From the NCBI RefSeq assembly GCF_900112595.1, contig NZ_FOMI01000004.1, positions 1 to 64,000 of the forward strand: a stretch of 64,000 bases of DNA. Direction: 5' to 3'. Positions 1-64,000 of this stretch are shown here, one piece after another. Each line of letters starts with the position of its first letter. Position 1 is the first letter of the stretch. Under the pieces are notes generated by a model that was given only the letters and a program-made list of their open reading frames with translations, was not told the origin of the DNA and did not search any database. Position numbers and translations under genes: made by a program. The stretch is from Algibacter pectinivorans (GTDB lineage: Bacteria > Bacteroidota > Bacteroidia > Flavobacteriales > Flavobacteriaceae).

Positions 1-372
1 GATGTGTTAAGTAGCTTCTCGATACAATTTTTGTTCGCGCACTCACAAAAACCACTCGAAGTGACATTGGGGTTTTTAATTATAGGTTTGTCAGTTCGAG
101 TGATGCGACCTTAGGAGCATTTTATCGAGAACGATTTTGTGTTCAATTTATCAAGATGTATTAAGCAGCTTCTCGATACAATTTTTGTTCGCACACTCAA
201 AAAATCACTCGAAGTGACATTGGGGTTTTTAATTGCAGATTTGTCAGTTCGAGTGATGCGTCTATAGGAGCATTGTATCGAGAACGATTTTGTGTTCAAT
301 TTATCAAGATGTGTTAAGTAGCTTCTCGATACAATTTTTGTTCGCACACTCAAAAAATCACTCGAAGTGACA
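1..372. repeat. Tandem palindromic repeat, period about 153 bp, 2.4 copies
   Basis: A unit beginning GATGTGTTAAG recurs at 1, 155 and 308. Each unit carries two inverted motif pairs: CTCGATACAA with TTGTATCGAG, and CACTCGAAGTGAC with GTCAGTTCGAGTG. The copies differ by scattered substitutions. This is a noncoding, REP-like intergenic array that continues off the left edge. Reading frames inside it only reflect the repeat and are not genes. Confidence 0.85.
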
Positions 373-406
373 GCAGACCATTTACTTTTTATTAATTTGC
401 CGCCCT

Positions 407-1537
407 ATGTTAAAACCCAAAACATACCATATCGCTTTAGGAAGCAATAAAGGTGATAAATTTAAGAATTTACAAGATGCTATCGATACCATTTACGTGC
501 GTGTTGGTAACATAAAACTTATTTCTAAAATTTATAAATCGCCCGCATTTGGTTTTGAAAGCGACGATTTTTATAACTGCTGTCTGGTGCTAGAAAGCTA
601 TTTACAACCTCAAGAGGTTTTAGATTTGCTATTAAACATTGAAACCGATTTAGGTAGAACCCGAACCCAGGCAAACACCTACGAAGCTCGAATAATAGAT
701 TTAGATATTGTTTTTGCCGAAAACGAGATTATAAACACAGCAACCCTACAAGTGCCTCATCCAGAAATGGCTAAACGCCGATTTGTTCTGTTGCCGCTTA
801 ACGATATTGCTTCTAAACTAAAGCATCCGGTAAACAACACGCAAGTGTCTATTTTGTTGGAAAATTGCGAAGACGATTCGGTTTTAGAACCTATAAACAT
901 TTGGTTGAAAAACCCCAGCAAGCAACACCAGTTCTCGAACTTTAATTACATTGCTATCGAGGGTAATATTGGCGCTGGAAAAACAAGTTTAGCCACAAAA
1001 ATGGCGCACGATTTTAATGCGCGTTTAATTTTAGAACGCTTTGCAGATAATCCGTTTTTACCCAAGTTTTACGAAGATGCAAACCGATATGCCTTTACTT
1101 TAGAGATGTCTTTCCTTGCAGATCGTTACCAACAAATTAGCGACGATTTATCGCAACTCGATTTGTTTAAAGATTTTATAGTTAGCGATTACGATATTTT
1201 TAAATCGCTTATATTTTCTAAAATTACTTTAAATGAAGATGAATTTAATTTATACCGCAAGTTGTTTTACTTAATGTATAAAGACATTGCTAAACCCGAA
1301 TTATATGTTTACTTATACCAAAACACCGAGCGTTTACAAGAAAACATAAAAAAACGTGGTCGCGATTACGAGCAAAATATAGCCAATGAATATCTAGAGA
1401 AAATAAACGCTGGCTATCTCGATTTTTTAAAGACTCAAAAAGATTTTAACGTAAAAATAATAGATGTGTCCAATAGAGATTTTGTGGGCAATCGGGCTGA
1501 TTATTTGTGGGTTTTAGGTGAGATTAGTGAAGGGTAG
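407..1537 (+). CDS. folK: HPPK (FolK) fused to deoxynucleoside kinase
   Basis: A two-domain cytosolic enzyme of 376 residues. Residues about 6-140 match 2-amino-4-hydroxy-6-hydroxymethyldihydropteridine pyrophosphokinase of folate synthesis: ALGSNKGDK start, RIIDLDI and VPHPEMAKRRFVL motifs. Residues about 180-376 are a deoxynucleoside kinase of the dGK/dAK type: P-loop GNIGAGKT at 186-193, ERF after the second strand, and the KRGRDYE lid. The fusion is known in Bacteroidota, so the join is unlikely to be an error. The gene end, from 1433 to the stop, is repeated in damaged form at 2221-2314 beyond the parDE module. Confidence 0.93.
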   Translation: MLKPKTYHIALGSNKGDKFKNLQDAIDTIYVRVGNIKLISKIYKSPAFGFESDDFYNCCLVLESYLQPQEVLDLLLNIETDLGRTRTQANTYEARIIDLDIVFAENEIINTATLQVPHPEMAKRRFVLLPLNDIASKLKHPVNNTQVSILLENCEDDSVLEPINIWLKNPSKQHQFSNFNYIAIEGNIGAGKTSLATKMAHDFNARLILERFADNPFLPKFYEDANRYAFTLEMSFLADRYQQISDDLSQLDLFKDFIVSDYDIFKSLIFSKITLNEDEFNLYRKLFYLMYKDIAKPELYVYLYQNTERLQENIKKRGRDYEQNIANEYLEKINAGYLDFLKTQKDFNVKIIDVSNRDFVGNRADYLWVLGEISEG

Positions 1538-1559
1538 TGTTTTATTTTTAATCCTGTTT

Positions 1560-1862
1560 TTATTTAAGACGTTTTTTAACATCCATTCTTTGGTGTAAAA
1601 TTCTAACGATTTCCACAATATCATTTTCCACTTTTCTGTAAAAAATGACATGCGATTTTATTTTTGTTAATCGATAGTTTTTTCGGGTTTGTTCTGCAGA
1701 TTTCCCAATCTGATAGTTGTCTGCTATAAACTCAATCTCTTCGATTATTAATTGGTAATACCTGTCGGCTTGAGCTTTAGACCATTTATTAAAAGTATAA
1801 ATCCAAATATCATTTAAATCATCAATCGCTTGTTTGCTTATACGATATTTGTTTTTACTCAT
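1560..1862 (-). CDS. parE: RelE/ParE-family toxin
   Basis: A 100-residue basic protein with the ParE pattern: a YRIS start, a helix containing [14 protein letters not shown], then [11 protein letters not shown] and the C-terminal strands [24 protein letters not shown]. The family inhibits DNA gyrase (ParE) or cleaves mRNA (RelE); the DIW and RILHQRMD elements favour ParE. Its ATG overlaps the antitoxin stop (ATGA), so the two are translationally coupled. The pair sits between folK-dNK and a repeated copy of that gene's end, suggesting it arrived as an insertion. Confidence 0.9.
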
Positions 1863-2101
1863 AAATGTTGGTTATGTAATTTAGTAAGGTTTTGTTTTGG
1901 GTCAAAATCTTCAACAAATCCGCTTTGCTCACCAAGTTCTAGAGCTTTAATTAGCTCTCTTTCTTTTTTTTCTTCTCGTTCCAAAAGTCGCAGAGCAGAA
2001 CGAATTACTTCGCTAACAGAACCATATCTGCCTGATTTTACCTCGTCTTTTATGAATTCCTCAAAGTGATTTCCGAGTGATATTGATGTGTTTTTTCCCA
2101 T
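1859..2101 (-). CDS. parD: ParD-type ribbon-helix-helix antitoxin
   Basis: An 80-residue protein with an N-terminal ribbon-helix-helix DNA-binding domain ([17 protein letters not shown], then [18 protein letters not shown]) and a charged C-terminal tail expected to wrap the toxin. It is the first gene of the parDE operon and overlaps parE by 4 bases. A 15-bp palindrome overlaps the -7 box just upstream and is the probable autoregulatory operator. Confidence 0.9.
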
Positions 2102-2119
2102 TTCGACAATTTATTTGCT

Positions 2120-2140
2120 CAAATATACCAAATCTTGGTA
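2120..2140 (-). promoter_or_regulatory. parDE promoter and probable ParD operator
   Basis: On the minus strand a TATATTTG box (2127-2120) fits the Bacteroidota -7 consensus TAnnTTTG about 20 bases before the parD ATG. It overlaps a palindrome at 2126-2140, TACCAA-ATC-TTGGTA. A TTG lies at 2150-2148 as a possible -33 element. Binding of the ParD-ParE complex here would block polymerase, the usual autoregulation for such modules. Binding is inferred. Confidence 0.55.
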
Positions 2141-2220
2141 ACGAAAGCAAGTGGCATAAAACATCTCTTGAGTTAAAATCGCAGAGAGAATTACCTAAAA
2201 GGAAGTTTATGTATGGTTTT

Positions 2221-2325
2221 ATTCAAAAAGATTTTAACGTAAAAATAATAGATGTGTTCAATAGAGATTTTGTGGGTAATCTGGCTAATTATTTGTGAGA
2301 TTAGTGGAGGGTAGAAATCCTGTTT
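2221..2325 (+). pseudogene. Degenerate second copy of the folK-dNK 3' end
   Basis: Bases 2221-2314 align with 1433-1537, the last ~34 codons of folK-dNK. There are five substitutions in the first ~75 bases and one 11-base deletion after TTTGTG. A short AATCCTGTTT match follows the stop in both copies. The protein trace reads QKDFNVKIIDV then RDFVGN. No start or upstream domain is present, so this is a gene-end remnant and not a functional gene. Confidence 0.85.
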
Positions 2326-2340
2326 ACAACACAGCTTCTT

Positions 2341-2574
2341 TTATTGTTTTTGCAACCAAATCCTAATGTCTTTTCGTAAAGAAACCTCAGGTTGTGCTAA
2401 CGGAATGGTTTGCCCAAACTTTTTACTTTTATTAAATTTTGAAAACATAATTTTTTCCTTTTTCCAAACCTCAGGATACAATTCCAAAAACTTATTAAAA
2501 AAACTTTGTTCGTTAATTGTGCCTTCTAGTTTGGAAAGGACGTCTTTGAAAATTTGCTCTTGGTCTATGATCAT
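2341..2574 (-). CDS. Small hypothetical protein
   Basis: 77 residues, not recognised. No signal peptide or membrane segment; mixed charge, with a basic middle (KKEKIMFSKFNKSKKFG) and a predicted soluble helical N-terminus. It lies between the folK-dNK remnant and a cassette-like repeat. A competing frame exists on the other strand over nearly the same bases; this one was preferred because its ATG starts a compositionally ordinary protein. It could be non-coding. Confidence 0.42.
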   Translation of the reverse strand: MIIDQEQIFKDVLSKLEGTINEQSFFNKFLELYPEVWKKEKIMFSKFNKSKKFGQTIPLAQPEVSLRKDIRIWLQKQ

Positions 2575-2623
2575 TTTGTTGGGGTTCCGTGAAAGGTGAA
2601 ATTGTTTTTGGTTTTGCTTTGGC

Positions 2624-2759
2624 TACGTGTTTGTGTTATGGTTAGTTGTGTTGGCGAGAACTAAGTTAAAGAAATAAACCGAGCCATTAGGGAAAACTAT
2701 AGGGTTTTACACGCGAATAGAGGACTAGCAATCAGATATAAATGTTGTTACCGGAAGTA
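2624..2759. repeat. Cassette-like intergenic repeat, copy A
   Basis: Starts ACGTGTTTGTGTTATGGTTA and ends near ATGTTGTTACCGG. Its first ~60 bases resemble 53519-53580. Similar AACGT...TTGTTGCCAAC boundary sequences flank the next two small genes. No coding potential was seen. Confidence 0.55.
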
Positions 2760-3314
2760 TTAATCGCAATAAGTTTTAATTTTAATTTCTTTATCTATTA
2801 ATTTTATCATTTTTTTAATTAAAGATTTATCATCTTCAGAAGTTTCTGCACCAAAGATAACTTCCTTAATTTCTATATTTACATAATCTTGTTTTTCTGT
2901 AATTATGCGATATTCTTCTTCGTAACTCCACTCTTCAAGTTTATTTAAAAATACTGATTTTAATTCATTAAACTTTTGTGGAAATATATTGAAACTTTTA
3001 AGACCATTATATGTAACTTTTTCGATGTTGTATTTAGATTTGTCTATTTCAAATCCTATTGCAATTCCTCTATGTCCATTCGCATAATGTGACCACATTA
3101 AATGACTCTTGTAATTACCAGAAAAGGAACAAACACTTATATGACTCTCCTTTCTTGGATTCAATTTATATCTTTTTTCACTAAAAACATTTGAAAAAAA
3201 TTGTCCTTCAAAATTGTCATTTAATTTTCTAAAACTTGCAACATATAATCTTTGATTGAAAAAAATATCGATGATATATTTATAATCTTTCAAATCTCGA
3301 AATTTGTAGTACAT
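2760..3314 (-). CDS. DUF2971 family protein
   Basis: 184 residues with the DUF2971 signature in order: YYKFR start, SFRKLNDNFEGQ, VCSFSGNYKSHLMWSHYANGHRG, IAIGFEID, EEWSYEEEYRI and VIFGAETS. It is probably cytosolic; the family's biochemical role is not established, although members recur in accessory and defence-rich regions. It stands alone between two cassette-like repeats and has an AT-rich composition, consistent with a mobile small-gene cassette. Confidence 0.8.
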   Translation of the reverse strand: MYYKFRDLKDYKYIIDIFFNQRLYVASFRKLNDNFEGQFFSNVFSEKRYKLNPRKESHISVCSFSGNYKSHLMWSHYANGHRGIAIGFEIDKSKYNIEKVTYNGLKSFNIFPQKFNELKSVFLNKLEEWSYEEEYRIITEKQDYVNIEIKEVIFGAETSEDDKSLIKKMIKLIDKEIKIKTYCD

Positions 3315-3319
3315 AGTTT

Positions 3320-3475
3320 CTCAAATATTTTTGGTAACGTTTACGTATATGGAAAGTTGCGTGTTTGTGTGCGAGGATTTTCCGAAGGAAAATCAGATGC
3401 AAGCAAACAAAGCAACTAACATTGGTTAAGGTAAAACTAGCAATTTTTTATATACTTTGTTGCCAACAGTATTTT
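3320..3475. repeat. Cassette-like intergenic repeat, copy B, with terminal inverted repeats
   Basis: TTGGTAACGTTTACGTATA at the left end is an imperfect inverse of TATATACTTTGTTGCCAA at the right end. Inside is a perfect 8-bp hairpin, GATTTTCC-GAA-GGAAAATC. It separates the DUF2971 gene from the lipoprotein gene. A related boundary with GTTGGCAACTCGTTATATAG follows the lipoprotein gene at about 3951, with its own hairpin GTTTCAT...ATGAAAC. Confidence 0.6.
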
Positions 3476-3939
3476 TATTCTTTTACCGTAACATATAAAT
3501 TTGTCGGAACGTGTATTTCTTCATTTTCTTTATTGTTCATTTTAAAAACTGCTACTAATTTAATATTGTGCTCTCCTGCTTTTTCTGGAATGAAGCTATA
3601 CATGAATTCATTATCCGTAAGATTTTCGTAAACCAACTTATCAGGTTTTCCATCGCTGGTAGTCGTATAAACATTATAAGTCAGTAATTTTTCAGGATAA
3701 TTAAAAAGGAATTTCACTTCACTTTTTTCATTTACAATAAATTCAGGTTTAGCAGTCAGTCCGACAATGTTTGAGCTTAAAACCTTATAATAGTCCGATT
3801 TAGAAATCGAATCGGTTAGTTTTTTATTTTGAGTTTCGAGTTCAGTAATCCGATTATTTAATTCCGATATTTTCTTTTCATTACACGAAAAAAAGAAGGT
3901 CAGAAGTATTAAAATTAATCCGAAGTTAGTTTTTTTCAT
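3475..3939 (-). CDS. Small coiled-coil lipoprotein, unknown function
   Basis: 154 residues. A signal peptide ends in FFFSC, giving a lipidated Cys at about 19. A short coiled coil (ISELNNRITELETQNKKL) follows, then a ~100-residue beta-rich domain with EFIVNEKSEVKF and EFMYSFIPEKAGEHNIKLVAVF, resembling gliding-motility GldM-type Ig-like folds. Expected at the cell envelope. Flanked by cassette-like repeats on both sides with no operon partner. Function not recognised. Confidence 0.7.
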   Translation of the reverse strand: MKKTNFGLILILLTFFFSCNEKKISELNNRITELETQNKKLTDSISKSDYYKVLSSNIVGLTAKPEFIVNEKSEVKFLFNYPEKLLTYNVYTTTSDGKPDKLVYENLTDNEFMYSFIPEKAGEHNIKLVAVFKMNNKENEEIHVPTNLYVTVKE

Positions 3940-4132
3940 ATTGTTGGCAACTCGTTATATAGTTACATCTATGTTTCATATTCTGGAAATGAAACATGAT
4001 ATAGTTAGTTTTCTGCTCTTGTTATCTCGTAAATATAACCAATTCCCCCTACAAATAACAAAAAAATCCCTTACAAGAATATCTATTTGTTAAGACCTTC
4101 CAATAAGGGATTTTATTATAAGCTAGAAAGTT

Positions 4133-6757
4133 TTAATCCTCGTCCATTTCCATTACTAAATTGGCAATAAGAGAGGTCCATCCGGTTTGGTGAGAGGCGC
4201 CAAGGCCTTTACCGCTATCGCCATCAAAAAACTCATAGAAAAAGTGTTCGTTTTTAAAATGTTCGTCTTTTGTAAATACTTGGTCGGCATCCTCAGAATG
4301 GTACGGGAATTTACCCTCTTCATTAGGTTCAAAAAGTTTAATAAGCCTTTTGGTAAGCTCGTTTGCAATTTGCTTTAAATTGAGTTTGTTGCCAGAGCCT
4401 GTAGGGAATTCGTAGGTGTACTCGTCGCCATAAAAGGTATAGTATTTTCGTAACGATTGAATTATCATATAATTTAACGGCATCCAAATTGGTCCGCGCC
4501 AATTGGAGTTTCCACCAAACATATTGGATCTGCTTTCGCCAGATTCGTATTGTATTTGATGGTGCCCATGATGCTGAAATACAAACGGGTATTTTTCATG
4601 GTATTTTGAAAGCGAGCGTATACCGTAATCTGATAAAAACTCACCTTCATCCAACAAGCGTTTTAATAAATGCTCTAACCTAAAGCCGCGCATAATGGAG
4701 AACATAAAATTGCCATCTTCATTAGCTTTTTCTAAATTAGAAATTAAAGAGGCTAAATCGGGTCTTGTTTTAATAATACGGTTGGCACGAAACCTGAATT
4801 CTTTTAAATCTTCGAATAAATCTTTATGTATAATTTCTACGGCAAACATTGGTATTACGCCAACTAAGGAGCGCACCCGTAAACGATCGGTACTGCCATT
4901 GTCCATTTCTACCACATCGTAATAGAAATTATCATCGTCGTCCCAAAGCGAAATATCTTTTTTACCAATATGGTGCATGGCCCAGGCAATGTTTAAAAAG
5001 TGCCTAAAAAAGTTTGCTGCAGCTTCCTCGTACACTTTATTGGTTTCGGCGAGCTCTAAAGATATGCGAAGCATGTTAATAGAAAACATGGCCATCCAAC
5101 TGGTAGCATCGGCTTGTTGCATACGTGTTATACCTGCAGGCATGTGGTTTCTATCGAAAACCCCAATATTATCCAAGCCTAAAAAGCCACCTTCAAAAAG
5201 GTTGGTGCCGTTTTTATCTTTTTGGTTTACCCACCAGGTGTAATTTATTTGTAGTTTATGGAAGGCTTTCTCTAAAAATGTTGTGTCGCCTTTGCCTGTT
5301 TTTGCTTTATCTTTTTCGTAAACTTTCCAAACGGCATAGGAGTGTACAGGCGGATTTACATCGCTAAAATTCCACTCGTAAGCCGGAATTTGACCATTAG
5401 GATGCATGTAGCTTTCTTCTAAAAATAAAAGTAATTGCTGTTTTGCAAAATACGGGTCTATTTCTACAAACGATGCCATATGAAATGCTAAATCCCAAGC
5501 GGCATACCATGGGTATTCCCATTTATCGGGCATAGAAATAATATGGCGGTTGGTAAGGTGTTGCCAACTGTAATTTCGCATGTTGGTACGTTGTGGTTTG
5601 CTTTCTCCGGGACCACCAAATAGCCATTTAAACACATCGAAATAGTAAAACTGCTTGGTCCATAACAAGCCTGAAAAGGCTTTTCGGGCTAATTCTTGTC
5701 GTTGTTCTGGTAAGTCTTTTTGAATGATGTCGGTATAAAAGTCTTCGCACTCTTGTATGCGTTGGTTAAATATAGCATCGAAATCGGTCCACGGATCGTT
5801 TAAAGCCTCCTTGCTTAGTCTTACTTTTACGCTTTTTTCTTCGCCTGCTTTTAAATTAAATTTATGCCAAACAGCCATTTTAGATCCCATTTTTTTAGGG
5901 TTAACTGTTTTTTGGTTGTTTACAACATGCTCATGAATGCCATCTTTAACATAAGGCACATCGTTTTTTATATTGTAAATACGTTTGTTGTTGGTTTCGT
6001 TTTCGCAAAATAACTGCTCGCCGCCTTCGTGGTAAAAATAGTAATCGCCATTTCGTGGGCTACTAGATTGTGCTGCAAATTTATTGGTCGATTTTATACT
6101 TGGGCGTTCGTGTTTTATATTATGTTTCCAGAAATTCCGGAACCAAAAGTGTGGTAACACATGTAAGTCGGCTGCTTTATTGCCTCGGTTAACCACGGTA
6201 ACTTTCATTAAAATATCATCGACACCAGCTTTTGCATATTCTATAAAACAATCAAAATACGCACTATCTTTAAAGCAACCGGTATCTAAAATTTCGAATT
6301 CGTCTTCGTGTCTGCCGCGAGATGCATTTACGTTTACCAACTCGGTATACGGAAATTTGCTATGCGGATATTTATATAAGTATTTATTGTACGTGTGTGT
6401 TGGCGTAGATACTTGATGGAAATATAGCTCCTTAACATCTTCGCCGTGGTTACCTTGGTTGTTGGTAAGCCCGAATAAACGCTCTTTTAAAATGCTATCG
6501 TTTCCGTTCCAAAAAGCAGGTGCTAAACATAAAATTTCTCTAGAATCGCAAAAGCCACCAATACCTTCTTCTCCCCAACGGTACGCGTTACTTCTGGCTT
6601 TATCGTGGTCTATAAATTCCCAGGATTCGCCATGTTCGCTATAATCTTCGCGTACGGTTCCCCATTGTCTTTCTGCCAAATATGGACCCCATTTTTTCCA
6701 GTTTCTGTAATTATCTGCAACTTCTAGTCGTTGTGCTTCTGGGTTTTTATTAGCCAT
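4133..6757 (-). CDS. GH63-like (MGH1-type) glycoside hydrolase
   Basis: 874 residues, no signal peptide, so probably cytosolic. The N-terminal half is a beta-sandwich (RQWGTVREDYSEHG, GGFCDSREILCLAPAFWNG). The C-terminal half is an alpha/alpha barrel of the GH63 type: WEYPWYAAWDLAFHM, whose Asp fits the general acid position, NSNWRGPIWMPLNYMI, and FFDGDSGKGLGASHQTGW near the end. Relatives act on alpha-glucosides or related small glucosyl or mannosyl compounds; substrate cannot be read from sequence. Monocistronic, ending 4.1 kb from the accessory patch. Confidence 0.85.
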   Translation of the reverse strand: MANKNPEAQRLEVADNYRNWKKWGPYLAERQWGTVREDYSEHGESWEFIDHDKARSNAYRWGEEGIGGFCDSREILCLAPAFWNGNDSILKERLFGLTNNQGNHGEDVKELYFHQVSTPTHTYNKYLYKYPHSKFPYTELVNVNASRGRHEDEFEILDTGCFKDSAYFDCFIEYAKAGVDDILMKVTVVNRGNKAADLHVLPHFWFRNFWKHNIKHERPSIKSTNKFAAQSSSPRNGDYYFYHEGGEQLFCENETNNKRIYNIKNDVPYVKDGIHEHVVNNQKTVNPKKMGSKMAVWHKFNLKAGEEKSVKVRLSKEALNDPWTDFDAIFNQRIQECEDFYTDIIQKDLPEQRQELARKAFSGLLWTKQFYYFDVFKWLFGGPGESKPQRTNMRNYSWQHLTNRHIISMPDKWEYPWYAAWDLAFHMASFVEIDPYFAKQQLLLFLEESYMHPNGQIPAYEWNFSDVNPPVHSYAVWKVYEKDKAKTGKGDTTFLEKAFHKLQINYTWWVNQKDKNGTNLFEGGFLGLDNIGVFDRNHMPAGITRMQQADATSWMAMFSINMLRISLELAETNKVYEEAAANFFRHFLNIAWAMHHIGKKDISLWDDDDNFYYDVVEMDNGSTDRLRVRSLVGVIPMFAVEIIHKDLFEDLKEFRFRANRIIKTRPDLASLISNLEKANEDGNFMFSIMRGFRLEHLLKRLLDEGEFLSDYGIRSLSKYHEKYPFVFQHHGHHQIQYESGESRSNMFGGNSNWRGPIWMPLNYMIIQSLRKYYTFYGDEYTYEFPTGSGNKLNLKQIANELTKRLIKLFEPNEEGKFPYHSEDADQVFTKDEHFKNEHFFYEFFDGDSGKGLGASHQTGWTSLIANLVMEMDED

Positions 6758-6948
6758 AAAATAGATATTAATAATTTCTGAAACAATTTAGGTAAAATTA
6801 TTGCAAGTTTTGGCCAATTGGCGGTCTGTTTTTTAAGTATTGTCTATTTGGAATTTTTTGGTGGATTCTGTTGATATCTCACCAAGAACGCCATTTTTTA
6901 TTTGCCTAAATGATAATTTTAAATAGAATTATTAAGTGGGATTCGCTT

Positions 6949-7608
6949 TTAAAACAATGTGTATAAAGTGGTTACAATATGTTCTTTGTTGTGCTCTAAA
7001 ATGTAATCGTCAATTATTTTTTGGTCTTTAATCTTCAAGAAAAAAGGTGCTTCTAGAAGGTTTACACCGCTATTTTTTTTAATACGTATGCCTTGGCCAG
7101 AAATAATATCCTTGTTTGGTATAAAGTCGCCATTGGGCAAATGCTCGGTAAGGACAATGTATTTGTAGTTGGTTATTTTCTGGACCACTTCTAAAATTTC
7201 GGCGGTAGATAAATGCTGGAGTACTTGCCTTATTATAAGGCAATCTGCAGTAGGAAGTTCGGCTTTGCAAATATCTAAACAGGCAAACTCTAGGTTTTCG
7301 GCTTTAAACGTGTTTTGGTTTCGTTTAATAAGGTTTTCAACAATATCAATACCTGTATAGTGTTTAGTATGCGAATAAATATGTTTGCCAATATTAAAAT
7401 CGCCACAGCCTAAATCGCACACCACTAAAGGCGTGTTGTGTGTTTTTAAAAAACCAATAATAGCGTTTAAATATGGCGTTATAATATTAGGGTCGTGCGA
7501 ACCGAAACCAGAATAAAACGCGGTGGTTTCGCCACCCCAAAGGTTGAGCTCATAAATCTGGGTCATGGCATCTTTAGTGGGCCATGGTGCTTTTGCTTTT
7601 TTTGGCAT
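6949..7608 (-). CDS. Class I SAM-dependent methyltransferase
   Basis: 219 residues with a Rossmann methyltransferase core: VVCDLGCGDFNIGKHI (motif I, SAM binding), YTGIDIVENLI (motif II acidic residue), LEFACLDI and CLIIRQVLQHLS. Substrate unknown. It lies 28 bases downstream of a SpoU-type RNA methyltransferase on the same strand, so the two may be cotranscribed. Soluble, no signal peptide. Confidence 0.82.
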   Translation of the reverse strand: MPKKAKAPWPTKDAMTQIYELNLWGGETTAFYSGFGSHDPNIITPYLNAIIGFLKTHNTPLVVCDLGCGDFNIGKHIYSHTKHYTGIDIVENLIKRNQNTFKAENLEFACLDICKAELPTADCLIIRQVLQHLSTAEILEVVQKITNYKYIVLTEHLPNGDFIPNKDIISGQGIRIKKNSGVNLLEAPFFLKIKDQKIIDDYILEHNKEHIVTTLYTLF

Positions 7609-7636
7609 GGGGTCAGATTAAGAATTTATTAAAACC

Positions 7637-8167
7637 CTATTGCTGTAACTTACTAAATAAGTCCCAAGTAACTACGCCGCAGCTAACCGAAATATTTAAT
7701 GAGTGTTTTGTACCATATTGGGGTATTTCAATAACAAAATCGCTTTTATCTACCACATTTTGCGCCACACCTTTTACCTCGTTACCAAAAACTAAAGCGT
7801 ATCTGGTGTGAGCTTCGGTTTTAAAATCGTTTAGCATAATGGCGTTTTCGGCTTGCTCGATGGCGCATATTTTAATGTTATCGGCCTGTAGTTTTTCAAC
7901 TATATCTAAAGTGTTTTCAGCATATTCCCAATCAACAGTATCTGTACTGCCTAATGCTGTTTTATGTATATCCTTGTGTGGCGGTTTCGCAGTAATGCCA
8001 CAGAGGTAAATTTTTTCAATTAAAAAAGCATCGCTCGTTCTAAAAACCGAGCCAATATTGTTTAAGCTTCTAATATTATCTAGTACAATAATTAATGGTG
8101 TTTTTTCAGCCTCTTTAAAAGCATCAACACTTAATCTATCTAACTCACTATTTTTTAGTTTCCGCAT
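7637..8167 (-). CDS. TrmH/SpoU-family RNA 2'-O-methyltransferase
   Basis: 176 residues covering the knotted SPOUT catalytic domain. Motif 1 is VLDNIRSLNNIGSVFRTSDAF, motif 2 YALVFGNEVKGV and motif 3 IEIPQYGTKHSLNISVSCGVV, which together form the SAM-binding trefoil knot. It lacks the extra N-terminal RNA-recognition domain of 23S rRNA enzymes such as RlmB, so a tRNA or rRNA target cannot be assigned. Probably first gene of a two-gene unit with the downstream methyltransferase. Confidence 0.9.
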   Translation of the reverse strand: MRKLKNSELDRLSVDAFKEAEKTPLIIVLDNIRSLNNIGSVFRTSDAFLIEKIYLCGITAKPPHKDIHKTALGSTDTVDWEYAENTLDIVEKLQADNIKICAIEQAENAIMLNDFKTEAHTRYALVFGNEVKGVAQNVVDKSDFVIEIPQYGTKHSLNISVSCGVVTWDLFSKLQQ

Positions 8168-8180
8168 GCTTTGTTTTATT

Positions 8181-8206
8181 ATTTCCGCGAAAGCGAAAAT
8201 CTCATT
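8181..8206. repeat. Short dispersed palindrome, family CCGCGAAAGCGG (copy 1)
   Basis: ATTTCCGCGAAAGCG followed by AAAATCTCATT. The same motif appears at 47759-47787, 59308-59337 and 61145-61163 in more or less complete form. Each can fold as a hairpin with a GAAA or related loop. REP-like. Confidence 0.7.
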
Positions 8207-8228
8207 AATCTTTATTTTTTATTAAATT

Positions 8229-8385
8229 GGGCGTCTGCCTGCCGGAAGGCTGGTTACCACACCCTTCGTCTATGCTCAGGGCGAGTGGTCGGGCTTGAAG
8301 CCTGTCTTGAGCAAAGTCGAAAGGTTACAAGTCCTCGCACTTCCTTCGTCAGGCTGTGGGCTTTCCACTGCAATCCCTAACGCGC
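8229..8385. repeat. Dispersed GGGCGT...TAACGC element, copy 1
   Basis: Bases 8325-8383 match 43367-43425 with 4 differences in 59. The element begins GGGCGT and ends CCCTAACGC, an imperfect inverted end. Its GC content is well above the surroundings. The left part carries an extra segment (TTGAGCAAAGTCGAAAGG) absent from copy 2. No open frame of note. MITE-like or structured-RNA-like; nature unknown. Confidence 0.75.
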
Positions 8386-8577
8386 CACGGTTATGTGCTT
8401 ACTCAAAACTAAAAACAAGGTCGTTTAACTTAGTGTTATCCAGTAAAAATAAAGGAATCCATATATGCCAAACCATAAACCTGTTTTTGTGAACAAGTAC
8501 CAATAACTTCTATGCTTTCCGCTTTAAAAAAAATAGAATAATAATTACATTAGCAAACTTACTAAAACAGAAAACCA

Positions 8578-11190
8578 TTGGCAACAAAAAGTAAAAAAGT
8601 AACCCCGTTAATGAAACAATACAATGCTATAAAAGCAAAGTATCCAGATGCTTTGTTGTTGTTTCGTGTGGGCGATTTTTACGAAACTTTTGGTAGCGAT
8701 GCGGTTAAAACGGCAAATATATTAGGCATTATTTTAACCAAGCGTGGTGCCGGTAGCGAAAGCGAAACGGAGTTAGCAGGGTTTCCGCATCATTCATTAA
8801 ACACCTATTTGCCAAAATTGGTAAAAGCTGGCGAGCGTGTTGCCATTTGCGACCAGTTAGAAGATCCTAAACAAACCAAAAATATTGTAAAGCGTGGTGT
8901 TACAGAGTTGGTAACGCCAGGAGTTGCTTTAAATGATGAGGTTTTAGTCTCTAAATCTAACAACTTTTTGTGTTCGGTTTATTTCGATAAAAAATATATA
9001 GGGATATCGTTTTTAGATATTTCTACGGGCGAGTTTTTAACATCGCAGGGTAATGCGGAGTATATTGATAAGTTGCTCCAAAATTTTAGCCCAAGCGAGG
9101 TTTTAGTGTCCAAACAAAAGCGCAGCTTATTTAATAAAACTTTTGGCGAAGATTTTCATACCTTTTATTTAGAAGATTGGGTGTATCAAACCGATTATGC
9201 CTACGAAACTTTAACCAAACACTTTGATACAAAAACCTTAAAAGGCTTTGGTATTGAAGATTTATACGAAGGTATTATTGCGTCGGGTTCTATACTGCAT
9301 TATTTAGGAGAAACTCAGCATCATAAATTACAACATATCACTTCTATTTCTAGAATTGCCGAAGATGATTATGTGTGGATGGATAGATTTACCATAAGAA
9401 ATTTAGAACTTTATAACTCCACAAATAACAATGCGGTTACGCTTTTAAATGTTATTGATAAAACCATTTCGCCTATGGGCGGAAGGTTGTTAAAACGCTG
9501 GTTGGCGCTTCCTTTAAAAAATGTTGAAAAAATAAAACAACGCCACGAGGTGGTAAGTTTTTTAACAAAAGAAGATGCCGTACTTCTAAACATTCAAAAC
9601 CATATTAAGCAAATTGGCGATTTAGAGCGTTTAATTTCTAAAACAGCCACAGGTAAGGTGAATCCACGAGAGGTTATTCAGCTTAAAAACTCCCTAGAAG
9701 CTATTGTGCCCATTAAAGAGCTGGCTTCAAATTGCGATAATGAATCTCTAAAAATTATTGGCGATACCTTACAAAGTTGCCAGGTATTACGCGAAAAAAT
9801 TAAGGAAACTGTTAATGAAGATGCGCCTGTAAATGTTTTAAAAGGAAATAGTATTGCGCCTGGTTTTTCGGCCGAATTGGATGAGTTAAGAGGCTTGTCT
9901 AAATCCGGAAAAAACTATTTAGATAGTATGTTAGAGCGCGAAAGTGAACGCACCGGAATAACATCGCTAAAAATAGCATCCAATAACGTTTTTGGGTATT
10001 ATATAGAAGTTAGAAACACCCATAAAGATAAAGTTCCAGAAGAATGGATACGTAAGCAAACTTTAGTAAATGCAGAGCGTTACATTACCGAAGAACTTAA
10101 AGAATACGAAGCCAAAATATTAGGTGCCGAAGATAGAATACAAGCCATAGAGCAGGAGTTGTTTGCTAAATTGGTTACTTGGTTAAATCAATATATTAAG
10201 CCTGTACAGCAAAATGCTTTTTTAATTGGGCAAATAGATTGTTTATGTGGGTTTGCACAATTGGCAAAAGATAATAATTACATATACCCAACGCTCGATA
10301 ATTCTTTCGATTTAGAAATTAAAGAGGGGCGCCACCCGGTTATAGAAAAACAATTACCAATAGGCGAAGCGTATATTGCTAACGATGTATTTTTGGACAG
10401 AACGGGGCAACAAATTATTATGATTACGGGTCCTAATATGTCTGGTAAATCGGCCATATTACGTCAAACCGCCTTAATCGTGTTATTGGCTCAAATAGGA
10501 AGTTTTGTGCCTGCTAAAGAAGCGAGAATAGGATTGGTTGATAAAATTTTTACTAGAGTTGGTGCTAGCGATAATATATCGATGGGCGAATCTACATTTA
10601 TGGTAGAAATGAATGAAACCGCATCTATTCTTAACAATATCTCCGACAGAAGTTTGGTCCTACTTGATGAAATTGGTCGAGGCACAAGTACTTACGATGG
10701 TATTTCGATAGCATGGGCTATTAGCGAATATTTACATGAGCATCCTGCAAAACCAAAAACCTTATTTGCCACGCACTACCATGAGCTTAATGAAATGAGT
10801 GAAACTTTTGAGCGCATAAAAAACTTTAATGTGTCTGTAAAAGAGTTAAAAGACAATGTTTTGTTTTTAAGAAAATTGGTTGAAGGCGGAAGTGCGCATA
10901 GTTTTGGAATTCATGTGGCAAAAATGGCAGGTATGCCGCAGCAAGTTTTGCATCGCGCTAACAAAATTTTGAAGAAATTAGAGCAGTCGCATTCCAGCGA
11001 AGAGCTTACCGATAAGGTAAAAACAATAAATGACGACATGCAACTCAGTTTTTTTAATTTAGACGACCCATTATTGGAAAATATTAAAGAAGAAATATTA
11101 CACATTGATATTGATACACTTACACCTGTAGAAGCGCTTATGAAATTGAATGAAATTAAGCGAATGTTGGTTAAAAAAAAGCAGGCTTAA
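8578..11190 (+). CDS. mutS: DNA mismatch repair protein MutS
   Basis: 870 residues, full length. Mispair-recognition domain has the [11 protein letters not shown] motif (Phe-X-Glu) near residue 30. The ATPase domain carries Walker A GPNMSGKS at 618-625, signature [14 protein letters not shown], Walker [17 protein letters not shown] and FATHYHEL. The start codon is TTG: the following [16 protein letters not shown] matches the usual MutS N-terminus, whereas the first ATG would remove 11 conserved residues. Binds base mismatches and recruits MutL. Monocistronic. Confidence 0.97.
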
Positions 11191-11219
11191 AATTTTTTTA
11201 ATTTATTTTAGCAAAACGC

Positions 11220-11249
11220 TTTGGTATTCCTAGAAATATTTTAAATTTG
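11220..11249 (+). promoter_or_regulatory. Promoter of the tRNA operon
   Basis: TTTG at 11220-11223 and TAAATTTG at 11242-11249, separated by 18 bases, fit the Bacteroidota -33/-7 promoter. Transcription would begin about 30 bases before tRNA-Gly. Confidence 0.6.
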
Positions 11250-11288
11250 CATCCGCAATAGCAATATTGCAAGTTCATATAAAAGACT

Positions 11289-11360
11289 GCGAAAGTAGCT
11301 CAGGGGTAGAGCATCACCTTGCCAAGGTGGGGGTCGCGGGTTCAAATCCCGTCTTTCGCT
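11289..11360 (+). tRNA. tRNA-Gly (GCC)
   Basis: 72 bases. Acceptor stem GCGAAAG/CTTTCGC, discriminator T, D arm AGCTCAGGGGTAGAGC, anticodon loop with GCC flanked by CACCTT and AAGGTG, T arm GCGGGTTCAAATCCCGT. The CCA end is not encoded. First gene of a two-tRNA transcript. Confidence 0.96.
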
Positions 11361-11386
11361 CTGAAACTTTCTTAAAATATACCAAT

Positions 11387-11470
11387 GCTGAAGTGGTGGA
11401 ATTGGTAGACACGTTGGACTTAAAATCCAATGTCCATTAGGACGTACGGGTTCAAGTCCCGTCTTCAGTA
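11387..11470 (+). tRNA. tRNA-Leu (TAA)
   Basis: 84 bases with a long variable arm (TGTCCATTAGGACGT), as expected for class II tRNA. Acceptor GCTGAAG/CTTCAGT including one G-T pair, discriminator A. Anticodon loop CTTAAAA closed by TTGGA/TCCAA gives anticodon TAA. The CCA end is not encoded. A strong terminator follows 8 bases later. Confidence 0.96.
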
Positions 11471-11478
11471 CAGATGAA

Positions 11479-11508
11479 AGGCCGAAACGAAAGTTTCGGC
11501 CTTTTTTT
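11479..11508 (+). terminator. Intrinsic terminator of the tRNA operon
   Basis: AGGCCGAAAC-GAAA-GTTTCGGCCT, a perfect 10-bp stem with a GAAA loop, followed by a T tract. Confidence 0.93.
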
Positions 11509-12758
11509 GTTTTAAAAATATGCTGAAGGCTCGTTTTGTATTTATTTTTAAAGTAAAAGGTAATCCAAATATTTATATTAACATGTTAAAATAGAGACTC
11601 GATATAGGTAATTCCTGTCTCCTTAGAAAAAGCCTTGTCTTTTGTTAGTTTAGGCTTTTTATTTAAACCAATCTGTAAAAATAAAGACCAGTTTATTATT
11701 TTAATACATTTTTAAGTAGTAATCTGGTATTCAAATATGTTAGCTTAACATATCTATTTGGGTTTAGATATTTAAGACAAGTTGTTCAATTTCTATTTTA
11801 GTACCTAATATCCATTTTAAATTGTAATTGGTTTAGCTTTTTATGTCTATAATTTAGTTAATATAAAGCTTATTCCGTATTGCGATGGTCGGTCATTTGG
11901 GTTATATAGCTGTTACATTAAAAAAATCTACTTTATAAAATTAGATATTAAAAAATATGTGTTTTTAGCATTAATAAATTTTAAAACAAAGGTGTGTTCT
12001 TTATTGAATGCCCATATATAGCATCATTTGTTACATAAGATGCATCATTTGTTGTAAACCTAATTTTAGCATAATTATATTTTTGTTTCACATTAATTTA
12101 AAATTATTTTTAATAGTATAGTTTTATAAGAAACGTAGGTACTTCTTCTATTATAAGGAGTATAGTTAAGGAAGAATTTTGTAAGGCTTTAGCTTTTGTG
12201 TAAAAAGTACCTAAGCAATCTAAAAAAATGATTGTGCAGCACTAATACCAAACTATTATCCCGTATCAATTTACTATACAGTGTCGTTTTAAAAAGAGAA
12301 TGCAACGTAAGCAAACTCAAAATTAATGAGATAGATATTTTATTTAACGGCACTTATTTTGGTTAAAAGGTGGTAAGTTATTGATAAAAAACTTTATTTA
12401 ATATAGCGCTAGGATGTTGTAAATTGATGGTAAGTGTTTTTTGTGAATTTGGATTTGGTAAATGCATGTAAAACAGATTAAACTCGTTGGCTAATTTTAG
12501 CTTTTTTAAATTAAAAGTAAATAAAAACTTAAGAGTCTAGTGTTTGTAGTAAGATTAAGAAATTTATGTCTTTTTTATATTTGTATAATTTGTGAGTTTT
12601 TTTAACTATTATGCGAGCAACTAGCAAGGGAAGTAGTATTTAAAATATATACTTTTAACGAGTAATTGAAAAGATCAATTATATTTCTAGGAATCTAAAT
12701 TAATTCTCCGAAATTTAAAGTTATAAAACCAACCAAAACTAAAACCAAACTAAATATA
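11509..12758. other. Long AT-rich intergenic region upstream of the DUF5060/HTCS operon
   Basis: About 1.25 kb with no credible gene on either strand. It holds paired 12-bp direct repeats at 12021-12053 followed by a -7 box at 12078, and a second candidate -7 box TATATTTG at 12576-12583. Either promoter would give a long leader (about 670 or 170 bases) before the ATG at 12759. Confidence 0.6.
12021..12085 (+). promoter_or_regulatory. Phased direct repeats and promoter, candidate HTCS-controlled site
   Basis: GCATCATTTGTT occurs at 12021-12032 and again at 12042-12053, exactly 21 bases apart. A TATTTTTG box (TAnnTTTG) lies at 12078-12085, so the second repeat borders the -33 region. This is the arrangement of an AraC-type activator site. 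The HTCS encoded at 15600 ends in an AraC-type domain and is the natural candidate regulator. Related repeats occur at 19853 and 23844. Confidence 0.5.
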
Positions 12759-15587
12759 ATGAAAACCCTAACTGTACTTTTGTTTTTTATTTCACAACTT
12801 ACTTTTTCTCAATACAAAGACCTTAAAGTAGATGGAACATTTAAAAAATGGCAAAAAGTAACCTTAAGTTTTACTGGCGATACTTTTAATGAAAGTCAAG
12901 AAGATAATCCCTTTTTAAATTACAGACTTAATGTTGTTTTTAAACATAAAAACAAAACATATGTAGTTCCTGGTTTTTATGCCGCCGATGGTAATGCAGC
13001 CGAAACAAGCGCCAAAACCGGTAAGGTTTGGCAAGTACGATTTATGCCAGATGAGGTTGGTACTTGGACCTACCAAGTATCCTTTAGAAAAGGGAAAAAT
13101 ATAGCCATAAATGATGATATAAATGCAGGCGAACCTGTTGCTTTTGATGCTTTAAAAGGTGCTTTTGAAATTGCAAATCCAGATGAAGGCGAAAAAGGCA
13201 GGTTGCAATATAAAGGCGACAGATATTTACACTATGCCGAAACCAACGCGCCCTTTTTAAAAGGGGGCACAGACAGTCCTGAAAACTTTTTAGGCTATTA
13301 TGAGTTCGATCAAACACCAGATAAACACAGGTACGAGCCGCACGCTCAAGATTGGAAAAAAGGAGATCCAACGTGGCAAAACGGCAAAGGTAAAAACATT
13401 ATTGGAGCATTAAATTATTTAGCTTCAAAAGGGATGAATTCGGTTTATTTTTTAACCATGAATGTGCAAGGCGATGGAAAAGATGTTTGGCCGTGGACCG
13501 ATGAAAATGAGCGTTACCGTTTTGATTGTAGTAAGCTAGACCAATGGGAACTTGTTTTCGATCACATGGATGCGCTAGGGTTAATGCTTCATATAGTAAC
13601 TCAAGAAACAGAAAACGAGCTGTTAATGGATATTGGCGAACTTGGTGTACAACGAAAATTGTATTACCGAGAGTTAATCGCAAGGTTTTCTCATCATTTA
13701 GCAATAACATGGAATTTAGGAGAAGAAAATGGCCCTGTACATTGGTCTCCAAAAGGACAAAATGATAGCGATAGAAAAGCTATGGCTAAGTATATTAAAA
13801 CTCATGATCCTTATAAGAATTTTGTGGTGTTACATACACATTCCTTACCAGAAGAGCAGGATTTGTATTTAAATCCATTACTAGGTTATCCGTTTTTAGA
13901 TGGTCCTTCTATGCAAACACACAAACCGGATTTAATTCACGACATAACCAAAAAATGGATTAACGAATCTCAAAAAAGTGGAAGGAATTGGGTTGTAAAT
14001 CAAGATGAAATAGGTCCTGCTGATACTGGAGCAAAACCAGATAAGGACGACCCTAACCACAATGATATAAGACATCGCGTATTATGGGCAAATTTAATGG
14101 CTGGAGGTGCTGGTGTAGAGTGGTATTTTGGATACAAATTTGATCATAACGATTTAAATTGCGAAGATTGGCGTTCTAGAGATGATGTTTGGAATCAAAC
14201 AAGATATGCTTTGGACTTTTTTCAGAAACATTTGCCTTTTTCAGAAATGCAATCTGCCGATGGTTTAACCGAGAATCCAAACGATTTTGTTTTTGCAAAA
14301 AATAATGATACCTACGCCATTTACTTACCAGAAGTAATAGAAACAAAAATCAACTTATTTGGTTCTAAAAACACGTTTCAAGTAAAATGGTATAACCCAA
14401 GAACCGGTGGAGACTTACAAATCGGAAGTGTTAAAACTATAGAAGGTGGTCAAAAGGCAGATATTGGGTTTCCGCCAAATAAAGAAAAAGATTGGGTCGC
14501 GTTGTTAAGCTTAAAACGTAACACAAAAAAAGGTGCTTTAAAAACAAAAAAGGAGGTAGTAACCTTAAGTGCTTTAACAGATTTTGAAATAGAAGCAAAT
14601 CAAAACAAAGCGGTATACTATAAAGATAAACCTAACGGTGTTTTTGCTATTAATGCTGCAGATAAAGGACAACGCTCTAAGTATGCGTATGCAACCACAA
14701 GGTTTAATGGAGTGTCTGGTTTGTATGATTTGGCGTTTATTTCAATGGCCGAGAATGATGGTGAATCGGAATACCTTATTTTAAAAAATGGTAGTGTTAT
14801 AAGTGAGGTAACAAACCCGGAAACAGATAAAGCATTTGAAGAAGCACGTCATAATCTAGGTCTAGTTTTTATTGCAGAGCATGATATAATACAAATAGCA
14901 TCTAAGGCTGTTACAAACAAAAAAATACCTGAAAACGATGAAACAGCTTGGTCTAGAGGCCGTTGGAGTCGTTTAATTTTAACACCTGAAGGCATGGTAA
15001 CTAAACATATGTTGCAAGCTGAAACTGCTTTTACAGAAAAAGATGGGGTGTTAGAAATTGAGGCAGAGAATTTTCATTATAATTCAAAAAACGGAACAAA
15101 CAGAACGTGGATTGTTAAAACGGCTAAAGAGAAAACAGACCAAAGTAAAACCGCAAGCTCTAATACATATATCGAGGCCTTTCCGGATACACGTATTACG
15201 CACGACGATATTTTAATTACAGGCGATAACTTTTTCCCTTTGCCAGGTGTTGGAGGTTTGGTTTCGTACAAAATAAACGTTAGTACAGCTGGCCGTTACT
15301 ATGTTTGGGTTAGTGCTTATTCTAATGGTACCGAAGATAACGGGGTGCATGTTGGCGTAAATAATACGTGGCCAGAAAGTGGTGCGCGTATGCAATGGTG
15401 CAAGGGTAAAAATAAATGGACATGGTCCTCGGCACAACGAGATCCAGATAATCATTGCGGAACGCCAAAAACCATATTTTTAGACCTCGAAGAAGGAACG
15501 TCTATTTTATCTTTCTCCATGAGAGAAGATGGTTTTAAAATGGATAGAATTATTCTAACAAAAGATGTTAACTTTAGTCCTAAATAA
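12759..15587 (+). CDS. Secreted DUF5060-type putative glycoside hydrolase
   Basis: 942 residues with a signal peptide ending near TFSQ (about residue 18). Residues ~20-110 are the DUF5060 beta-sandwich (WQKVTLSFTGDTFNE, VPGFYAADGNA, WQVRFMPDEVGTWTYQVSF). A TIM-barrel-like domain follows, with WNLGEENG and VNQDEIGPADTG supplying candidate acid/base and nucleophile Glu, as in clan GH-A. The last ~190 residues resemble a carbohydrate-binding beta-sandwich (EIEAENF, GRYYVWVSAYSNGTEDNG, MREDGFKMDRIILT). Polysaccharide substrate unknown. The HTCS gene follows after 12 bases, probably the same operon. Confidence 0.8.
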   Translation: MKTLTVLLFFISQLTFSQYKDLKVDGTFKKWQKVTLSFTGDTFNESQEDNPFLNYRLNVVFKHKNKTYVVPGFYAADGNAAETSAKTGKVWQVRFMPDEVGTWTYQVSFRKGKNIAINDDINAGEPVAFDALKGAFEIANPDEGEKGRLQYKGDRYLHYAETNAPFLKGGTDSPENFLGYYEFDQTPDKHRYEPHAQDWKKGDPTWQNGKGKNIIGALNYLASKGMNSVYFLTMNVQGDGKDVWPWTDENERYRFDCSKLDQWELVFDHMDALGLMLHIVTQETENELLMDIGELGVQRKLYYRELIARFSHHLAITWNLGEENGPVHWSPKGQNDSDRKAMAKYIKTHDPYKNFVVLHTHSLPEEQDLYLNPLLGYPFLDGPSMQTHKPDLIHDITKKWINESQKSGRNWVVNQDEIGPADTGAKPDKDDPNHNDIRHRVLWANLMAGGAGVEWYFGYKFDHNDLNCEDWRSRDDVWNQTRYALDFFQKHLPFSEMQSADGLTENPNDFVFAKNNDTYAIYLPEVIETKINLFGSKNTFQVKWYNPRTGGDLQIGSVKTIEGGQKADIGFPPNKEKDWVALLSLKRNTKKGALKTKKEVVTLSALTDFEIEANQNKAVYYKDKPNGVFAINAADKGQRSKYAYATTRFNGVSGLYDLAFISMAENDGESEYLILKNGSVISEVTNPETDKAFEEARHNLGLVFIAEHDIIQIASKAVTNKKIPENDETAWSRGRWSRLILTPEGMVTKHMLQAETAFTEKDGVLEIEAENFHYNSKNGTNRTWIVKTAKEKTDQSKTASSNTYIEAFPDTRITHDDILITGDNFFPLPGVGGLVSYKINVSTAGRYYVWVSAYSNGTEDNGVHVGVNNTWPESGARMQWCKGKNKWTWSSAQRDPDNHCGTPKTIFLDLEEGTSILSFSMREDGFKMDRIILTKDVNFSPK

Positions 15588-15599
15588 AATTGTAACACT

Positions 15600-18500
15600 A
15601 TGCAGCTAAAAAGATGGATCATTCTTTTCTTTTTTTTAGGGTTTATATTTACCTTAAATTTTGAAGCACAAACTCCTACTGAAGATTTTCAATTTGTTAA
15701 TATAAAAGAAGGCATTTCTAAAGTTGGTATATATTCCATTATTCAAGATCACTATGGCTTTGTTTGGATATGTACTAATGGTTCTGGTCTGTATAAGTTT
15801 GACGGCGTTGATTATACTTCATATAAGTACAAAGTAGGAGACTCAACGGCGTTGCGAAGTAATCTTGTTTTTTCTTCCTATCTAGATAAAGAAAACCGGC
15901 TTTGGTTTGGTACAGAAGATGGTTTAAATCTATATAACAGAGATTTAGATGATTTTAAAAAGATACCTCTTGGTAATTCTAACGAAATTGGAGTTTCTGT
16001 ATTAAGTATTAAAGAAGATAATCGAGGAAATCTTTTAATTGGAACTAAAGATTTGGGTTTATTCATGCTTAATTTAGAAAATCGAGAGGTTGTTCGAGTA
16101 ACAAAAAGAAATCGTTATCCAGCTATAAACTCCATAGAAATATGCAATGAAACTGTGTATTTAGGAACTAGTGTTGGGCTTAGGGTGTTAGATTATTCTA
16201 GTAATAAAATTAGAAAGCCTCATAACAGTAGTAATATAAATTTTAACTTACCTATACAAACCTTAAAGCGGACTACAAATAATCATCTATGGGCGGGAAC
16301 TTACGGTAATGGTGTAATTAAGTACCAAACTGAAAAAGATACAATTATAAAAGTTTTAAATTTTAAAATAACTAATAAACGTATACTAGCAATGACTCAG
16401 TTGGCAGATCATTCTATATTAATTGGCTCGGAAAATGACGGCCTTTTTCATCTTAATACTAAGGGAGAGTTAATAAAAAAATACGTAAATGATAAAAGAG
16501 ATGAAAATAGTATTCGATCAAACTCCATTTGGTCTTTGTTTCTTGATAAAGAAAACCGTATATGGTTGGGTTACTACAATAGCGGAGTGGCGGTAAGCGA
16601 TAAGTTTTTTGATAAATTTGGAAATATTGAAAGCTTAACAAGTAATATAAATTCGTTACAAACGGGCTCAGTAACATGCCTTGTTAAAGGTACTAACGAC
16701 CAAATTTGGGTTTCTATGGATGGAGGAGGAATCGATATAATAGATACTAAAAACCTAAATTTTAAGCACGTAAATATTTCGTCTACCAAGCATTACTCTG
16801 GATTAACTAGTAATTATATTCAAACTATTTTTATTGATAGTAAAGAAAATATTTGGGCAGGAAGTTGGGATAATGGTTATTATGTACTTAAAAAAGACTC
16901 AAATAAGTTTAAGAATGTAAATGTAGAAAACTCCAAGGGAGATTTGGGCTCTAATGCTATTTTGTCTATAACCGAAGATCAAGATGGTATTATTTGGATG
17001 GGATCGTTCTATACCGGAATATACGCATATAATCCAAAAACAAATATACTTAAAAACTATAATTCTGGTCCATTTGAAAGTATTTCAAATACCGATGTTA
17101 GAAAAATATTAGTAGATAACGATAATGCTATTTGGTTTGGTACAATCGATGGGCTTTTTAAAATAGATAAAGGAGATAATCAGGAATTAAAACTTACTTC
17201 ATTACAAGAAAAGATGTCTCAAGCTCCTAATAACCAAAAAAGTGCCAATCATATTTTATCCTTATTTCAATGTTCAAAGGGCTATATTTGGATTGGTACA
17301 CGCGGTGCAGGACTTTGCAGATACAACAAGAAATCCAACGAACTTAAATGGTATAATAAAATTACAGGTTTACAAGAAGAAAATGTTACCGGGATTATTG
17401 AAGATAACGCAGGGACTATTTGGATATCGGGTAATTCGGGGATTTCAAAAATAAATATTGAAACAAACGAGGTTAAAAGTTATACCTCTAGCGATGGGTT
17501 GCTATCCGACGATTTTAACTTTAACGCCACCTTAAAAGATGAAAATGGTGTGCTTTATTTTGGTAATTACAAAGGTATAGATTTTTTTAATCCAGAAAAG
17601 TTAGAAGTAAACTCTAGTGTACCTTCATTATATTTAACAGGATTGAAAATTTTTAATAAACAAGTTGCTCCAAACCAGAAAAACAGTCCGCTTACTAAGG
17701 TTATCGCCGAAACTAAGAGTTTAGAATTTAATTACGAACAAACTGTATTTACTATTGAATATATAGGGATTAATTATACCAGACCAGAAAAAAATCAATA
17801 CGCCTATTACTTAGAAGGTTTTGAGGACTCTTGGAATTATGTTGGTGATTTACAAAGTGCTACTTATACAAATCTTGATTATGGTAATTATACTTTTAAA
17901 CTAAAAGCAGCAAATAATGATGGTGTTTGGAACGAAACCCCTCTAGAGCTTAAAATAACTATGTTACCACCATGGTGGAAAACAAATGTTGCTATGCTAT
18001 GTTATATAACTTTATTTTTTATGGGCGTATACCTATTAAATAGAATGACACAAAGCCGTATAAAGGAGAAAGAGGCTATTAAAAATGAACGTATAAAGCG
18101 AGCACAAGAAGATCAATTAAATGAGAAGAAAATACAGTTTTTTACTAATATTTCTCATGAGTTTAGAACGCCACTTACATTAATAATAAATCCGTTGCAG
18201 GACATTCTTCGAGATAAAAGTCTAGCTCTTCCTTATATAGTAAAAGATAAATTGGATGTTATTTACAGAAATACAGATAGACTATATAGAATGATAAATG
18301 AGCTTATGGACTTTAGAAAGTTGGAGCTCGATAAAGTTAATATTAGAGCTTCAGAATTTAATCTTGTTAGTTTAACAAAGGATGTGGTTGCTTTTTTTAA
18401 GGAAGAAGCTTCTAGCCGTAACATCTATCTTTCCATGGATGCCGATGTGCCCGAATTACCAATTTGGGCAGATGCTAGTATGTTGGAAAAAATCATCTTC

Positions 18501-19739
18501 AATATTATGTCTAATGCTATAAAAGTGACTCCAGATGGTGGTGCTATTAATGCAGATATTTTATCGACAGACGATTTGGTTTTATTTCCTTTAATAGACG
18601 AGAAAAATCCGCGTAAAGCTTTAGAAATTAGAATATCAGATACAGGTCCAGGTCTAGAAAAGGACCAGATTAATAAAATTTTCGAACGCTTTTATCAAAT
18701 TGAAAATCTTAACAAAGGCTATTATGGTAGCACAGGTATTGGTTTAGAGGTTGTACAGAGTTTTATAAAATTGCATAAAGGAAAAGTTGAAGTGGAAAGT
18801 GAAGTTGGTAAGGGAACCACATTTAGAATTTTACTTCCTGCTGGAAATGCTCATTTTACAAAAGAGCAGCTTGCACCTCAGGTAATTTCAGAAAGCACTA
18901 AAAAAGAAAAATTTATTTTAAACGCTGGTGTCGAATCTGTTGAAACAGATATAGATAACGATGCAGGAAACGATACCAGGTCGAGTACTTTACTTATTGT
19001 AGAAGATAGTGTTGAACTTAGAAAATATTTAAAAAGCGAATTAATAAATAATTATAAAATACTAATAGCAAAAAACGGAAAAGAAGGTCTAAAAATAGCA
19101 AAAGAATCAATACCAGATATGATTTTAACCGATGTTATTATGCCAGAAATGGATGGTTTTGAGTTTTGTAAGCAAATAAAAACAGATATAAAAACAAGTC
19201 ATATCCCGCTGTTAATGCTAACAGCTAAAACTAGAATAGACGACCGTATGGAAGGTATTGGTTTTGGTGCCGATGCCTATATGGTAAAACCGTTTGATAT
19301 GCGTTTGTTAAAATTGCGTTTAGAGCAGTTAATAACTAGTAGAAAACTAATATTTGATAAGTATTTTTCGGATATTAGTGGTAAAGAAAAGGCAGAAACA
19401 ACCTCTATTGATAAAGAGTTTATACAAAAAGTACTAAGTTATATAAGTGAAAATATGAGCGATTCGGATTTAAGTGTAGAGGTTTTAGCATCGCAACTAA
19501 ACTTAAGTAGAAGCCAACTTTATCGTAAAATAAAATCGCTTACGGGTCAAACGGTCAATGAGTTTTTAAGAAAGCTACGTATACAAAAAGCTAAACAGAT
19601 TCTTGAAACAGGAAACTCTAATATTAGTGAAGTTTGTTATAAAGTAGGGTTTTCTTCACCGTCGTATTTTACGAAATGTTTTAAAGCTCACTTTGGTATT
19701 CTTCCTACCGAGGTGAAGGTAAAAAAGGATGACAACTAG
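15600..19739 (+). CDS. Hybrid two-component system (HTCS) sensor-regulator
   Basis: 1379 residues. Signal peptide, then a periplasmic sensor of repeated Reg_prop blades (to about 690; recurring IWFGT/IWIGT) and a Y_Y_Y domain (~700-785). One membrane segment near 795-820. Histidine kinase: phosphoacceptor His853 in NISHEFRTPLT, then N box and ISDTGPGLE/GSTGIGLEVV. Receiver domain LLIVEDSVELR with phospho-Asp1178 in LTDVIMPEMDG. AraC-type DNA-binding domain at the end (LNLSRSQLYRKI, VCYKVGFSSPSYFTKCFKAHFG). Such proteins sense oligosaccharides in the periplasm and switch on nearby carbohydrate genes; likely targets are its own operon and the GH10 genes. Confidence 0.96.
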   Translation: MQLKRWIILFFFLGFIFTLNFEAQTPTEDFQFVNIKEGISKVGIYSIIQDHYGFVWICTNGSGLYKFDGVDYTSYKYKVGDSTALRSNLVFSSYLDKENRLWFGTEDGLNLYNRDLDDFKKIPLGNSNEIGVSVLSIKEDNRGNLLIGTKDLGLFMLNLENREVVRVTKRNRYPAINSIEICNETVYLGTSVGLRVLDYSSNKIRKPHNSSNINFNLPIQTLKRTTNNHLWAGTYGNGVIKYQTEKDTIIKVLNFKITNKRILAMTQLADHSILIGSENDGLFHLNTKGELIKKYVNDKRDENSIRSNSIWSLFLDKENRIWLGYYNSGVAVSDKFFDKFGNIESLTSNINSLQTGSVTCLVKGTNDQIWVSMDGGGIDIIDTKNLNFKHVNISSTKHYSGLTSNYIQTIFIDSKENIWAGSWDNGYYVLKKDSNKFKNVNVENSKGDLGSNAILSITEDQDGIIWMGSFYTGIYAYNPKTNILKNYNSGPFESISNTDVRKILVDNDNAIWFGTIDGLFKIDKGDNQELKLTSLQEKMSQAPNNQKSANHILSLFQCSKGYIWIGTRGAGLCRYNKKSNELKWYNKITGLQEENVTGIIEDNAGTIWISGNSGISKINIETNEVKSYTSSDGLLSDDFNFNATLKDENGVLYFGNYKGIDFFNPEKLEVNSSVPSLYLTGLKIFNKQVAPNQKNSPLTKVIAETKSLEFNYEQTVFTIEYIGINYTRPEKNQYAYYLEGFEDSWNYVGDLQSATYTNLDYGNYTFKLKAANNDGVWNETPLELKITMLPPWWKTNVAMLCYITLFFMGVYLLNRMTQSRIKEKEAIKNERIKRAQEDQLNEKKIQFFTNISHEFRTPLTLIINPLQDILRDKSLALPYIVKDKLDVIYRNTDRLYRMINELMDFRKLELDKVNIRASEFNLVSLTKDVVAFFKEEASSRNIYLSMDADVPELPIWADASMLEKIIFNIMSNAIKVTPDGGAINADILSTDDLVLFPLIDEKNPRKALEIRISDTGPGLEKDQINKIFERFYQIENLNKGYYGSTGIGLEVVQSFIKLHKGKVEVESEVGKGTTFRILLPAGNAHFTKEQLAPQVISESTKKEKFILNAGVESVETDIDNDAGNDTRSSTLLIVEDSVELRKYLKSELINNYKILIAKNGKEGLKIAKESIPDMILTDVIMPEMDGFEFCKQIKTDIKTSHIPLLMLTAKTRIDDRMEGIGFGADAYMVKPFDMRLLKLRLEQLITSRKLIFDKYFSDISGKEKAETTSIDKEFIQKVLSYISENMSDSDLSVEVLASQLNLSRSQLYRKIKSLTGQTVNEFLRKLRIQKAKQILETGNSNISEVCYKVGFSSPSYFTKCFKAHFGILPTEVKVKKDDN

Positions 19740-19852
19740 ATAAGCAATACTTTAAAGTAAACAGTAAAACATATAAAGCCCACCGTTTTAATTCGAAATT
19801 GCTTTGCGCTAAAAGTGTGATTTGCGAAGTTTAACCTGTATACAAGGTTAGT

Positions 19853-19885
19853 AATAAATGTTGCGGGGAGTGAATCAAATGTTGT
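19853..19885 (-). promoter_or_regulatory. Second pair of 21-bp phased repeats
   Basis: AAATGTTG occurs at 19856-19863 and 19877-19884, exactly 21 bases apart. Read on the minus strand these are CAACATTT, matching the CATTTG-core repeats at 12021/12042. A TATATTTG -7 box lies about 85 bases downstream on the plus strand. The motif is reversed relative to that promoter, which weakens the assignment. Confidence 0.42.
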
Positions 19886-19968
19886 AAAAGGGCTTTTTAT
19901 AATAGAAGTCGCAACAAAAGTCTTATTTAATGCTTAATGTGTTCTATTCTAAAACATAAGGCAACTAG

Positions 19969-19976
19969 TATATTTG
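19969..19976 (+). promoter_or_regulatory. Candidate -7 promoter box
   Basis: TATATTTG fits TAnnTTTG. No good TTG lies 19 bases upstream (TTC instead), as is common for activator-dependent promoters. It would start a transcript just before the 31-codon frame at 20001. Confidence 0.4.
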
Positions 19977-20000
19977 ATTTTGTAATTATTGTTTTTTAAC

Positions 20001-20096
20001 ATGAAACACCGTAAAACCAGATTAAAACTTTTAGCAGAAATAGTATTAGTCTGCTTTATGCTTTGCATTTTGGTTATGATATTAAGTTTTTTTTAG
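20001..20096 (+). CDS. Possible 31-residue single-span membrane peptide
   Basis: ATG to TAG, 31 codons. A basic start (MKHRKTRLKLLAE) is followed by a 20-residue hydrophobic stretch rich in Val, Ile, Leu, Phe and Met, so an inner-membrane peptide with the N-terminus inside is predicted. It begins about 25 bases after a TATATTTG box. No family recognised. It could be a chance frame. Confidence 0.3.
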   Translation: MKHRKTRLKLLAEIVLVCFMLCILVMILSFF

Positions 20097-21035
20097 TTGT
20101 AATTTTTATTGACAGATAAATAGGCTTAGTTTAATGGGTTTAAAAAAACACAATATTTGTAAACCTCTCTATATGTTTTATGGCTAAAAAAAATAAGCGG
20201 CTAGCTACTAGGTTAGTCAATGTTATTAGAGGCGCTAGTTTATGCTATCAATAAAGTTTTAAATGCAATTTGTTGCCCTTTAATCCAGACTCTAAAACAT
20301 CAAAAAAAAGGTTGCTATCTATTGTATGTTCAAAAACACACACACACAAATTTAATTAATATAAGATCGCTTTTTGTTAAATAAGAAGGTAAAGGCGTAT
20401 AGAGAAAATGAAAAAAACAAAACACATATTTATATTATTCTAATTAAGGTTAGAAGTCTATTAAAAATATTTATTTTCTTATAAATACAAGAGGACTATT
20501 TTATGCTGCAATATTTGAGATAGCGCATTAGTTAGCTAAGTTTTATATTAAAGTTTATAAGCTTTAGAGTAATGATTCATAATAAAAGGGTAGAAAATTA
20601 TAGAGTTGCTAAGCTTGATTTTAAATAGTAAACTAAAATTTTGTAACTGTTTTATTAATTTGTACATCAGTTATGTTGTAATAATAAGATTACTTGAGTA
20701 AAGTGTGATTTTTTACATTAGTTAAAAAAGATTAGTTATAAATAGTTATTTTTACCAAACCGAAAATTTTAAGATTTAGATATAAACAAATGGTAACGTT
20801 ACATTTTATAATGGGCTTAGGTTATGCAGCTTTAGTTTGGGTAAAAGGTAACTTTGTTTAAATAGATGTTATTACTAATACACATTTTGGTGTTACTTAG
20901 TACTATGAAAATTAAAAGGTTAAAATAAAATAGATAAGGTGGAGAGGTGGTTTTACAGCTAATTTAATTTTAAGCCTCTAACACTTTATACTTATAAACG
21001 CTATAAGAGACACAAAAAAATAAAAGATAATAACT

Positions 21036-22403
21036 ATGAAAAACCCATTTAATAATTTAATTTGTTTGGCTGTCTTAATTATCACTTTAAGTTGTTCTAA
21101 CTCTTCAGACGATTCGCCAACATCTGAACCAATAAAGATTCCTGAAGCAATTATGGCATCTTTCGATTATACTATATCGCCAACAGATGCTTACGTACTT
21201 ATATTAAATAATACAACTACTTACCCTTTACCATATACTGGAACTTGGGATTTTGGCAATGGTACTAAAGCGATTACCGATATAACTGGAGTAAAAGAGG
21301 TACGATATAGTACCGCAGGGAGTTATACCATAAGTCTTACCGTATCTAGTGATGATACAACAAATACTGCTACTAAAGAAATTATTGTAAACGATGGTGG
21401 TATCTGTCTTAATGCTGTTTGTAATGATCTAAATACTACAGGTTTAAAAGATGCAGCTAAAACATTTTCGGTGGGTACAATAACAAGATCATCTTATATC
21501 TCGGCAGGGGGTAGACATACTGAAATTTTAAAGGAAGAGTTTAATAATTTAACCTCAGAATACGAAATGAAAATGAATGTTATGTATCCTTCTCAGGGTA
21601 ACTATAATTTTTCTGCAGGCGATGCTATTGTAAATTTTGCTCAAGTTAATGGAATGAACGTACATGGGCATGCTTTAATTTGGCATAATGCCACACCAAG
21701 TTGGGTAGAGAATTTTTCTGGTACCAATGCCGAATTTGAAAGCATGATAGAAGATTATATTACAACAACTTTAAAGCATTATAAAGGAAAAGTACGCTCC
21801 TGGGATGTAGTAAACGAAGCTCTTGAAGATGGCTCTGGCCACCCCTTAAGAAACTCAATTTTTAGACAAAAAATGGGTGACAATTATGTTAAAAAATGTT
21901 TTCAGTTTGCCAGAAATGCAGATCCAGATGTTATGCTATTTTACAATGACTATAATATGGCCTCTAGTGCAACAAAGCGCAAGGCCATGTTCAATTTAGT
22001 AGACGAATTAGGAGATTTAATTGATGGTATAGGTGCACAAATGCATATTTCTTATAATAGACCTTCTACATCTAGCATTCAAGCTGTTGCAGATGGAACA
22101 GTATCGAGAGGGTTAAAATTACATTTCGCCGAATTAGATATTAGAACAAACCCAGAAAAAGATGCAAACGTTTCTGAGCTTTCTGCAACCAAAGCAAGCG
22201 CACAAAAAGATAAGTTTAAAGAGGTTGTTAAAATTTATAATGCCATTCCTTTAGATAACAAATTTGCATTAACTACATGGGGTGTAAGAGATAATGAATC
22301 TTGGTTGTTAGATTTTTGGGGTGTTCCAGATTGGCCACTTATGTTTGATGAGAACTATAATAAAAAGGCTGCCTACGAAGGGTTTTTAGAAGGTTTAGAG
22401 TAA
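21036..22403 (+). CDS. GH10 endo-beta-xylanase lipoprotein with PKD domain
   Basis: 455 residues. Lipobox TLSCSN puts the enzyme on the outer membrane or cell surface. A PKD-like domain (~45-120; WDFGNGTKAITD, AGSYTISLTV) precedes a GH10 barrel from ~135. Signature segments: HGHALIWHN, SWDVVNEALED with acid/base Glu261, LHFAELDIR with nucleophile Glu366, and LTTWGVRDNESWL. Cleaves internal beta-1,4-xylosidic bonds with retention. Convergent with a second GH10 gene 217 bases away and downstream of the HTCS, so probably part of its regulon. Confidence 0.93.
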   Translation: MKNPFNNLICLAVLIITLSCSNSSDDSPTSEPIKIPEAIMASFDYTISPTDAYVLILNNTTTYPLPYTGTWDFGNGTKAITDITGVKEVRYSTAGSYTISLTVSSDDTTNTATKEIIVNDGGICLNAVCNDLNTTGLKDAAKTFSVGTITRSSYISAGGRHTEILKEEFNNLTSEYEMKMNVMYPSQGNYNFSAGDAIVNFAQVNGMNVHGHALIWHNATPSWVENFSGTNAEFESMIEDYITTTLKHYKGKVRSWDVVNEALEDGSGHPLRNSIFRQKMGDNYVKKCFQFARNADPDVMLFYNDYNMASSATKRKAMFNLVDELGDLIDGIGAQMHISYNRPSTSSIQAVADGTVSRGLKLHFAELDIRTNPEKDANVSELSATKASAQKDKFKEVVKIYNAIPLDNKFALTTWGVRDNESWLLDFWGVPDWPLMFDENYNKKAAYEGFLEGLE

Positions 22404-22620
22404 TAGAAAAAACAGACTTTGCTTTATTAAGAAATCTATAAGTTTTTAGTGAGTTTTATGACTTTATTTTCAAATAATCTTTTAAAGTAAAAGTAGTCCA
22501 TGGTTGTAAAATAGTAACTAAGATAAGGCTATTAGAGTAATAATTTAAGTAAATTTTGCTTAGGTGTATTAAACAATCTATACTTTTTTACAGATTGCTT
22601 TGTGTGTTAATACTTATAAT

Positions 22621-23745
22621 TTATTTATTTTTTAAATCTAATACAGCATGATACGCTTTTTTTTGTTTTAAATTTCTATCAAATAATAAAGGATGATTTG
22701 TTCTTCCTTTAATTGGCCAATTATTTAGCCAAGTTTGTTCGTCATTAAGACCCCAAAAAGTTACTCTTTCAATTTTATCTTTGTGTTTCAAGAATAATTT
22801 AAAAATATCCTTATACCGATTAGCTAATTTAGTTTGCGCTGCATCTGTAAGCTCAATAGGGTACGGATTCATTTTAGGATCGTGTTCAAACTGTGTAAAA
22901 TTTTGTTCTACTGCAGCACCATCTAGATCCCATGGGTTTGGTAACATGGTAATGTCTAACTCTGTGAAACTAACCTTAAGACCTAATGCAGCATAAGTAA
23001 GAATACTGCTTTCTATATCTTCTAGCGTTGGATACTCTAAACTCCAATGGGCTTGCATGCCAACACCATCTATTTTAATATCTTGTTCTTGTAGGTTTTT
23101 AATAAGTTTTACGGCCCCAGCTCTTTTTTTTGGTTTCCATAGATTATAATCATTGTAAATTAGTTTTGCATCGGGGTCTGCTTTAGCTGCTAGTTTAAAG
23201 GCATGTGTTATATAACTTTCTCCCATAAGCTTATAGAAATTAGAGTTTCTAAAGTCGCCATCTTCATTTAAAGCTTCGTTTATGACATCCCAAGTGTGTA
23301 TTCGGCCTTTATACCTTTTTACGATAGTATTTATATGAATCTCAATAGTTTCAGCCATAGTAATACTGTCTTTTATTGTTTCCACCCAAGAGGATAACTG
23401 ACTATGCCAAACTAATGTGTGTCCTACAATGTGCATATTATATTTTTCTCCTAGTGCTACATAGGTATCAGAAACATCAAAAAAGAAAGTGTTTTTTTGT
23501 GGATGAATTTGCTCCCATTTCATTGCGTTCTCTGGGGTTATTGAACTAAACTCCTTTTCAAGAAGTGTATTTGTTTTGTGGTTTATTTGATTAATTTGAG
23601 AATGACTAATAGCTGTCCCTATATAAAAATCGTGTTTAAAGGATTCTTTAAGAGAAATTGATGTGTTTGAGTCTATGTGTTTACAGCTAAAAACTAAAAT
23701 AAACGTCGTTAATATTAAATATGATTTGTATAATTTACAGGTCAT
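22621..23745 (-). CDS. GH10 endo-beta-xylanase lipoprotein
   Basis: 374 residues, lipobox VFSCKH. The GH10 barrel fills the protein without an accessory domain: GTAISHSQIN, TPENAMKWEQIHP, VGHTLVWHSQLSSW, TWDVINEALNED with acid/base Glu157, SFTELDIT with nucleophile Glu262, and FWGLNDEQTWLNNWP. More canonical than the convergent GH10 next door, which lacks the usual ENxMKWE segment, so the two may divide xylan types or chain lengths. A CATTTG-core repeat stands about 100 bases upstream in the same orientation as at 12021. Confidence 0.95.
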   Translation of the reverse strand: MTCKLYKSYLILTTFILVFSCKHIDSNTSISLKESFKHDFYIGTAISHSQINQINHKTNTLLEKEFSSITPENAMKWEQIHPQKNTFFFDVSDTYVALGEKYNMHIVGHTLVWHSQLSSWVETIKDSITMAETIEIHINTIVKRYKGRIHTWDVINEALNEDGDFRNSNFYKLMGESYITHAFKLAAKADPDAKLIYNDYNLWKPKKRAGAVKLIKNLQEQDIKIDGVGMQAHWSLEYPTLEDIESSILTYAALGLKVSFTELDITMLPNPWDLDGAAVEQNFTQFEHDPKMNPYPIELTDAAQTKLANRYKDIFKLFLKHKDKIERVTFWGLNDEQTWLNNWPIKGRTNHPLLFDRNLKQKKAYHAVLDLKNK

Positions 23746-23775
23746 GGTTAATTGTTTTTTAAAGCTAATTTAGTG

Positions 23776-23855
23776 CAAAACTATTTTGAATAAAGATAGC
23801 TTTAGGCTTCTTAGTTTAATAAAATAAAATCAACTAATCTTAAAACAAATGTTGC
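23776..23855 (-). promoter_or_regulatory. GH10 promoter with upstream HTCS-type repeat
   Basis: On the minus strand, GCAACATTTGTT (23855-23844) differs by one base from the repeats at 12021 and 12042. A TAGTTTTG box (TAnnTTTG) lies at 23783-23776, about 30 bases before the ATG. No good -33 TTG is present. A second phased copy is at best degenerate. Confidence 0.45.
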
Positions 23856-24097
23856 ATTATGGTATAAATTATTACTTGTTAAAAAGGCCTAAATTTTATT
23901 TGCTATAAACAGACTGGGCTATAATCTATAAAGTAATAACCTATTCGGTTATTGAAACTATTTTAAATTTATTTTTTATTGCCATATTTTAGTTTTTTAT
24001 ACTTTACCTTATGGAGATACGCTTTTTGAAAAAATTTAGAAAAGGAAGTTTAGCTTAATTTTATGTTAAAATTTAATAGTTTTCTTAAAATTTGTAC

Positions 24098-24142
24098 TAT
24101 ATTTGGTTTATTATAATTGGTTAACCAATCTGGGTAACCAAA
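24098..24142 (+). promoter_or_regulatory. Promoter plus double-palindrome operator, site A (alginate locus)
   Basis: TATATTTG at 24098-24105 is followed by ATTGGTTAACCAAT (24116-24129), a perfect palindrome, and CTGGGTAACCAAA (24130-24142), an imperfect one; centres are 13 bases apart. The same 27-bp arrangement recurs at 27587 and 30812. TTGGTnnACCAA is the type of site bound by FadR-family uronate regulators such as UxuR/ExuR. Likely regulator: the GntR protein at 31178. Confidence 0.62.
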
Positions 24143-24351
24143 CAACGTTAAATGAAAGTTACTTTAAACGGAACTATTTTTTAAGCTAATAAATCAAAAT
24201 CTATATAATTGTCCTTTTCTTAGATTACTTTAATTATTTGTATGCAGATATATATTATTGATTAGTAATAGATACAGTTTAACTAAAAATAAACGCAAGT
24301 TTAAATAGTAACTTAATTGGGTAAAAGCTTTATAAAATACTTATATTATCA

Positions 24352-25048
24352 ATAAACAGACGAGACTTTGTAAAAAAATTGGGGATAGCCTTAAGAGGAA
24401 TTCTTGTGTTAGGGGTTTCAGCTAATGGGCTTAATTGGTGTAACGGAGCTCAAAGCCGCTATATATCTATTAGCAACTTCCATTTTTAGATTATAAGGCT
24501 ACGATTTAAATGGCAGCATTAATGGGGCTTTTGGGTTTCGATTTAACGGTAATACAACAGGAAATGTATAGCCAAAGTATGTAAGCAAAGGTTTGCCATA
24601 GCTATAGTTAAATAAAGTTGGGTGAGTCGTAATGTAAAATGATAACGACAAGTGTAGAAGGCGTTAAAAATCCGATAGTCGTTAAAGTATTAACAACAGT
24701 TGTAAAATGTAGTATTAATTTTTACCGTACAAATTGGTTTGAATCAAACAAAAAAATGTTTAGAAACCCTATAGATATTTATAAAAACCAATTTAAGGCT
24801 TTAAACGACTTAAATAAAGAGTGCAATAGTGTGGATGCTATTAAAACCGTGCTAGTGTAAAAGTTGAAATACCTTTTAGGGAAGTAACAGCGATATTAGA
24901 ATTAGCAAATTTAGATTTTTTGGATTACGGTACGATTTAAGAGGGGCAGAAAAGAAACATGACAAAATTAGTATTGATAAAAAGATTGTTTTTGGATGCC
25001 ATGAAAAAAGACTTAAATACTGTTTTCAAAATAAGGAATGAGGTTTAG
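24352..25048 (+). pseudogene. Decayed Tat-exported protein gene
   Basis: The segment from 24352 reads INRRDFVKKLGIALRG, then ILVLGVSANGLNW, a clear twin-arginine signal, but no ATG precedes it and the frame stops near 24489. Further traces follow in shifted frames with stops: NGSINGAFGFRFNGNTTGNV, then NWFESNKKMFRNPIDIYKN (frame with an ATG at 24639), then VEIPFREVTAILELANLDFL and DYGTI. The parent family is not recognised. It sits between operator A and the PL6 gene, so a gene of the alginate unit seems to have been lost. Confidence 0.5.
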
Positions 25049-25099
25049 AAATCTAGTTGTTTCAATAAATATTAAATAAACTATAAATAAATAAGACTA

Positions 25100-27436
25100 A
25101 TGAATTATAGCGTTAATTTTAAAAATACTATTTTAATCTACCTAAGTCTACTTCTTCTAAGTTTTGGTTGTAAACAATCAGTTAAAAAATCAAGTATAAA
25201 GGTAGATAATATTAAGGCTTTAAATGCAGCGATTAATCGTGCTAAGCCAGGAGATAAAATTATACTTGCAAATGGTGTATGGAAAGATGTAGAAATTAAA
25301 TTTAGAGGCCAAGGTACAAAAGATAATCCTATTGTGTTAAGAGCTGAAACTGCAGGTAAAGTTTCTATTGAAGGGCAATCGTATTTAAAATTTGGAGGGC
25401 AATATTTAGTAGTGGAAGGCTTGCATTTTAAAAACGGTTATTCGCCATCAAGAGCAGTAGTTGAGTTTAAAATTAATGATGATGAGATTGCAAATAACTG
25501 TAAAATAACAAATTGCGTTATTGAAGATTTTAATAAATTAAAACGTGATGACAGCGATTTATGGGTTAATTTCTGGGGAAGATATAACGAGTTAAGTCAT
25601 TGTTATATAGCGGGAAAAACCAATAGAGGACCAACCATACGAGTTAATCTAGAGGGTATTGAAAGTATAAATAACTACCATCAAATTATTAACAATCATT
25701 TTGGACCAAGACCAGTAAAAGGAGGCCCAAGTGGCGAAACTATTCAACTAGGAAACAGTTTTACATCTATGGCACCAAGTTATACTATGGTTGCAAATAA
25801 CTTGTTTGAAGAGTGTAATGGCGAAGTTGAAGTAATATCAAGTAAGACTAACTTTAATGAGTTTAGAAACAACGTGTTTTATAAAAGTGAAGGCTCTTTA
25901 GTAACTAGACATGGAAATTATTGCACGATTGATGGTAATTATTTTATTGGCGATGGTGTAAATGAGAATTATGGTGGTATCCGAATAATAAATACGGGAC
26001 ATTGGGTAACTAATAATTATTTTTTCAACCTAAAAGGTACAAGTTTTAGAAGTCCGTTGGCAGTAATGAATGGAATACCAAAGTCGCCACAAAATAGATA
26101 TAATCAAGTTACCGATGTGGTTGTTGCTTACAATACTTATGTAAATTGTAGTGCGCCTTGGCAGTTTGGTGTGGGAACAAATATAGCTCAAGCCGATGTG
26201 CTGCCAAAATCTGAAATTCGTTCTGCAAGAGCAGTTAGAACCAATGTGGCTAATAATGTTATTTATAATGAAACGGGTCTAGAGGCTATTGTTATTGAAA
26301 ACGATAAGGCCGACGGTGTTACCTTTAAAAATAATGTTGTAGATAATAAAGGAGTGGCGTTTAATGATTTTAACGGCGGTATTGTAGAGGCTTCATTAGG
26401 CTTAAAAAACATATCTAATAATATCAAAATCCCAACAGGTGTGCCAACCGATATTGAACCATATAAAGGATTCGATTTTAATACTATAGAAACAGATTTA
26501 TTTGGTAAATCTAGAAAAAACAACAATTCTATTGGAGCTATTATTGGAGTAGATGTAGCTAATCCTAATATTCTTGATAAATCTAAATACGGTACAAACT
26601 GGTTTTCAAATGAAGTAAAACCAAGAGATCCTGTTTCTCATGTTGTTACTCAGGCTAGCTCAATTCAAGCTAAAATAGATGCCGCTAATAATGGCGATAT
26701 TATTGTTCTAAATCCTGGTGTTTATAAGGTAGAAAAGCCGTTAGTTATTAATAAAACAATAACCATTCAATCTAATAAAGAAGACAAAGCCCAAGTGGTA
26801 TATAATGGAGCTGCAGATTCTCCTTTATTCTCGCTAAACCCAAAAGGGAAGTTAACCGTTAATAATTTAAACTTAAAAGGAAATCAAGCTAATTATGCCT
26901 TTGCAAGTTTAAAAGAAAACATGTCTAATCATTTTGGATTAACGGTTTCAAATACCGAAATAAGTGATTTTAACTACGTACTTAAAGTTTATAAAGAATC
27001 CTTTTCAGAACGTATTACTTTTAATAATACTAATATTTCAGACTGTTTAAATGGCCTTGAGCTATCTGGTGAAACAAATGCAAAAGGAGATTATAATACC
27101 GAGTATTTAACTATCGATACTTGTAAATTTAATAATGTAAAGGCCAACGTGGTTGATTATTTTAGAGGGGGTTATGATGAGTCTACCATTGGAGGAAATC
27201 TTATAGTTTCAAATTCAACTTTTACAAATTGCGGGGCTAAGGAGGACAACAGAATTCTATTAAACCACCACGGAATAGTAAATGTAAATATAACAGGTAA
27301 TACCTTTAAAAATAATCCGGTGGCATTTGTTTCTGTGTTGTGGGGCGCAAAAAATAATGTACAGTCTAATAACACCCTAAGTAACTCTGGACAAATTAAG
27401 GTTCAAGAAAACTTAGAAATGAAATTGATGTACTAA
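25100..27436 (+). CDS. PL6-family alginate lyase (lipoprotein)
   Basis: 778 residues, lipobox SFGCKQ. A right-handed parallel beta-helix of the PL6/chondroitinase B type begins near residue 35 (LNAAINRAKPGDKIILANGVWKD). Catalytic base Lys249 (SSKTNF) and acid Arg270 (VTRHGNY) are 21 residues apart, as in characterised PL6 enzymes. The C-terminal ~270 residues are a second beta-helix region (SIQAKIDAANNGDIIVLNPG), the two-domain layout of longer PL6 members. It cleaves alginate by beta-elimination, releasing unsaturated oligomers for the PL17 enzyme encoded next. Confidence 0.93.
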   Translation: MNYSVNFKNTILIYLSLLLLSFGCKQSVKKSSIKVDNIKALNAAINRAKPGDKIILANGVWKDVEIKFRGQGTKDNPIVLRAETAGKVSIEGQSYLKFGGQYLVVEGLHFKNGYSPSRAVVEFKINDDEIANNCKITNCVIEDFNKLKRDDSDLWVNFWGRYNELSHCYIAGKTNRGPTIRVNLEGIESINNYHQIINNHFGPRPVKGGPSGETIQLGNSFTSMAPSYTMVANNLFEECNGEVEVISSKTNFNEFRNNVFYKSEGSLVTRHGNYCTIDGNYFIGDGVNENYGGIRIINTGHWVTNNYFFNLKGTSFRSPLAVMNGIPKSPQNRYNQVTDVVVAYNTYVNCSAPWQFGVGTNIAQADVLPKSEIRSARAVRTNVANNVIYNETGLEAIVIENDKADGVTFKNNVVDNKGVAFNDFNGGIVEASLGLKNISNNIKIPTGVPTDIEPYKGFDFNTIETDLFGKSRKNNNSIGAIIGVDVANPNILDKSKYGTNWFSNEVKPRDPVSHVVTQASSIQAKIDAANNGDIIVLNPGVYKVEKPLVINKTITIQSNKEDKAQVVYNGAADSPLFSLNPKGKLTVNNLNLKGNQANYAFASLKENMSNHFGLTVSNTEISDFNYVLKVYKESFSERITFNNTNISDCLNGLELSGETNAKGDYNTEYLTIDTCKFNNVKANVVDYFRGGYDESTIGGNLIVSNSTFTNCGAKEDNRILLNHHGIVNVNITGNTFKNNPVAFVSVLWGAKNNVQSNNTLSNSGQIKVQENLEMKLMY

Positions 27437-27493
27437 TTTGTATATCGTTTTAAGTTTTAAAATCGAGAATAATTTTTAATATAAAAGTCTTTT

Positions 27494-27518
27494 AACGCCT
27501 ATTTTTATGGGCGTTTTT
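27494..27518 (+). terminator. Intrinsic terminator after the PL6 gene
   Basis: AACGCC...GGCGTT, 6-bp stem with a 10-base loop, followed by TTT. It separates PL6 from the PL17 transcript, which has its own promoter. Confidence 0.65.
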
Positions 27519-27582
27519 AAGTTTATTTATGTTAATTTTTACATTTTATGGCTTTTTTTTTTGTTAAAGAAGGAAATACTTA

Positions 27583-27617
27583 TATATTTGGTATACCAAT
27601 TTGGTTAACCAAATTGG
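27583..27617 (+). promoter_or_regulatory. Promoter plus double-palindrome operator, site B (PL17 transcript)
   Basis: TTG at 27561-27563, 19 bases, then TATATTTG at 27583-27590: a full Bacteroidota promoter. TTGGTATACCAA (27588-27599) overlaps the -7 box, and a perfect 22-bp palindrome spans 27596-27617 (core TTGGTTAACCAA). Centres are 13 bases apart. Position over the promoter predicts repression. The leader to the PL17 ATG is about 350 bases. Confidence 0.7.
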
Positions 27618-27964
27618 TTTCGTTTTAAGTTTTAGTGTTGTTTTATTTAAAATACATGAGTTAATACAACATTTTATAAAATAAATTAAAATTAATCTAG
27701 TAGAGACAGGATTTTTAAAAGTTAATCTTTGTGTTTTATTTGAGTTAGTCCCTGGTAAACAATATTTTTTGTTTCCTGTCTCCATAAAAATAATTTGGCT
27801 ACACCTTTGTTTAAGGTTAGCCTTTTAATTAAATCGTTAGTGGCGTTAAACAAAATAAAGCTATTCATGTAAAGCGGGATTGAATAGTTTGTTTGATGCT
27901 GCTAATAATTCAATTTTTAAACTAATAAACTCTTGTATTTAGGAGCTAAATTTTAAACTAAACT
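27618..27964 (+). other. Leader of the PL17 transcript
   Basis: About 350 bases without a gene. A 9-bp inverted repeat, GAGACAGGA (27703-27711) and TCCTGTCTC (27774-27782), could close a ~80-base structured region. No known riboswitch was recognised. Confidence 0.35.
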
Positions 27965-30220
27965 ATGGCATTAATTAGAACCTTATTACTTAGTGTATTG
28001 CTTATTTCGTTGTTTTCGTGTAATGATACCAACGAAAATATTCCTGACGAAAGCGAGCATGAAGGTCACCCAAAATTAATTCTTACCAAAAAAGGTGTTA
28101 AAGAGATTAGGGCACAATTAGGAAATATTCCAATTTTTGATAATACGCTAAAAGAGGTTAAAGAAGACATTGATGCCGAAATTAAATTAGGAATAGACAC
28201 TCCAATTCCAAAAGATTATTCGGGTGGGTATACACACGATCGCCATAAGCGTAATATGGTAGTGATGCAAAAAGCTGGTGTATTGTATCAAATTCTAGAC
28301 AACGAAAAATATGCTAAGTATGTAAAAGATATGCTAATGCAATATGAAGACATGTACAAAACATTACCTGTACATCCTAAAACAAGATCGTACGCTAGAG
28401 GTAAGTTATTTTGGCAATGTTTAAACGATTCTAATTGGTTAGTTTATGTTAGTCAAGCATACGATTGTATTTATAATTATCTTACTGAAGAAGAAAGAAA
28501 TAAACTAGAAACTAACTTGTTTAAGCCCTTTGCAGATTATATTTCTATAGAGAATCCACAGTTTTATAATAGAGTTCACAACCATAGCACCTGGGGAAAT
28601 GCAGCCGTTGGAATGATTGGGTTGGTTATGGACGACGATGAGCTGATTGAACGTGCCCTTTATGGTATTAAAGATTTAGAAATGGATAAAACCGCTAAAG
28701 ATGACGATGGCGGATATATTAATAAAGATGGAAAAGCTGGCTTTTTAGCAAATATTGAAGAGCCTTTTTCGCCAGATGGTTATTACAACGAAGGGCCGTA
28801 TTACCAAAGGTATGCCATGTACCCTTTTTTAATTTTTGCTGAAGGTTTACATAACGTAAGGCCAGATGTTAAAATTTTCGAATATAAAGATGGCGTACTT
28901 TTAAAATCTATAAATGCCTTATTAAACTTGTCTGATGCCGATGGGGATTTCTTTCCGCTTAACGATGGCCAAAAAGGCATGTCGTATTACACTAGTGCTT
29001 TGGTAACCGCCGTAGATATATCATATCATTTTGGAGGTCAGGATCCAGGGCTATTAAGCATAGCCAAACTACAAAATAAAGTCTTGTTAGATGATTCTGG
29101 TTTAGCAGTAGCTTTAGGAATAAAAGAAGGTTTAGAAAAACCGTTTGAGAAGAAGTCTATTAATCTAACCGATGGTCCTAACGGTACACAAGGCGGAGTT
29201 GGTATTTTACGTAACCAAGGTATAGAGGTTGTGTTTAAATATGCGGCACAAGGTTCTAGTCATGGGCATTACGATAAATTATCGTATTCCTTATACGAAA
29301 GAGGAGATGAGGTTATTCAAGATTACGGTTTAGCACGTTTTGTAAATATTGAACAGAAAGGCGGCGGAAATTATTTAAAAGAAAATAAAACTTGGGCAAA
29401 ACAAACCATAGCTCATAATACGGTTACACAAAACGAAACCTCTCATTTTAATGCTAAGTTTGAAATAGGCAGTAAATACCATCCAGAGTTACATTATTTT
29501 TCATCAGAAAATGAAACGGTACAAGTAGCAAGTGCTATTGATACTCATGCGTATCTAGGAACCGAAATGCTTCGTACAATGGCTGTTATTAAGGATGAAG
29601 ATTTTGAGAAGCCTTATGTGTTAGATATCATGAGGGTGACTTCTAATAAAGCAAATCAATACGATTTTCCATATTATTTTTTAGGTCAAGTATTGCAAAC
29701 TAATTTTGAACACAAAACTCCAGAAACTTTAAAACCGTTAGGGACTAAAAACGGATATCAACATTTATTTTTAGAAGGTAGTGCTAAAGCGCAAAGCGAT
29801 AATAGTAAACTGTCTTGGTTAAATAAAGGTAAGTTTTATACCCTAACTACGGTTACTAGTAATGCCGATAATTTATTATTTACACGAATAGGTGCAAACG
29901 ATCCGGAGTTTAACTTAAGGCGAGAAGCTGCTTTACTTTTAAGACGTAAAAACGTAAAGAATACAACGTTTGTTTCTACCATTGAAGCGCATGGTGGTTA
30001 TAGCCCAGTAACAGAATCGGCAGTAAACTCAAATAGTAGTATTGCCCATTTAAAAGTAGTTCTAGATAACGCAGATTATACGGCAATTGTTATTACCAAC
30101 GTAGACGGTGTTTCTAAATTATTTATTACTGCCAATACTAAACAAGGTAAGGGTACCAAACATAAATTAACTATCAATAATGAGAGCTATGAGTGGTCTG
30201 GTTCTTATTATTTCAAATAA
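27965..30220 (+). CDS. PL17-family oligoalginate lyase (lipoprotein)
   Basis: 751 residues, lipobox LFSCND. The N-terminal alpha/alpha toroid (about 40-370) contains HNHSTWG with Asn206/His207 and YYNEGPYYQRY (273-283), which supplies a catalytic Tyr. The C-terminal heparinase II/III-like beta-sandwich has GSSHGHYDKLSYSLY. This matches PL17 exo-lyases that release the unsaturated monouronate (DEH precursor) from oligoalginate. First gene of a unit with kdgF, 20 bases downstream. Confidence 0.95.
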   Translation: MALIRTLLLSVLLISLFSCNDTNENIPDESEHEGHPKLILTKKGVKEIRAQLGNIPIFDNTLKEVKEDIDAEIKLGIDTPIPKDYSGGYTHDRHKRNMVVMQKAGVLYQILDNEKYAKYVKDMLMQYEDMYKTLPVHPKTRSYARGKLFWQCLNDSNWLVYVSQAYDCIYNYLTEEERNKLETNLFKPFADYISIENPQFYNRVHNHSTWGNAAVGMIGLVMDDDELIERALYGIKDLEMDKTAKDDDGGYINKDGKAGFLANIEEPFSPDGYYNEGPYYQRYAMYPFLIFAEGLHNVRPDVKIFEYKDGVLLKSINALLNLSDADGDFFPLNDGQKGMSYYTSALVTAVDISYHFGGQDPGLLSIAKLQNKVLLDDSGLAVALGIKEGLEKPFEKKSINLTDGPNGTQGGVGILRNQGIEVVFKYAAQGSSHGHYDKLSYSLYERGDEVIQDYGLARFVNIEQKGGGNYLKENKTWAKQTIAHNTVTQNETSHFNAKFEIGSKYHPELHYFSSENETVQVASAIDTHAYLGTEMLRTMAVIKDEDFEKPYVLDIMRVTSNKANQYDFPYYFLGQVLQTNFEHKTPETLKPLGTKNGYQHLFLEGSAKAQSDNSKLSWLNKGKFYTLTTVTSNADNLLFTRIGANDPEFNLRREAALLLRRKNVKNTTFVSTIEAHGGYSPVTESAVNSNSSIAHLKVVLDNADYTAIVITNVDGVSKLFITANTKQGKGTKHKLTINNESYEWSGSYYFK

Positions 30221-30240
30221 ATCAACTTAAATTAATCAAT

Positions 30241-30615
30241 ATGAAAAGATCTAGTGAAAAATATGTCATTACAAAAGACATGGAATGGGAAGAGTTAGGA
30301 GGCGGAGTATCAAGAAAGTTTTTAGGATACGATAACCAAATCATGATGGTAAGAGTGAAATTTGTAAAAGGAGCATTTGGTTCTCCACATCAGCATTTTC
30401 ATACGCAAGCTACTTTTTGTGCTTCGGGTAAATTTGAATTTGAAATTGATGGTGTAAAGAAAATTGTAGAGGCAGGAGATGGTATTTATATTGAACCTAA
30501 TTTATTGCATAGTGCACTTTGTTTAGAAGAAGGCGAGTTAATAGATACATTTAGCCCAGTAAGAGAAGATTTTTTAACGGGTGGAGAGGTGTCTTATTTT
30601 GGTGATAAATCATAA
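30241..30615 (+). CDS. kdgF: KdgF-type cupin, unsaturated uronate linearisation
   Basis: 124 residues. A single cupin barrel with metal ligands in SPHQHFHTQATF and a later His (NLLHSAL), plus GDGIYIEP. KdgF converts the unsaturated uronate made by pectin or alginate lyases into the linear keto sugar. The ATG at 30241 was chosen over an upstream in-frame codon that would overlap the PL17 gene. Cytosolic or periplasmic location cannot be settled: no signal peptide is seen. Confidence 0.88.
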   Translation: MKRSSEKYVITKDMEWEELGGGVSRKFLGYDNQIMMVRVKFVKGAFGSPHQHFHTQATFCASGKFEFEIDGVKKIVEAGDGIYIEPNLLHSALCLEEGELIDTFSPVREDFLTGGEVSYFGDKS

Positions 30616-31177
30616 AAAAAAGAGCTATTATATAGCTATTTTAAGTATTTAATTAAAGTCTCCAAATACAATTCCAGTTGTATTAATAACGAATATAACC
30701 GGTAGTTGGTGCGACTAAAATTGTCTGTGTTTGTATAGTTAACAAAAAGTTTATAGAAGAAAAGTGTTAAAGATATTTTTATTTTTTGCTAGTTCTAAAA
30801 TTTAACTTATATTTGGATAACCAATCTGGTTAACCAAAATGATTTAACCAGTAGCTTTTATAGAATCTATTGAGAAACGTTACCAATATATTGTAAACTA
30901 TCTTTTAAAACTATTTATTAAACAAGGCATTAAAAATTGTTATAAAGTTTAATAAAATAGTTTCGTTACTAAGTTTTATATGTTAACTTTTTTTTATTTA
31001 GATAAGCGCACTAAATTTTAAGGTTATTTTTCAAATAACCCGAAAAGTTGCTCATTTTAATAGTAAAGTGTTGTAAACTAGAAGTAAATTTTAGATTTTA
31101 TTAAACTTTAAATAAGATGTATGTTTGTTTTTTAATTTTTTATAACAAGGTCTATTAGCAATTAATAAATAAGAATT
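30616..31177. other. Intergenic region upstream of the GntR regulator
   Basis: 560 bases, AT-rich, no gene seen. A small inverted repeat AGCTAT-TAT-ATAGCT lies just after kdgF (about 30623). Promoter and operator C are at 30785-30838, leaving a leader of ~340 bases before the ATG. Confidence 0.55.
30785..30838 (+). promoter_or_regulatory. Promoter plus double-palindrome operator, site C (GntR-MFS-SDR transcript)
   Basis: TTTG at 30785-30788, 19 bases, TATATTTG at 30808-30815. The 27-bp operator at 30812-30838 has two palindromes, TTGGATAACCAA and CTGGTTAACCAAA, centres at 30818.5 and 30831.5, again 13 apart. It overlaps the promoter of the regulator's own gene, so autorepression relieved by an alginate breakdown product is likely. 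Confidence 0.7.
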
Positions 31178-31882
31178 ATGAAGATAGAGTCATTAACGTT
31201 AAGTGAAAATCAAATGGTACAGAATACCATTATCACTAAAATAAGGGATTTAATAAACTATAAAAATCTTGAACCAGGGGATAAGCTACCATCAGAAAGA
31301 ATGTTATCTGATAAATTTGAAGTAAGTAGGAGTAACGTAAGAGATGCTATTCAAAAGTTAGAGTTTTTTGGTTTACTAAAATCCATCCCTCAAAGCGGAA
31401 CCTTTGTAGCTAATATTGGAGTTATAGCCATGAATGGTATGATCGACGATATTTTGGGTTTAAAAGCACCAGATTTTAAAACACTAGTTGAAACAAGAAT
31501 TTTATTAGAATTAAAAACCGTTAGGTTAGCCGCATTAAGGCGTACAGAAGAAGATTTAGAGGCTATTAAAGCTGCATTAGACGCTTACGAAGATAAGGTG
31601 CTACTAGGTAAAGAGGCCGTTCAAGAAGATCTGTTGTTTCATTTAGCTATAGCAAAGGCTTGTGGAAATAGTACCATGAACATGTTTATGTTAACTATTA
31701 CACCTCAAATTATTATGAATTTTGAAAAATACCACGTGTGCGACAAAGGAAGGGCCATTGTGGGTATACAAGAGCATAAAGAAATTTATGACGCTATTAA
31801 AAAGCAAGATACTGTATTGGCAAAGCAAAAAATGAAAGATCATTTTAGCGTGTTGTATCAATATTGTTACAATATAACATAA
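31178..31882 (+). CDS. GntR/FadR-family transcriptional regulator of alginate genes
   Basis: 234 residues. N-terminal winged helix: ITKIRDLINYKNLEPGDKLPSERML, KFEVSRSNVRDAIQKLEFFGLL, SGTFVA. C-terminal all-helical FCD ligand domain from ~90: TLVETRILLELKTVRLAA, FHLAIAKACGNSTM and an HKEIYDAIKKQD segment, with metal-ligand His/Asp as in FadR-type sensors. Relatives include UxuR/ExuR/KdgR-like uronate regulators, and the TTGGTnnACCAA operators at 24116, 27588 and 30812 match that binding type. Probably a repressor of this locus. Confidence 0.9.
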   Translation: MKIESLTLSENQMVQNTIITKIRDLINYKNLEPGDKLPSERMLSDKFEVSRSNVRDAIQKLEFFGLLKSIPQSGTFVANIGVIAMNGMIDDILGLKAPDFKTLVETRILLELKTVRLAALRRTEEDLEAIKAALDAYEDKVLLGKEAVQEDLLFHLAIAKACGNSTMNMFMLTITPQIIMNFEKYHVCDKGRAIVGIQEHKEIYDAIKKQDTVLAKQKMKDHFSVLYQYCYNIT

Positions 31883-31939
31883 GCTTATTTGCAGTAATTC
31901 TTATAACTAGAGGTTAACACCTTGGTAAATACCATAAAT

Positions 31940-33238
31940 ATGAAATTAAAAGGACTAAGATGGTGGGTGGTTGGACTTGTAGCTTTGGCTGCAATTATAA
32001 ACTATATTGATAGGCAAGCTTTTGGAGCTTTATGGCCAGATATTGCTAATGATTTATTTCCTGAAATGAATAAAGATGAGCATAAAGCTATTTATGGTAC
32101 AATATCAACAGTGTTTATACTTTCGTATGCAGGAGGTCAGGCTCTTTTTGGTAAAATTTTTGATTACATAGGTACTAGACTTGGTTTTGCACTTTCAATA
32201 GGTGTATGGTCTATTGCAACCATGCTTCATGCCTTTGCTCAAGGGTTGCTAAGTTTTTCAATTTTTAGATCTATTTTAGGAATAGCCGAAGCAGGAAACT
32301 GGCCAGGTGCTGCTAAGGCGAATGCAGAATGGTTTCCAACTAAGGAGCGTGCTCTTGCACAAGGTATTTTTAATTCAGGAGCTGCAATTGGAGGCATTGT
32401 AGCTTATCCAGTAATTGGGTTGTTATCTGTTTATTTTGACTGGAAAGCTATATTTATAGTTGTTGCTGTACTGGGATTCTTATGGCTTTTACCTTGGTTA
32501 TTTGTGGTAAAATCACATCCAAAATCACACCCATGGCTTACAGAGGATGAAAGAAACTATATTCTTTCAGGACAAAGAAATCAAGATCTCGATGAAGATG
32601 GTAATTACAAGGAAGAATATGCTCCAGACACTGCCCAATTACTAAGGCATAAAGAGAGTTGGGGAGTTATTATAGCTTCTGCAGCAATAGATCCAATCTG
32701 GTGGCTTTTTATAGTTTGGATTCCAATCTATTTATCAGAGGTTTTTGGAATGGATGTTAAACAAATTGCATTCTCCGCATGGGTTCCTTATGTAGGAGCA
32801 ATGATAGGTGCAATATTAGGCGGTTTATTTGCTAAAAATAGGCTGTCTGCAGGGTGGTCTGTAGATAAAACCCGAAAAATAACAATTACGTTAGGTTGCT
32901 TAATTATGGTTCCTTGTTTCTTTCTTTTAAAAGCGCCGACGTCTGCCATTAATGCAGTTATTATTATGGCGATTTTACTCTTTGGTTTTCAAGTAGCAAT
33001 AGGTAATATTCAAACATTACCAAGTGATTTATTTAGTGGAGAAATTGTTGGTACATTATCTGGTTTGGCAGGTATGGCTGCTAAGTTAGGTGCAGCCGGA
33101 CTTACTATATTGGTAACATTTATAACTGCAGGTGGGAATTATACACCAGCCTTTATAATAGGAGGTGTTTTAGCCGTAACAGCTCTCTTAGCTGTTTGGC
33201 TTTTATGCCCAAAAATTGAGCCATTAAAAATGAAATAA
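31940..33238 (+). CDS. MFS permease, hexuronate (ACS) family
   Basis: 432 residues with about 12 membrane segments. The start WWVVGLVALAAIINYIDRQAFGALWPDI is typical of the anion:cation symporter family that includes ExuT. RSILGIAEAGNWPGAAKANAEWFPTKERA is the conserved loop region. Predicted to import unsaturated uronate or its linear form. The ATG at 31940 was preferred to a TTG six codons upstream, because the hydrophobic helix begins right after it. Follows the regulator by 57 bases, same operon. Confidence 0.92.
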   Translation: MKLKGLRWWVVGLVALAAIINYIDRQAFGALWPDIANDLFPEMNKDEHKAIYGTISTVFILSYAGGQALFGKIFDYIGTRLGFALSIGVWSIATMLHAFAQGLLSFSIFRSILGIAEAGNWPGAAKANAEWFPTKERALAQGIFNSGAAIGGIVAYPVIGLLSVYFDWKAIFIVVAVLGFLWLLPWLFVVKSHPKSHPWLTEDERNYILSGQRNQDLDEDGNYKEEYAPDTAQLLRHKESWGVIIASAAIDPIWWLFIVWIPIYLSEVFGMDVKQIAFSAWVPYVGAMIGAILGGLFAKNRLSAGWSVDKTRKITITLGCLIMVPCFFLLKAPTSAINAVIIMAILLFGFQVAIGNIQTLPSDLFSGEIVGTLSGLAGMAAKLGAAGLTILVTFITAGGNYTPAFIIGGVLAVTALLAVWLLCPKIEPLKMK

Positions 33239-33276
33239 AATATAGAAAATAATTAATTACAAAATTAAAGAATAAT

Positions 33277-34041
33277 ATGAGTGATTCAAATGGAAAAGTA
33301 GCAGTTATAACAGGTGCTACAGGAGGTATAGGTTTTCAAGTAGCAAAAAGATTAGGTCAAGATGGATATACTGTAGTATTAAATGGTATTGATGATGAGT
33401 CTGGAGCTCAAAGAGTTAAAGAACTTTCTGCAGAAGGTATATCTTCAGAGTATTACGGTTTCGATGTAACTAAAGAAGATGAGGTTACAGAAAACATTAC
33501 AAAGATTGGTGAAAAATATGGAAAAATTGATGCGCTTGTAAACAATGCAGGTGGTTTAGGAGGTCGTTCTAGATTTGAAGAAATGACTACTGAATTCTAC
33601 AGATTCGTAATGGCTTTAAATTTAGATTCTACATTTTTTGCATCTAGAGCTGCGATCCCTTACCTTAAAAAAGGTGAAAATGCATCTATAATTAATTATA
33701 CATCTATTGCAGGTTGGAATGCAGGTGGGCCTGGTGCTGGTATTTACGGAACTTCTAAAGCTGGAGTTCATGCTATTACAAGAGCTTTAGCTAAAGATTT
33801 AGCTGAATACGGAATTAGAGTAAATGCAGTATCTCCTGGTACTATTGATACGGATTTCCACAAGCAAATTAAATCTACTAAGCCAGAAGTATTTGCCTCT
33901 TGGAAAAACAATATCTTATTAGGTAGATTAGGTCAACCAGAAAACGTAGCTTCAGTGGTTTCTTTCTTAGTAAGCGACGATGCTTCATTCTTAACTGCCG
34001 AAACTATCCAAGTTGGTGGTGGACAAGGTTTAGGAATCTAA
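33277..34041 (+). CDS. SDR oxidoreductase, probable DEH/uronate reductase
   Basis: 254 residues of the classical short-chain dehydrogenase type. NAD(P)-binding TGATGGIG (13-20), structural NNAGG, catalytic Ser in INYTSIAG, Tyr157-x3-Lys161 (YGTSKAG), and VSPGTIDT. In alginate loci such proteins reduce 4-deoxy-L-erythro-5-hexoseulose uronate to 2-keto-3-deoxygluconate. Substrate is inferred from context only. Last gene of the regulator-permease-reductase operon, ending in a strong terminator. KDG kinase and aldolase must lie elsewhere. Confidence 0.87.
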   Translation: MSDSNGKVAVITGATGGIGFQVAKRLGQDGYTVVLNGIDDESGAQRVKELSAEGISSEYYGFDVTKEDEVTENITKIGEKYGKIDALVNNAGGLGGRSRFEEMTTEFYRFVMALNLDSTFFASRAAIPYLKKGENASIINYTSIAGWNAGGPGAGIYGTSKAGVHAITRALAKDLAEYGIRVNAVSPGTIDTDFHKQIKSTKPEVFASWKNNILLGRLGQPENVASVVSFLVSDDASFLTAETIQVGGGQGLGI

Positions 34042-34093
34042 TTTTAAGTTGTTCAAGTAAAGTATGAGAAATCATACTTTTAAACCAAGTATA

Positions 34094-34134
34094 AATAAAG
34101 CGCTATTGTAGAAATACAATAGCGCTTTATTATT
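34094..34134 (+). terminator. Intrinsic terminator after the alginate operon
   Basis: A perfect 17-bp stem with loop GAAA: AATAAAGCGCTATTGTA at 34094-34110 and its inverse at 34115-34131, followed by an A/T-rich stretch. Symmetry suggests it could work both ways. Confidence 0.85.
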
Positions 34135-34290
34135 TTATACTATTAGTGTATTTACCTGTACTTTTACCGTAACAGCATAGAATATACACAGGACTTTAAC
34201 TTCGTTTTAATGCGTTTATTTAGCAACTAGATTGTGCCTTTAAGTAGGTTTAAGCTACTTATTTTATACACTTTTGTTAAAGACAAGACA

Positions 34291-34317
34291 TAAAAAAACC
34301 ACCATAAAGGTGGTTTT
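34291..34317 (-). terminator. Terminator of the Ala-rich lipoprotein gene
   Basis: AAAACCACC-ATAAA-GGTGGTTTT; read on the minus strand the stem is followed by a T run. It lies 27 bases past the stop at 34345. Confidence 0.85.
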
Positions 34318-34344
34318 AAGAGTTTTTAAAAAACTACTATCTAA

Positions 34345-34749
34345 TTAGTGAGTAGCTTTTAATTTATCAGCTTCTGCTTTTACTGCATCGGCAGCTTTAT
34401 TAGCAGCATCGCTTGTTTTTGCTTTTGCATCATTTATAACTTCTCCAGCTTTTTCTCCAGCGTTGTCAATGGCATTTCCAGCAGCATCAACAGCAGAGTT
34501 TACAGCTTCACCAGTGGCTTCAGCAGCATTCTCAACAGCTTTGCCAGCTTCATTAGCAGCATCACCTGCAGCATCTACAGCAGAGTCAACAGCATTTCCA
34601 GTGGCATCAGCAGCATCTTCTACAGCATTACCTGCAGCATCAGCAGCATTTTCAATGGCATCTCCAATAGACTCCCCTTTTTTAGTGTCTCGACATGATG
34701 TGAAACTTAATGCTAACAATAGAATTGAACTTAATAATACTTTTTTCAT
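34345..34749 (-). CDS. Ala-rich repeat lipoprotein (LEA-like)
   Basis: 134 residues, lipobox SFTSCRD. After the lipid anchor almost the whole chain is an 11-residue-type repeat (GNAVEDAADAT, DSAVDAAGDAA, GKAVENAAEAT, NSAVDAAGNAI) of Ala, Asp, Glu, Asn and Gly. Such amphipathic repeats resemble group 3 LEA proteins and may form helices under stress or act as an envelope spacer. Repetition suggests growth by internal duplication. Monocistronic. Confidence 0.75.
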   Translation of the reverse strand: MKKVLLSSILLLALSFTSCRDTKKGESIGDAIENAADAAGNAVEDAADATGNAVDSAVDAAGDAANEAGKAVENAAEATGEAVNSAVDAAGNAIDNAGEKAGEVINDAKAKTSDAANKAADAVKAEADKLKATH

Positions 34750-34826
34750 CGGTTTTTGTTTTAGTGTTTTCTGTTATTAATTAGTTTTAAAATTTTACTT
34801 TTATAAAAGTAACCTTCTAGAACAAC

Positions 34827-36089
34827 CTATATACGTAGATAATCTAGTATATGGATGACTGCCCCTTTATTCTTTTCAATAAAAGCTTTATTATAAGACC
34901 CTGCTTGTAACCTAAAGTCACGATCGGTAATTAATTTATTAAGGGTTTTATTAAAATTTAATTGGCTATCAATCTCAAACATACCACCATTATCAATTAA
35001 GGCTTGTGCTTCTAAAAACTTAGCATGATTATTTCCTATTAGTATTGGAGTGCCAAAGACAGCAGGCTCTAATGTGTTATGTAGTCCTGTGGTTCCTACA
35101 GCACCACCAACATAAGCAATATCTGCATAGCTGTAAATTTTAGAAAGAATACCTATGGTATCTATAATAAAAACTTCGAATTCGGCTAAATTATGCTTGT
35201 CTCTTTCAGAGAACAGAACCGTTTTAGCGTTAATTTTTTCTTGTAATTTTTTAATGCGATCGGGCTTAATATCGTGTGGGGCAATTATAAATTTTATATC
35301 TTTTGAAACTTGTGTATTTATAAATTCAGTAAAAAGAGCTTCACCTTCTGGCCAAGTGCTACCGGCAACAATACAAAGTTTGTTGTTTTTAAAAGTATCA
35401 ATAAAATTTAAAGAGTTATCTAAGCTTAATTGACTGTAAACCCTATCATATCTAGTGTCTCCGCTAACCGTAACAGATGTGTAATTTATGGATTCTAATA
35501 GTACTTTCGAAGCCTCGTTTTGAGTAAATATATGTTCAAAAGCAAAAAGCGCTTGCTTTAATTGTTTGCCATAAAACTTAAAATAAGATTGCTCTTTCCT
35601 AAAGGCAGCCGAAATAAGTATAGCACGTAAGTGTCTGGATTTTAATTCATTTAAAAAATTGGGCCAAATATCATATTTTACAAAAATGGTAAGTTCTGGA
35701 TCTATTAAATCTAAAAAGCGTTTAGCATTGGTTTTAGTATCCAGTGGTAAATAAATTACAACATTGGCAATTGGAGAATTTTTTCGAATTTCGTAACCTG
35801 ATGGCGAGAAAAAACTCAAGATTATTTTGTGGTTTTTATAATGCTTTCGGAGCTCTAAAAAAACAGGGAGTCCTTGCTCATACTCTCCTAATGAAGCACA
35901 ATGAAACCAAAGCGTTTTGTCGCCCTTTTGTATGCTGTTTTTTAAAATTTTAAACGTGTTTTCTCTACCAATAGCACCTTTTTTAAGCTTTGCATTAAAC
36001 TGCGCTCCTAATTTTAGTACAACACCTGTAAGATGAATTCCAATGTTATATATTAAGTTCAATACTTTTCTTTTAATGCTAAAATACAT
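34827..36089 (-). CDS. waaA: 3-deoxy-D-manno-octulosonic acid transferase (Kdo transferase)
   Basis: 420 residues of the WaaA/KdtA family: GRENTFKIL, KTLWFHCASLGEYEQGLPV, ILSFFSPSGYEIRK, YLPLDTKTNAKRFLD, KYDIWPNFL, GSTWPEGEALF and YVGGAVGTTGLHNTLEPAVFGTPILIG. Transfers Kdo from CMP-Kdo to lipid A precursor at the inner membrane. The ATG at 36089 begins MYFSIKRKVLNLIYNIG, the usual membrane-anchoring start; an upstream in-frame ATG at 36125 adds 12 residues without family support. Divergent from degT. Confidence 0.94.
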   Translation of the reverse strand: MYFSIKRKVLNLIYNIGIHLTGVVLKLGAQFNAKLKKGAIGRENTFKILKNSIQKGDKTLWFHCASLGEYEQGLPVFLELRKHYKNHKIILSFFSPSGYEIRKNSPIANVVIYLPLDTKTNAKRFLDLIDPELTIFVKYDIWPNFLNELKSRHLRAILISAAFRKEQSYFKFYGKQLKQALFAFEHIFTQNEASKVLLESINYTSVTVSGDTRYDRVYSQLSLDNSLNFIDTFKNNKLCIVAGSTWPEGEALFTEFINTQVSKDIKFIIAPHDIKPDRIKKLQEKINAKTVLFSERDKHNLAEFEVFIIDTIGILSKIYSYADIAYVGGAVGTTGLHNTLEPAVFGTPILIGNNHAKFLEAQALIDNGGMFEIDSQLNFNKTLNKLITDRDFRLQAGSYNKAFIEKNKGAVIHILDYLRI

Positions 36090-36221
36090 TTCTTTAAAAT
36101 AAATACATTGGTTAACGTCTATCAATTTTGTAATTTTGTCTGGAGCAAGCCCTAAAAAAGGAGGCGTAAAAATTAGTCTGTATTCTAGTTTTATAATGGA
36201 ATAGGCTATAATTTTTTATAC

Positions 36222-37376
36222 ATGAAGAAAATTCAAATGGTTGATCTTAAGGGTCAATACGCAGGCATAAAAGATGCTGTTAACTCGTCTATTCAAGAAG
36301 TTATTGAAAATACCGCATTTGTAAACGGACCTGAAGTTCATAAGTTTCAAAAATCTTTAGAGGATTATTTAGGTGTTAAACATGTTATCCCTTGCGCTAA
36401 TGGTACAGATGCTTTGCAAATTGCAATGATGGGCCTGGGTTTAGAGCAAGGCGATGAGGTTATTACTGCCGATTTTACTTTTGCAGCAACCGTAGAGGTT
36501 ATTGCACTATTAAAATTAACGCCGGTTTTGGTTGATGTTAATGAAGATGATTTTAACATTAACATAGAAGCAATCAAAAAAGCCATTACGCCTAAAACAA
36601 AAGCTATTGTGCCTGTGCATTTATTTGGGCAGTGTGCAAATATGGAGGCAATCATGAAACTTGCTAAAGAACACAACCTGTTTGTAATCGAAGATAATGC
36701 CCAAGCTATTGGAGCAAATTATAAATACAGTGATGGCAAAAAGGTAAAGGCCGGAACCATTGGAAATGTTGGAGCTACATCCTTTTTCCCTTCTAAAAAT
36801 TTAGGTTGTTATGGCGATGGTGGAGCCATTTTTACAAACGATGACGATTTAGCTCATACCATAAGAGGTATTGTAAACCATGGTATGTACGAACGCTACC
36901 ATCATGATGTAGTTGGTGTAAATTCGCGTTTAGATAGTATACAAGCGGCTGTGTTAAACGCTAAATTACCACATTTAGATGCTTATAATAAAGCAAGACA
37001 AACGGCTGCAAGAAAATATAATGCCGCCTTTAAGGGTGTGGATAGTGTTATTACGCCTAAAACGGTAAATGAATGTGATGGTATTTGCGAGACATGCGAT
37101 TGCCATGTTTTTCATCAATATACTTTAAGAGTTAAAGGTGTAGACAGAGATGCTTTAGTAAAGCATTTAAATGAAAATAATGTTCCTTGCGGCGTTTACT
37201 ATCCAATTCCGTTACATAAGCAAAAGGCTTATTTGGATAACAGGTATGTGGAATCTCATTTCGAGGTAACAAATCAATTGGTAAAAGATGTTATTTCTTT
37301 ACCAATGCATACAGAGTTAGATGACGAACAAATTGAATTTATAACAACAACCATAATAAAATTTATAAATGGATAA
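36222..37376 (+). CDS. DegT/DnrJ/EryC1/StrS aminotransferase
   Basis: 384 residues. PLP-dependent sugar aminotransferase: PCANGTDALQIAMM, PVHLFGQCANMEAI, VIEDNAQAIGANY, and SFFPSKNLGCYGDGG with the PLP Lys192. It acts on nucleotide-linked keto sugars, for surface polysaccharide. A Cys-rich insert (ECDGICETCDCHVFHQYTLR) is unusual for the fold and might bind metal. It overlaps galE by 8 bases, so both likely serve one glycan pathway. Confidence 0.92.
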   Translation: MKKIQMVDLKGQYAGIKDAVNSSIQEVIENTAFVNGPEVHKFQKSLEDYLGVKHVIPCANGTDALQIAMMGLGLEQGDEVITADFTFAATVEVIALLKLTPVLVDVNEDDFNINIEAIKKAITPKTKAIVPVHLFGQCANMEAIMKLAKEHNLFVIEDNAQAIGANYKYSDGKKVKAGTIGNVGATSFFPSKNLGCYGDGGAIFTNDDDLAHTIRGIVNHGMYERYHHDVVGVNSRLDSIQAAVLNAKLPHLDAYNKARQTAARKYNAAFKGVDSVITPKTVNECDGICETCDCHVFHQYTLRVKGVDRDALVKHLNENNVPCGVYYPIPLHKQKAYLDNRYVESHFEVTNQLVKDVISLPMHTELDDEQIEFITTTIIKFING

Positions 37377-38394
37377 AATATTAGTTACCGGCGGATTAGG
37401 ATTTATTGGCTCTCACACCGTAGTAGAATTGCAAAATGAAGGCTATGACGTTGTTATTATTGACGATTTATCAAACTCATCGGAAAAAGTATTAGATGGT
37501 ATTACGGCAATTACCGGAAAAACGCCAATTTTTGAAAAGTTAGACTTAAAAGAAAAAGATAAAGTAGAACAGTTTTTTGCTAAACATAACGATATAAAAG
37601 GGGTTATCCATTTTGCAGCAAGTAAAGCTGTAGGAGAGAGTGTAAAAGAGCCTTTATTATACTACGAAAACAATATCTCAACTTTAGTATATATACTTAA
37701 GGAATTAAAAAAGTTGCCATCGGCAGGATTTATATTTAGTTCGTCTTGTACGGTTTACGGACAAGCAGATGAGTTGCCAATAACAGAAAATGCCCCAGTT
37801 AAGTTAGCTGAGTCGCCATACGGAAACACCAAGCAAATAGGTGAAGAAATAATTAGTGATACTTGTAAAGTAACACCAAATTTAAAAGCGATTGCCTTAC
37901 GTTATTTTAATCCGGTTGGAGCACATGAGTCGGTTGAAATAGGAGAATTACCTATTGGTGTGCCACAAAATTTAGTGCCATTTATAACACAAACGGGTAT
38001 AGGTTTACGCCAAGAATTATCTGTTTTTGGTGATGATTATCCTACGCCAGATGGTACATGTATTCGTGATTATATTCATGTAGTCGATTTAGCTAAAGCG
38101 CATGTTATTGCCTTAGGAAGGTTACTTCAAAATAAAAACAAATCAAACTACGAAACCTTTAACTTAGGAACAGGAAAAGGAAGTTCGGTTTTAGAGGTTG
38201 TAAAATCTTTTGAAAAAGTTTCGGGTAAAAAGTTAAATTATAAAATAGTAGGTAGAAGAGAAGGCGATATTATTTCTGCCTATGCTGATACAGAAAAAGC
38301 GAATAAAGAATTAGGTTGGAAAACTAAATTGTCTCTTGATGATGCTATGCGTTCTGCATGGAAATGGGAACAAAAAGTAAGAGGAGAGAATTAA
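37369..38394 (+). CDS. galE: UDP-glucose 4-epimerase
   Basis: 341 residues, extended SDR fold. NAD binding VTGGLGFIGSHTVVEL at the start, FAASKAVGESVKEPLLYYENN, catalytic SSSCTVYG and YGNTKQIGEE (Tyr-x3-Lys), RYFNPVGAHES, and the C-terminal YADTEKANKELGWK. Interconverts UDP-glucose and UDP-galactose (or the GlcNAc forms). Starts inside the degT gene, translationally coupled. Confidence 0.95.
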   Translation: MDKILVTGGLGFIGSHTVVELQNEGYDVVIIDDLSNSSEKVLDGITAITGKTPIFEKLDLKEKDKVEQFFAKHNDIKGVIHFAASKAVGESVKEPLLYYENNISTLVYILKELKKLPSAGFIFSSSCTVYGQADELPITENAPVKLAESPYGNTKQIGEEIISDTCKVTPNLKAIALRYFNPVGAHESVEIGELPIGVPQNLVPFITQTGIGLRQELSVFGDDYPTPDGTCIRDYIHVVDLAKAHVIALGRLLQNKNKSNYETFNLGTGKGSSVLEVVKSFEKVSGKKLNYKIVGRREGDIISAYADTEKANKELGWKTKLSLDDAMRSAWKWEQKVRGEN

Positions 38395-38420
38395 TTTTTT
38401 ACAGATACCGTGTAAATAAA

Positions 38421-38455
38421 AAGGGTTGCAATTTTTTAATAGCAACCCTTTTTTT
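38421..38455. terminator. Bidirectional terminator between galE and lspA
   Basis: AAGGGTTGC...GCAACCCTT with a 12-base loop, T run on the plus side and A run on the other. It serves the convergent galE and lspA transcripts. Confidence 0.88.
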
Positions 38456-38966
38456 ATGCTGTTGTTTTTTTCTTTTTAAAAGTCATAATAACCAGAATTA
38501 TCATTCCGGTGGTAACCGATAAATCGGCGAGATTAAAAATGCCAGTCCTAAAAACGCCACCAAGATCTATATATAAGAAATCGGTAACTCTTCTATAAAC
38601 AATTCTATCGTAAACATTAGCAATACCACCGCCAATAATACTTGCAAAAGCAAAAAGCGACCAATTGTCTAAGGATTTATCTAAGAATATATGGCGAAGT
38701 ACAAAACCTAAAACAACTATTGGTAATATTAGTAATAATAGTACTCTAAGCGTGTCATTAAGTTCGCTACCCATACCAAGAAATGCGCCTGTGTTTTCTA
38801 CATGCATTAAAATAAAGGCATCGCCAATAATAGGAATGCGTTCACCTGGGTTTACTTCGGTTCTTAAAGTTACGTTTTGCTTTACCATAACTTTCGATAT
38901 TTGATCGGCAGCAATAGTTAAAACAATAACTAAAATAATATAGATAGAGCGTTTGGTTAGCTTCAT
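38454..38966 (-). CDS. lspA: Lipoprotein signal peptidase II
   Basis: 170 residues, four membrane spans. The two catalytic Asp lie in GGGIANVYDRIVYRRVTDF and FNLADLSVTTG; NTGAFLGM is the conserved periplasmic loop. Removes signal peptides from prolipoproteins, several of which are in this window. It starts one base after the fabD stop, in the same operon. Confidence 0.96.
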   Translation of the reverse strand: MKLTKRSIYIILVIVLTIAADQISKVMVKQNVTLRTEVNPGERIPIIGDAFILMHVENTGAFLGMGSELNDTLRVLLLLILPIVVLGFVLRHIFLDKSLDNWSLFAFASIIGGGIANVYDRIVYRRVTDFLYIDLGGVFRTGIFNLADLSVTTGMIILVIMTFKKKKTTA

Positions 38967-39860
38967 TTAACTGTTAATTTCAAAAGTTGCAGAAGCCGTT
39001 TCAGAGGCTCTGTTAATCTTTTTTACTAAACCTTGTAAAACTTTTCCAGGACCAACTTCGGTAAACAATGTTGCACCATCGGCAATCATTTGTTGTACAG
39101 ATTGCGTCCAACGTACAGGAGCCGTTAATTGCGAAATAAGGTTGGCTTTAATGGCTTCTTCATCAATTACAGCGTTTGCTGTTACGTTTTGGTAAATTGG
39201 GCAGTTAGGCTTGCTAAATGATGTGTTTTTAATAGCTGCAGCAAGTTCTTCGCGTGCTGGCTCCATTAATGGTGAATGGAAAGCACCACCTACAGGTAGT
39301 ACTAATGCACGACGTGCACCTTCTTCTTTTAAGGCTTCGCAAGCTTTATTAATAGCTTCAACTTCTCCAGAGATTACTAATTGCCCCGGGCAGTTGTAAT
39401 TTGCAGCCACGACAATACCTTCGGTAGTTGCACATATTTTTTCAACAATGTCATCATCAAGTCCTAAAACAGCAGCCATAGTACTTGGTTGTAATTCACA
39501 TGCCTTTTGCATAGCTATAGCACGTTGTGAGACCAGTTTTAAGCCATCCTCAAAGGTTAAAGCGCCATTGGCTACTAAAGCAGAAAACTCGCCAAGAGAA
39601 TGTCCTGCAACCATATCGGGTTTAAAATTTTCCCCTAATGTTTTTGCTAAAATTACAGAATGTAAAAATATAGCTGGTTGCGTTACTTTAGTCTCTTTTA
39701 AATCTTCGGCGGACCCTTCGAACATTATATCCGTTATTGGAAAACCAAGAATGTCGTTGGCTTGTTCAAATAACTCTTGTGCTAAAGGTGAATGCTCATA
39801 AAGGTCTAAACCCATTCCTGAGAATTGTGCACCTTGACCTGGAAATACGTATGCGTTCAT
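38967..39860 (-). CDS. fabD: Malonyl-CoA:ACP transacylase
   Basis: 297 residues. FPGQGAQFSGMG start, nucleophile Ser88 in GHSLGEFSAL, QRAIAMQKAC with the malonate-binding Arg, AFHSPLM with the catalytic His, and GPGKVLQGLVKKI. Loads malonate on acyl carrier protein for fatty acid synthesis. Upstream partner of lspA in a two-gene operon. Confidence 0.97.
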   Translation of the reverse strand: MNAYVFPGQGAQFSGMGLDLYEHSPLAQELFEQANDILGFPITDIMFEGSAEDLKETKVTQPAIFLHSVILAKTLGENFKPDMVAGHSLGEFSALVANGALTFEDGLKLVSQRAIAMQKACELQPSTMAAVLGLDDDIVEKICATTEGIVVAANYNCPGQLVISGEVEAINKACEALKEEGARRALVLPVGGAFHSPLMEPAREELAAAIKNTSFSKPNCPIYQNVTANAVIDEEAIKANLISQLTAPVRWTQSVQQMIADGATLFTEVGPGKVLQGLVKKINRASETASATFEINS

Positions 39861-40069
39861 AATTGGTTTGTTTTAAGTGTGCAAAAATAACAATTATTAA
39901 CAATTATCAATGCTTTTAATAATTTTGGCAGGATTACTAGCAATAAGAACGTATGTAATATAAATTCTAGGTTGCGTTAGTGATTGAAACGGCATCCTTT
40001 TTTTTGCTGCCATAAATGGCAAAAAAAAGATATAGTGGAAAGCACGACCCTTTTCGGGGAACGCCCAAA

Positions 40070-41626
40070 TTATAGATTGCCCGTTGCTGCTTCTGCACAG
40101 CGTTCGCCATCCATAGCTGCCGAAACTATGCCGCCTGCATAACCGCCGCCCTCGCCACATGGATAAAGGTTGGTGATTTGAGTATGCTCTAAATTTTCGT
40201 TTCTAGGAATGGAAACCGGCGATGAGGTACGAGATTCTACACCCACAATATTGGCCTCTTCGGTGTAATATCCGTTCATTTTTTTACCAAAAGCCTCAAA
40301 GCCTTTACGGAGTCTGCTGCCTATAAATTTAGGTAATAGAGAATGTAATGGTGCAGACTTTAGCCCAGGCTGGTACGAGGTGTCGTTTAAGGTTGTAGAT
40401 AGTTTGCCTTCTACAAAATCCGTTAGTCGTTGTGCAGGTGCTACTTGACTTCGTCCGCCTGCAGTAAAGGCTAAACGCTCTAAGTTTTTTTGATATTCTA
40501 AGCCTTTTAAAACGCCAAATTGCTCGTATTTTGGCAAATCGGTATCTACATTAATTTCTACTACTATACCAGAGTTGGCATATAAGTTATTTCGTTTTGA
40601 TGGCGACATACCATTTACCACAACTTCGCCATTAGCGGTTGCTGCAGGCACAATAAATCCACCAGGACACATGCAAAAGGAGTACACACCACGATCTTTA
40701 ACTTGCTCCACTAAACCGTAAGATGCGGCTGGAAGTAACTCGTGACGATCGCCAGAGCAGTGGTATTGAATGGAATCGATAATATGTTGCGGATGCTCTA
40801 CACGAACACCCATGGCAAAGGATTTTGCTTCTAGAGCAATGTTTTTTTTATGCAGTAAATAAAAAATGTCTCTAGCAGAATGCCCTGTAGCTAGTATTAC
40901 TTTTTCAACATCCAATGTACTACCATTTTGAAGTTCAATGGCGTTTATTTTACTGCCTGTTATAACAAAATTGGTAACGCGAGTTTCAAAATGAATTTCG
41001 CCACCGTAATTTATTATGGTTTCGCGAATGTTTTGAACCACTTTTGGTAGTTTATTGGTGCCAATATGCGGATGTGCATCTACCAATATTTGATTGGTAG
41101 CTCCATGAAACACCAGGTTTTCGAATATACGACGTACATCGCCACGTTTTAAACTACGTGTATATAATTTTCCGTCGCTATATGTACCAGCACCACCTTC
41201 GCCAAAACAGTAGTTGGAATCTTCGTTTACAAAATGATCTTGGTTAATGGCTTTTAAATCGCGTCTGCGGTCTTGCACATTTTTACCACGTTCTAAAACT
41301 ATGGGTTTGTACCCTAGCTCGATACAGCGCAAAGCAGCATACATACCAGCAGGACCAAAACCAATAATGTGGATGGGTTTTGCTTTTGATACGTCTTTAT
41401 AATCAAATTGATACGCCGAGTTTTTTGGTAAAGCTTCCCGAATATAAACGGCAACTTTGTAATTAAGTATTATTTTAGGTTTGCGAGCATCAATAGACTT
41501 ACGCAGTATTTTAACACCTGTAATATCTTGCCTATCAATCTCTAACTTAATCGCAGATTTTAATACGAGAATATTAGGCTGTTCTTCTTCCTTTAATGTA
41601 ATACGAAGTTGTATTTCTTTTACCAT
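40070..41626 (-). CDS. COG2509-type FAD-dependent dehydrogenase
   Basis: 518 residues. An N-terminal ~85-residue domain (EIQLRITLKEEE) precedes the dinucleotide fold HIIGFGPAGMYAALRCIELG. Also seen are GEGGAGTYSDGKLYTR, VILATGHSARDIF and a C-terminal GEGGGYAGGIVSAAMDGERCAEA that closes the FAD site. This is a widespread but uncharacterised flavoprotein group; the electron acceptor and substrate are unknown. Cytosolic, monocistronic. The 209 bases downstream to fabD hold no gene. Confidence 0.88.
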   Translation of the reverse strand: MVKEIQLRITLKEEEQPNILVLKSAIKLEIDRQDITGVKILRKSIDARKPKIILNYKVAVYIREALPKNSAYQFDYKDVSKAKPIHIIGFGPAGMYAALRCIELGYKPIVLERGKNVQDRRRDLKAINQDHFVNEDSNYCFGEGGAGTYSDGKLYTRSLKRGDVRRIFENLVFHGATNQILVDAHPHIGTNKLPKVVQNIRETIINYGGEIHFETRVTNFVITGSKINAIELQNGSTLDVEKVILATGHSARDIFYLLHKKNIALEAKSFAMGVRVEHPQHIIDSIQYHCSGDRHELLPAASYGLVEQVKDRGVYSFCMCPGGFIVPAATANGEVVVNGMSPSKRNNLYANSGIVVEINVDTDLPKYEQFGVLKGLEYQKNLERLAFTAGGRSQVAPAQRLTDFVEGKLSTTLNDTSYQPGLKSAPLHSLLPKFIGSRLRKGFEAFGKKMNGYYTEEANIVGVESRTSSPVSIPRNENLEHTQITNLYPCGEGGGYAGGIVSAAMDGERCAEAATGNL

Positions 41627-41727
41627 TTGGCAAAATTACTGAAATTTGTAACAGGTGTATGTACTTTTTTTATTGGTTTAACCTAACACGTAAATACGCT
41701 TAATTAATTGTAAATAAAAATAACTAA

Positions 41728-42645
41728 TTATTTTCTAGTATACGTTATAAACGAAAATTCGTGGGCATGTGTTTCATCCTTAGTATGAAACGTATTGGCC
41801 GTTTCTTTCCAAACATTAGTGTCAATTTCCGGAAAATAGGTGTCTGCATCGAAATTTTCATGTACACGAGTAAGTTCTATTTTATCGGCAATAGCCATGG
41901 CTTGCTTGTATATTTGTCCGCCACCAATAATATAAGGGTTGCTATCTTTTCTTGCGGCATCAATAGCATCTTCTAAACTATGTACCACAATAACACCTGC
42001 GTGCGCACTGTAATCTTCTTGACGCGTAATAACAACATGCGTTCTATTTGGTAGAGGTTTCGGGAAACTTTCAAAGGTTTTGCGCCCCATAATAATATGA
42101 TGGCCATTGGTAAGCGCCTTAAAACGTTTTAAATCGTCACTTAAATGCCAAATTAATTTGTTGCCTAAACCAATAGCGTTGTTTTCGGCAGCAGCCACAA
42201 TAATAGTTAACTCACTTCCTTTATTAATAGGTTTAGTAGTTTCCTCTTTAAATACTTCGCTTTTAGCTAATATAGTTTCCTCTTTAACTAAACCTGCTTT
42301 TAGTTTTTCAATGCGGTTTTGTTGTTTAGCAACTAATTTTTGTAATTGTGCTTTTTCCCAATCTTTACCCATAAATTTATTGGTAACAAAAACATTAAAA
42401 AGGTGGTAAACAAAAAGGAAGAGCCAAATTAATATGGCAAAAACAAACCAGTCGATTTCTAAAATCTTAAAATCCTTACCAATACCTAAAACGGTATTTG
42501 CGACAATTAAAAAAATGGCGCCAATTAAAAATATAACAAAATGCGCATATAAACCTTTTTTCTGTTTTATGCGTTTTTGAGCGTTTTCAATAAGCTCTAA
42601 TTGGTCTTTGTCAATTTGTGGTATAGGTTTCTTTTTTCCGAACAT
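41728..42645 (-). CDS. folA: 2TM domain fused to dihydrofolate reductase
   Basis: 305 residues. Residues ~20-120 form a 2TM domain: two hydrophobic helices (YAHFVIFLIGAIFLIVAN and WFVFAILIWLFLFVYHLF) and a basic amphipathic segment. After a linker (~125-145) comes a complete DHFR: IIVAAAENNAIGLGNKLIWHLSDDLKRFK, IIMGRKTFESFPKPLPNR, PYIIGGGQIYKQAM, ADTYFP. The enzyme makes tetrahydrofolate. The fusion would tether it to the inner membrane; in relatives these are, to my knowledge, usually separate genes. thyA, which consumes its product's cofactor, lies nearby. Confidence 0.9.
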   Translation of the reverse strand: MFGKKKPIPQIDKDQLELIENAQKRIKQKKGLYAHFVIFLIGAIFLIVANTVLGIGKDFKILEIDWFVFAILIWLFLFVYHLFNVFVTNKFMGKDWEKAQLQKLVAKQQNRIEKLKAGLVKEETILAKSEVFKEETTKPINKGSELTIIVAAAENNAIGLGNKLIWHLSDDLKRFKALTNGHHIIMGRKTFESFPKPLPNRTHVVITRQEDYSAHAGVIVVHSLEDAIDAARKDSNPYIIGGGQIYKQAMAIADKIELTRVHENFDADTYFPEIDTNVWKETANTFHTKDETHAHEFSFITYTRK

Positions 42646-42962
42646 ATTTGTAAAATAAGGAGTGTAAAGTTAACCCTTTTTGGTAAAACTAAATAGAATA
42701 ATAAAATACTTACTAAAAATAGATGAGTTATAATTTTTTTTGCTTTAAAACAAGTTGATAATCAGTATAAAAGCACTTTTTTTACTTGATAATACTATAA
42801 ATTAAATGGTGGTTTTTTGTGTACTTTATTATTATTAAGAATACATTTTGTTAAATTGATAATTTTTTAAAAGTAAAGAGATTTAAATAGTTAGGTCTTT
42901 TAATTAGTTATTAGATTTGTGGCGTTATTAAATATTAGATTAATATATTAAAACATACAATT
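42646..42962. other. Intergenic region, nothing recognised
   Basis: 317 very AT-rich bases between the divergent folA fusion and the CBM48 gene. Promoters for both must lie here, but no clear site was picked out. Confidence 0.5.
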
Positions 42963-43259
42963 ATGGCTATTAAAAAACAATTTTTAAAAAGCAAACCAGT
43001 TTGTAAAGTCACTTTTACTGTACCTGCAGAAGATGCAAAAAAGGTATCTGTAGTTGGGTCATTTAACGAATGGAATGCTAAAAAGGCACCACTTAAAAAA
43101 TTAAAAAACGGCACTTTTAAAGGAACTGTTGATATTGAAGCTGGTAGCTCTCATGAGTTTAAATATATCGTTGATGGTGTTTACGTAAACGACGAAGCAG
43201 CCGATGCGTATGCATGGAACGATTTTGCAGGTGCAGAAAACGGGGTTATAAACCTATAA
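42963..43259 (+). CDS. Small CBM48 (glycogen-binding-like) protein
   Basis: 98 residues forming one early-set Ig-like domain: VCKVTFTVPAEDAKKVSVVGSFNEWN, KNGTFKGTVDIEAGSSHEFKYIVDG and NDEAADAYAWNDF. This is the isoamylase N-terminal/AMPK glycogen-binding fold. It stands alone without a catalytic domain; binding to an alpha-glucan is possible but the role is unknown. Cytosolic. Monocistronic, ending in a strong terminator. Confidence 0.88.
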   Translation: MAIKKQFLKSKPVCKVTFTVPAEDAKKVSVVGSFNEWNAKKAPLKKLKNGTFKGTVDIEAGSSHEFKYIVDGVYVNDEAADAYAWNDFAGAENGVINL

Positions 43260-43273
43260 TCACGCTAACATAT

Positions 43274-43314
43274 AACACAAAAAGCACCTTGTTTAAGGTG
43301 CTTTTTGTGTTTTA
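43274..43314 (+). terminator. Intrinsic terminator after the CBM48 gene
   Basis: A 17-bp perfect stem, AACACAAAAAGCACCTT at 43274-43290 and its inverse at 43295-43311, loop GTTT. T-rich 3' arm. Confidence 0.9.
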
Positions 43315-43335
43315 GCTAATTTAAAATATGTTGTT

Positions 43336-43427
43336 GGGCGTTACCCTAAAAGGGTCGGGCTTTTCATTACAAGTCCTCGCACCTCCTGCGTCGGGCTGTG
43401 GGCTTTCCATTGCAATCCCTAACGCAC
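43336..43427. repeat. Dispersed GGGCGT...TAACGC element, copy 2
   Basis: Begins GGGCGTTACCCTAAAAGGGTCGG and ends CCCTAACGC, with GCGTTA/TAACGC as inverted ends. Bases 43367-43425 match copy 1 (8325-8383) at 55 of 59 positions. More compact than copy 1. Noncoding and GC-richer than its surroundings. Confidence 0.78.
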
Positions 43428-43469
43428 TTGCCAATTAGGGCACATTTTTAATACAAAATTTCGGCAGTA

Positions 43470-44294
43470 TTAAACAGCTACAGCGCCTTTAATATGCGGA
43501 TGCGGATTGTAATCAACCAAAGTGAAATCTTCAAAATCAAAGTCGAAAATATCCTTAATTTCCGGATTTAATATCATTTTTGGCAACGGACGAATATCTC
43601 TAGAAAGTTGTAATTCTACCTGCTCAAAATGGTTGCTGTAAATATGTGCATCACCAAAGGTGTGTATAAATTCGCCAGCCTCATAACCACAAACTTGTGC
43701 CATCATCATGGTAAATAAAGCGTACGAAGCAATGTTAAAAGGTACGCCTAAAAATATATCGGCACTACGTTGGTATAATTGGCAAGACAGTTTTCCGTTA
43801 GCTACATAAAACTGAAAAAAGGCATGACAAGGCGGAAGCGCTGCTTTACCATTAGCCACATTTTCACTAAAGCTTTTAGAAGTGTCTGGTAAAACCGATG
43901 GATTCCAAGCAGAAACCAACATGCGTCTACTATTCGGGTTGTTTTTTAAGGCCTGTATAACCTCTTTAATTTGATCAATTTCATCGCCATTCCAATTACG
44001 CCATTGGTAACCGTAAACAGGTCCTAAATCGCCATTTTCATCGGCCCATTCATTCCAAATACGCACACCGTTTTCGGTAAGATATTTAGTGTTTGTATCG
44101 CCTTTTAAAAACCAAAGTAATTCGTAAACAATAGATTTTAAATGCAGTTTCTTGGTAGTAACCATAGGGAAACCTTCACTTAAATCGAATCGCATTTGGT
44201 AACCAAAAACACTTTTAGTTCCTGTACCTGTGCGATCTCCTTTTTCGTTACCGTTATCTAAAACGTGTTTTACTAAGTCGTGATATTGTTTCAT
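43470..44294 (-). CDS. thyA: Thymidylate synthase
   Basis: 274 residues. [72 protein letters not shown] with the catalytic Cys, and [22 protein letters not shown]. Converts dUMP to dTMP using methylene-tetrahydrofolate, so it needs the DHFR encoded next door. The ATG at 44294 ([11 protein letters not shown]) was chosen; an upstream in-frame codon runs through a palindrome and lacks family support. Confidence 0.97.
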
Positions 44295-44309
44295 AAATGC
44301 CCATCTTCC

Positions 44310-44328
44310 GTCTTCCCAAAGGGAAGAC
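44310..44328. repeat. Perfect short hairpin upstream of thyA
   Basis: GTCTTCCC-AAA-GGGAAGAC, 8-bp stem with a 3-base loop, 16 bases before the thyA ATG. Probably a REP-like element; it could affect thyA translation. Confidence 0.55.
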
Positions 44329-44428
44329 ACTATTAAACCGTAAAAATATACGAAATCGAATAAAAAATTAAAAGAAAGTTTTTTTTTAATAAATAGTTAT
44401 CAACGATATTTATATAGCTTGTATCAAG

Positions 44429-44466
44429 CGCCCTCCTTTTGGGAGGGTTGGGGTGGGCTTTTTTTA
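44429..44466. repeat. REP-like hairpin downstream of nupC
   Basis: CCCTCC-TTTTG-GGAGGG followed by TTGGGGTGGGCTTTTTTT. The GC-rich stem abuts the nupC stop and may help end transcription. Confidence 0.5.
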
Positions 44467-45996
44467 CCCAATAATCATGCCTGCAATAGTAGCCGAAATT
44501 AACGATGCAATAGTACCACCAATTAAGGCTTTCATTCCAAATTTAGAAAGGGTTTTACGCTGGCCGGGAGCCAAAGAACCAATACCACCAATTTGAATAC
44601 CAATAGAAGCAAAATTAGCAAAGCCACATAGCATATAAGTAGCCATAATTATAGATTTCTCATAATTAAGATGCACCAGGTTCGATGCTTCTTTTAAGTC
44701 TCTTAATTGAATATAGCCAATAAATTCGCTAGCAGCCAATTTAATACCTAATAGTTGTCCCATTAGCGCCATATCTTCTTTAGCCACACCAATAAGCCAC
44801 ATAAGTGGTGCAAATAGGTAGCCCAAAATAAGTTCTAGCGATAAGTTTTTGTAAGTCGTGTTTGCAGCAATCCAACCATTAACAGAAGTAATATCTCCAA
44901 TCCAGCCCAATATACCATTAAACATGGCAATAAAGGCCACAAATACAAGTAGCATGGCACCAACATTTACAGCTAGTTTTAAACCTTCGGTAGTACCATT
45001 AGCAATAGCATCTAAAAAGTTAGAGCCTATTTTTTCTTGTGATACCGATACGTCTGTATTTACATCTTCAGTTTGCGGGTATAATATTTTTGAAATTACA
45101 ATAGCTCCAGGTGCAGCCATTACAGATGCAGCCAATAAATGCTTGGCATAAAATAATCTTAATTCTGGGTCGTCTCCTCCAAGAAAACCAATATATGCAG
45201 CCAATACTGCGCCAGCTACGGTGGCCATTCCACCAATCATTACTAACAGCATTTCAGACTTATTCATTTTTTCTAAATAAGCTTTAATAAGTAGAGGTGC
45301 TTCGGTTTGTCCTAAAAATATGTTTCCGGCAACACTTAAACTTTCGGCTCCAGATATTTTTAAAGCTTTAGAAAGTAACCAAGCCATTACTTTTACTACT
45401 TTTTGAATAATTCCTAAGTAGAAAAGTACCGATGTTAATGCCGAAAAGAAGATGATAGTAGGCAATACTTGAAAGGCGAAAATAAAACCAAAAGTATCCA
45501 TGTCTACTACTAAACCTTCAAATAGAAATTTACTTCCCGCTCTTGTAAAATCTAGTACGCTAACAAATAAACCACCTATAAATTCGAAAATAGTTTTAAT
45601 TAATTCAACCTTTAGTACACCTATTGCTATAAGTAATTGAAACGCTAACCCAATACCAACAATTTTCCAGTTAATCGCCTTACGGTTGCTACTAAAAAGA
45701 AAGGCTATAAAAACCAAAGTGACCATACCTAGTGCACCTCGCCATAAACTATTTAAAGAGAATCCTTGGCTAGGTGTAATGGTATTTGCTTCTGTAAGAG
45801 CAGGAATATCTGCTTTTGTAGAGGTTTCTGGTTTTGTTTCGGGCAGATTAATGGAAGCAGAATCTATTAAAATAGTTTCTGTTTCCGAAACGTTTTTAAT
45901 AAGCTCAGTCGCATCTGTTTTGTCTATATCTTGCGCTATAACTGATGGGGTGAAACATAAAAAGATTATAGCAAGGAGCAAAAACAGCTTTTTCAT
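44464..45996 (-). CDS. Concentrative nucleoside transporter, NupC family
   Basis: 510 residues. A signal-peptide-like start (LFLLLAIIFLCFTPSVIAQ) and a ~65-residue hydrophilic stretch precede the CNT core from ~95. The core has LSVAGNIFLGQTEAPLLIKAYL, GGMATVAGAVLAAYIG, AAPGAIVISKI and MLCGFANFASIGIQIGGIG, which form the substrate and Na+ sites. Imports nucleosides with sodium (or proton). The N-terminal extension is absent from E. coli NupC. It lies just downstream of the bifunctional-nuclease gene on the same strand (15 bases), probably an operon. Confidence 0.93.
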   Translation of the reverse strand: MKKLFLLLAIIFLCFTPSVIAQDIDKTDATELIKNVSETETILIDSASINLPETKPETSTKADIPALTEANTITPSQGFSLNSLWRGALGMVTLVFIAFLFSSNRKAINWKIVGIGLAFQLLIAIGVLKVELIKTIFEFIGGLFVSVLDFTRAGSKFLFEGLVVDMDTFGFIFAFQVLPTIIFFSALTSVLFYLGIIQKVVKVMAWLLSKALKISGAESLSVAGNIFLGQTEAPLLIKAYLEKMNKSEMLLVMIGGMATVAGAVLAAYIGFLGGDDPELRLFYAKHLLAASVMAAPGAIVISKILYPQTEDVNTDVSVSQEKIGSNFLDAIANGTTEGLKLAVNVGAMLLVFVAFIAMFNGILGWIGDITSVNGWIAANTTYKNLSLELILGYLFAPLMWLIGVAKEDMALMGQLLGIKLAASEFIGYIQLRDLKEASNLVHLNYEKSIIMATYMLCGFANFASIGIQIGGIGSLAPGQRKTLSKFGMKALIGGTIASLISATIAGMIIG

Positions 45997-46011
45997 ACTA
46001 AAAATTAAGGG

Positions 46012-46635
46012 TTATTCTCGTTTTGAGATTTCATCACGAATATGAGCTGCTTTCTCATAATCTTCATTAATAACGGCTTCTTCAAGCATGGTTTGAAGTT
46101 CTTCTAAGGTTTTTCCATGAAAACGCTCGCGAGGTTCTTCTTTGGGTTCCAATTCAGAAGCTACTAACTCATCCATTAAAATACTGTCTTGAGATTCGTT
46201 TTCGTCTTCTTCCTTAGGATTCACTTTAAGATAAATACCAGCTTTGTCTAGAATATTTTTATAAGTAAATATTGGTGCTTGAAAACGAAGTGCTAATGCA
46301 ATAGCATCACTAGTTCGTGCATCAATAATTTCTTCAATTTTATCGCGTTCGCAAATTAAACTGGAGTAAAATACGCCATCTACCAACTTATGGATAATAA
46401 CTTGCTTAACAACAACGTCAAACCTGTCGGCAAAGTTTTTAAACAAATCGTGTGTTAATGGGCGAGGAGGACTAATTTCCTTTTCTAATGCAATAGCAAT
46501 AGATTGCGCTTCAAAAGCTCCTATAACAATAGGTAGTTTACGGTCGCCATCAACTTCATTTAAAATTAAAGCATATGCGCCATTTTGTGTTTGGCTATAG
46601 GAAATGCCTTTTATATTTAATCTTACTAAACTCAT
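46012..46635 (-). CDS. Bifunctional nuclease (DUF151) family protein with UVR motif
   Basis: 207 residues. BFN/DUF151 domain at 1-130 (YALILNEVDGDRKLPIVIGAFEAQSIAIALE, RPLTHDLFKNF, DARTSDAIALALRFQAPIF). An acidic linker (~140-165) leads to a UvrB/UvrC-type motif (LEELQTMLEEAVINEDYEKAAHIRDEI) that may mediate protein contacts. The family has reported DNase/RNase activity, but its role here is unknown. Upstream partner of nupC. Confidence 0.9.
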   Translation of the reverse strand: MSLVRLNIKGISYSQTQNGAYALILNEVDGDRKLPIVIGAFEAQSIAIALEKEISPPRPLTHDLFKNFADRFDVVVKQVIIHKLVDGVFYSSLICERDKIEEIIDARTSDAIALALRFQAPIFTYKNILDKAGIYLKVNPKEEDENESQDSILMDELVASELEPKEEPRERFHGKTLEELQTMLEEAVINEDYEKAAHIRDEISKRE

Positions 46636-46781
46636 AATGTATTAAAAACGCAAAGAACTGCTTAAATTAGAACTTTACCAACTGCACAAGGCAATTTTAA
46701 GTCAAAATGCTAATTTAAGCAGTTCTATAGTATTATACCAATTATAATTTAAAAATAAGCTATAATTGCTATTATAAAATA

Positions 46782-47741
46782 TTATTGCTGTGCTTTAAAG
46801 GCTTTTAGTTTTTCTATTAATTCTGGAACGACTTGAAAAGCATCGCCAACCACACCATAATCTGCAGCTTTAAAGAAAGGAGCTTCTGGATCTGTATTGA
46901 TAACAACTTTTACTTTTGATGCGTTAATACCAGCTAAATGCTGAATTGCTCCAGAAATACCAATAGCTATATATAAGTTTGATGCTACGGGTTTACCTGT
47001 TTGCCCCACGTGTTCGCTATGTGGACGCCATCCTAAGTCTGAAACGGGTTTAGAGCAGGCTGTTGCTGCACCTAAAACATCGGCAAGTTCTTCAACCATA
47101 CCCCAGTTTTCTGGACCTTTTAATCCACGACCGGCAGACACTACTATTTCAGCATCGGCAATAGATACTTTATCGGTAGCTTTATCAACAGATTCTACTG
47201 TAACCCCTAATTCTGGAATTGAAGGTGAAAACTCTTCCGCGGAAGCGCTACCACTATTTTCAACTAATCCAAAGGCATTATTAGATACACCAACAATTTT
47301 TACATCGGTGTTAATTTGAGTGTTTTCGAAAGCTTTATTAGTAAATGCGGTACGTTTTACAGTAAACGGACTCGTGCTTGATGGTGCTGCAACCACATTT
47401 GTTGCGTAACCAGCATTTAAACCTACAGCCAATAGTGGTGCTAGGTATTTACTATCGGCACTAGAACTTACAACGACTACTTGTGCGCCTTCGCTTTCGG
47501 CCGCTTGTTTAAGGGCTGCTGCGTATGCATTGGCGTTAAATTTATCGAGTTGCGAGTTGCTTATATTTAATACTTTATCTACGCCGTAGGTACCTAAGGC
47601 GCTCGTGTCGTTTGCATTGATGGCTACAGCTGTAACCGTAGTTCCTAATTGATTAGCAACTGCTTTTGCATATGAAGCTACCTCGAAAGCTGTTTTTTTA
47701 AAGGTGCCTTGTTCTGATTCTGTATATACTAAAACTGACAT
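46782..47741 (-). CDS. etfA: Electron transfer flavoprotein alpha subunit
   Basis: 319 residues. N-terminal domain (VLVYTESEQGTFKK), then the FAD-binding C-terminal domain: VSAGRGLKGPENW, ATACSKPVSDLGWRPHSEHVGQTGKPVASNLYIAIGISGAIQHLAGI, VVINTDPEAPFFKAADYGVVGD. With EtfB it carries electrons from acyl-CoA and other dehydrogenases to the quinone pool. Downstream of etfB with a 102-base gap that contains a REP-like palindrome. Confidence 0.96.
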   Translation of the reverse strand: MSVLVYTESEQGTFKKTAFEVASYAKAVANQLGTTVTAVAINANDTSALGTYGVDKVLNISNSQLDKFNANAYAAALKQAAESEGAQVVVVSSSADSKYLAPLLAVGLNAGYATNVVAAPSSTSPFTVKRTAFTNKAFENTQINTDVKIVGVSNNAFGLVENSGSASAEEFSPSIPELGVTVESVDKATDKVSIADAEIVVSAGRGLKGPENWGMVEELADVLGAATACSKPVSDLGWRPHSEHVGQTGKPVASNLYIAIGISGAIQHLAGINASKVKVVINTDPEAPFFKAADYGVVGDAFQVVPELIEKLKAFKAQQ

Positions 47742-47758
47742 ATTAATTTTGTTTTTTT

Positions 47759-47787
47759 GTCATTCCCGTAAAGATGGGAATCTTATT
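47759..47787. repeat. Short dispersed palindrome (copy 2)
   Basis: GTCATTCCCGTAAAGATGGGAATC lies between etfB and etfA. Same family as 8181 and 59308, here with a longer loop. It is transcribed within the etf operon and could give unequal expression of the two subunits. Confidence 0.6.
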
Positions 47788-47843
47788 ATTTTACGTTAAC
47801 ATCCAAAGATCCCGAAATAAATTCAGGATGATTTAATCGGTTA

Positions 47844-48590
47844 TTAAATCACCTTAGCTTCGTTATGAAGTAAGCTTACTAACTCGTCTAAATTATCTGG
47901 CGATACTAAAGTAACCGCACCTTTTGGTGTAGGTTTTTCAAACGAAACCGATGTTGTTTCTTGATTGGCATCTACAGGATCTACAACATTTAATGGTTTT
48001 TTACGCGCCATCATAATACCTCTCATATTTGGTATACGTAAATCGCTTTCTTCAACCAAGCCTTTTTGTCCGCCAATAACTAATGGAAGAGCTGTTGAAA
48101 CGGTTTCTTTACCACCATCTATTTCTCTTACGACTTTTGCTGACGTACCATCAATTTCTAACCCAATACAGTTGTTTACAAAATTGGCATTAAGTAAACC
48201 GGCAACCATTCCTGGAACCATTCCGCCATTATAATCAATCGATTCACGACCAGCAATAACTAAATCGTATCCGCCGTTATTTACAACATTTGCTAGTTGT
48301 TTTGCAACAGAAAATCCATCGGTAGCAACCGTGTTTACACGAATAGCTTCGTCTGCTCCTATAGCTAATGCTTTTCTTAAAGTTGGTTCGGTTTCTGCTC
48401 CGCCAACATTTACAACGGTAACCGAAGCCCCTTGTTTTTCTTTAAACCACATAGCACGTGTTAAACCAAACTCGTCATTTGGGTTAATTACAAATTGAAC
48501 ACCATTAGTATCAAATTTAGTATCGTTATTGCTAAAATTAATTTTTGATGTTGTATCTGGTACGTGACTTATACACACTAATATTTTCAT
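47844..48590 (-). CDS. etfB: Electron transfer flavoprotein beta subunit
   Basis: 248 residues. KILVCISHVPDTTSKI start, NPNDEFGLTRAMWFKEK, AIGADEAIRV, VIAGRESIDYNGGMVPGMVAGLL and LRIPNMRGIMMARKKPL. Binds AMP and pairs with EtfA. First gene of the etfBA operon, divergent from pdhB. Confidence 0.96.
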   Translation of the reverse strand: MKILVCISHVPDTTSKINFSNNDTKFDTNGVQFVINPNDEFGLTRAMWFKEKQGASVTVVNVGGAETEPTLRKALAIGADEAIRVNTVATDGFSVAKQLANVVNNGGYDLVIAGRESIDYNGGMVPGMVAGLLNANFVNNCIGLEIDGTSAKVVREIDGGKETVSTALPLVIGGQKGLVEESDLRIPNMRGIMMARKKPLNVVDPVDANQETTSVSFEKPTPKGAVTLVSPDNLDELVSLLHNEAKVI

Positions 48591-48746
48591 TTTTTTATGT
48601 ATTTAGATGTCTAATTTTTTTCAGTTTACGAAGTTAATTATAAAATTTCGAATATTTACTATGCGTGCATAATAAATTTTAAAAAAAACTTGTTAGGCGG
48701 TAACTCATTTATTGTTATTTTTGCTACTCGAATCAAAATATATTCA

Positions 48747-49724
48747 ATGAAGACAATTCAATTTAGAGAGGCCATTTGCGAAGCAATGAGCGAAGAGATG
48801 CGCAGAGACGAAAGTGTGTATTTAATGGGTGAAGAAGTAGCTGAGTATAACGGGGCCTATAAAGCATCAAAAGGAATGCTTGATGAATTTGGAGCAAAAC
48901 GTGTTATCGATACGCCTATTGCAGAACTTGGTTTTGCAGGTATTGCTATCGGGTCTACAATGACAGGAAACAGACCTATTGTCGAGTACATGACCTTTAA
49001 CTTCTCTTTAGTTGGAATTGATCAAATTATAAATAATGCTGCCAAAATTAGACAAATGTCTGGTGGGCAGTTTAAATGTCCTATTGTATTTCGTGGGCCA
49101 ACAGGTTCTGCAGGTCAATTGGGTGCAACACACTCGCAAGCTTTCGAAAACTGGTTCGCAAATACACCAGGTTTAAAAGTTGTAGTGCCATCTAATCCTT
49201 ACGATGCAAAAGGGTTATTAAAAGCCGCTATTAGAGATGACGATCCGGTTATTTTTATGGAAAGTGAGCAAATGTATGGTGATAAAGGTGAAGTTCCAGA
49301 AGGGGAATACATTGTACCAATTGGCGTTGCCGATTTAAAACGTAAAGGTACAGATGTAACCATTGTATCTTTTGGTAAAATTATAAAAGAAGCTTACAAA
49401 GCTGCCGATGAATTAGAGAAAGAAGGCATCTCTTGTGAGATTATCGATTTACGTACCGTTCGTCCTCTAGATAGAAAGGCGATTGTAGAATCGGTTAAAA
49501 AAACAAATAGATTAGTAATTTTAGAAGAAGCATGGCCTTTTGGAAATGTCGCTACCGAAATTACATATTTAGTGCAGTCTGAAGCTTTCGATTATTTAGA
49601 TGCGCCAATAGTAAAAATAAATACAGCCGATACGCCTGCACCTTATTCTCCTACTTTATTAGCAGAATGGTTACCAGATTATACCGAAGTTATTAAAGCT
49701 GTTAAAAAGGTACTATATAAATAA
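48747..49724 (+). CDS. pdhB: Pyruvate dehydrogenase E1 component, beta subunit
   Basis: 325 residues. FREAICEAMSEEMRRDESVYLMGEEVAEYNGAYKAS, FAGIAIGSTMTGNRPIVEYMTFNF, GPTGSAGQLGATHSQAFENWFANTPG, and VRPLDRKAIVESVKKTNRLVILEEAWPFG. Forms the E1 heterotetramer with an alpha subunit not encoded here, and joins in thiamine-dependent decarboxylation of pyruvate. The ATG at 48747 (MKTIQFREAI) is supported; an upstream in-frame start is not. Confidence 0.95.
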   Translation: MKTIQFREAICEAMSEEMRRDESVYLMGEEVAEYNGAYKASKGMLDEFGAKRVIDTPIAELGFAGIAIGSTMTGNRPIVEYMTFNFSLVGIDQIINNAAKIRQMSGGQFKCPIVFRGPTGSAGQLGATHSQAFENWFANTPGLKVVVPSNPYDAKGLLKAAIRDDDPVIFMESEQMYGDKGEVPEGEYIVPIGVADLKRKGTDVTIVSFGKIIKEAYKAADELEKEGISCEIIDLRTVRPLDRKAIVESVKKTNRLVILEEAWPFGNVATEITYLVQSEAFDYLDAPIVKINTADTPAPYSPTLLAEWLPDYTEVIKAVKKVLYK

Positions 49725-49787
49725 AACAACATTTTTTACGTTATATAAACTTCATTAGCATAATTGTTGATGAAGTTTTTTTGTATT

Positions 49788-52295
49788 ATGAATATAAGAT
49801 TAATTATTGCCCTATTCTACCTCGGATTATCTTCTGCTTTTGCACAAACTAAAGTTAGTGGTTTTGTGTACGATGAATTTAATGAACCTGTTTCCTTTGC
49901 AAATATTGTGTTTAAAGGCTCTACCGAAGGTACCATTACTAACGAAAACGGAAAATTCTATTTGGAGTCTGATGACTCTTGGGATGGTTTAGTCATTTCC
50001 TTTATTGGATACGAAACTTTAAATGTGCCTTTAGAAAAAAAGGTGAATTACAATTTAAAGTTTACGCTTAAAGAAGAAACTGCAGAATTAAATGCGGTGC
50101 TTATTGTGTCTGGAAAACAATCTAAAAAAAATAATCCAGCCATAGATATCCTAAAAAAAATATGGGAGCATAAACGAAGCAATGGTTTAAAACAATTTAA
50201 ACAATACGAATACGATAAATATGAAAAAGTAGAATTCGATTTAAACACCATAGATAGTGCGCTTATTAAAAGTAAACTGTTTAAAGGTATGGAGTTTGTT
50301 TTTAATGAGGTGGATACCTCTAACGTTACAGGAAAAACCTATTTGCCTATTTTTATAAACGAAGCCGTTTCAAAGGTATATGGCGACAATGTTATTAATA
50401 AAACCAAAGAAGATTTATTAGGAAATAAAAATTCGGGATTTAGCGATAACCAAATTATTATCGATTTTATAGACGATTTGTATTCCGATTTTAGTGTGTA
50501 CGATAATTACATGAAATTTTTCGATAAGAGTTTTGTGAGTCCGTTGTCTACAACAGGAGTAAATACTTATAATTATGTTTTGGCCGATAGTTCGTTTATA
50601 GATAATAAATGGTGTTATAATATTATTTACTATCCAAGACGAAAAAACGAACTAACTTTTAAAGGCGATTTTTGGGTGGCAGATACTACCTATGCTATTA
50701 AAGAAATTAATTTACAAGCCTCTAAAAGTGCCAATATAAACTGGATTAAAGAAATTTATATAGAACAAGAGTTCGAGGTATTAAGCGATTCGCTTTTCTT
50801 GGTAACAAGAGATTATATGCTTTCGGATTTTGCTTTTAATAAAAAGGAAAAGTCTCGTGGTGTTTACGGCAAGCGTACTACACTATACAATAATTATAAG
50901 TTTGATATTGAAAAGGATAAAAAATTCTACGATGCCGAAGTTTATAATTTTGATAAGGATATTTATAATAGAGATGATGAATTTTGGAGCGAGAACCGGT
51001 TAGAAGATTTAAATAAAGACGAGAAAGGTGTTTACAAAATGTTAGACACCTTAAAAACCGTTAAAAAGTTTAAACGCCTTTATAATTTAGGAAGTATTTT
51101 GGCTTCGGGTTATATTGAGTTTAATACATTGCCTTTAGATTATGGGCCCGTATTTTCAACCTTTGGGTATAACGAAGTTGAAGGTATTCGATTAAGAACA
51201 GGAGGGCGAACCTATTTTGGACCTAACGATTTATGGCGATTGGAAGGCTTTTTGGCTTACGGATTCGACGATGATAAATTCAAGTATGGTATTTCGGGTA
51301 AATGGCTAATTGATAAAAAAAGCCGACTTATTATCTCTGGCGGGAATAGGCGAGATATCGAGCAAATAGGTGCAAGTTTAACTACCAGTACCGATGTGTT
51401 AGGTAGAAGTTTAGCATCATCATCTGTAATAGGAACTAGCACAAACGATAAGCTTACCAATATTAATTTAACCAGTTTAGCCGTTGAAGCCGAACCATGG
51501 CGTAATGTTATATTTCGATTAGGCGGTAATTACAGAACCCTAGAATCGGCATCGCCAACCTTTAGTTTAGATTATAATACGCCAACGGGCATAGCTTCAG
51601 AAATTAAACAGTTTGAATCTAATTTATCGGTGTCCTATTTTCCAGGACGTAAAATGACTGGTTTTGGTGTGGAACGCAGAGTGGCTAACGATTATTATTC
51701 ACGTTTATTTGCACAAATAACACGAGGCGATAAAAGTTTGTTTAATAGCGATTTCGATTATACTAAAGTGCAGTTCTCATATACCCAACCTTGGCAAATG
51801 GGTGGTTTTGGAAGGTTAAATACCACCTTTGAAGCCGGCAAAACCTTTGGCGAAGTACCACTTGGTTTGCTAAGTGTTATTCCTGGAAACCAATCTTATT
51901 TTTCAATTTATAACACATTTTCGCAACTTGATTTTTATGAGTTTGTGTCCGATACTTATGCCTCTTTTCATTTCGAGCATAATTTTAATGGACGCTTATT
52001 TTCTAGAATACCGTTTTTACGCAAGTTGAATCTGCGAGAAATTGTAAGTGTACGTGGCGTTATGGGAAGTATAACAGACGAAAATGTTGCTTTAAGTAAT
52101 GTGCCTAGTAACCCAAACAATATTGAGTTGGTGGCACCATCAAACGAGCCGTATTATGAATACAGTCTAGGAGTAGGTAATATTTTTAAAGTGCTTAGAA
52201 TAGACTTTAATTTTAGAGGTAATTACAAAGATAATGCACTTTACCCCGAAGCCAGAAAATTTGGGGTTACCGGTAGCTTTGGGTTTTATTTTTAG
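49788..52295 (+). CDS. DUF5686 outer-membrane protein with carboxypeptidase-regulatory-like domain
   Basis: 835 residues. Signal peptide ending SSAFAQ, then a CarboxypepD_reg-like beta domain (TKVSGFVYDEFNEPVSFANIVFKGSTEGTITNENGKF, FIGYETL), as in TonB-dependent proteins. The rest (from ~120) is DUF5686, ending in repeated amphipathic strands (RLRTGGRTYF, FGVTGSFGFYF at the very end) typical of an outer-membrane barrel. Role unknown. ATGs at 49770 and 49788 are both possible; the latter gives a standard signal peptide. Confidence 0.87.
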   Translation: MNIRLIIALFYLGLSSAFAQTKVSGFVYDEFNEPVSFANIVFKGSTEGTITNENGKFYLESDDSWDGLVISFIGYETLNVPLEKKVNYNLKFTLKEETAELNAVLIVSGKQSKKNNPAIDILKKIWEHKRSNGLKQFKQYEYDKYEKVEFDLNTIDSALIKSKLFKGMEFVFNEVDTSNVTGKTYLPIFINEAVSKVYGDNVINKTKEDLLGNKNSGFSDNQIIIDFIDDLYSDFSVYDNYMKFFDKSFVSPLSTTGVNTYNYVLADSSFIDNKWCYNIIYYPRRKNELTFKGDFWVADTTYAIKEINLQASKSANINWIKEIYIEQEFEVLSDSLFLVTRDYMLSDFAFNKKEKSRGVYGKRTTLYNNYKFDIEKDKKFYDAEVYNFDKDIYNRDDEFWSENRLEDLNKDEKGVYKMLDTLKTVKKFKRLYNLGSILASGYIEFNTLPLDYGPVFSTFGYNEVEGIRLRTGGRTYFGPNDLWRLEGFLAYGFDDDKFKYGISGKWLIDKKSRLIISGGNRRDIEQIGASLTTSTDVLGRSLASSSVIGTSTNDKLTNINLTSLAVEAEPWRNVIFRLGGNYRTLESASPTFSLDYNTPTGIASEIKQFESNLSVSYFPGRKMTGFGVERRVANDYYSRLFAQITRGDKSLFNSDFDYTKVQFSYTQPWQMGGFGRLNTTFEAGKTFGEVPLGLLSVIPGNQSYFSIYNTFSQLDFYEFVSDTYASFHFEHNFNGRLFSRIPFLRKLNLREIVSVRGVMGSITDENVALSNVPSNPNNIELVAPSNEPYYEYSLGVGNIFKVLRIDFNFRGNYKDNALYPEARKFGVTGSFGFYF

Positions 52296-52357
52296 TCACT
52301 ACACTCATACATAATATTAGAACCTTAGGCGGTAGTGTATATTATCTGGTTATTGGT

Positions 52358-52900
52358 TTAAGTGCCCGAGGTTACATTAAAAGTTATTTCGTGTTCACCA
52401 CTTTTAGTAATGTATTTTACAGTAATCTTTTCGTACTTAAGGTCAATAATTTCTTGACGATTAGAGCTAGCGTCTACTTGATGCTTGCTAATTAAAACAT
52501 TTTTAAGGGTAATTACTAAATAAGGATTCTGCGATCCTGTTTCGGGTTTAATCAAGCTAATGGTAGTTTCTGCAAAGAATTTGCCTTGTAAGTTTGCTAA
52601 CATTAAATAAGGTGTGGCTGCATCAATTTTTTTTACAAGCGAAATTGGAGATACAGTAGCTCGAGCTCTGCTTCTTCCACTACCTATTTGTGCAGATTTT
52701 AATTGTTCAGATAAAGAAGCTAATCCGTAAATTTCAATTTCTCTGGCATAAGCTTTTGATTGTGATTCTCCATTTATGTCTGGAATTTTTACAAAACCAA
52801 TTACGGTATTTGCAGTCATTGGATTTTCTTGTGTGCTTTGAGCATTTAACGTTGCCGAAAACATAACTAAACCGATAAATAATATTAGTGCTTGTTTCAT
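52358..52900 (-). CDS. Secreted Hcp-like (T6SS tube-protein fold) protein
   Basis: 180 residues with a Sec signal ending in TLNAQ. The mature part has the Hcp pattern: GFVKIPDINGESQSKAYAREIEIYG, a basic loop (SGRSRARATVSPISLVKKIDAATPYLMLANLQGKFF), then ISLIKPETG, LVITLKNVLISKHQVDASS and IDLKYEKITVKYIT. Hcp proteins of type VI systems lack a cleaved signal and form the tube; this one appears exported on its own and no other T6SS gene is nearby. Role unknown. Confidence 0.72.
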   Translation of the reverse strand: MKQALILFIGLVMFSATLNAQSTQENPMTANTVIGFVKIPDINGESQSKAYAREIEIYGLASLSEQLKSAQIGSGRSRARATVSPISLVKKIDAATPYLMLANLQGKFFAETTISLIKPETGSQNPYLVITLKNVLISKHQVDASSNRQEIIDLKYEKITVKYITKSGEHEITFNVTSGT

Positions 52901-53053
52901 AATAAATTGATTTGCTTAAAGTTAGGTAGTTTTTTAAGAATTTCAAATCAATTATTACTTTAAAATATTAGAGCATAAAATGGATGAGTTATACTAGTTT
53001 TTAATGCATTTGTTTTTTCGATATGCCTAGGATTTAATGTACAAGAAGTTGTG

Positions 53054-53491
53054 TTATTGGCGCGAACGTAGTTTTAGTTCAGATTTTCGCATAGGCATAA
53101 CATCTATAGTCTCGAATAACTTTTCGCAATTAAGTAAATGGGCTTGCCTTAATTTTATACCACCATCCAAACCAATTAATACGACTTCCAAAGAGGCGTT
53201 AATAGATTTATATTTTTTATAGGTTTTGGATGAAGTTTGCCACGCTTTGTCCGCTAAGCCTTTTGTGTAATTTTGTTTTTTTATTTGATATACAATTAGT
53301 TTACGATCGGTAAGTCCGTTTTCGTGTGCCTGTAATTCTTTTATTTGATTCTGAAACGCAGAAGTATCAGCACCATCTGAAAGTACCAATAAAACTCTGT
53401 TTTCCCATTGATGTGATGCTATAATTTGAGACATGCCTTTATTTGCGCTAATAATAGAAATTACTAAAAAAAGGATTTTAAATACCTTCAT
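53054..53491 (-). CDS. DUF4174 domain secreted protein
   Basis: 145 residues, signal peptide ending GMSQ. HQWENRVLLVLSDGADTSAFQNQIKEL, LTDRKLIVYQI and LEVVLIGLDGGIKLRQAHLLNCEKLFETIDVMPMRKSEL match DUF4174, a thioredoxin-like fold without the CxxC pair. Function unknown. Monocistronic and next to a cassette-like repeat. Confidence 0.82.
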   Translation of the reverse strand: MKVFKILFLVISIISANKGMSQIIASHQWENRVLLVLSDGADTSAFQNQIKELQAHENGLTDRKLIVYQIKKQNYTKGLADKAWQTSSKTYKKYKSINASLEVVLIGLDGGIKLRQAHLLNCEKLFETIDVMPMRKSELKLRSRQ

Positions 53492-53518
53492 TTTTCACGG
53501 GTTTGGGGAGGTTCGTTT

Positions 53519-53580
53519 AACGTATTTGTGTATGGTTAGTTGCTTGGTTAAGCATGAAAGTTGGCAAATAAAAACCAAAT
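53519..53580. repeat. Cassette-like intergenic repeat, copy at the GHKL-nuclease locus
   Basis: AACGTATTTGTGTATGGTTA, then GTTGCTTGG and AGTTGGCAAATAAAAACC, resembles 2624-2685. It marks the left side of the GHKL-ATPase gene. No matching right-hand copy was seen after 55640. Confidence 0.5.
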
Positions 53581-53765
53581 AGAATACTCTTAAAGTTTTC
53601 CTAGAAAAAAGAGATAGGGAATAGAAGATGGACTTTGTACGTGCGCGTTTTTTTTATTTCGTATAAATTGAATTCGTTTAAGGTGTAAGTTGATCAAAAA
53701 ATGTTTTACATTTAATGATTAATTTTAATTTATTGATTAACCATTTAATGCATTAGCAGGTAATT

Positions 53766-55640
53766 ATGGATGTGAATATTTCCAGAGCAGCAGATCTTTT
53801 TTTTCCGAATCCTTCATTAGAGCTGGTTTATTTCGAGGCAATAGCGAACGCAATTGATGCTGGGGCTACTAGAGTAGACGTACAAATAAAGGTTAAGAAT
53901 CTGAAGGATGTTAATGCTTTTTCAGTTGAAATTAAGGATAATGGAGAGGGATTCAAAGATGATAATTTTAATAAATTTAAAGAACTTCTTAAAACAGAGG
54001 AAAAAGACCATAAAGGAGTGGGTAGGCTGGTATTTCTGAAATATTTTAGAACAGTTGATATAGAAAGTTATTTTGATGATAAAAAAAGAACTTTCAAATT
54101 TGACCGTTCATTTGATGGAGAGTCTCTTATAGAAAAGCATGATGAAAAAAAATCGGGAACTATCTTAAAATTATCAGGTTACAGGAAAGATAAAATTAAA
54201 GCATATAACTATTTAAGACCTCTAGCTTTAAAGAGGGTAATATTACTACATTTTTTTCCGTTATTTTACCAAAAGAAACTAGCTAAGGAAGAACTTTTGA
54301 TAACTATTTCGCTTGAGACAACTGAGCCTAATTCGGATTACGAATTTGCTTCAGATTACCAAGAAATTAGACTTGAAGATTTGCCTACTCTTGAAAAGAG
54401 TTCTTTTCATGACGAAACTATTTCCTTGGTGGACGAATTTCATTTATATTATTCAATCCAGAAAAAGGAACAGATAGCTGAAGAAAGCATGAGCATTATA
54501 GCTGTTTGTGTTGATAATAGGACAGTAGAAATGAAAATGCCTGGTGGTGAGACTTTGCCAGATGGTTATGAGCTTATTTTTCTTTTGATTTCAGATTATC
54601 TCACTGGAAAGGTAGACACCTCGCGTCAAGAACTTGATTTGCCAGATGCAACTATTAAACAGTTAAAAAGAGTGTTTAAAAAACATGTGAGTGCATTACT
54701 AAAAGAAAGTATTCCTGAAATTATAGAGAAAAACAGAGAACTTAAAAATTCTCTTCAGAATACTTACCCTCATTTACATGGTTATTTCAAAGATGAATCT
54801 ATAGGAATTGCGGATAGATCTGTTACTCTTGAGGCAGCTCAGATGCGTTTTTTTCAAGACCAAAAAAAATTGTTGGAAGCTACTCATTTGAATGATGAAC
54901 AATATGATAAGGCTTTGGAAGTTTCTTCTAGGCTTTTAATGGAATATATCCTTTACCGTGAGTTTTCATTAAAGCGTTTGAAAGAAGCTACTGACAAGGG
55001 AAATGAAGATGATATACATGATGTTATCATTCCTAAAAGAACTTATGACCATAATGATGGAGATATAGATACCTACTTTAAGAATAATGTATGGATATTT
55101 GATGATAAATTTATGACTTATTCCTCTGTGTTGAGCGAGCGCAGAATGGATGAGTTGCTGAAGGAGTTGGCGGGAGAAGATGATGAAGTTGATTCTAATG
55201 GTACGCGACCAGATATAGCAATAATTTTTTCAGATAATCCTGAAAAAGTTGAAAAGGTTGATGTTGTAATTATCGAGCTTAAGCAAGAAGGAATTAAATT
55301 AGCTAAGCAAGAGGAAGTAGTGAGTCAATTAAAACAGCGAGCTAGGATTCTTAATGATAAGTACACAGACAAAATTCAGAGAGTGTGGTATTATGGAGTG
55401 GCTGAAATTGATGTGGAGTTTGAAAGGTCATTGCTTGAAGATAATTATGTTCCTTTATATTCGAAGGGGAAAATGCTTTATGGTGAGGAGTTTATCATTC
55501 CGGATATGAGCGATAGGTTTAGTAGAATCCCAATAAAATTATTTGTTCTTAATTATGACGCGCTTATTAGCGATGCAGAAGCGCGAAATTCTTCTTTTAT
55601 GCAATTATTAAAGAAAAGTATTGCTGGTGAAACACGATAA
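53766..55640 (+). CDS. GHKL ATPase fused to PD-(D/E)xK-like nuclease domain
   Basis: 624 residues, soluble. The N-terminal Bergerat ATP-binding fold has E24-x3-N28-x2-D31 (YFEAIANAIDAGA), D58-N-G-E-G62 and the G84-V-G86 lid (HKGVGRLVFLKYF), as in Hsp90/MutL/MORC proteins. A transducer-like region with VDTSRQELDLPD follows near 270-310, then a helical part. The C-terminus (~450-560) has RPD483-x20-E504-L-K506 and a later Gln521, fitting a PD-(D/E)xK nuclease such as the Shedu type. A single-gene unit next to an accessory repeat; a nucleic-acid defence role is plausible but unproven. Confidence 0.8.
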   Translation: MDVNISRAADLFFPNPSLELVYFEAIANAIDAGATRVDVQIKVKNLKDVNAFSVEIKDNGEGFKDDNFNKFKELLKTEEKDHKGVGRLVFLKYFRTVDIESYFDDKKRTFKFDRSFDGESLIEKHDEKKSGTILKLSGYRKDKIKAYNYLRPLALKRVILLHFFPLFYQKKLAKEELLITISLETTEPNSDYEFASDYQEIRLEDLPTLEKSSFHDETISLVDEFHLYYSIQKKEQIAEESMSIIAVCVDNRTVEMKMPGGETLPDGYELIFLLISDYLTGKVDTSRQELDLPDATIKQLKRVFKKHVSALLKESIPEIIEKNRELKNSLQNTYPHLHGYFKDESIGIADRSVTLEAAQMRFFQDQKKLLEATHLNDEQYDKALEVSSRLLMEYILYREFSLKRLKEATDKGNEDDIHDVIIPKRTYDHNDGDIDTYFKNNVWIFDDKFMTYSSVLSERRMDELLKELAGEDDEVDSNGTRPDIAIIFSDNPEKVEKVDVVIIELKQEGIKLAKQEEVVSQLKQRARILNDKYTDKIQRVWYYGVAEIDVEFERSLLEDNYVPLYSKGKMLYGEEFIIPDMSDRFSRIPIKLFVLNYDALISDAEARNSSFMQLLKKSIAGETR

Positions 55641-55705
55641 ATTTTAGTTAGCCTTATTCGCTTTTTTATTTTTGTTATTCTAATCCAGTTGAATTTCAAC
55701 AAAAA

Positions 55706-55732
55706 AAAGACCGCCTTAATAAAGCGGTCTTT
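55706..55732 (-). terminator. Terminator of metK
   Basis: AAAGACCGC...GCGGTCTTT, 9-bp stem, with an A run on the plus strand that reads as a T tract for metK. It may also stop the convergent GHKL transcript. Confidence 0.88.
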
Positions 55733-55758
55733 GTTGATTATATATTAAGCTTTAAGTT

Positions 55759-57012
55759 TTACAACCCAAAAGCAGTTTTTACTTTTTCAACATAATCTAG
55801 TTTTTCCCAAGTAAATAGCTCAACGTCTAGGGTTATGTTTTCACCATTAGGTTGCGAGAACGATTTTGTAATCGTTTCGTTTTTACGCCCCATGTGTCCG
55901 TAAGCAGCAGTTTCGCTGTACATTGGTGAACGTAGTTTTAAACGTTCTTCAATAGCAAATGGTCTCATATCGAAAATTTCAGATACTTTTTCGGCAATTT
56001 CACCATCGGTTAAATTAAATGGGCACGTTCCGTAGGTATCTACAAAAATACCCATAGGCTCAACCACACCAATAGCGTAACTTACTTGTACTAAAATTTC
56101 GTCTGCAACACCAGCCGCAACTAAGTTTTTAGCAATATGTCTTGTAGCGTAAGCAGCACTTCTATCTACCTTGCTAGGGTCTTTTCCAGAAAAAGCACCA
56201 CCACCGTGGGCACCTTTACCGCCGTAGGTATCAACAATAATTTTACGTCCTGTTAAACCTGTATCGCCATGTGGGCCACCAATTACAAATTTTCCTGTTG
56301 GGTTAATATGATATGTAATATCGCTATTAAATAATTTTTGGATAGCTTCAGGAAGTTTAGCAACAACTCTTGGTATTAAAATTTCAACAATGTCTTTTCT
56401 AATTTTAGCAAGCATAGCTTCATCTTCGTCAAAATCGTCATGCTGCGTAGATACTACAATGGCATCAATACGTTGTGGTACGTTATCGTCACTATACTCT
56501 ATGGTTACTTGACTTTTAGAATCTGGTCTTAAATATGTAATGTCTTTTTCTTCACGACGTAATTCGGCAAGTTCTAGTAAAATTCTGTGCGACAAATCTA
56601 AAGCCAAAGGCATAAAATTTTCGGTTTCGTTGGTGGCGTAACCAAACATCATACCTTGGTCGCCAGCACCTTGTTCTTCTTTACTACCGCGATCGACACC
56701 TTGATTAATTTCTTGAGACTGCTCGTGAATAGCAGATAAAACACCACAAGAATTTCCATCAAACATGTATTCGCCTTTGGTGTAACCAATTTTATTTATA
56801 GTATCTCTGGCTATTTTTTGTACATCTAAATAGGTGGTCGATTTTACTTCGCCGGCAAGTATAACCTGTCCTGTTGTTACTAGGGTTTCACAAGCCACTT
56901 TCGATTCTTTATCAAAAGCTAAAAAATTATCTATTAATGCATCACTAATTTGATCAGCTACTTTGTCTGGGTGTCCTTCAGATACACTTTCTGAAGTGAA
57001 TAAATATGCCAT
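55759..57012 (-). CDS. metK: S-adenosylmethionine synthetase
   Basis: 417 residues. [81 protein letters not shown] and [27 protein letters not shown] are the ATP and methionine site motifs. Makes SAM from methionine and ATP in the cytosol. Monocistronic. A ~120-base structured leader precedes it. Confidence 0.98.
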
Positions 57013-57029
57013 AATTATTATTTTACGGT

Positions 57030-57120
57030 AAGATTTGACGAGAACGTCGAAGGAAGTTTACACTGCCTTTAGCATTTTTGTTTACATAACATGTAAAGAG
57101 GTTGCAATCAGTCAAATCTT
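57030..57120 (-). ncRNA. Structured metK leader, candidate SAM-responsive element
   Basis: On the minus strand the leader opens AAGATTTGAC (57120-57111) and closes GTCAAATCTT (57039-57030), a perfect 10-bp helix. Inside: GATTGCAACC, a perfect 7-bp hairpin TTTACAT-GTT-ATGTAAA (57097-57081), then TGCTAA. GCAACC-hairpin-TGCTAA recalls the P3 region of S-box (SAM-I) RNAs, but the P2/kink-turn part is missing. The closing helix ends 17 bases before the ATG. No ligand is proven. Confidence 0.42.
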
Positions 57121-57139
57121 TCCTCTATTATTATTTCGG

Positions 57140-57147
57140 CAAAAGTA
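57140..57147 (-). promoter_or_regulatory. metK promoter -7 box
   Basis: Minus strand TACTTTTG matches TAnnTTTG. Transcription would begin near 57133, about 12 bases before the leader helix, so the whole structure would be transcribed. Confidence 0.55.
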
Positions 57148-57335
57148 AAAAAATAAAAGAATATGCGGGTCTGTTTTTGTTTTTTTTGGCAATAAGTTGG
57201 CAGTTAATGTTTAAATACAAATATTTGCATGAACCTGATGAAAAACTGTTTTTTAACTACTTGTCTTGTTTATATCCTAGTGATTATTTCATGAGGCAAC
57301 GGAAAGGTATTTTAAATCAAACCTAAATTTAATAT

Positions 57336-57362
57336 CCTTCCTAAATTGGGAAGGTTTTTTTA
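57336..57362 (+). terminator. Intrinsic terminator without an assigned gene
   Basis: CCTTCC-TAAATTG-GGAAGG followed by eight or more T on the plus strand. Upstream is only a weak frame antisense to the metK leader, so what it stops is unclear. It may shield ilvD from read-through. Confidence 0.65.
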
Positions 57363-57607
57363 TGAAGTTTTTTTTGGTTTTGAACATCATAAAAATTACG
57401 GTCTAAATAACTGTAAATCAAATATTTGAGTTAGATTTTATAGCCGTGGATTTAACCTGAAAAAGCAAAGGTTAACTACTATAAGAAGCTAATAAATTAA
57501 TTTCGACAAGTTGTTTTGGTTAAATTGAGGAATTTTTAATAAACACCTTAATTAATTAAGAATATAAAAATAAAATAAGCTAAATACTAAAGTTGTTTGC
57601 AACAAAT
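57363..57607. other. Upstream region of the ilv operon
   Basis: About 245 AT-rich bases. No branched-chain leader peptide or attenuator was recognised. A weak TAACCT...AGGTTA inverted repeat lies near 57452-57475. Confidence 0.45.
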
Positions 57608-59290
57608 ATGAAAGAACTTAATAAACATAGTAAAAGACTAACACAAGACGAATCTCAACCAGCTTCTCAAGCCATGCTATACGCAGTAGGTTTAACAGAT
57701 GAAGACATGCACAAGGCTCAAGTAGGTATTGCAAGTACAGGGTATGATGGAAATCCATGTAATATGCATCTAAATAATTTAGCTGCCGAGGTTAAAATTG
57801 AGTGTAAAATAGCCAATATGGTTGGTTTAGGGTTTAATACTATTGGTGTTAGTGATGGTATTTCTATGGGAACTTCGGGTATGAATTACTCTTTAGCATC
57901 TCGCGATATTATTGCAGATTCTATCGAAACAGTAATGAATGCCCAAAGTTATGATGCTTTAGTATCTGTAGTAGGATGCGATAAAAATATGCCAGGAGCT
58001 GTAATCGCTATGTTGCGTTTAAACCGTCCGTCTATTATGATGTATGGAGGTACAATCGCTTCTGGAAAATATAAAGGAAGAAAATTAAACATTGTTTCGG
58101 CTTTCGAAGCTTTAGGGCAAAAAGTAGCTGGTGAAATTGATGAAGAAGAGTATAGAGAAATTATAAAGAGTGCTATTCCAGGAGCAGGAGCTTGTGGTGG
58201 TATGTATACAGCAAATACAATGGCTTCGGCAATTGAATGTATGGGGTTTGCATTACCATATAACTCGTCTATTCCAGCCGAAAACCCTAATAAATTATCT
58301 GAAAGCGAAAGAACAGCAAGAGCTATTAAAAACCTTTTAGAATTAGATTTAAAACCTTTAGATATTATCTCTAAAAAATCTATTGAAAATGCCATTGCAT
58401 TGGTAAATGCTTTAGGAGGTTCTACCAATGCGGTATTACACTTTTTAGCTATTGCACATGCTGCAGATATCGATTTTACTTTAGAAGATTTTCAGCGTGT
58501 AAGCGACAGAACACCGTTAATAGCAGATTTAAAACCATCTGGTAAATACCTTATGGAAGATGTTCATGGTGTTGGAGGAACCCCAGCAGTAATGAAATAT
58601 TTATTAGATAATGGTTATTTACATGGTGATTGTTTAACAGTAACAGGAAAAACTTTAGCTGAAAATTTAGCAGATGTTGAACCACTTACTTTTGAAAACG
58701 ATCAAGATGTTATTTTTCCAAAGGATAAAGCATTAAAATCTTCAGGTAACTTACAAATCCTTTATGGAAACTTAGCGACTGAAGGTGCGGTAGCAAAAAT
58801 ATCAGGTAACGAAGGTTTATTATTTGAAGGTAAAGCAGTGGTTTACGATGGTGAGCAAGCGGCAAATACAGGTATTTCTAACGGCGAAGTAGAAAAAGGA
58901 GATGTTGTTGTTATTCGTTATGTTGGTCCAAAAGGAGGTCCAGGAATGCCAGAAATGTTAAAACCAACATCATTAATTATGGGGGCTGGTTTAGGGAAAT
59001 CTGTAGCCTTAATTACCGATGGCCGTTTTTCTGGAGGTACGCACGGTTTTGTTGTAGGACACATAACGCCAGAAGCCCAAAATGGTGGAACTATTGGGTT
59101 AATAAAAACAGGAGATAAAATTAGAATTAGTGCCGAGGATAACTCAATTAACGTTTTACTTTCTGATGAAGAAATAGCAGAAAGAAAAGCGCAATGGGTA
59201 CAACCTGCATTAAAACACAATAAAGGAATATTATACAAATACGCAAAAACGGTAGCATCGGCTTCAAAGGGCTGTGTAACGGATTTGTAA
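57608..59290 (+). CDS. ilvD: Dihydroxy-acid dehydratase
   Basis: 560 residues. Fe-S Cys ligands in [17 protein letters not shown] and [31 protein letters not shown] and [21 protein letters not shown] follow. Dehydrates dihydroxy acids to the keto acids of valine and isoleucine. The ATG at 57608 ([10 protein letters not shown]) was chosen over an upstream TTG. First gene of ilvD-ilvB-ilvN-ilvC. Confidence 0.97.
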
Positions 59291-59307
59291 TAAAATAATA
59301 GTATTTT

Positions 59308-59337
59308 TTCATTTCCGTGAAAGCGGAAATCTCATTT
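59308..59337. repeat. Short dispersed palindrome (copy 3)
   Basis: TCATTTCCGTGAAAGCGGAAAT, a near-perfect hairpin, sits between ilvD and ilvB and ends 12 bases before the ilvB ATG. Most complete copy of the family in the window. Confidence 0.72.
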
Positions 59338-59349
59338 AAGGTTGAGACT

Positions 59350-61083
59350 ATGAAAACAGAAACAATTAACAAGAACCAAGAAGTGGCAGAAAAAACACAA
59401 CGTATATCGGGTAGCGAAGCTGTAGTAAGAAGTTTGATGGCAGAAGGTGTTGATATTCTTTATGGATATCCAGGAGGCGCAATTATGCCTGTGTATGACG
59501 AATTATATAAATTTCAGGACCAAATACACCACGTATTAACGCGTCATGAACAAGGTGCAGCTCATGCCGCTCAAGGCTATGCGCGTATATCTGGTAAAGT
59601 TGGTGTTGCTATGGCAACTTCAGGGCCAGGTGCAACCAATTTAATAACTGGAATTGCAGATGCTCAAATAGATTCTACACCATTAGTGTGTATTACAGGG
59701 CAAGTGTTTTCGCATTTATTAGGTAGCGATGCGTTTCAAGAAACCGATATAGTTGGTATTTCTACGCCGGTAACAAAATGGAACTGCCAGGTTACTAAAG
59801 CAGAAGATATTCCTGCGGCTATTGCTAAAGCATTTTATATTGCAAGAAGCGGAAGGCCAGGACCTGTATTAGTGGATATTACTAAAGATGCTCAGGTTGC
59901 CGAGTTAGATTTTAAATACGAAAAATGTAAAGGTGTTAGAAGTTATAACCCTGTGCCAAAAACAAATCCGGAGGCTATAAACGCTGCTGCGGAATTGATT
60001 AATAATGCTAAAAAACCAATGATTGTTTGGGGGCAAGGTGTTATTTTAGGTCAAGCCGAAGAAGAACTTAAAAATGTTATTGAAAAGGCTGGTATTCCTG
60101 CTGCATGGACCATACTTGGTGCGTCGGCATTTCCAACATCACACCCTTTAAATATTGGAATGGTTGGTATGCATGGTAATTATGCACCAAATAAGTTAAC
60201 TAACGAGTGCGATGTTTTAATTGCTATAGGTATGCGTTTCGACGATCGTGTTACTGGTAATTTAGATAGTTACGCAAAACAAGCTAAGATTATTCATTTT
60301 GATATTGACCCTGCAGAAATTAACAAAAACGTAAAAGTGGATGTTGCTGTTTTAGGCGATTCTAAAGAAAGTTTAGCAATGCTTTCTGAAGCTTTAAACA
60401 AAAACAGTCATGATGCGTGGTTAAAAGAATTTAAGGATTTATATGCTATAGAGTTCGACCAAGTTATTAATAACGATATTAACCCAACAAAAGAAGGGTT
60501 GACCATGGGCGAGGTTTTAAAGCAAATAAATATTGAAAGTAACGGAAATGCAGCCATAGTTTCGGATGTAGGACAACACCAAATGATTGCTTGTAGATAT
60601 GCCGATTTTAATGTTACAAAAAGTAATATTACTTCTGGTGGTTTAGGTACCATGGGGTTTGCACTTCCGGCGGCAATTGGAGCTAAAATGGCAGCACCAG
60701 ATCGTGAGGTTGTAGCCATTATTGGCGATGGTGGTTACCAAATGAATATACAGGAGTTAGGAACCATTTTTCAGCAAAAAGCAGCCGTTAAAATTGTGGT
60801 TTTAAATAATGAGTTTTTAGGTATGGTACGCCAGTGGCAACAGTTGTTTTTCGATAAGCGTTATGCATCAACCGAAATGACAAATCCAAACTTTGTAGCC
60901 ATTGCCGAAGGGTATTATATTAAAGCTAGAAAAGTAACTAAGCGCGATGAGTTGGCAGAAGCAGTAAAAGAAATGATGGCGTCAAAAGAGTCTTATTTCT
61001 TAGAGGTTTGTGTAGAGAAAGAAGATAATGTGTTCCCAATGATTCCTTCTGGCGCATCAGTTTCAGATGTACGATTAAGTTAA
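59350..61083 (+). CDS. ilvB: Acetolactate synthase, large subunit
   Basis: 577 residues. Thiamine enzyme: GYPGGAIMPVYDEL, HEQGAAHAAQGYARISGKVGV with the catalytic Glu, ATSGPGATNLITGIADA, GGLGTMGFALPAAIGAK and GDGGYQMNIQELGT (diphosphate-binding GDG-x-NN-type motif). Condenses two pyruvates, or pyruvate with ketobutyrate. The start at 59350 was chosen; an upstream GTG lies inside the palindrome. Pairs with IlvN. Confidence 0.97.
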   Translation: MKTETINKNQEVAEKTQRISGSEAVVRSLMAEGVDILYGYPGGAIMPVYDELYKFQDQIHHVLTRHEQGAAHAAQGYARISGKVGVAMATSGPGATNLITGIADAQIDSTPLVCITGQVFSHLLGSDAFQETDIVGISTPVTKWNCQVTKAEDIPAAIAKAFYIARSGRPGPVLVDITKDAQVAELDFKYEKCKGVRSYNPVPKTNPEAINAAAELINNAKKPMIVWGQGVILGQAEEELKNVIEKAGIPAAWTILGASAFPTSHPLNIGMVGMHGNYAPNKLTNECDVLIAIGMRFDDRVTGNLDSYAKQAKIIHFDIDPAEINKNVKVDVAVLGDSKESLAMLSEALNKNSHDAWLKEFKDLYAIEFDQVINNDINPTKEGLTMGEVLKQINIESNGNAAIVSDVGQHQMIACRYADFNVTKSNITSGGLGTMGFALPAAIGAKMAAPDREVVAIIGDGGYQMNIQELGTIFQQKAAVKIVVLNNEFLGMVRQWQQLFFDKRYASTEMTNPNFVAIAEGYYIKARKVTKRDELAEAVKEMMASKESYFLEVCVEKEDNVFPMIPSGASVSDVRLS

Positions 61084-61144
61084 GAAAACAAGAATAAAGC
61101 ATACAAGAACAAAGAAAAGGATACACCTTAATTGAAGCAGTATT

Positions 61145-61163
61145 TATTCCGCGAAAGCGATAA
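61145..61163. repeat. Short dispersed palindrome, fragment (copy 4)
   Basis: TATTCCGCGAAAGCGATAA between ilvB and ilvN. It keeps the CCGCGAAAGCG core but has lost the outer arm. Confidence 0.55.
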
Positions 61164-61206
61164 AAAAAATAGTTTAAAAGGCCTTTTTCTAATATAAGTT
61201 TAAAAG

Positions 61207-61740
61207 ATGAGCGAAGATATACAATCATTCACAATATCAGTATATACCGAAAATAATATCGGTTTATTGAATCGTATTTCAGCTATTTTTCAGCGTAGAC
61301 ACATAAATATAGAAAGTTTAACAACCTCTCAATCTGAGATTGATGGTGTAAATCGTTTTGTAATTGTGGTGAATATTTGCGAAGACACAGCATGTAAAAT
61401 TGTTAAGCAAATTGAAAAACAAGTAGAAACTATTAAAGCATATTACCATACCGAAGACGAAACTATTTTTACAGAGTCTTGTATGTTTAAAATAAAATCT
61501 GATTTGTTGTTTAACGAGCCGCAAATCCAGAATATTATTAAAGAAAGTTATGCTAGAATTGTAACCGTAAACAAAGAGTTTTTTGTACTAGAAAAATCGG
61601 GTAGAAGAAACGAAATTGAATCGTTACGTGGCGATTTAAACCGTTTTGGTATCATGCAATTTGTACGTTCTGGACGTATAGCAGTAACAAAAGATCAAAT
61701 GAAAATAACCGAATTGCTTACAGCATTCGATAACCAATAA
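61207..61740 (+). CDS. ilvN: Acetolactate synthase, small (regulatory) subunit
   Basis: 177 residues. N-terminal ACT domain ([37 protein letters not shown]) that binds valine for feedback control, then the C-terminal domain ([40 protein letters not shown]). Stimulates and regulates IlvB. 17 bases before ilvC. Confidence 0.95.
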
Positions 61741-61757
61741 TAACAATTAAATATAAA

Positions 61758-63233
61758 ATGGGAAATTATTTTAACACACTATCTTTAAGAGATAAACTAA
61801 ATCAATTATCGAAGTGTAGATTTATGGATGCTTCTGAGTTTACCGATGGAGTAACCGCATTAAAAGGAAAGAAAATTGTAGTCGTTGGGTGTGGAGCTCA
61901 AGGGTTAAACCAAGGGTTAAACATGAGAGATTCTGGTTTAGATATTTCTTATGCACTACGTGACGCTGCTATTGCAGAAAAGCGTCAATCTTTTATTAAT
62001 GCTACTGAAAATGGATTTACTGTTGGTACGTACCAAGAGTTAATTCCTACTGCAGATTTAGTATTAAACTTAACACCAGATAAGCAACATACAAGTGTTG
62101 TAAATGCTGTTATGCCTTTAATGAAAAAAGGAGCAACATTATCTTATTCTCACGGTTTTAATATTGTTGAAGAGGGTACTCAAGTACGTGAAGACCTTAC
62201 CGTTATTATGGTAGCGCCTAAATGTCCAGGAACAGAGGTAAGAGAAGAGTATAAAAGAGGTTTTGGTGTACCAACATTAATTGCGGTACACGAAGAGAAT
62301 GATCCAGAAGGAAAAGGTTGGGCACAAGCTAAGGCTTATGCAGTAGCAACTGGAGGTGATAGAGCAGGGGTGTTAGCATCGTCTTTTATTGCCGAGGTAA
62401 AGTCTGATTTAATGGGAGAACAAACCATACTTTGTGGATTGTTACAAACAGGTTCTATCCTTTGTTTCGATAAAATGGTTGAAGAGGGAATCGATCCTGG
62501 ATACGCTTCAAAATTAATTCAATACGGTTGGGAAACTGTAACAGAAGGTCTTAAATATGGTGGTGTAACTAACATGATGGATCGTTTATCTAACCCTGCA
62601 AAAATTAAAGCTTTCGAATTATCGGAAGAATTAAAAGATATTATGCGTCCATTATTCCAAAAGCATATGGATGATATTATTGAAGGTCGTTTTTCTGCTG
62701 GAATGATGGCAGATTGGGCTAACGATGATCATGATTTATTAACGTGGAGAGCGGCTACTGCTGAAACTAATTTCGAAAAAACACCAGCTGGTGATGTTGA
62801 AATTTCTGAGCAAGAGTACTACGATAACGGTGTGTTAATGGTTGCTATGGTAAGAGCAGGTGTGGAATTAGCGTTTGAAGCTATGACAGATTCTGGAATT
62901 ATCGATGCATCGGCATACTACGAGTCTTTACACGAAACACCGCTTATTGCAAACACTATTGCAAGACGTAAATTATACGAAATGAATAGCGTAATTTCTG
63001 ATACTGCAGAGTACGGATGTTATTTATTTGACCATGCATGTAAGCCTTTATTAACTGATTTTATGAAAAACATAAAAACAGATGTTATTGGAAAGCCTTA
63101 CGCTAAAGATAATGGTGCAGGTGTAGATAACGCTAAACTTATTGAAGTAAATGCTGCTTTAAGAAATCACCCAGTTGAAAAAGTTGGTGCTTTCTTAAGA
63201 GGTTCTATGACGGCAATGAAGCCAATAGTATAA
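61758..63233 (+). CDS. ilvC: Ketol-acid reductoisomerase (class II, long form)
   Basis: 491 residues, the long class. NADP-binding [20 protein letters not shown], then [56 protein letters not shown] and ETNFEKTPA. Isomerises and reduces acetolactate to the dihydroxy acid used by IlvD. Last of the four-gene block, followed by a terminator. Confidence 0.97.
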
Positions 63234-63266
63234 GTACCGAATACAACTAAACTAAACTATATTTTG

Positions 63267-63306
63267 AAAAACCTGTTAGATGTTTACATCTTAACAGGTT
63301 TTTTTA
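63267..63306 (+). terminator. Terminator after ilvC
   Basis: AACCTGTTA-GATGT...ACATC-TTAACAGGTT with one bulged base, followed by a T run. Confidence 0.87.
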
Positions 63307-63390
63307 TGTTTATAGATTAATTTAACTAGGAAATGGTTTAATAAAAACAAAGGATTAAGTACCTTGCATAAGCACGATAAGCCCATTTAA

Positions 63391-64000
63391 ATGAGTTACA
63401 ACACATCTACTTATTTTCCTAGTATAGAAAGCGTAAAAGCTGCTGCCGAAACTATTAAAACGGTCTCTACGGTTACACCTTTAAGTGAAAGTTTAAGGTA
63501 TTCAAAAAAGTACAAGGCTAATATTTTATTAAAGCGCGAAGATTTACAACAAGTACGCTCCTATAAAATTAGGGGTGCGTATAATAAAATTAGCTCGCTA
63601 ACGGCGCAAGAAGCTTTAAATGGTGTAGTATGTGCTAGTGCAGGTAATCATGCTCAAGGTGTTGCTTTGTCGTGTAAACTTTTAAAAATTAAAGGTACTA
63701 TTTATATGCCGGCACCAACACCTAACCAAAAGGTGGAGCAGGTAAAAATGTTTGGCGAAGATTTTATAGAAATTAAACTCATGGGCGATACGTTTGACGA
63801 TTCGTTTCATGCCGCCATGTTAGAGTGCGACGAGTTAGGGAAAACCTTTATTCATCCTTTTAATGATAAAAAAGTTATTGAAGGGCAAGCTACAATTGCT
63901 TTAGAGATTTTAGAACAAGCCACACAACCTATCGATTATGTTTTTATAGCTGTTGGTGGTGGTGGTTTAGCTGCAGGTTTATCAACGGTGTTTAAAACCT
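63391..64000 (+). CDS. ilvA: Threonine ammonia-lyase, partial (cut by window edge)
   Basis: Open from the ATG at 63391 to the edge, 203 codons so far. MSYNTSTYFPSIESV, VTPLSESLRYS, LLKREDLQQVRSYKIRGAYNKI with the PLP Lys, CASAGNHAQGVALSCKLL, FIHPFNDKKVIEGQ and VFIAVGGGGLAAGL, the phosphate-binding Gly run. Deaminates threonine to 2-ketobutyrate for isoleucine, completing the ilv set. It follows the ilvC terminator by 85 bases and so may have its own promoter. Confidence 0.95.
   Translation, partial: MSYNTSTYFPSIESVKAAAETIKTVSTVTPLSESLRYSKKYKANILLKREDLQQVRSYKIRGAYNKISSLTAQEALNGVVCASAGNHAQGVALSCKLLKIKGTIYMPAPTPNQKVEQVKMFGEDFIEIKLMGDTFDDSFHAAMLECDELGKTFIHPFNDKKVIEGQATIALEILEQATQPIDYVFIAVGGGGLAAGLSTVFKT

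Follow-up and report, generated by a model that had tools for sequence, protein, structure and literature searches.

The question raised by this locus is what is being accomplished by a gene which, within one polypeptide, appears to join a GHKL ATPase to a nuclease, i.e., whether this is a defence gene and, if so, of what kind. The gene is found on the plus strand at positions 53766..55640 of the window, the term 'window' being used here for the whole 64,000-nucleotide stretch of DNA that was analysed, and its product as delimited by ORF list, Pfam, and a 23-row alignment is 624 aa in length. Residues are numbered by counting from the ATG at 53766. A preliminary description of this DNA had given the feature's span as 53519-55640, of which the end is correct, but the start is found 247 bases before the open reading frame, near the beginning of what is described below as an inserted stretch. 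The gene had been described also as standing alone between housekeeping genes, and this holds for one side. That is, the right flank gene (55759..57012, minus strand) presumably is metK (SAM synthetase), a name given from its sequence, with a match seen in 10 of the 10 genomes searched. On the other side are found instead a DUF4174 gene (53054..53491, minus strand; Pfam PF13778, 2.8e-25) and an Hcp-like gene. Neither a reading of open reading frames nor Pfam searches of the neighbours supplied a recognised defence gene directly adjoining the window copy.

The N-terminal portion of the protein is a GHKL/Bergerat ATPase domain of approximately aa 1-139 (53766..54182, plus strand), as based on Pfam and alignment, with the domain border a matter of reading and with E24, N28, D58xG60xG62, and G84xG86 as its motifs. 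The earlier assignment of this domain is borne out by profile search, with HATPase_c_3 matching the window protein at aa 18-126 (5.9e-9; 36.5 bits versus a curated Pfam cut-off of 25) and HATPase_c also found above its cut-off. HATPase_c_3 is seen as well in 13 of the 13 rows of alignment A1, the window protein among them. For five plasmid relatives, by comparison, Pfam ATPase models give no match in one (L049) and a match below cut-off in another (L048). All of the residues that had been named individually, i.e., E24, N28, D31, DNGEG 58-62, GVG 84-86, RPD with its D483, the x20 spacing, E504-L-K506, and Q521, are indeed in place. The standing of D31 as an ATPase residue is less secure, however, as it is present in the window protein but kept in just 8 of 23 aligned rows. 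Other collections of models add little, with PADLOC giving one weak match to the window protein, within the ATPase region, and NCBIfam giving sub-threshold matches alone.

Following the ATPase domain is a transducer-like region of approximately aa 140-290 (54183..54635, plus strand; AlphaFold2 and Foldseek, borders a matter of reading), which may be described as S5-like by analogy with the Hsp90, MutL, GyrB, and MORC modules. Foldseek using the full model returned, over the 50 rows shown, GHKL ATPase-module proteins alone (Hsp90, MutL, GyrB, SMCHD1, MORC2), with matches that extend mostly over about 370-450 columns, that is, beyond the ATPase domain, and with query TM-scores of about 0.3. Next is a long-helix region of approximately aa 291-411 (54636..54998, plus strand), consisting in the AlphaFold2 model of helices 294-315, 318-333, 351-370, and 377-411. 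By analogy this region possibly is the counterpart of the clamp-like middle domain described for VcSduA, a Vibrio cholerae protein to which I return below (PMC12137116). The full-length model itself, as based on 13 sequences, has a pLDDT of 77.5 and a pTM of 0.60, and displays an N-terminal ATPase, a mixed middle, long helices over 294-411, and then the nuclease.

That nuclease, a PD-(D/E)xK domain of aa 412-624 (54999..55637, plus strand; alignment and model), is marked by E414, H418, NNVW 440-443, DD 446-447, D483, E504-x-K506, Q521, and RN 607-608. Across an alignment of the window protein and 22 relatives, E24, N28, D58, G60, G62, G84, G86, E414, H418, N441, W443, D446, D483, E504, K506, and R607 are invariant (23 of 23 rows), and Q521 and N608 are each kept in 22. 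Left out of this alignment were the broken or partial L008 and L010, the fragments L017 and L018, L052, the gene region of which is that of L047, and also L011. The catalytic residues thus being constant across 23 rows, the nuclease motif is, on this conservation, no chance pattern. A nuclease-only AlphaFold2 model (18 sequences; pLDDT 78.7, pTM 0.77) places D483 directly before a strand (484-488), E504 in a second strand (498-505) with K506 just after, and Q521 in a helix (512-532). The core of PD-(D/E)xK enzymes has this strand-strand-helix order. D483 and E504/K506 are predicted, that is, to be found on neighbouring strands, ordered as a single active site would have them, within which they would cluster spatially. 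The preliminary description's central claim, of one polypeptide consisting of GHKL ATPase plus PD-(D/E)xK nuclease, consequently is upheld by Pfam, by conservation over 23 rows, and by the models.

Placing this nuclease within a named family is more difficult. For the window protein, Pfam, PADLOC, and NCBIfam gave no match with E<=1 whose best stretch falls within aa 412-624, and relatives supply weak matches: VRR_NUC in 2 of 13 (best 1.7e-4), PDDEXK_9 in 2 of 13 (0.0079), NucS_C in 1 of 13 (0.018), and HSDR_N in plasmid relative L050 (E 0.025). Foldseek using the nuclease model gave no match with E<=0.001, the top-ranked row being a non-nuclease and none of the best 50 rows being named Shedu. 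Of those listed rows, 29 of 50 are PD-(D/E)xK enzymes, as judged from their names, with NucS, FokI, Avs3, Cap4, McrBC, and HamA included among these weak matches. A search of solved structures using the nuclease profile similarly returned nothing significant, the best nucleases being EndoMS and NucS (E 1.5-1.6); these alignments cover the E-L-K strand along with the following Gln helix, and are alone no evidence.

Shedu-type nucleases had been mentioned in the preliminary description as known from prokaryotic immunity. PF14082 (SduA_C/DUF4263) has no match with E<=0.1 in any of the 13 A1 rows nor in any of five plasmid relatives, a scan from which L084-L088, L191, and L192 were excluded. PADLOC Shedu models likewise give no match to the window protein. 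Comparison of profile with profile is more sensitive to which rows are used. Employing hhalign in local alignment, one pair at a time, with two other PD-(D/E)xK families, HSDR_N and Mrr_cat, as controls, the window clade gives 0.065 for SduA_C, 1.4e-5 for HSDR_N, and 0.013 for Mrr_cat, and the Campylobacterota rows together with L015 and L016 give 3.3e-4, 9.4e-5, and 0.3, respectively. For the Vibrio-type clade the values are instead 4.9e-7 (141 columns), 4.8e-5, and 0.33, for all 25 rows they are 5.1e-7, 9.4e-6, and 0.56, and for an 18-row set SduA_C gives 4.6e-6 and HSDR_N 3.2e-6. Omitted from the profiles were Shedu row L063, with its locus ending at a contig end, and control rows L166 and L186, which contain stops. 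A Shedu match of E 9.2e-8, obtained with an hhalign option that probably forces global alignment, is superseded by these local-alignment runs. As HSDR_N beats SduA_C for both the window clade and the 18-row set, the claim that the window clade's nuclease is specifically of Shedu origin was dropped. So far as profile comparisons go, the window nuclease is a PD-(D/E)xK enzyme, with a link to Shedu that is made only via intermediates along with published classification.

That published classification is relevant as the preliminary description recognised no named system with this exact layout, which turns out to be mistaken. The layout has been named from two directions, as paraMORC3 in 2008 (PMC2292703) and as VcSduA or Shedu type I-D in 2025 (PMC12137116). 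VcSduA, of V. cholerae, consists of a GHKL ATPase plus a C-terminal PD-(D/E)xK (DUF4263) domain, and VcSduA-like proteins previously had been annotated as paraMORC3 (PMC12137116). It is described as anti-phage in both E. coli and its native host, with that activity abolished by E27A and also by K557A, and the authors take its growth curves to fit direct restriction, with the host surviving (PMC12137116). Homologues are given there as occurring in approximately 1.2% of the genomes examined (PMC12137116). Within the literature searched, reports of activity for this layout were found for that one Vibrio protein (PMC12137116).

How similar, then, is the window protein to VcSduA? Shared, as far as the published account extends, are an N-terminal GHKL ATPase, a middle domain, a C-terminal PD-(D/E)xK domain, encoding by a single gene, and catalytic Glu and Lys residues that align (PMC12137116). 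For closer comparison, VcSduA is represented here by 672-aa proteins from Vibrio fluvialis and Salinivibrio plasmids, with ATPase Glu 27 and nuclease Lys 556, which are taken as orthologues because of this near-identical numbering (E27, and K556 versus the published K557; PMC12137116). The window protein, at 624 aa, is shorter than these presumed orthologues, shares 19.7-20.0% identity with them across 569 columns, and is without an SduA_C model match. Nonetheless, hhalign of the window clade (7 rows) against the Vibrio-type clade (12 rows, i.e., the two presumed orthologues and 10 others) gives 1.2e-26 for the N-terminal part, 1.2e-6 for the middle, and 2.8e-14 for the C-terminal part, versus 0.66 for a negative control. 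As judged from these profiles, the window protein is homologous to the Vibrio-type proteins along its whole length, with VcSduA standing behind these proteins as a presumed orthologue. In a 25-row tree the Vibrio-type clade is distinct from the branch that holds the window protein (100/99), with the inner order of that tree unsure because several branches are long.

The paraMORC3 of Iyer, Abhiman and Aravind is described as a GHKL domain plus S5 plus a C-terminal domain of restriction-endonuclease fold with an E-D-ExK motif, and as prevalent in Bacteroidetes and proteobacteria, sporadic, mobile, and with some members stand-alone (PMC2292703). With its GHKL motifs seen in 23 of 23 rows, and with E414-D483-E504-x-K506 fitting E-D-ExK, the window protein resembles this description, in which case E414 would be the first E (PMC2292703). 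No feature excluding membership was found in this comparison, which was with the 2008 members by description rather than residue by residue (PMC2292703). Classical Shedu, by contrast, is similar in its PD-(D/E)xK core and, distantly, through the above-noted profile similarity of the Vibrio-type clade, but its SduA possesses an N-terminal clamp that senses DNA ends (PMC12904381), in place of which the window protein has a GHKL ATPase. The BbrUII/HgiDII restriction enzymes (NF050001) resemble the window protein by a weak ATPase-motif match and differ in that this match, with a best stretch of aa 22-70 only, is at 21 bits far under the cut-off of 550. NF050001 matches 3 of the 18 rows of alignment A2. 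This weak match means that a similar ATPase motif is already represented in a named family of restriction enzymes. The window protein, in short, is no new system but instead is a distant, divergent addition to a published layout.

Of the functions considered, defence has the strongest support, since a distantly related protein of this layout is anti-phage and requires both of its active sites (PMC12137116), and the candidacy for defence put forward in the preliminary description stands on that basis. The window protein probably is an antiviral nuclease that acts alone, of the paraMORC3 / VcSduA kind, a reading favoured also by its conserved catalytic residues, by purifying selection, by a patchy and mobile distribution, and by the placing of several relatives within R-M operons or near other defence genes, all described elsewhere in this text. 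Counting against it are the lack of defence genes directly beside the window copy, the identity of only about 20% to the presumed VcSduA orthologues, and the lack of a named nuclease match in the C-terminal domain. Mechanistically, ATP binding would dimerise the N-terminal domains, as in other GHKL proteins, and the resulting dimer may then close round or along DNA in the manner of MutL, Hsp90, or MORC modules. That closure in turn could switch on or position the paired C-terminal nuclease domains, which, so activated, would cut invading DNA. As candidate triggers there may be named a DNA end, topology, a phage protein, and missing methylation. This reading extends the defence layout to a divergent clade found in marine Flavobacteriia. 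As the PADLOC, Pfam, and NCBIfam models scanned do not name this clade, defence surveys may be missing it.

From a different perspective, the protein might be viewed as the restriction half of an R-M-like pair, i.e., as an ATP-dependent endonuclease that is restrained by host methylation, with the methyltransferase encoded elsewhere in the genome. This is possible, if on the unlikely side, and what argues for it is the company kept by relatives. Particularly, the stop codon in Campylobacterota relatives is immediately adjoined (L005) or overlapped (L006, L007, L009) by a gene for a D12 N6-adenine methyltransferase, and this is seen in 4 of the 4 complete genes, with D12 identity as based on Pfam for L005 and L009 (7.7e-55 and 1.2e-45, respectively) and on a common start peptide, MNYIGSK, for the other two. 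Of two broken Campylobacterota genes, one (L010) is followed by just the beginning of a D12 gene, which then stops, and the other (L008) by a different stretch that by eye is methyltransferase-like. Elsewhere an N6_N4 methyltransferase is found with one gene between (L004), a type III R-M methyltransferase plus helicase are directly upstream (L129), and the gene is the last of a type I R-M operon (L191 and L192), in L191 right after an annotated Shedu gene. Furthermore, paraMORCs in general are tied by Iyer et al. to R-M operons (PMC2292703).

Plasmid relatives have as neighbours SIR2 plus XamI R-M (L048), AbiE (L049), RnlAB (L051), Abi (L047, L052), or, approximately 6 kb away, an N-6 methylase (L050). 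In 8 of 8 plasmid regions an annotated R-M, methylase, Abi, SIR2, or toxin-antitoxin gene is seen within 6 kb, these regions having been picked from longer record lists and including two pairs of near copies. Pfam applied to 10 hand-chosen neighbours identified 7 as methyltransferase, restriction, or helicase, with the other 3 having no match. All of these defence-type neighbours are to be taken as individual observations. A PADLOC tally over 17 loci, involving 100 near versus 126 farther open reading frames, with the farther set taken from the same regions and with all called by a simple longest-ORF rule, showed no clear difference (151 versus 150 families, the count being of families rather than of genes, with the best 25 of each side compared by name).

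Against an R-M-like pairing, for neither the window gene nor its counterparts in L003 and L046 does a reading of open reading frames reveal an adjoining methyltransferase, and the ORF list shows none over 50-60 kb of the window. VcSduA, in addition, protects when made alone in E. coli (PMC12137116), and R-M genes are described by Iyer et al. as not found in most of the species with stand-alone paraMORC3 (PMC2292703). A stand-alone antiviral nuclease is the reading that I retain. The window clade and its sister clades may form a GHKL-nuclease branch distinct from VcSduA, one founded by an ATP-gated restriction enzyme whose translation was coupled to that of a D12 adenine methyltransferase, such as is found in Campylobacterota. 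The Flavobacteriia members, the window protein among them, would then have shed this partner so as to act alone, using a new means of self/non-self discrimination. This is speculative and, as a history, rather doubtful. If true, it would make the branch a connection between GHKL restriction enzymes and stand-alone Shedu-like immunity. The D12 coupling of the sister genes offers a direct way to ask whether ATP-gated GHKL nucleases read methylation or instead some other property of invading DNA.

The distribution of the gene is patchy. Among 60 relatives searched it was found in its own genome plus one other (G015, 51%), and among 395 genomes of the order, with at most three candidates scored per genome, six, its own included, have a match over most of the protein, with 8 having any match at E<=0.001. 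Over the phylum (296 genomes, at most four candidates scored per genome), its own genome plus five others have full-length matches, and 151 have some match, the remaining matches listed being to the ATPase half except for nuclease-region fragments in G601 and G570. Within the genus, the full-length match is in 1 of 10 genomes, its own, and in the other nine the listed matches are confined to the first 170 of 633 model positions. A fixed housekeeping position shared by all relatives, which the preliminary description had named as counting against its reading, is not what is seen here. Other collections supply a Dokdonia metagenome-assembled genome (L003, 91% aa), a Prevotellaceae (L004, 37%), six Campylobacterota loci (24-27%), a contig from a viral collection (L011, 37%), and 10 plasmid records (22-25%), with tblastn alignments of the last ending at aa 461-488, i.e., before the ExK motif.

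It is here that a MutL-like role in DNA repair, rather than in defence, can be weighed. The best NCBIfam and PDB sequence matches are to MutL/PMS2 ATPase domains, and functions apart from R-M have been speculated for stand-alone paraMORC3 (Iyer et al., PMC2292703). The six MutL models listed by NCBIfam, however, match the ATPase region alone, with the best of these (TIGR00585) at 24 bits versus a cut-off of 180. That, the just-described presence in only one genome of ten in the genus, and the occurrence of relatives on plasmids and in R-M operons together make repair a very improbable function.

Mobility is seen at the locus itself. Comparing window positions 51000-58000 with L036 by blastn, an inserted stretch of 2175 bp (53522..55696) is replaced by 82 bp in congener G004, in which the DUF4174 gene and metK are neighbours, that is, an empty site. 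The same spot is occupied in G009 by a 339-aa open reading frame and in G001 by ones of 110 and 124 aa, for none of which was there a Pfam match at E<=0.01. A module common to the window and Dokdonia L003 (53647..55674, plus strand; blastn, 84% DNA identity) consists of the gene with about 120 bp before it and 34 bp after it, and in L003 is found between genes unrelated to the window's flanks. For the window gene versus its L003 counterpart, dN and dS are 0.046 and 1.03, respectively, for a dN/dS of approximately 0.04, with the nuclease the most constrained part (dN 0.027) and the ATPase part the least (0.078). The gene is mobile and under purifying selection. It could be asked whether it is nevertheless a neutral passenger, i.e., mobile cargo without current function in its host, as it adjoins a decayed attC-like repeat at a spot that in other genomes holds different small genes. 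Given an intact frame, retained catalytic residues, and the low dN/dS, which as a two-species comparison leaves room for recent loss of function in this strain, that is highly unlikely.

The repeat just mentioned, an attC-like (integron cassette) sequence, is found at 53512..53645, with borders set by eye, its left half recognisable and its right half lost. That a repeat beside the gene is real, as had been proposed, is supported by TATGGNNAGTTG, which occurs 3 times in the window versus 0.12 expected, with 0 of 100 shuffles reaching 3. That the gene is itself an integron cassette was considered and is not claimed here: the repeat precedes the gene, lacks its right half, and is not part of the module common with L003, which starts beyond it. 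Half decayed and upstream, the repeat is no proof of a cassette. A 368-aa integrase-like open reading frame is present toward the beginning of contig C10, with another repeat copy nearby, and matches the integron integrase model in two pieces (112 and 65.5 bits versus a cut-off of 265); it is a candidate only, as these are below cut-off and as 14 of 14 control genomes also match below cut-off. Sites of attC type have ends that are variable among sites and complementary within one copy. Copies of the present repeat are approximately 120 bp in length, with ends that vary between copies and, by eye, tend toward complementarity within a copy. Using a 19-base pattern with at most one mismatch, there are 20 matches to this family in the own genome, two of them unlike the others, versus 2 for a reversed control, and 11 of the 20 are found on one strand of contig C6, over 0.7-27.6 kb.

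The GHKL-nuclease gene, i.e., one encoding a GHKL ATPase and a C-terminal PD-(D/E)xK nuclease in a single protein, lies at 53766-55640 (+) in a variable spot of the window (52295-55759), that is, in the interval from an 843-aa gene (49764-52295) to metK. Across the genus this interval varies, with congeners G001 and G009 carrying differing inserts there and with G002 and G007 possessing only a short interval. Also in the spot is an Hcp-like gene (52358-52900, (-); PF05638, T6SS Hcp family, 6.9e-27), the start of which resembles, by eye, a signal peptide; no Hcp-like gene is seen at the corresponding place in G001 and G009.

In Campylobacterota, a D12 adenine methyltransferase gene and that of a GHKL-nuclease relative overlap or abut (junctions at L005:12026, L006:2175, L007:11941 and L009:11980), the pair possibly constituting a two-gene, R-M-like system. 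On a Vibrio fluvialis plasmid, typed as IncC, a type I R-M operon closes with an annotated Shedu gene and, after it, a GHKL-nuclease (L191:4616-8010), the two being an adjoining pair of nucleases of related kinds.

Three GHKL-nuclease loci are present in one other genome, G666 (L123, L124 and contig C52), one of them broken across two frames. A 37% identical relative is found close to the end of a viral-collection contig (L011). Near the GHKL-nuclease gene of the second Dokdonia, a protein (L003:12862-13509, (-)) displays weak, below cut-off HEPN-family similarity (pEK499_p136, 4.2e-4).

Small genes on contig C6 of the window's own genome (755-27581; L193, L194) are set apart by attC-like repeats of ~120 bp each, in 11 copies, with two more in the first 4 kb of the window (2635-2770 and 3345-3480). 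Contig C10 carries an integrase-like ORF, which together with the array represents a candidate chromosomal integron, one recorded as in Dokdonia, both contigs being of the Algibacter pectinivorans genome.
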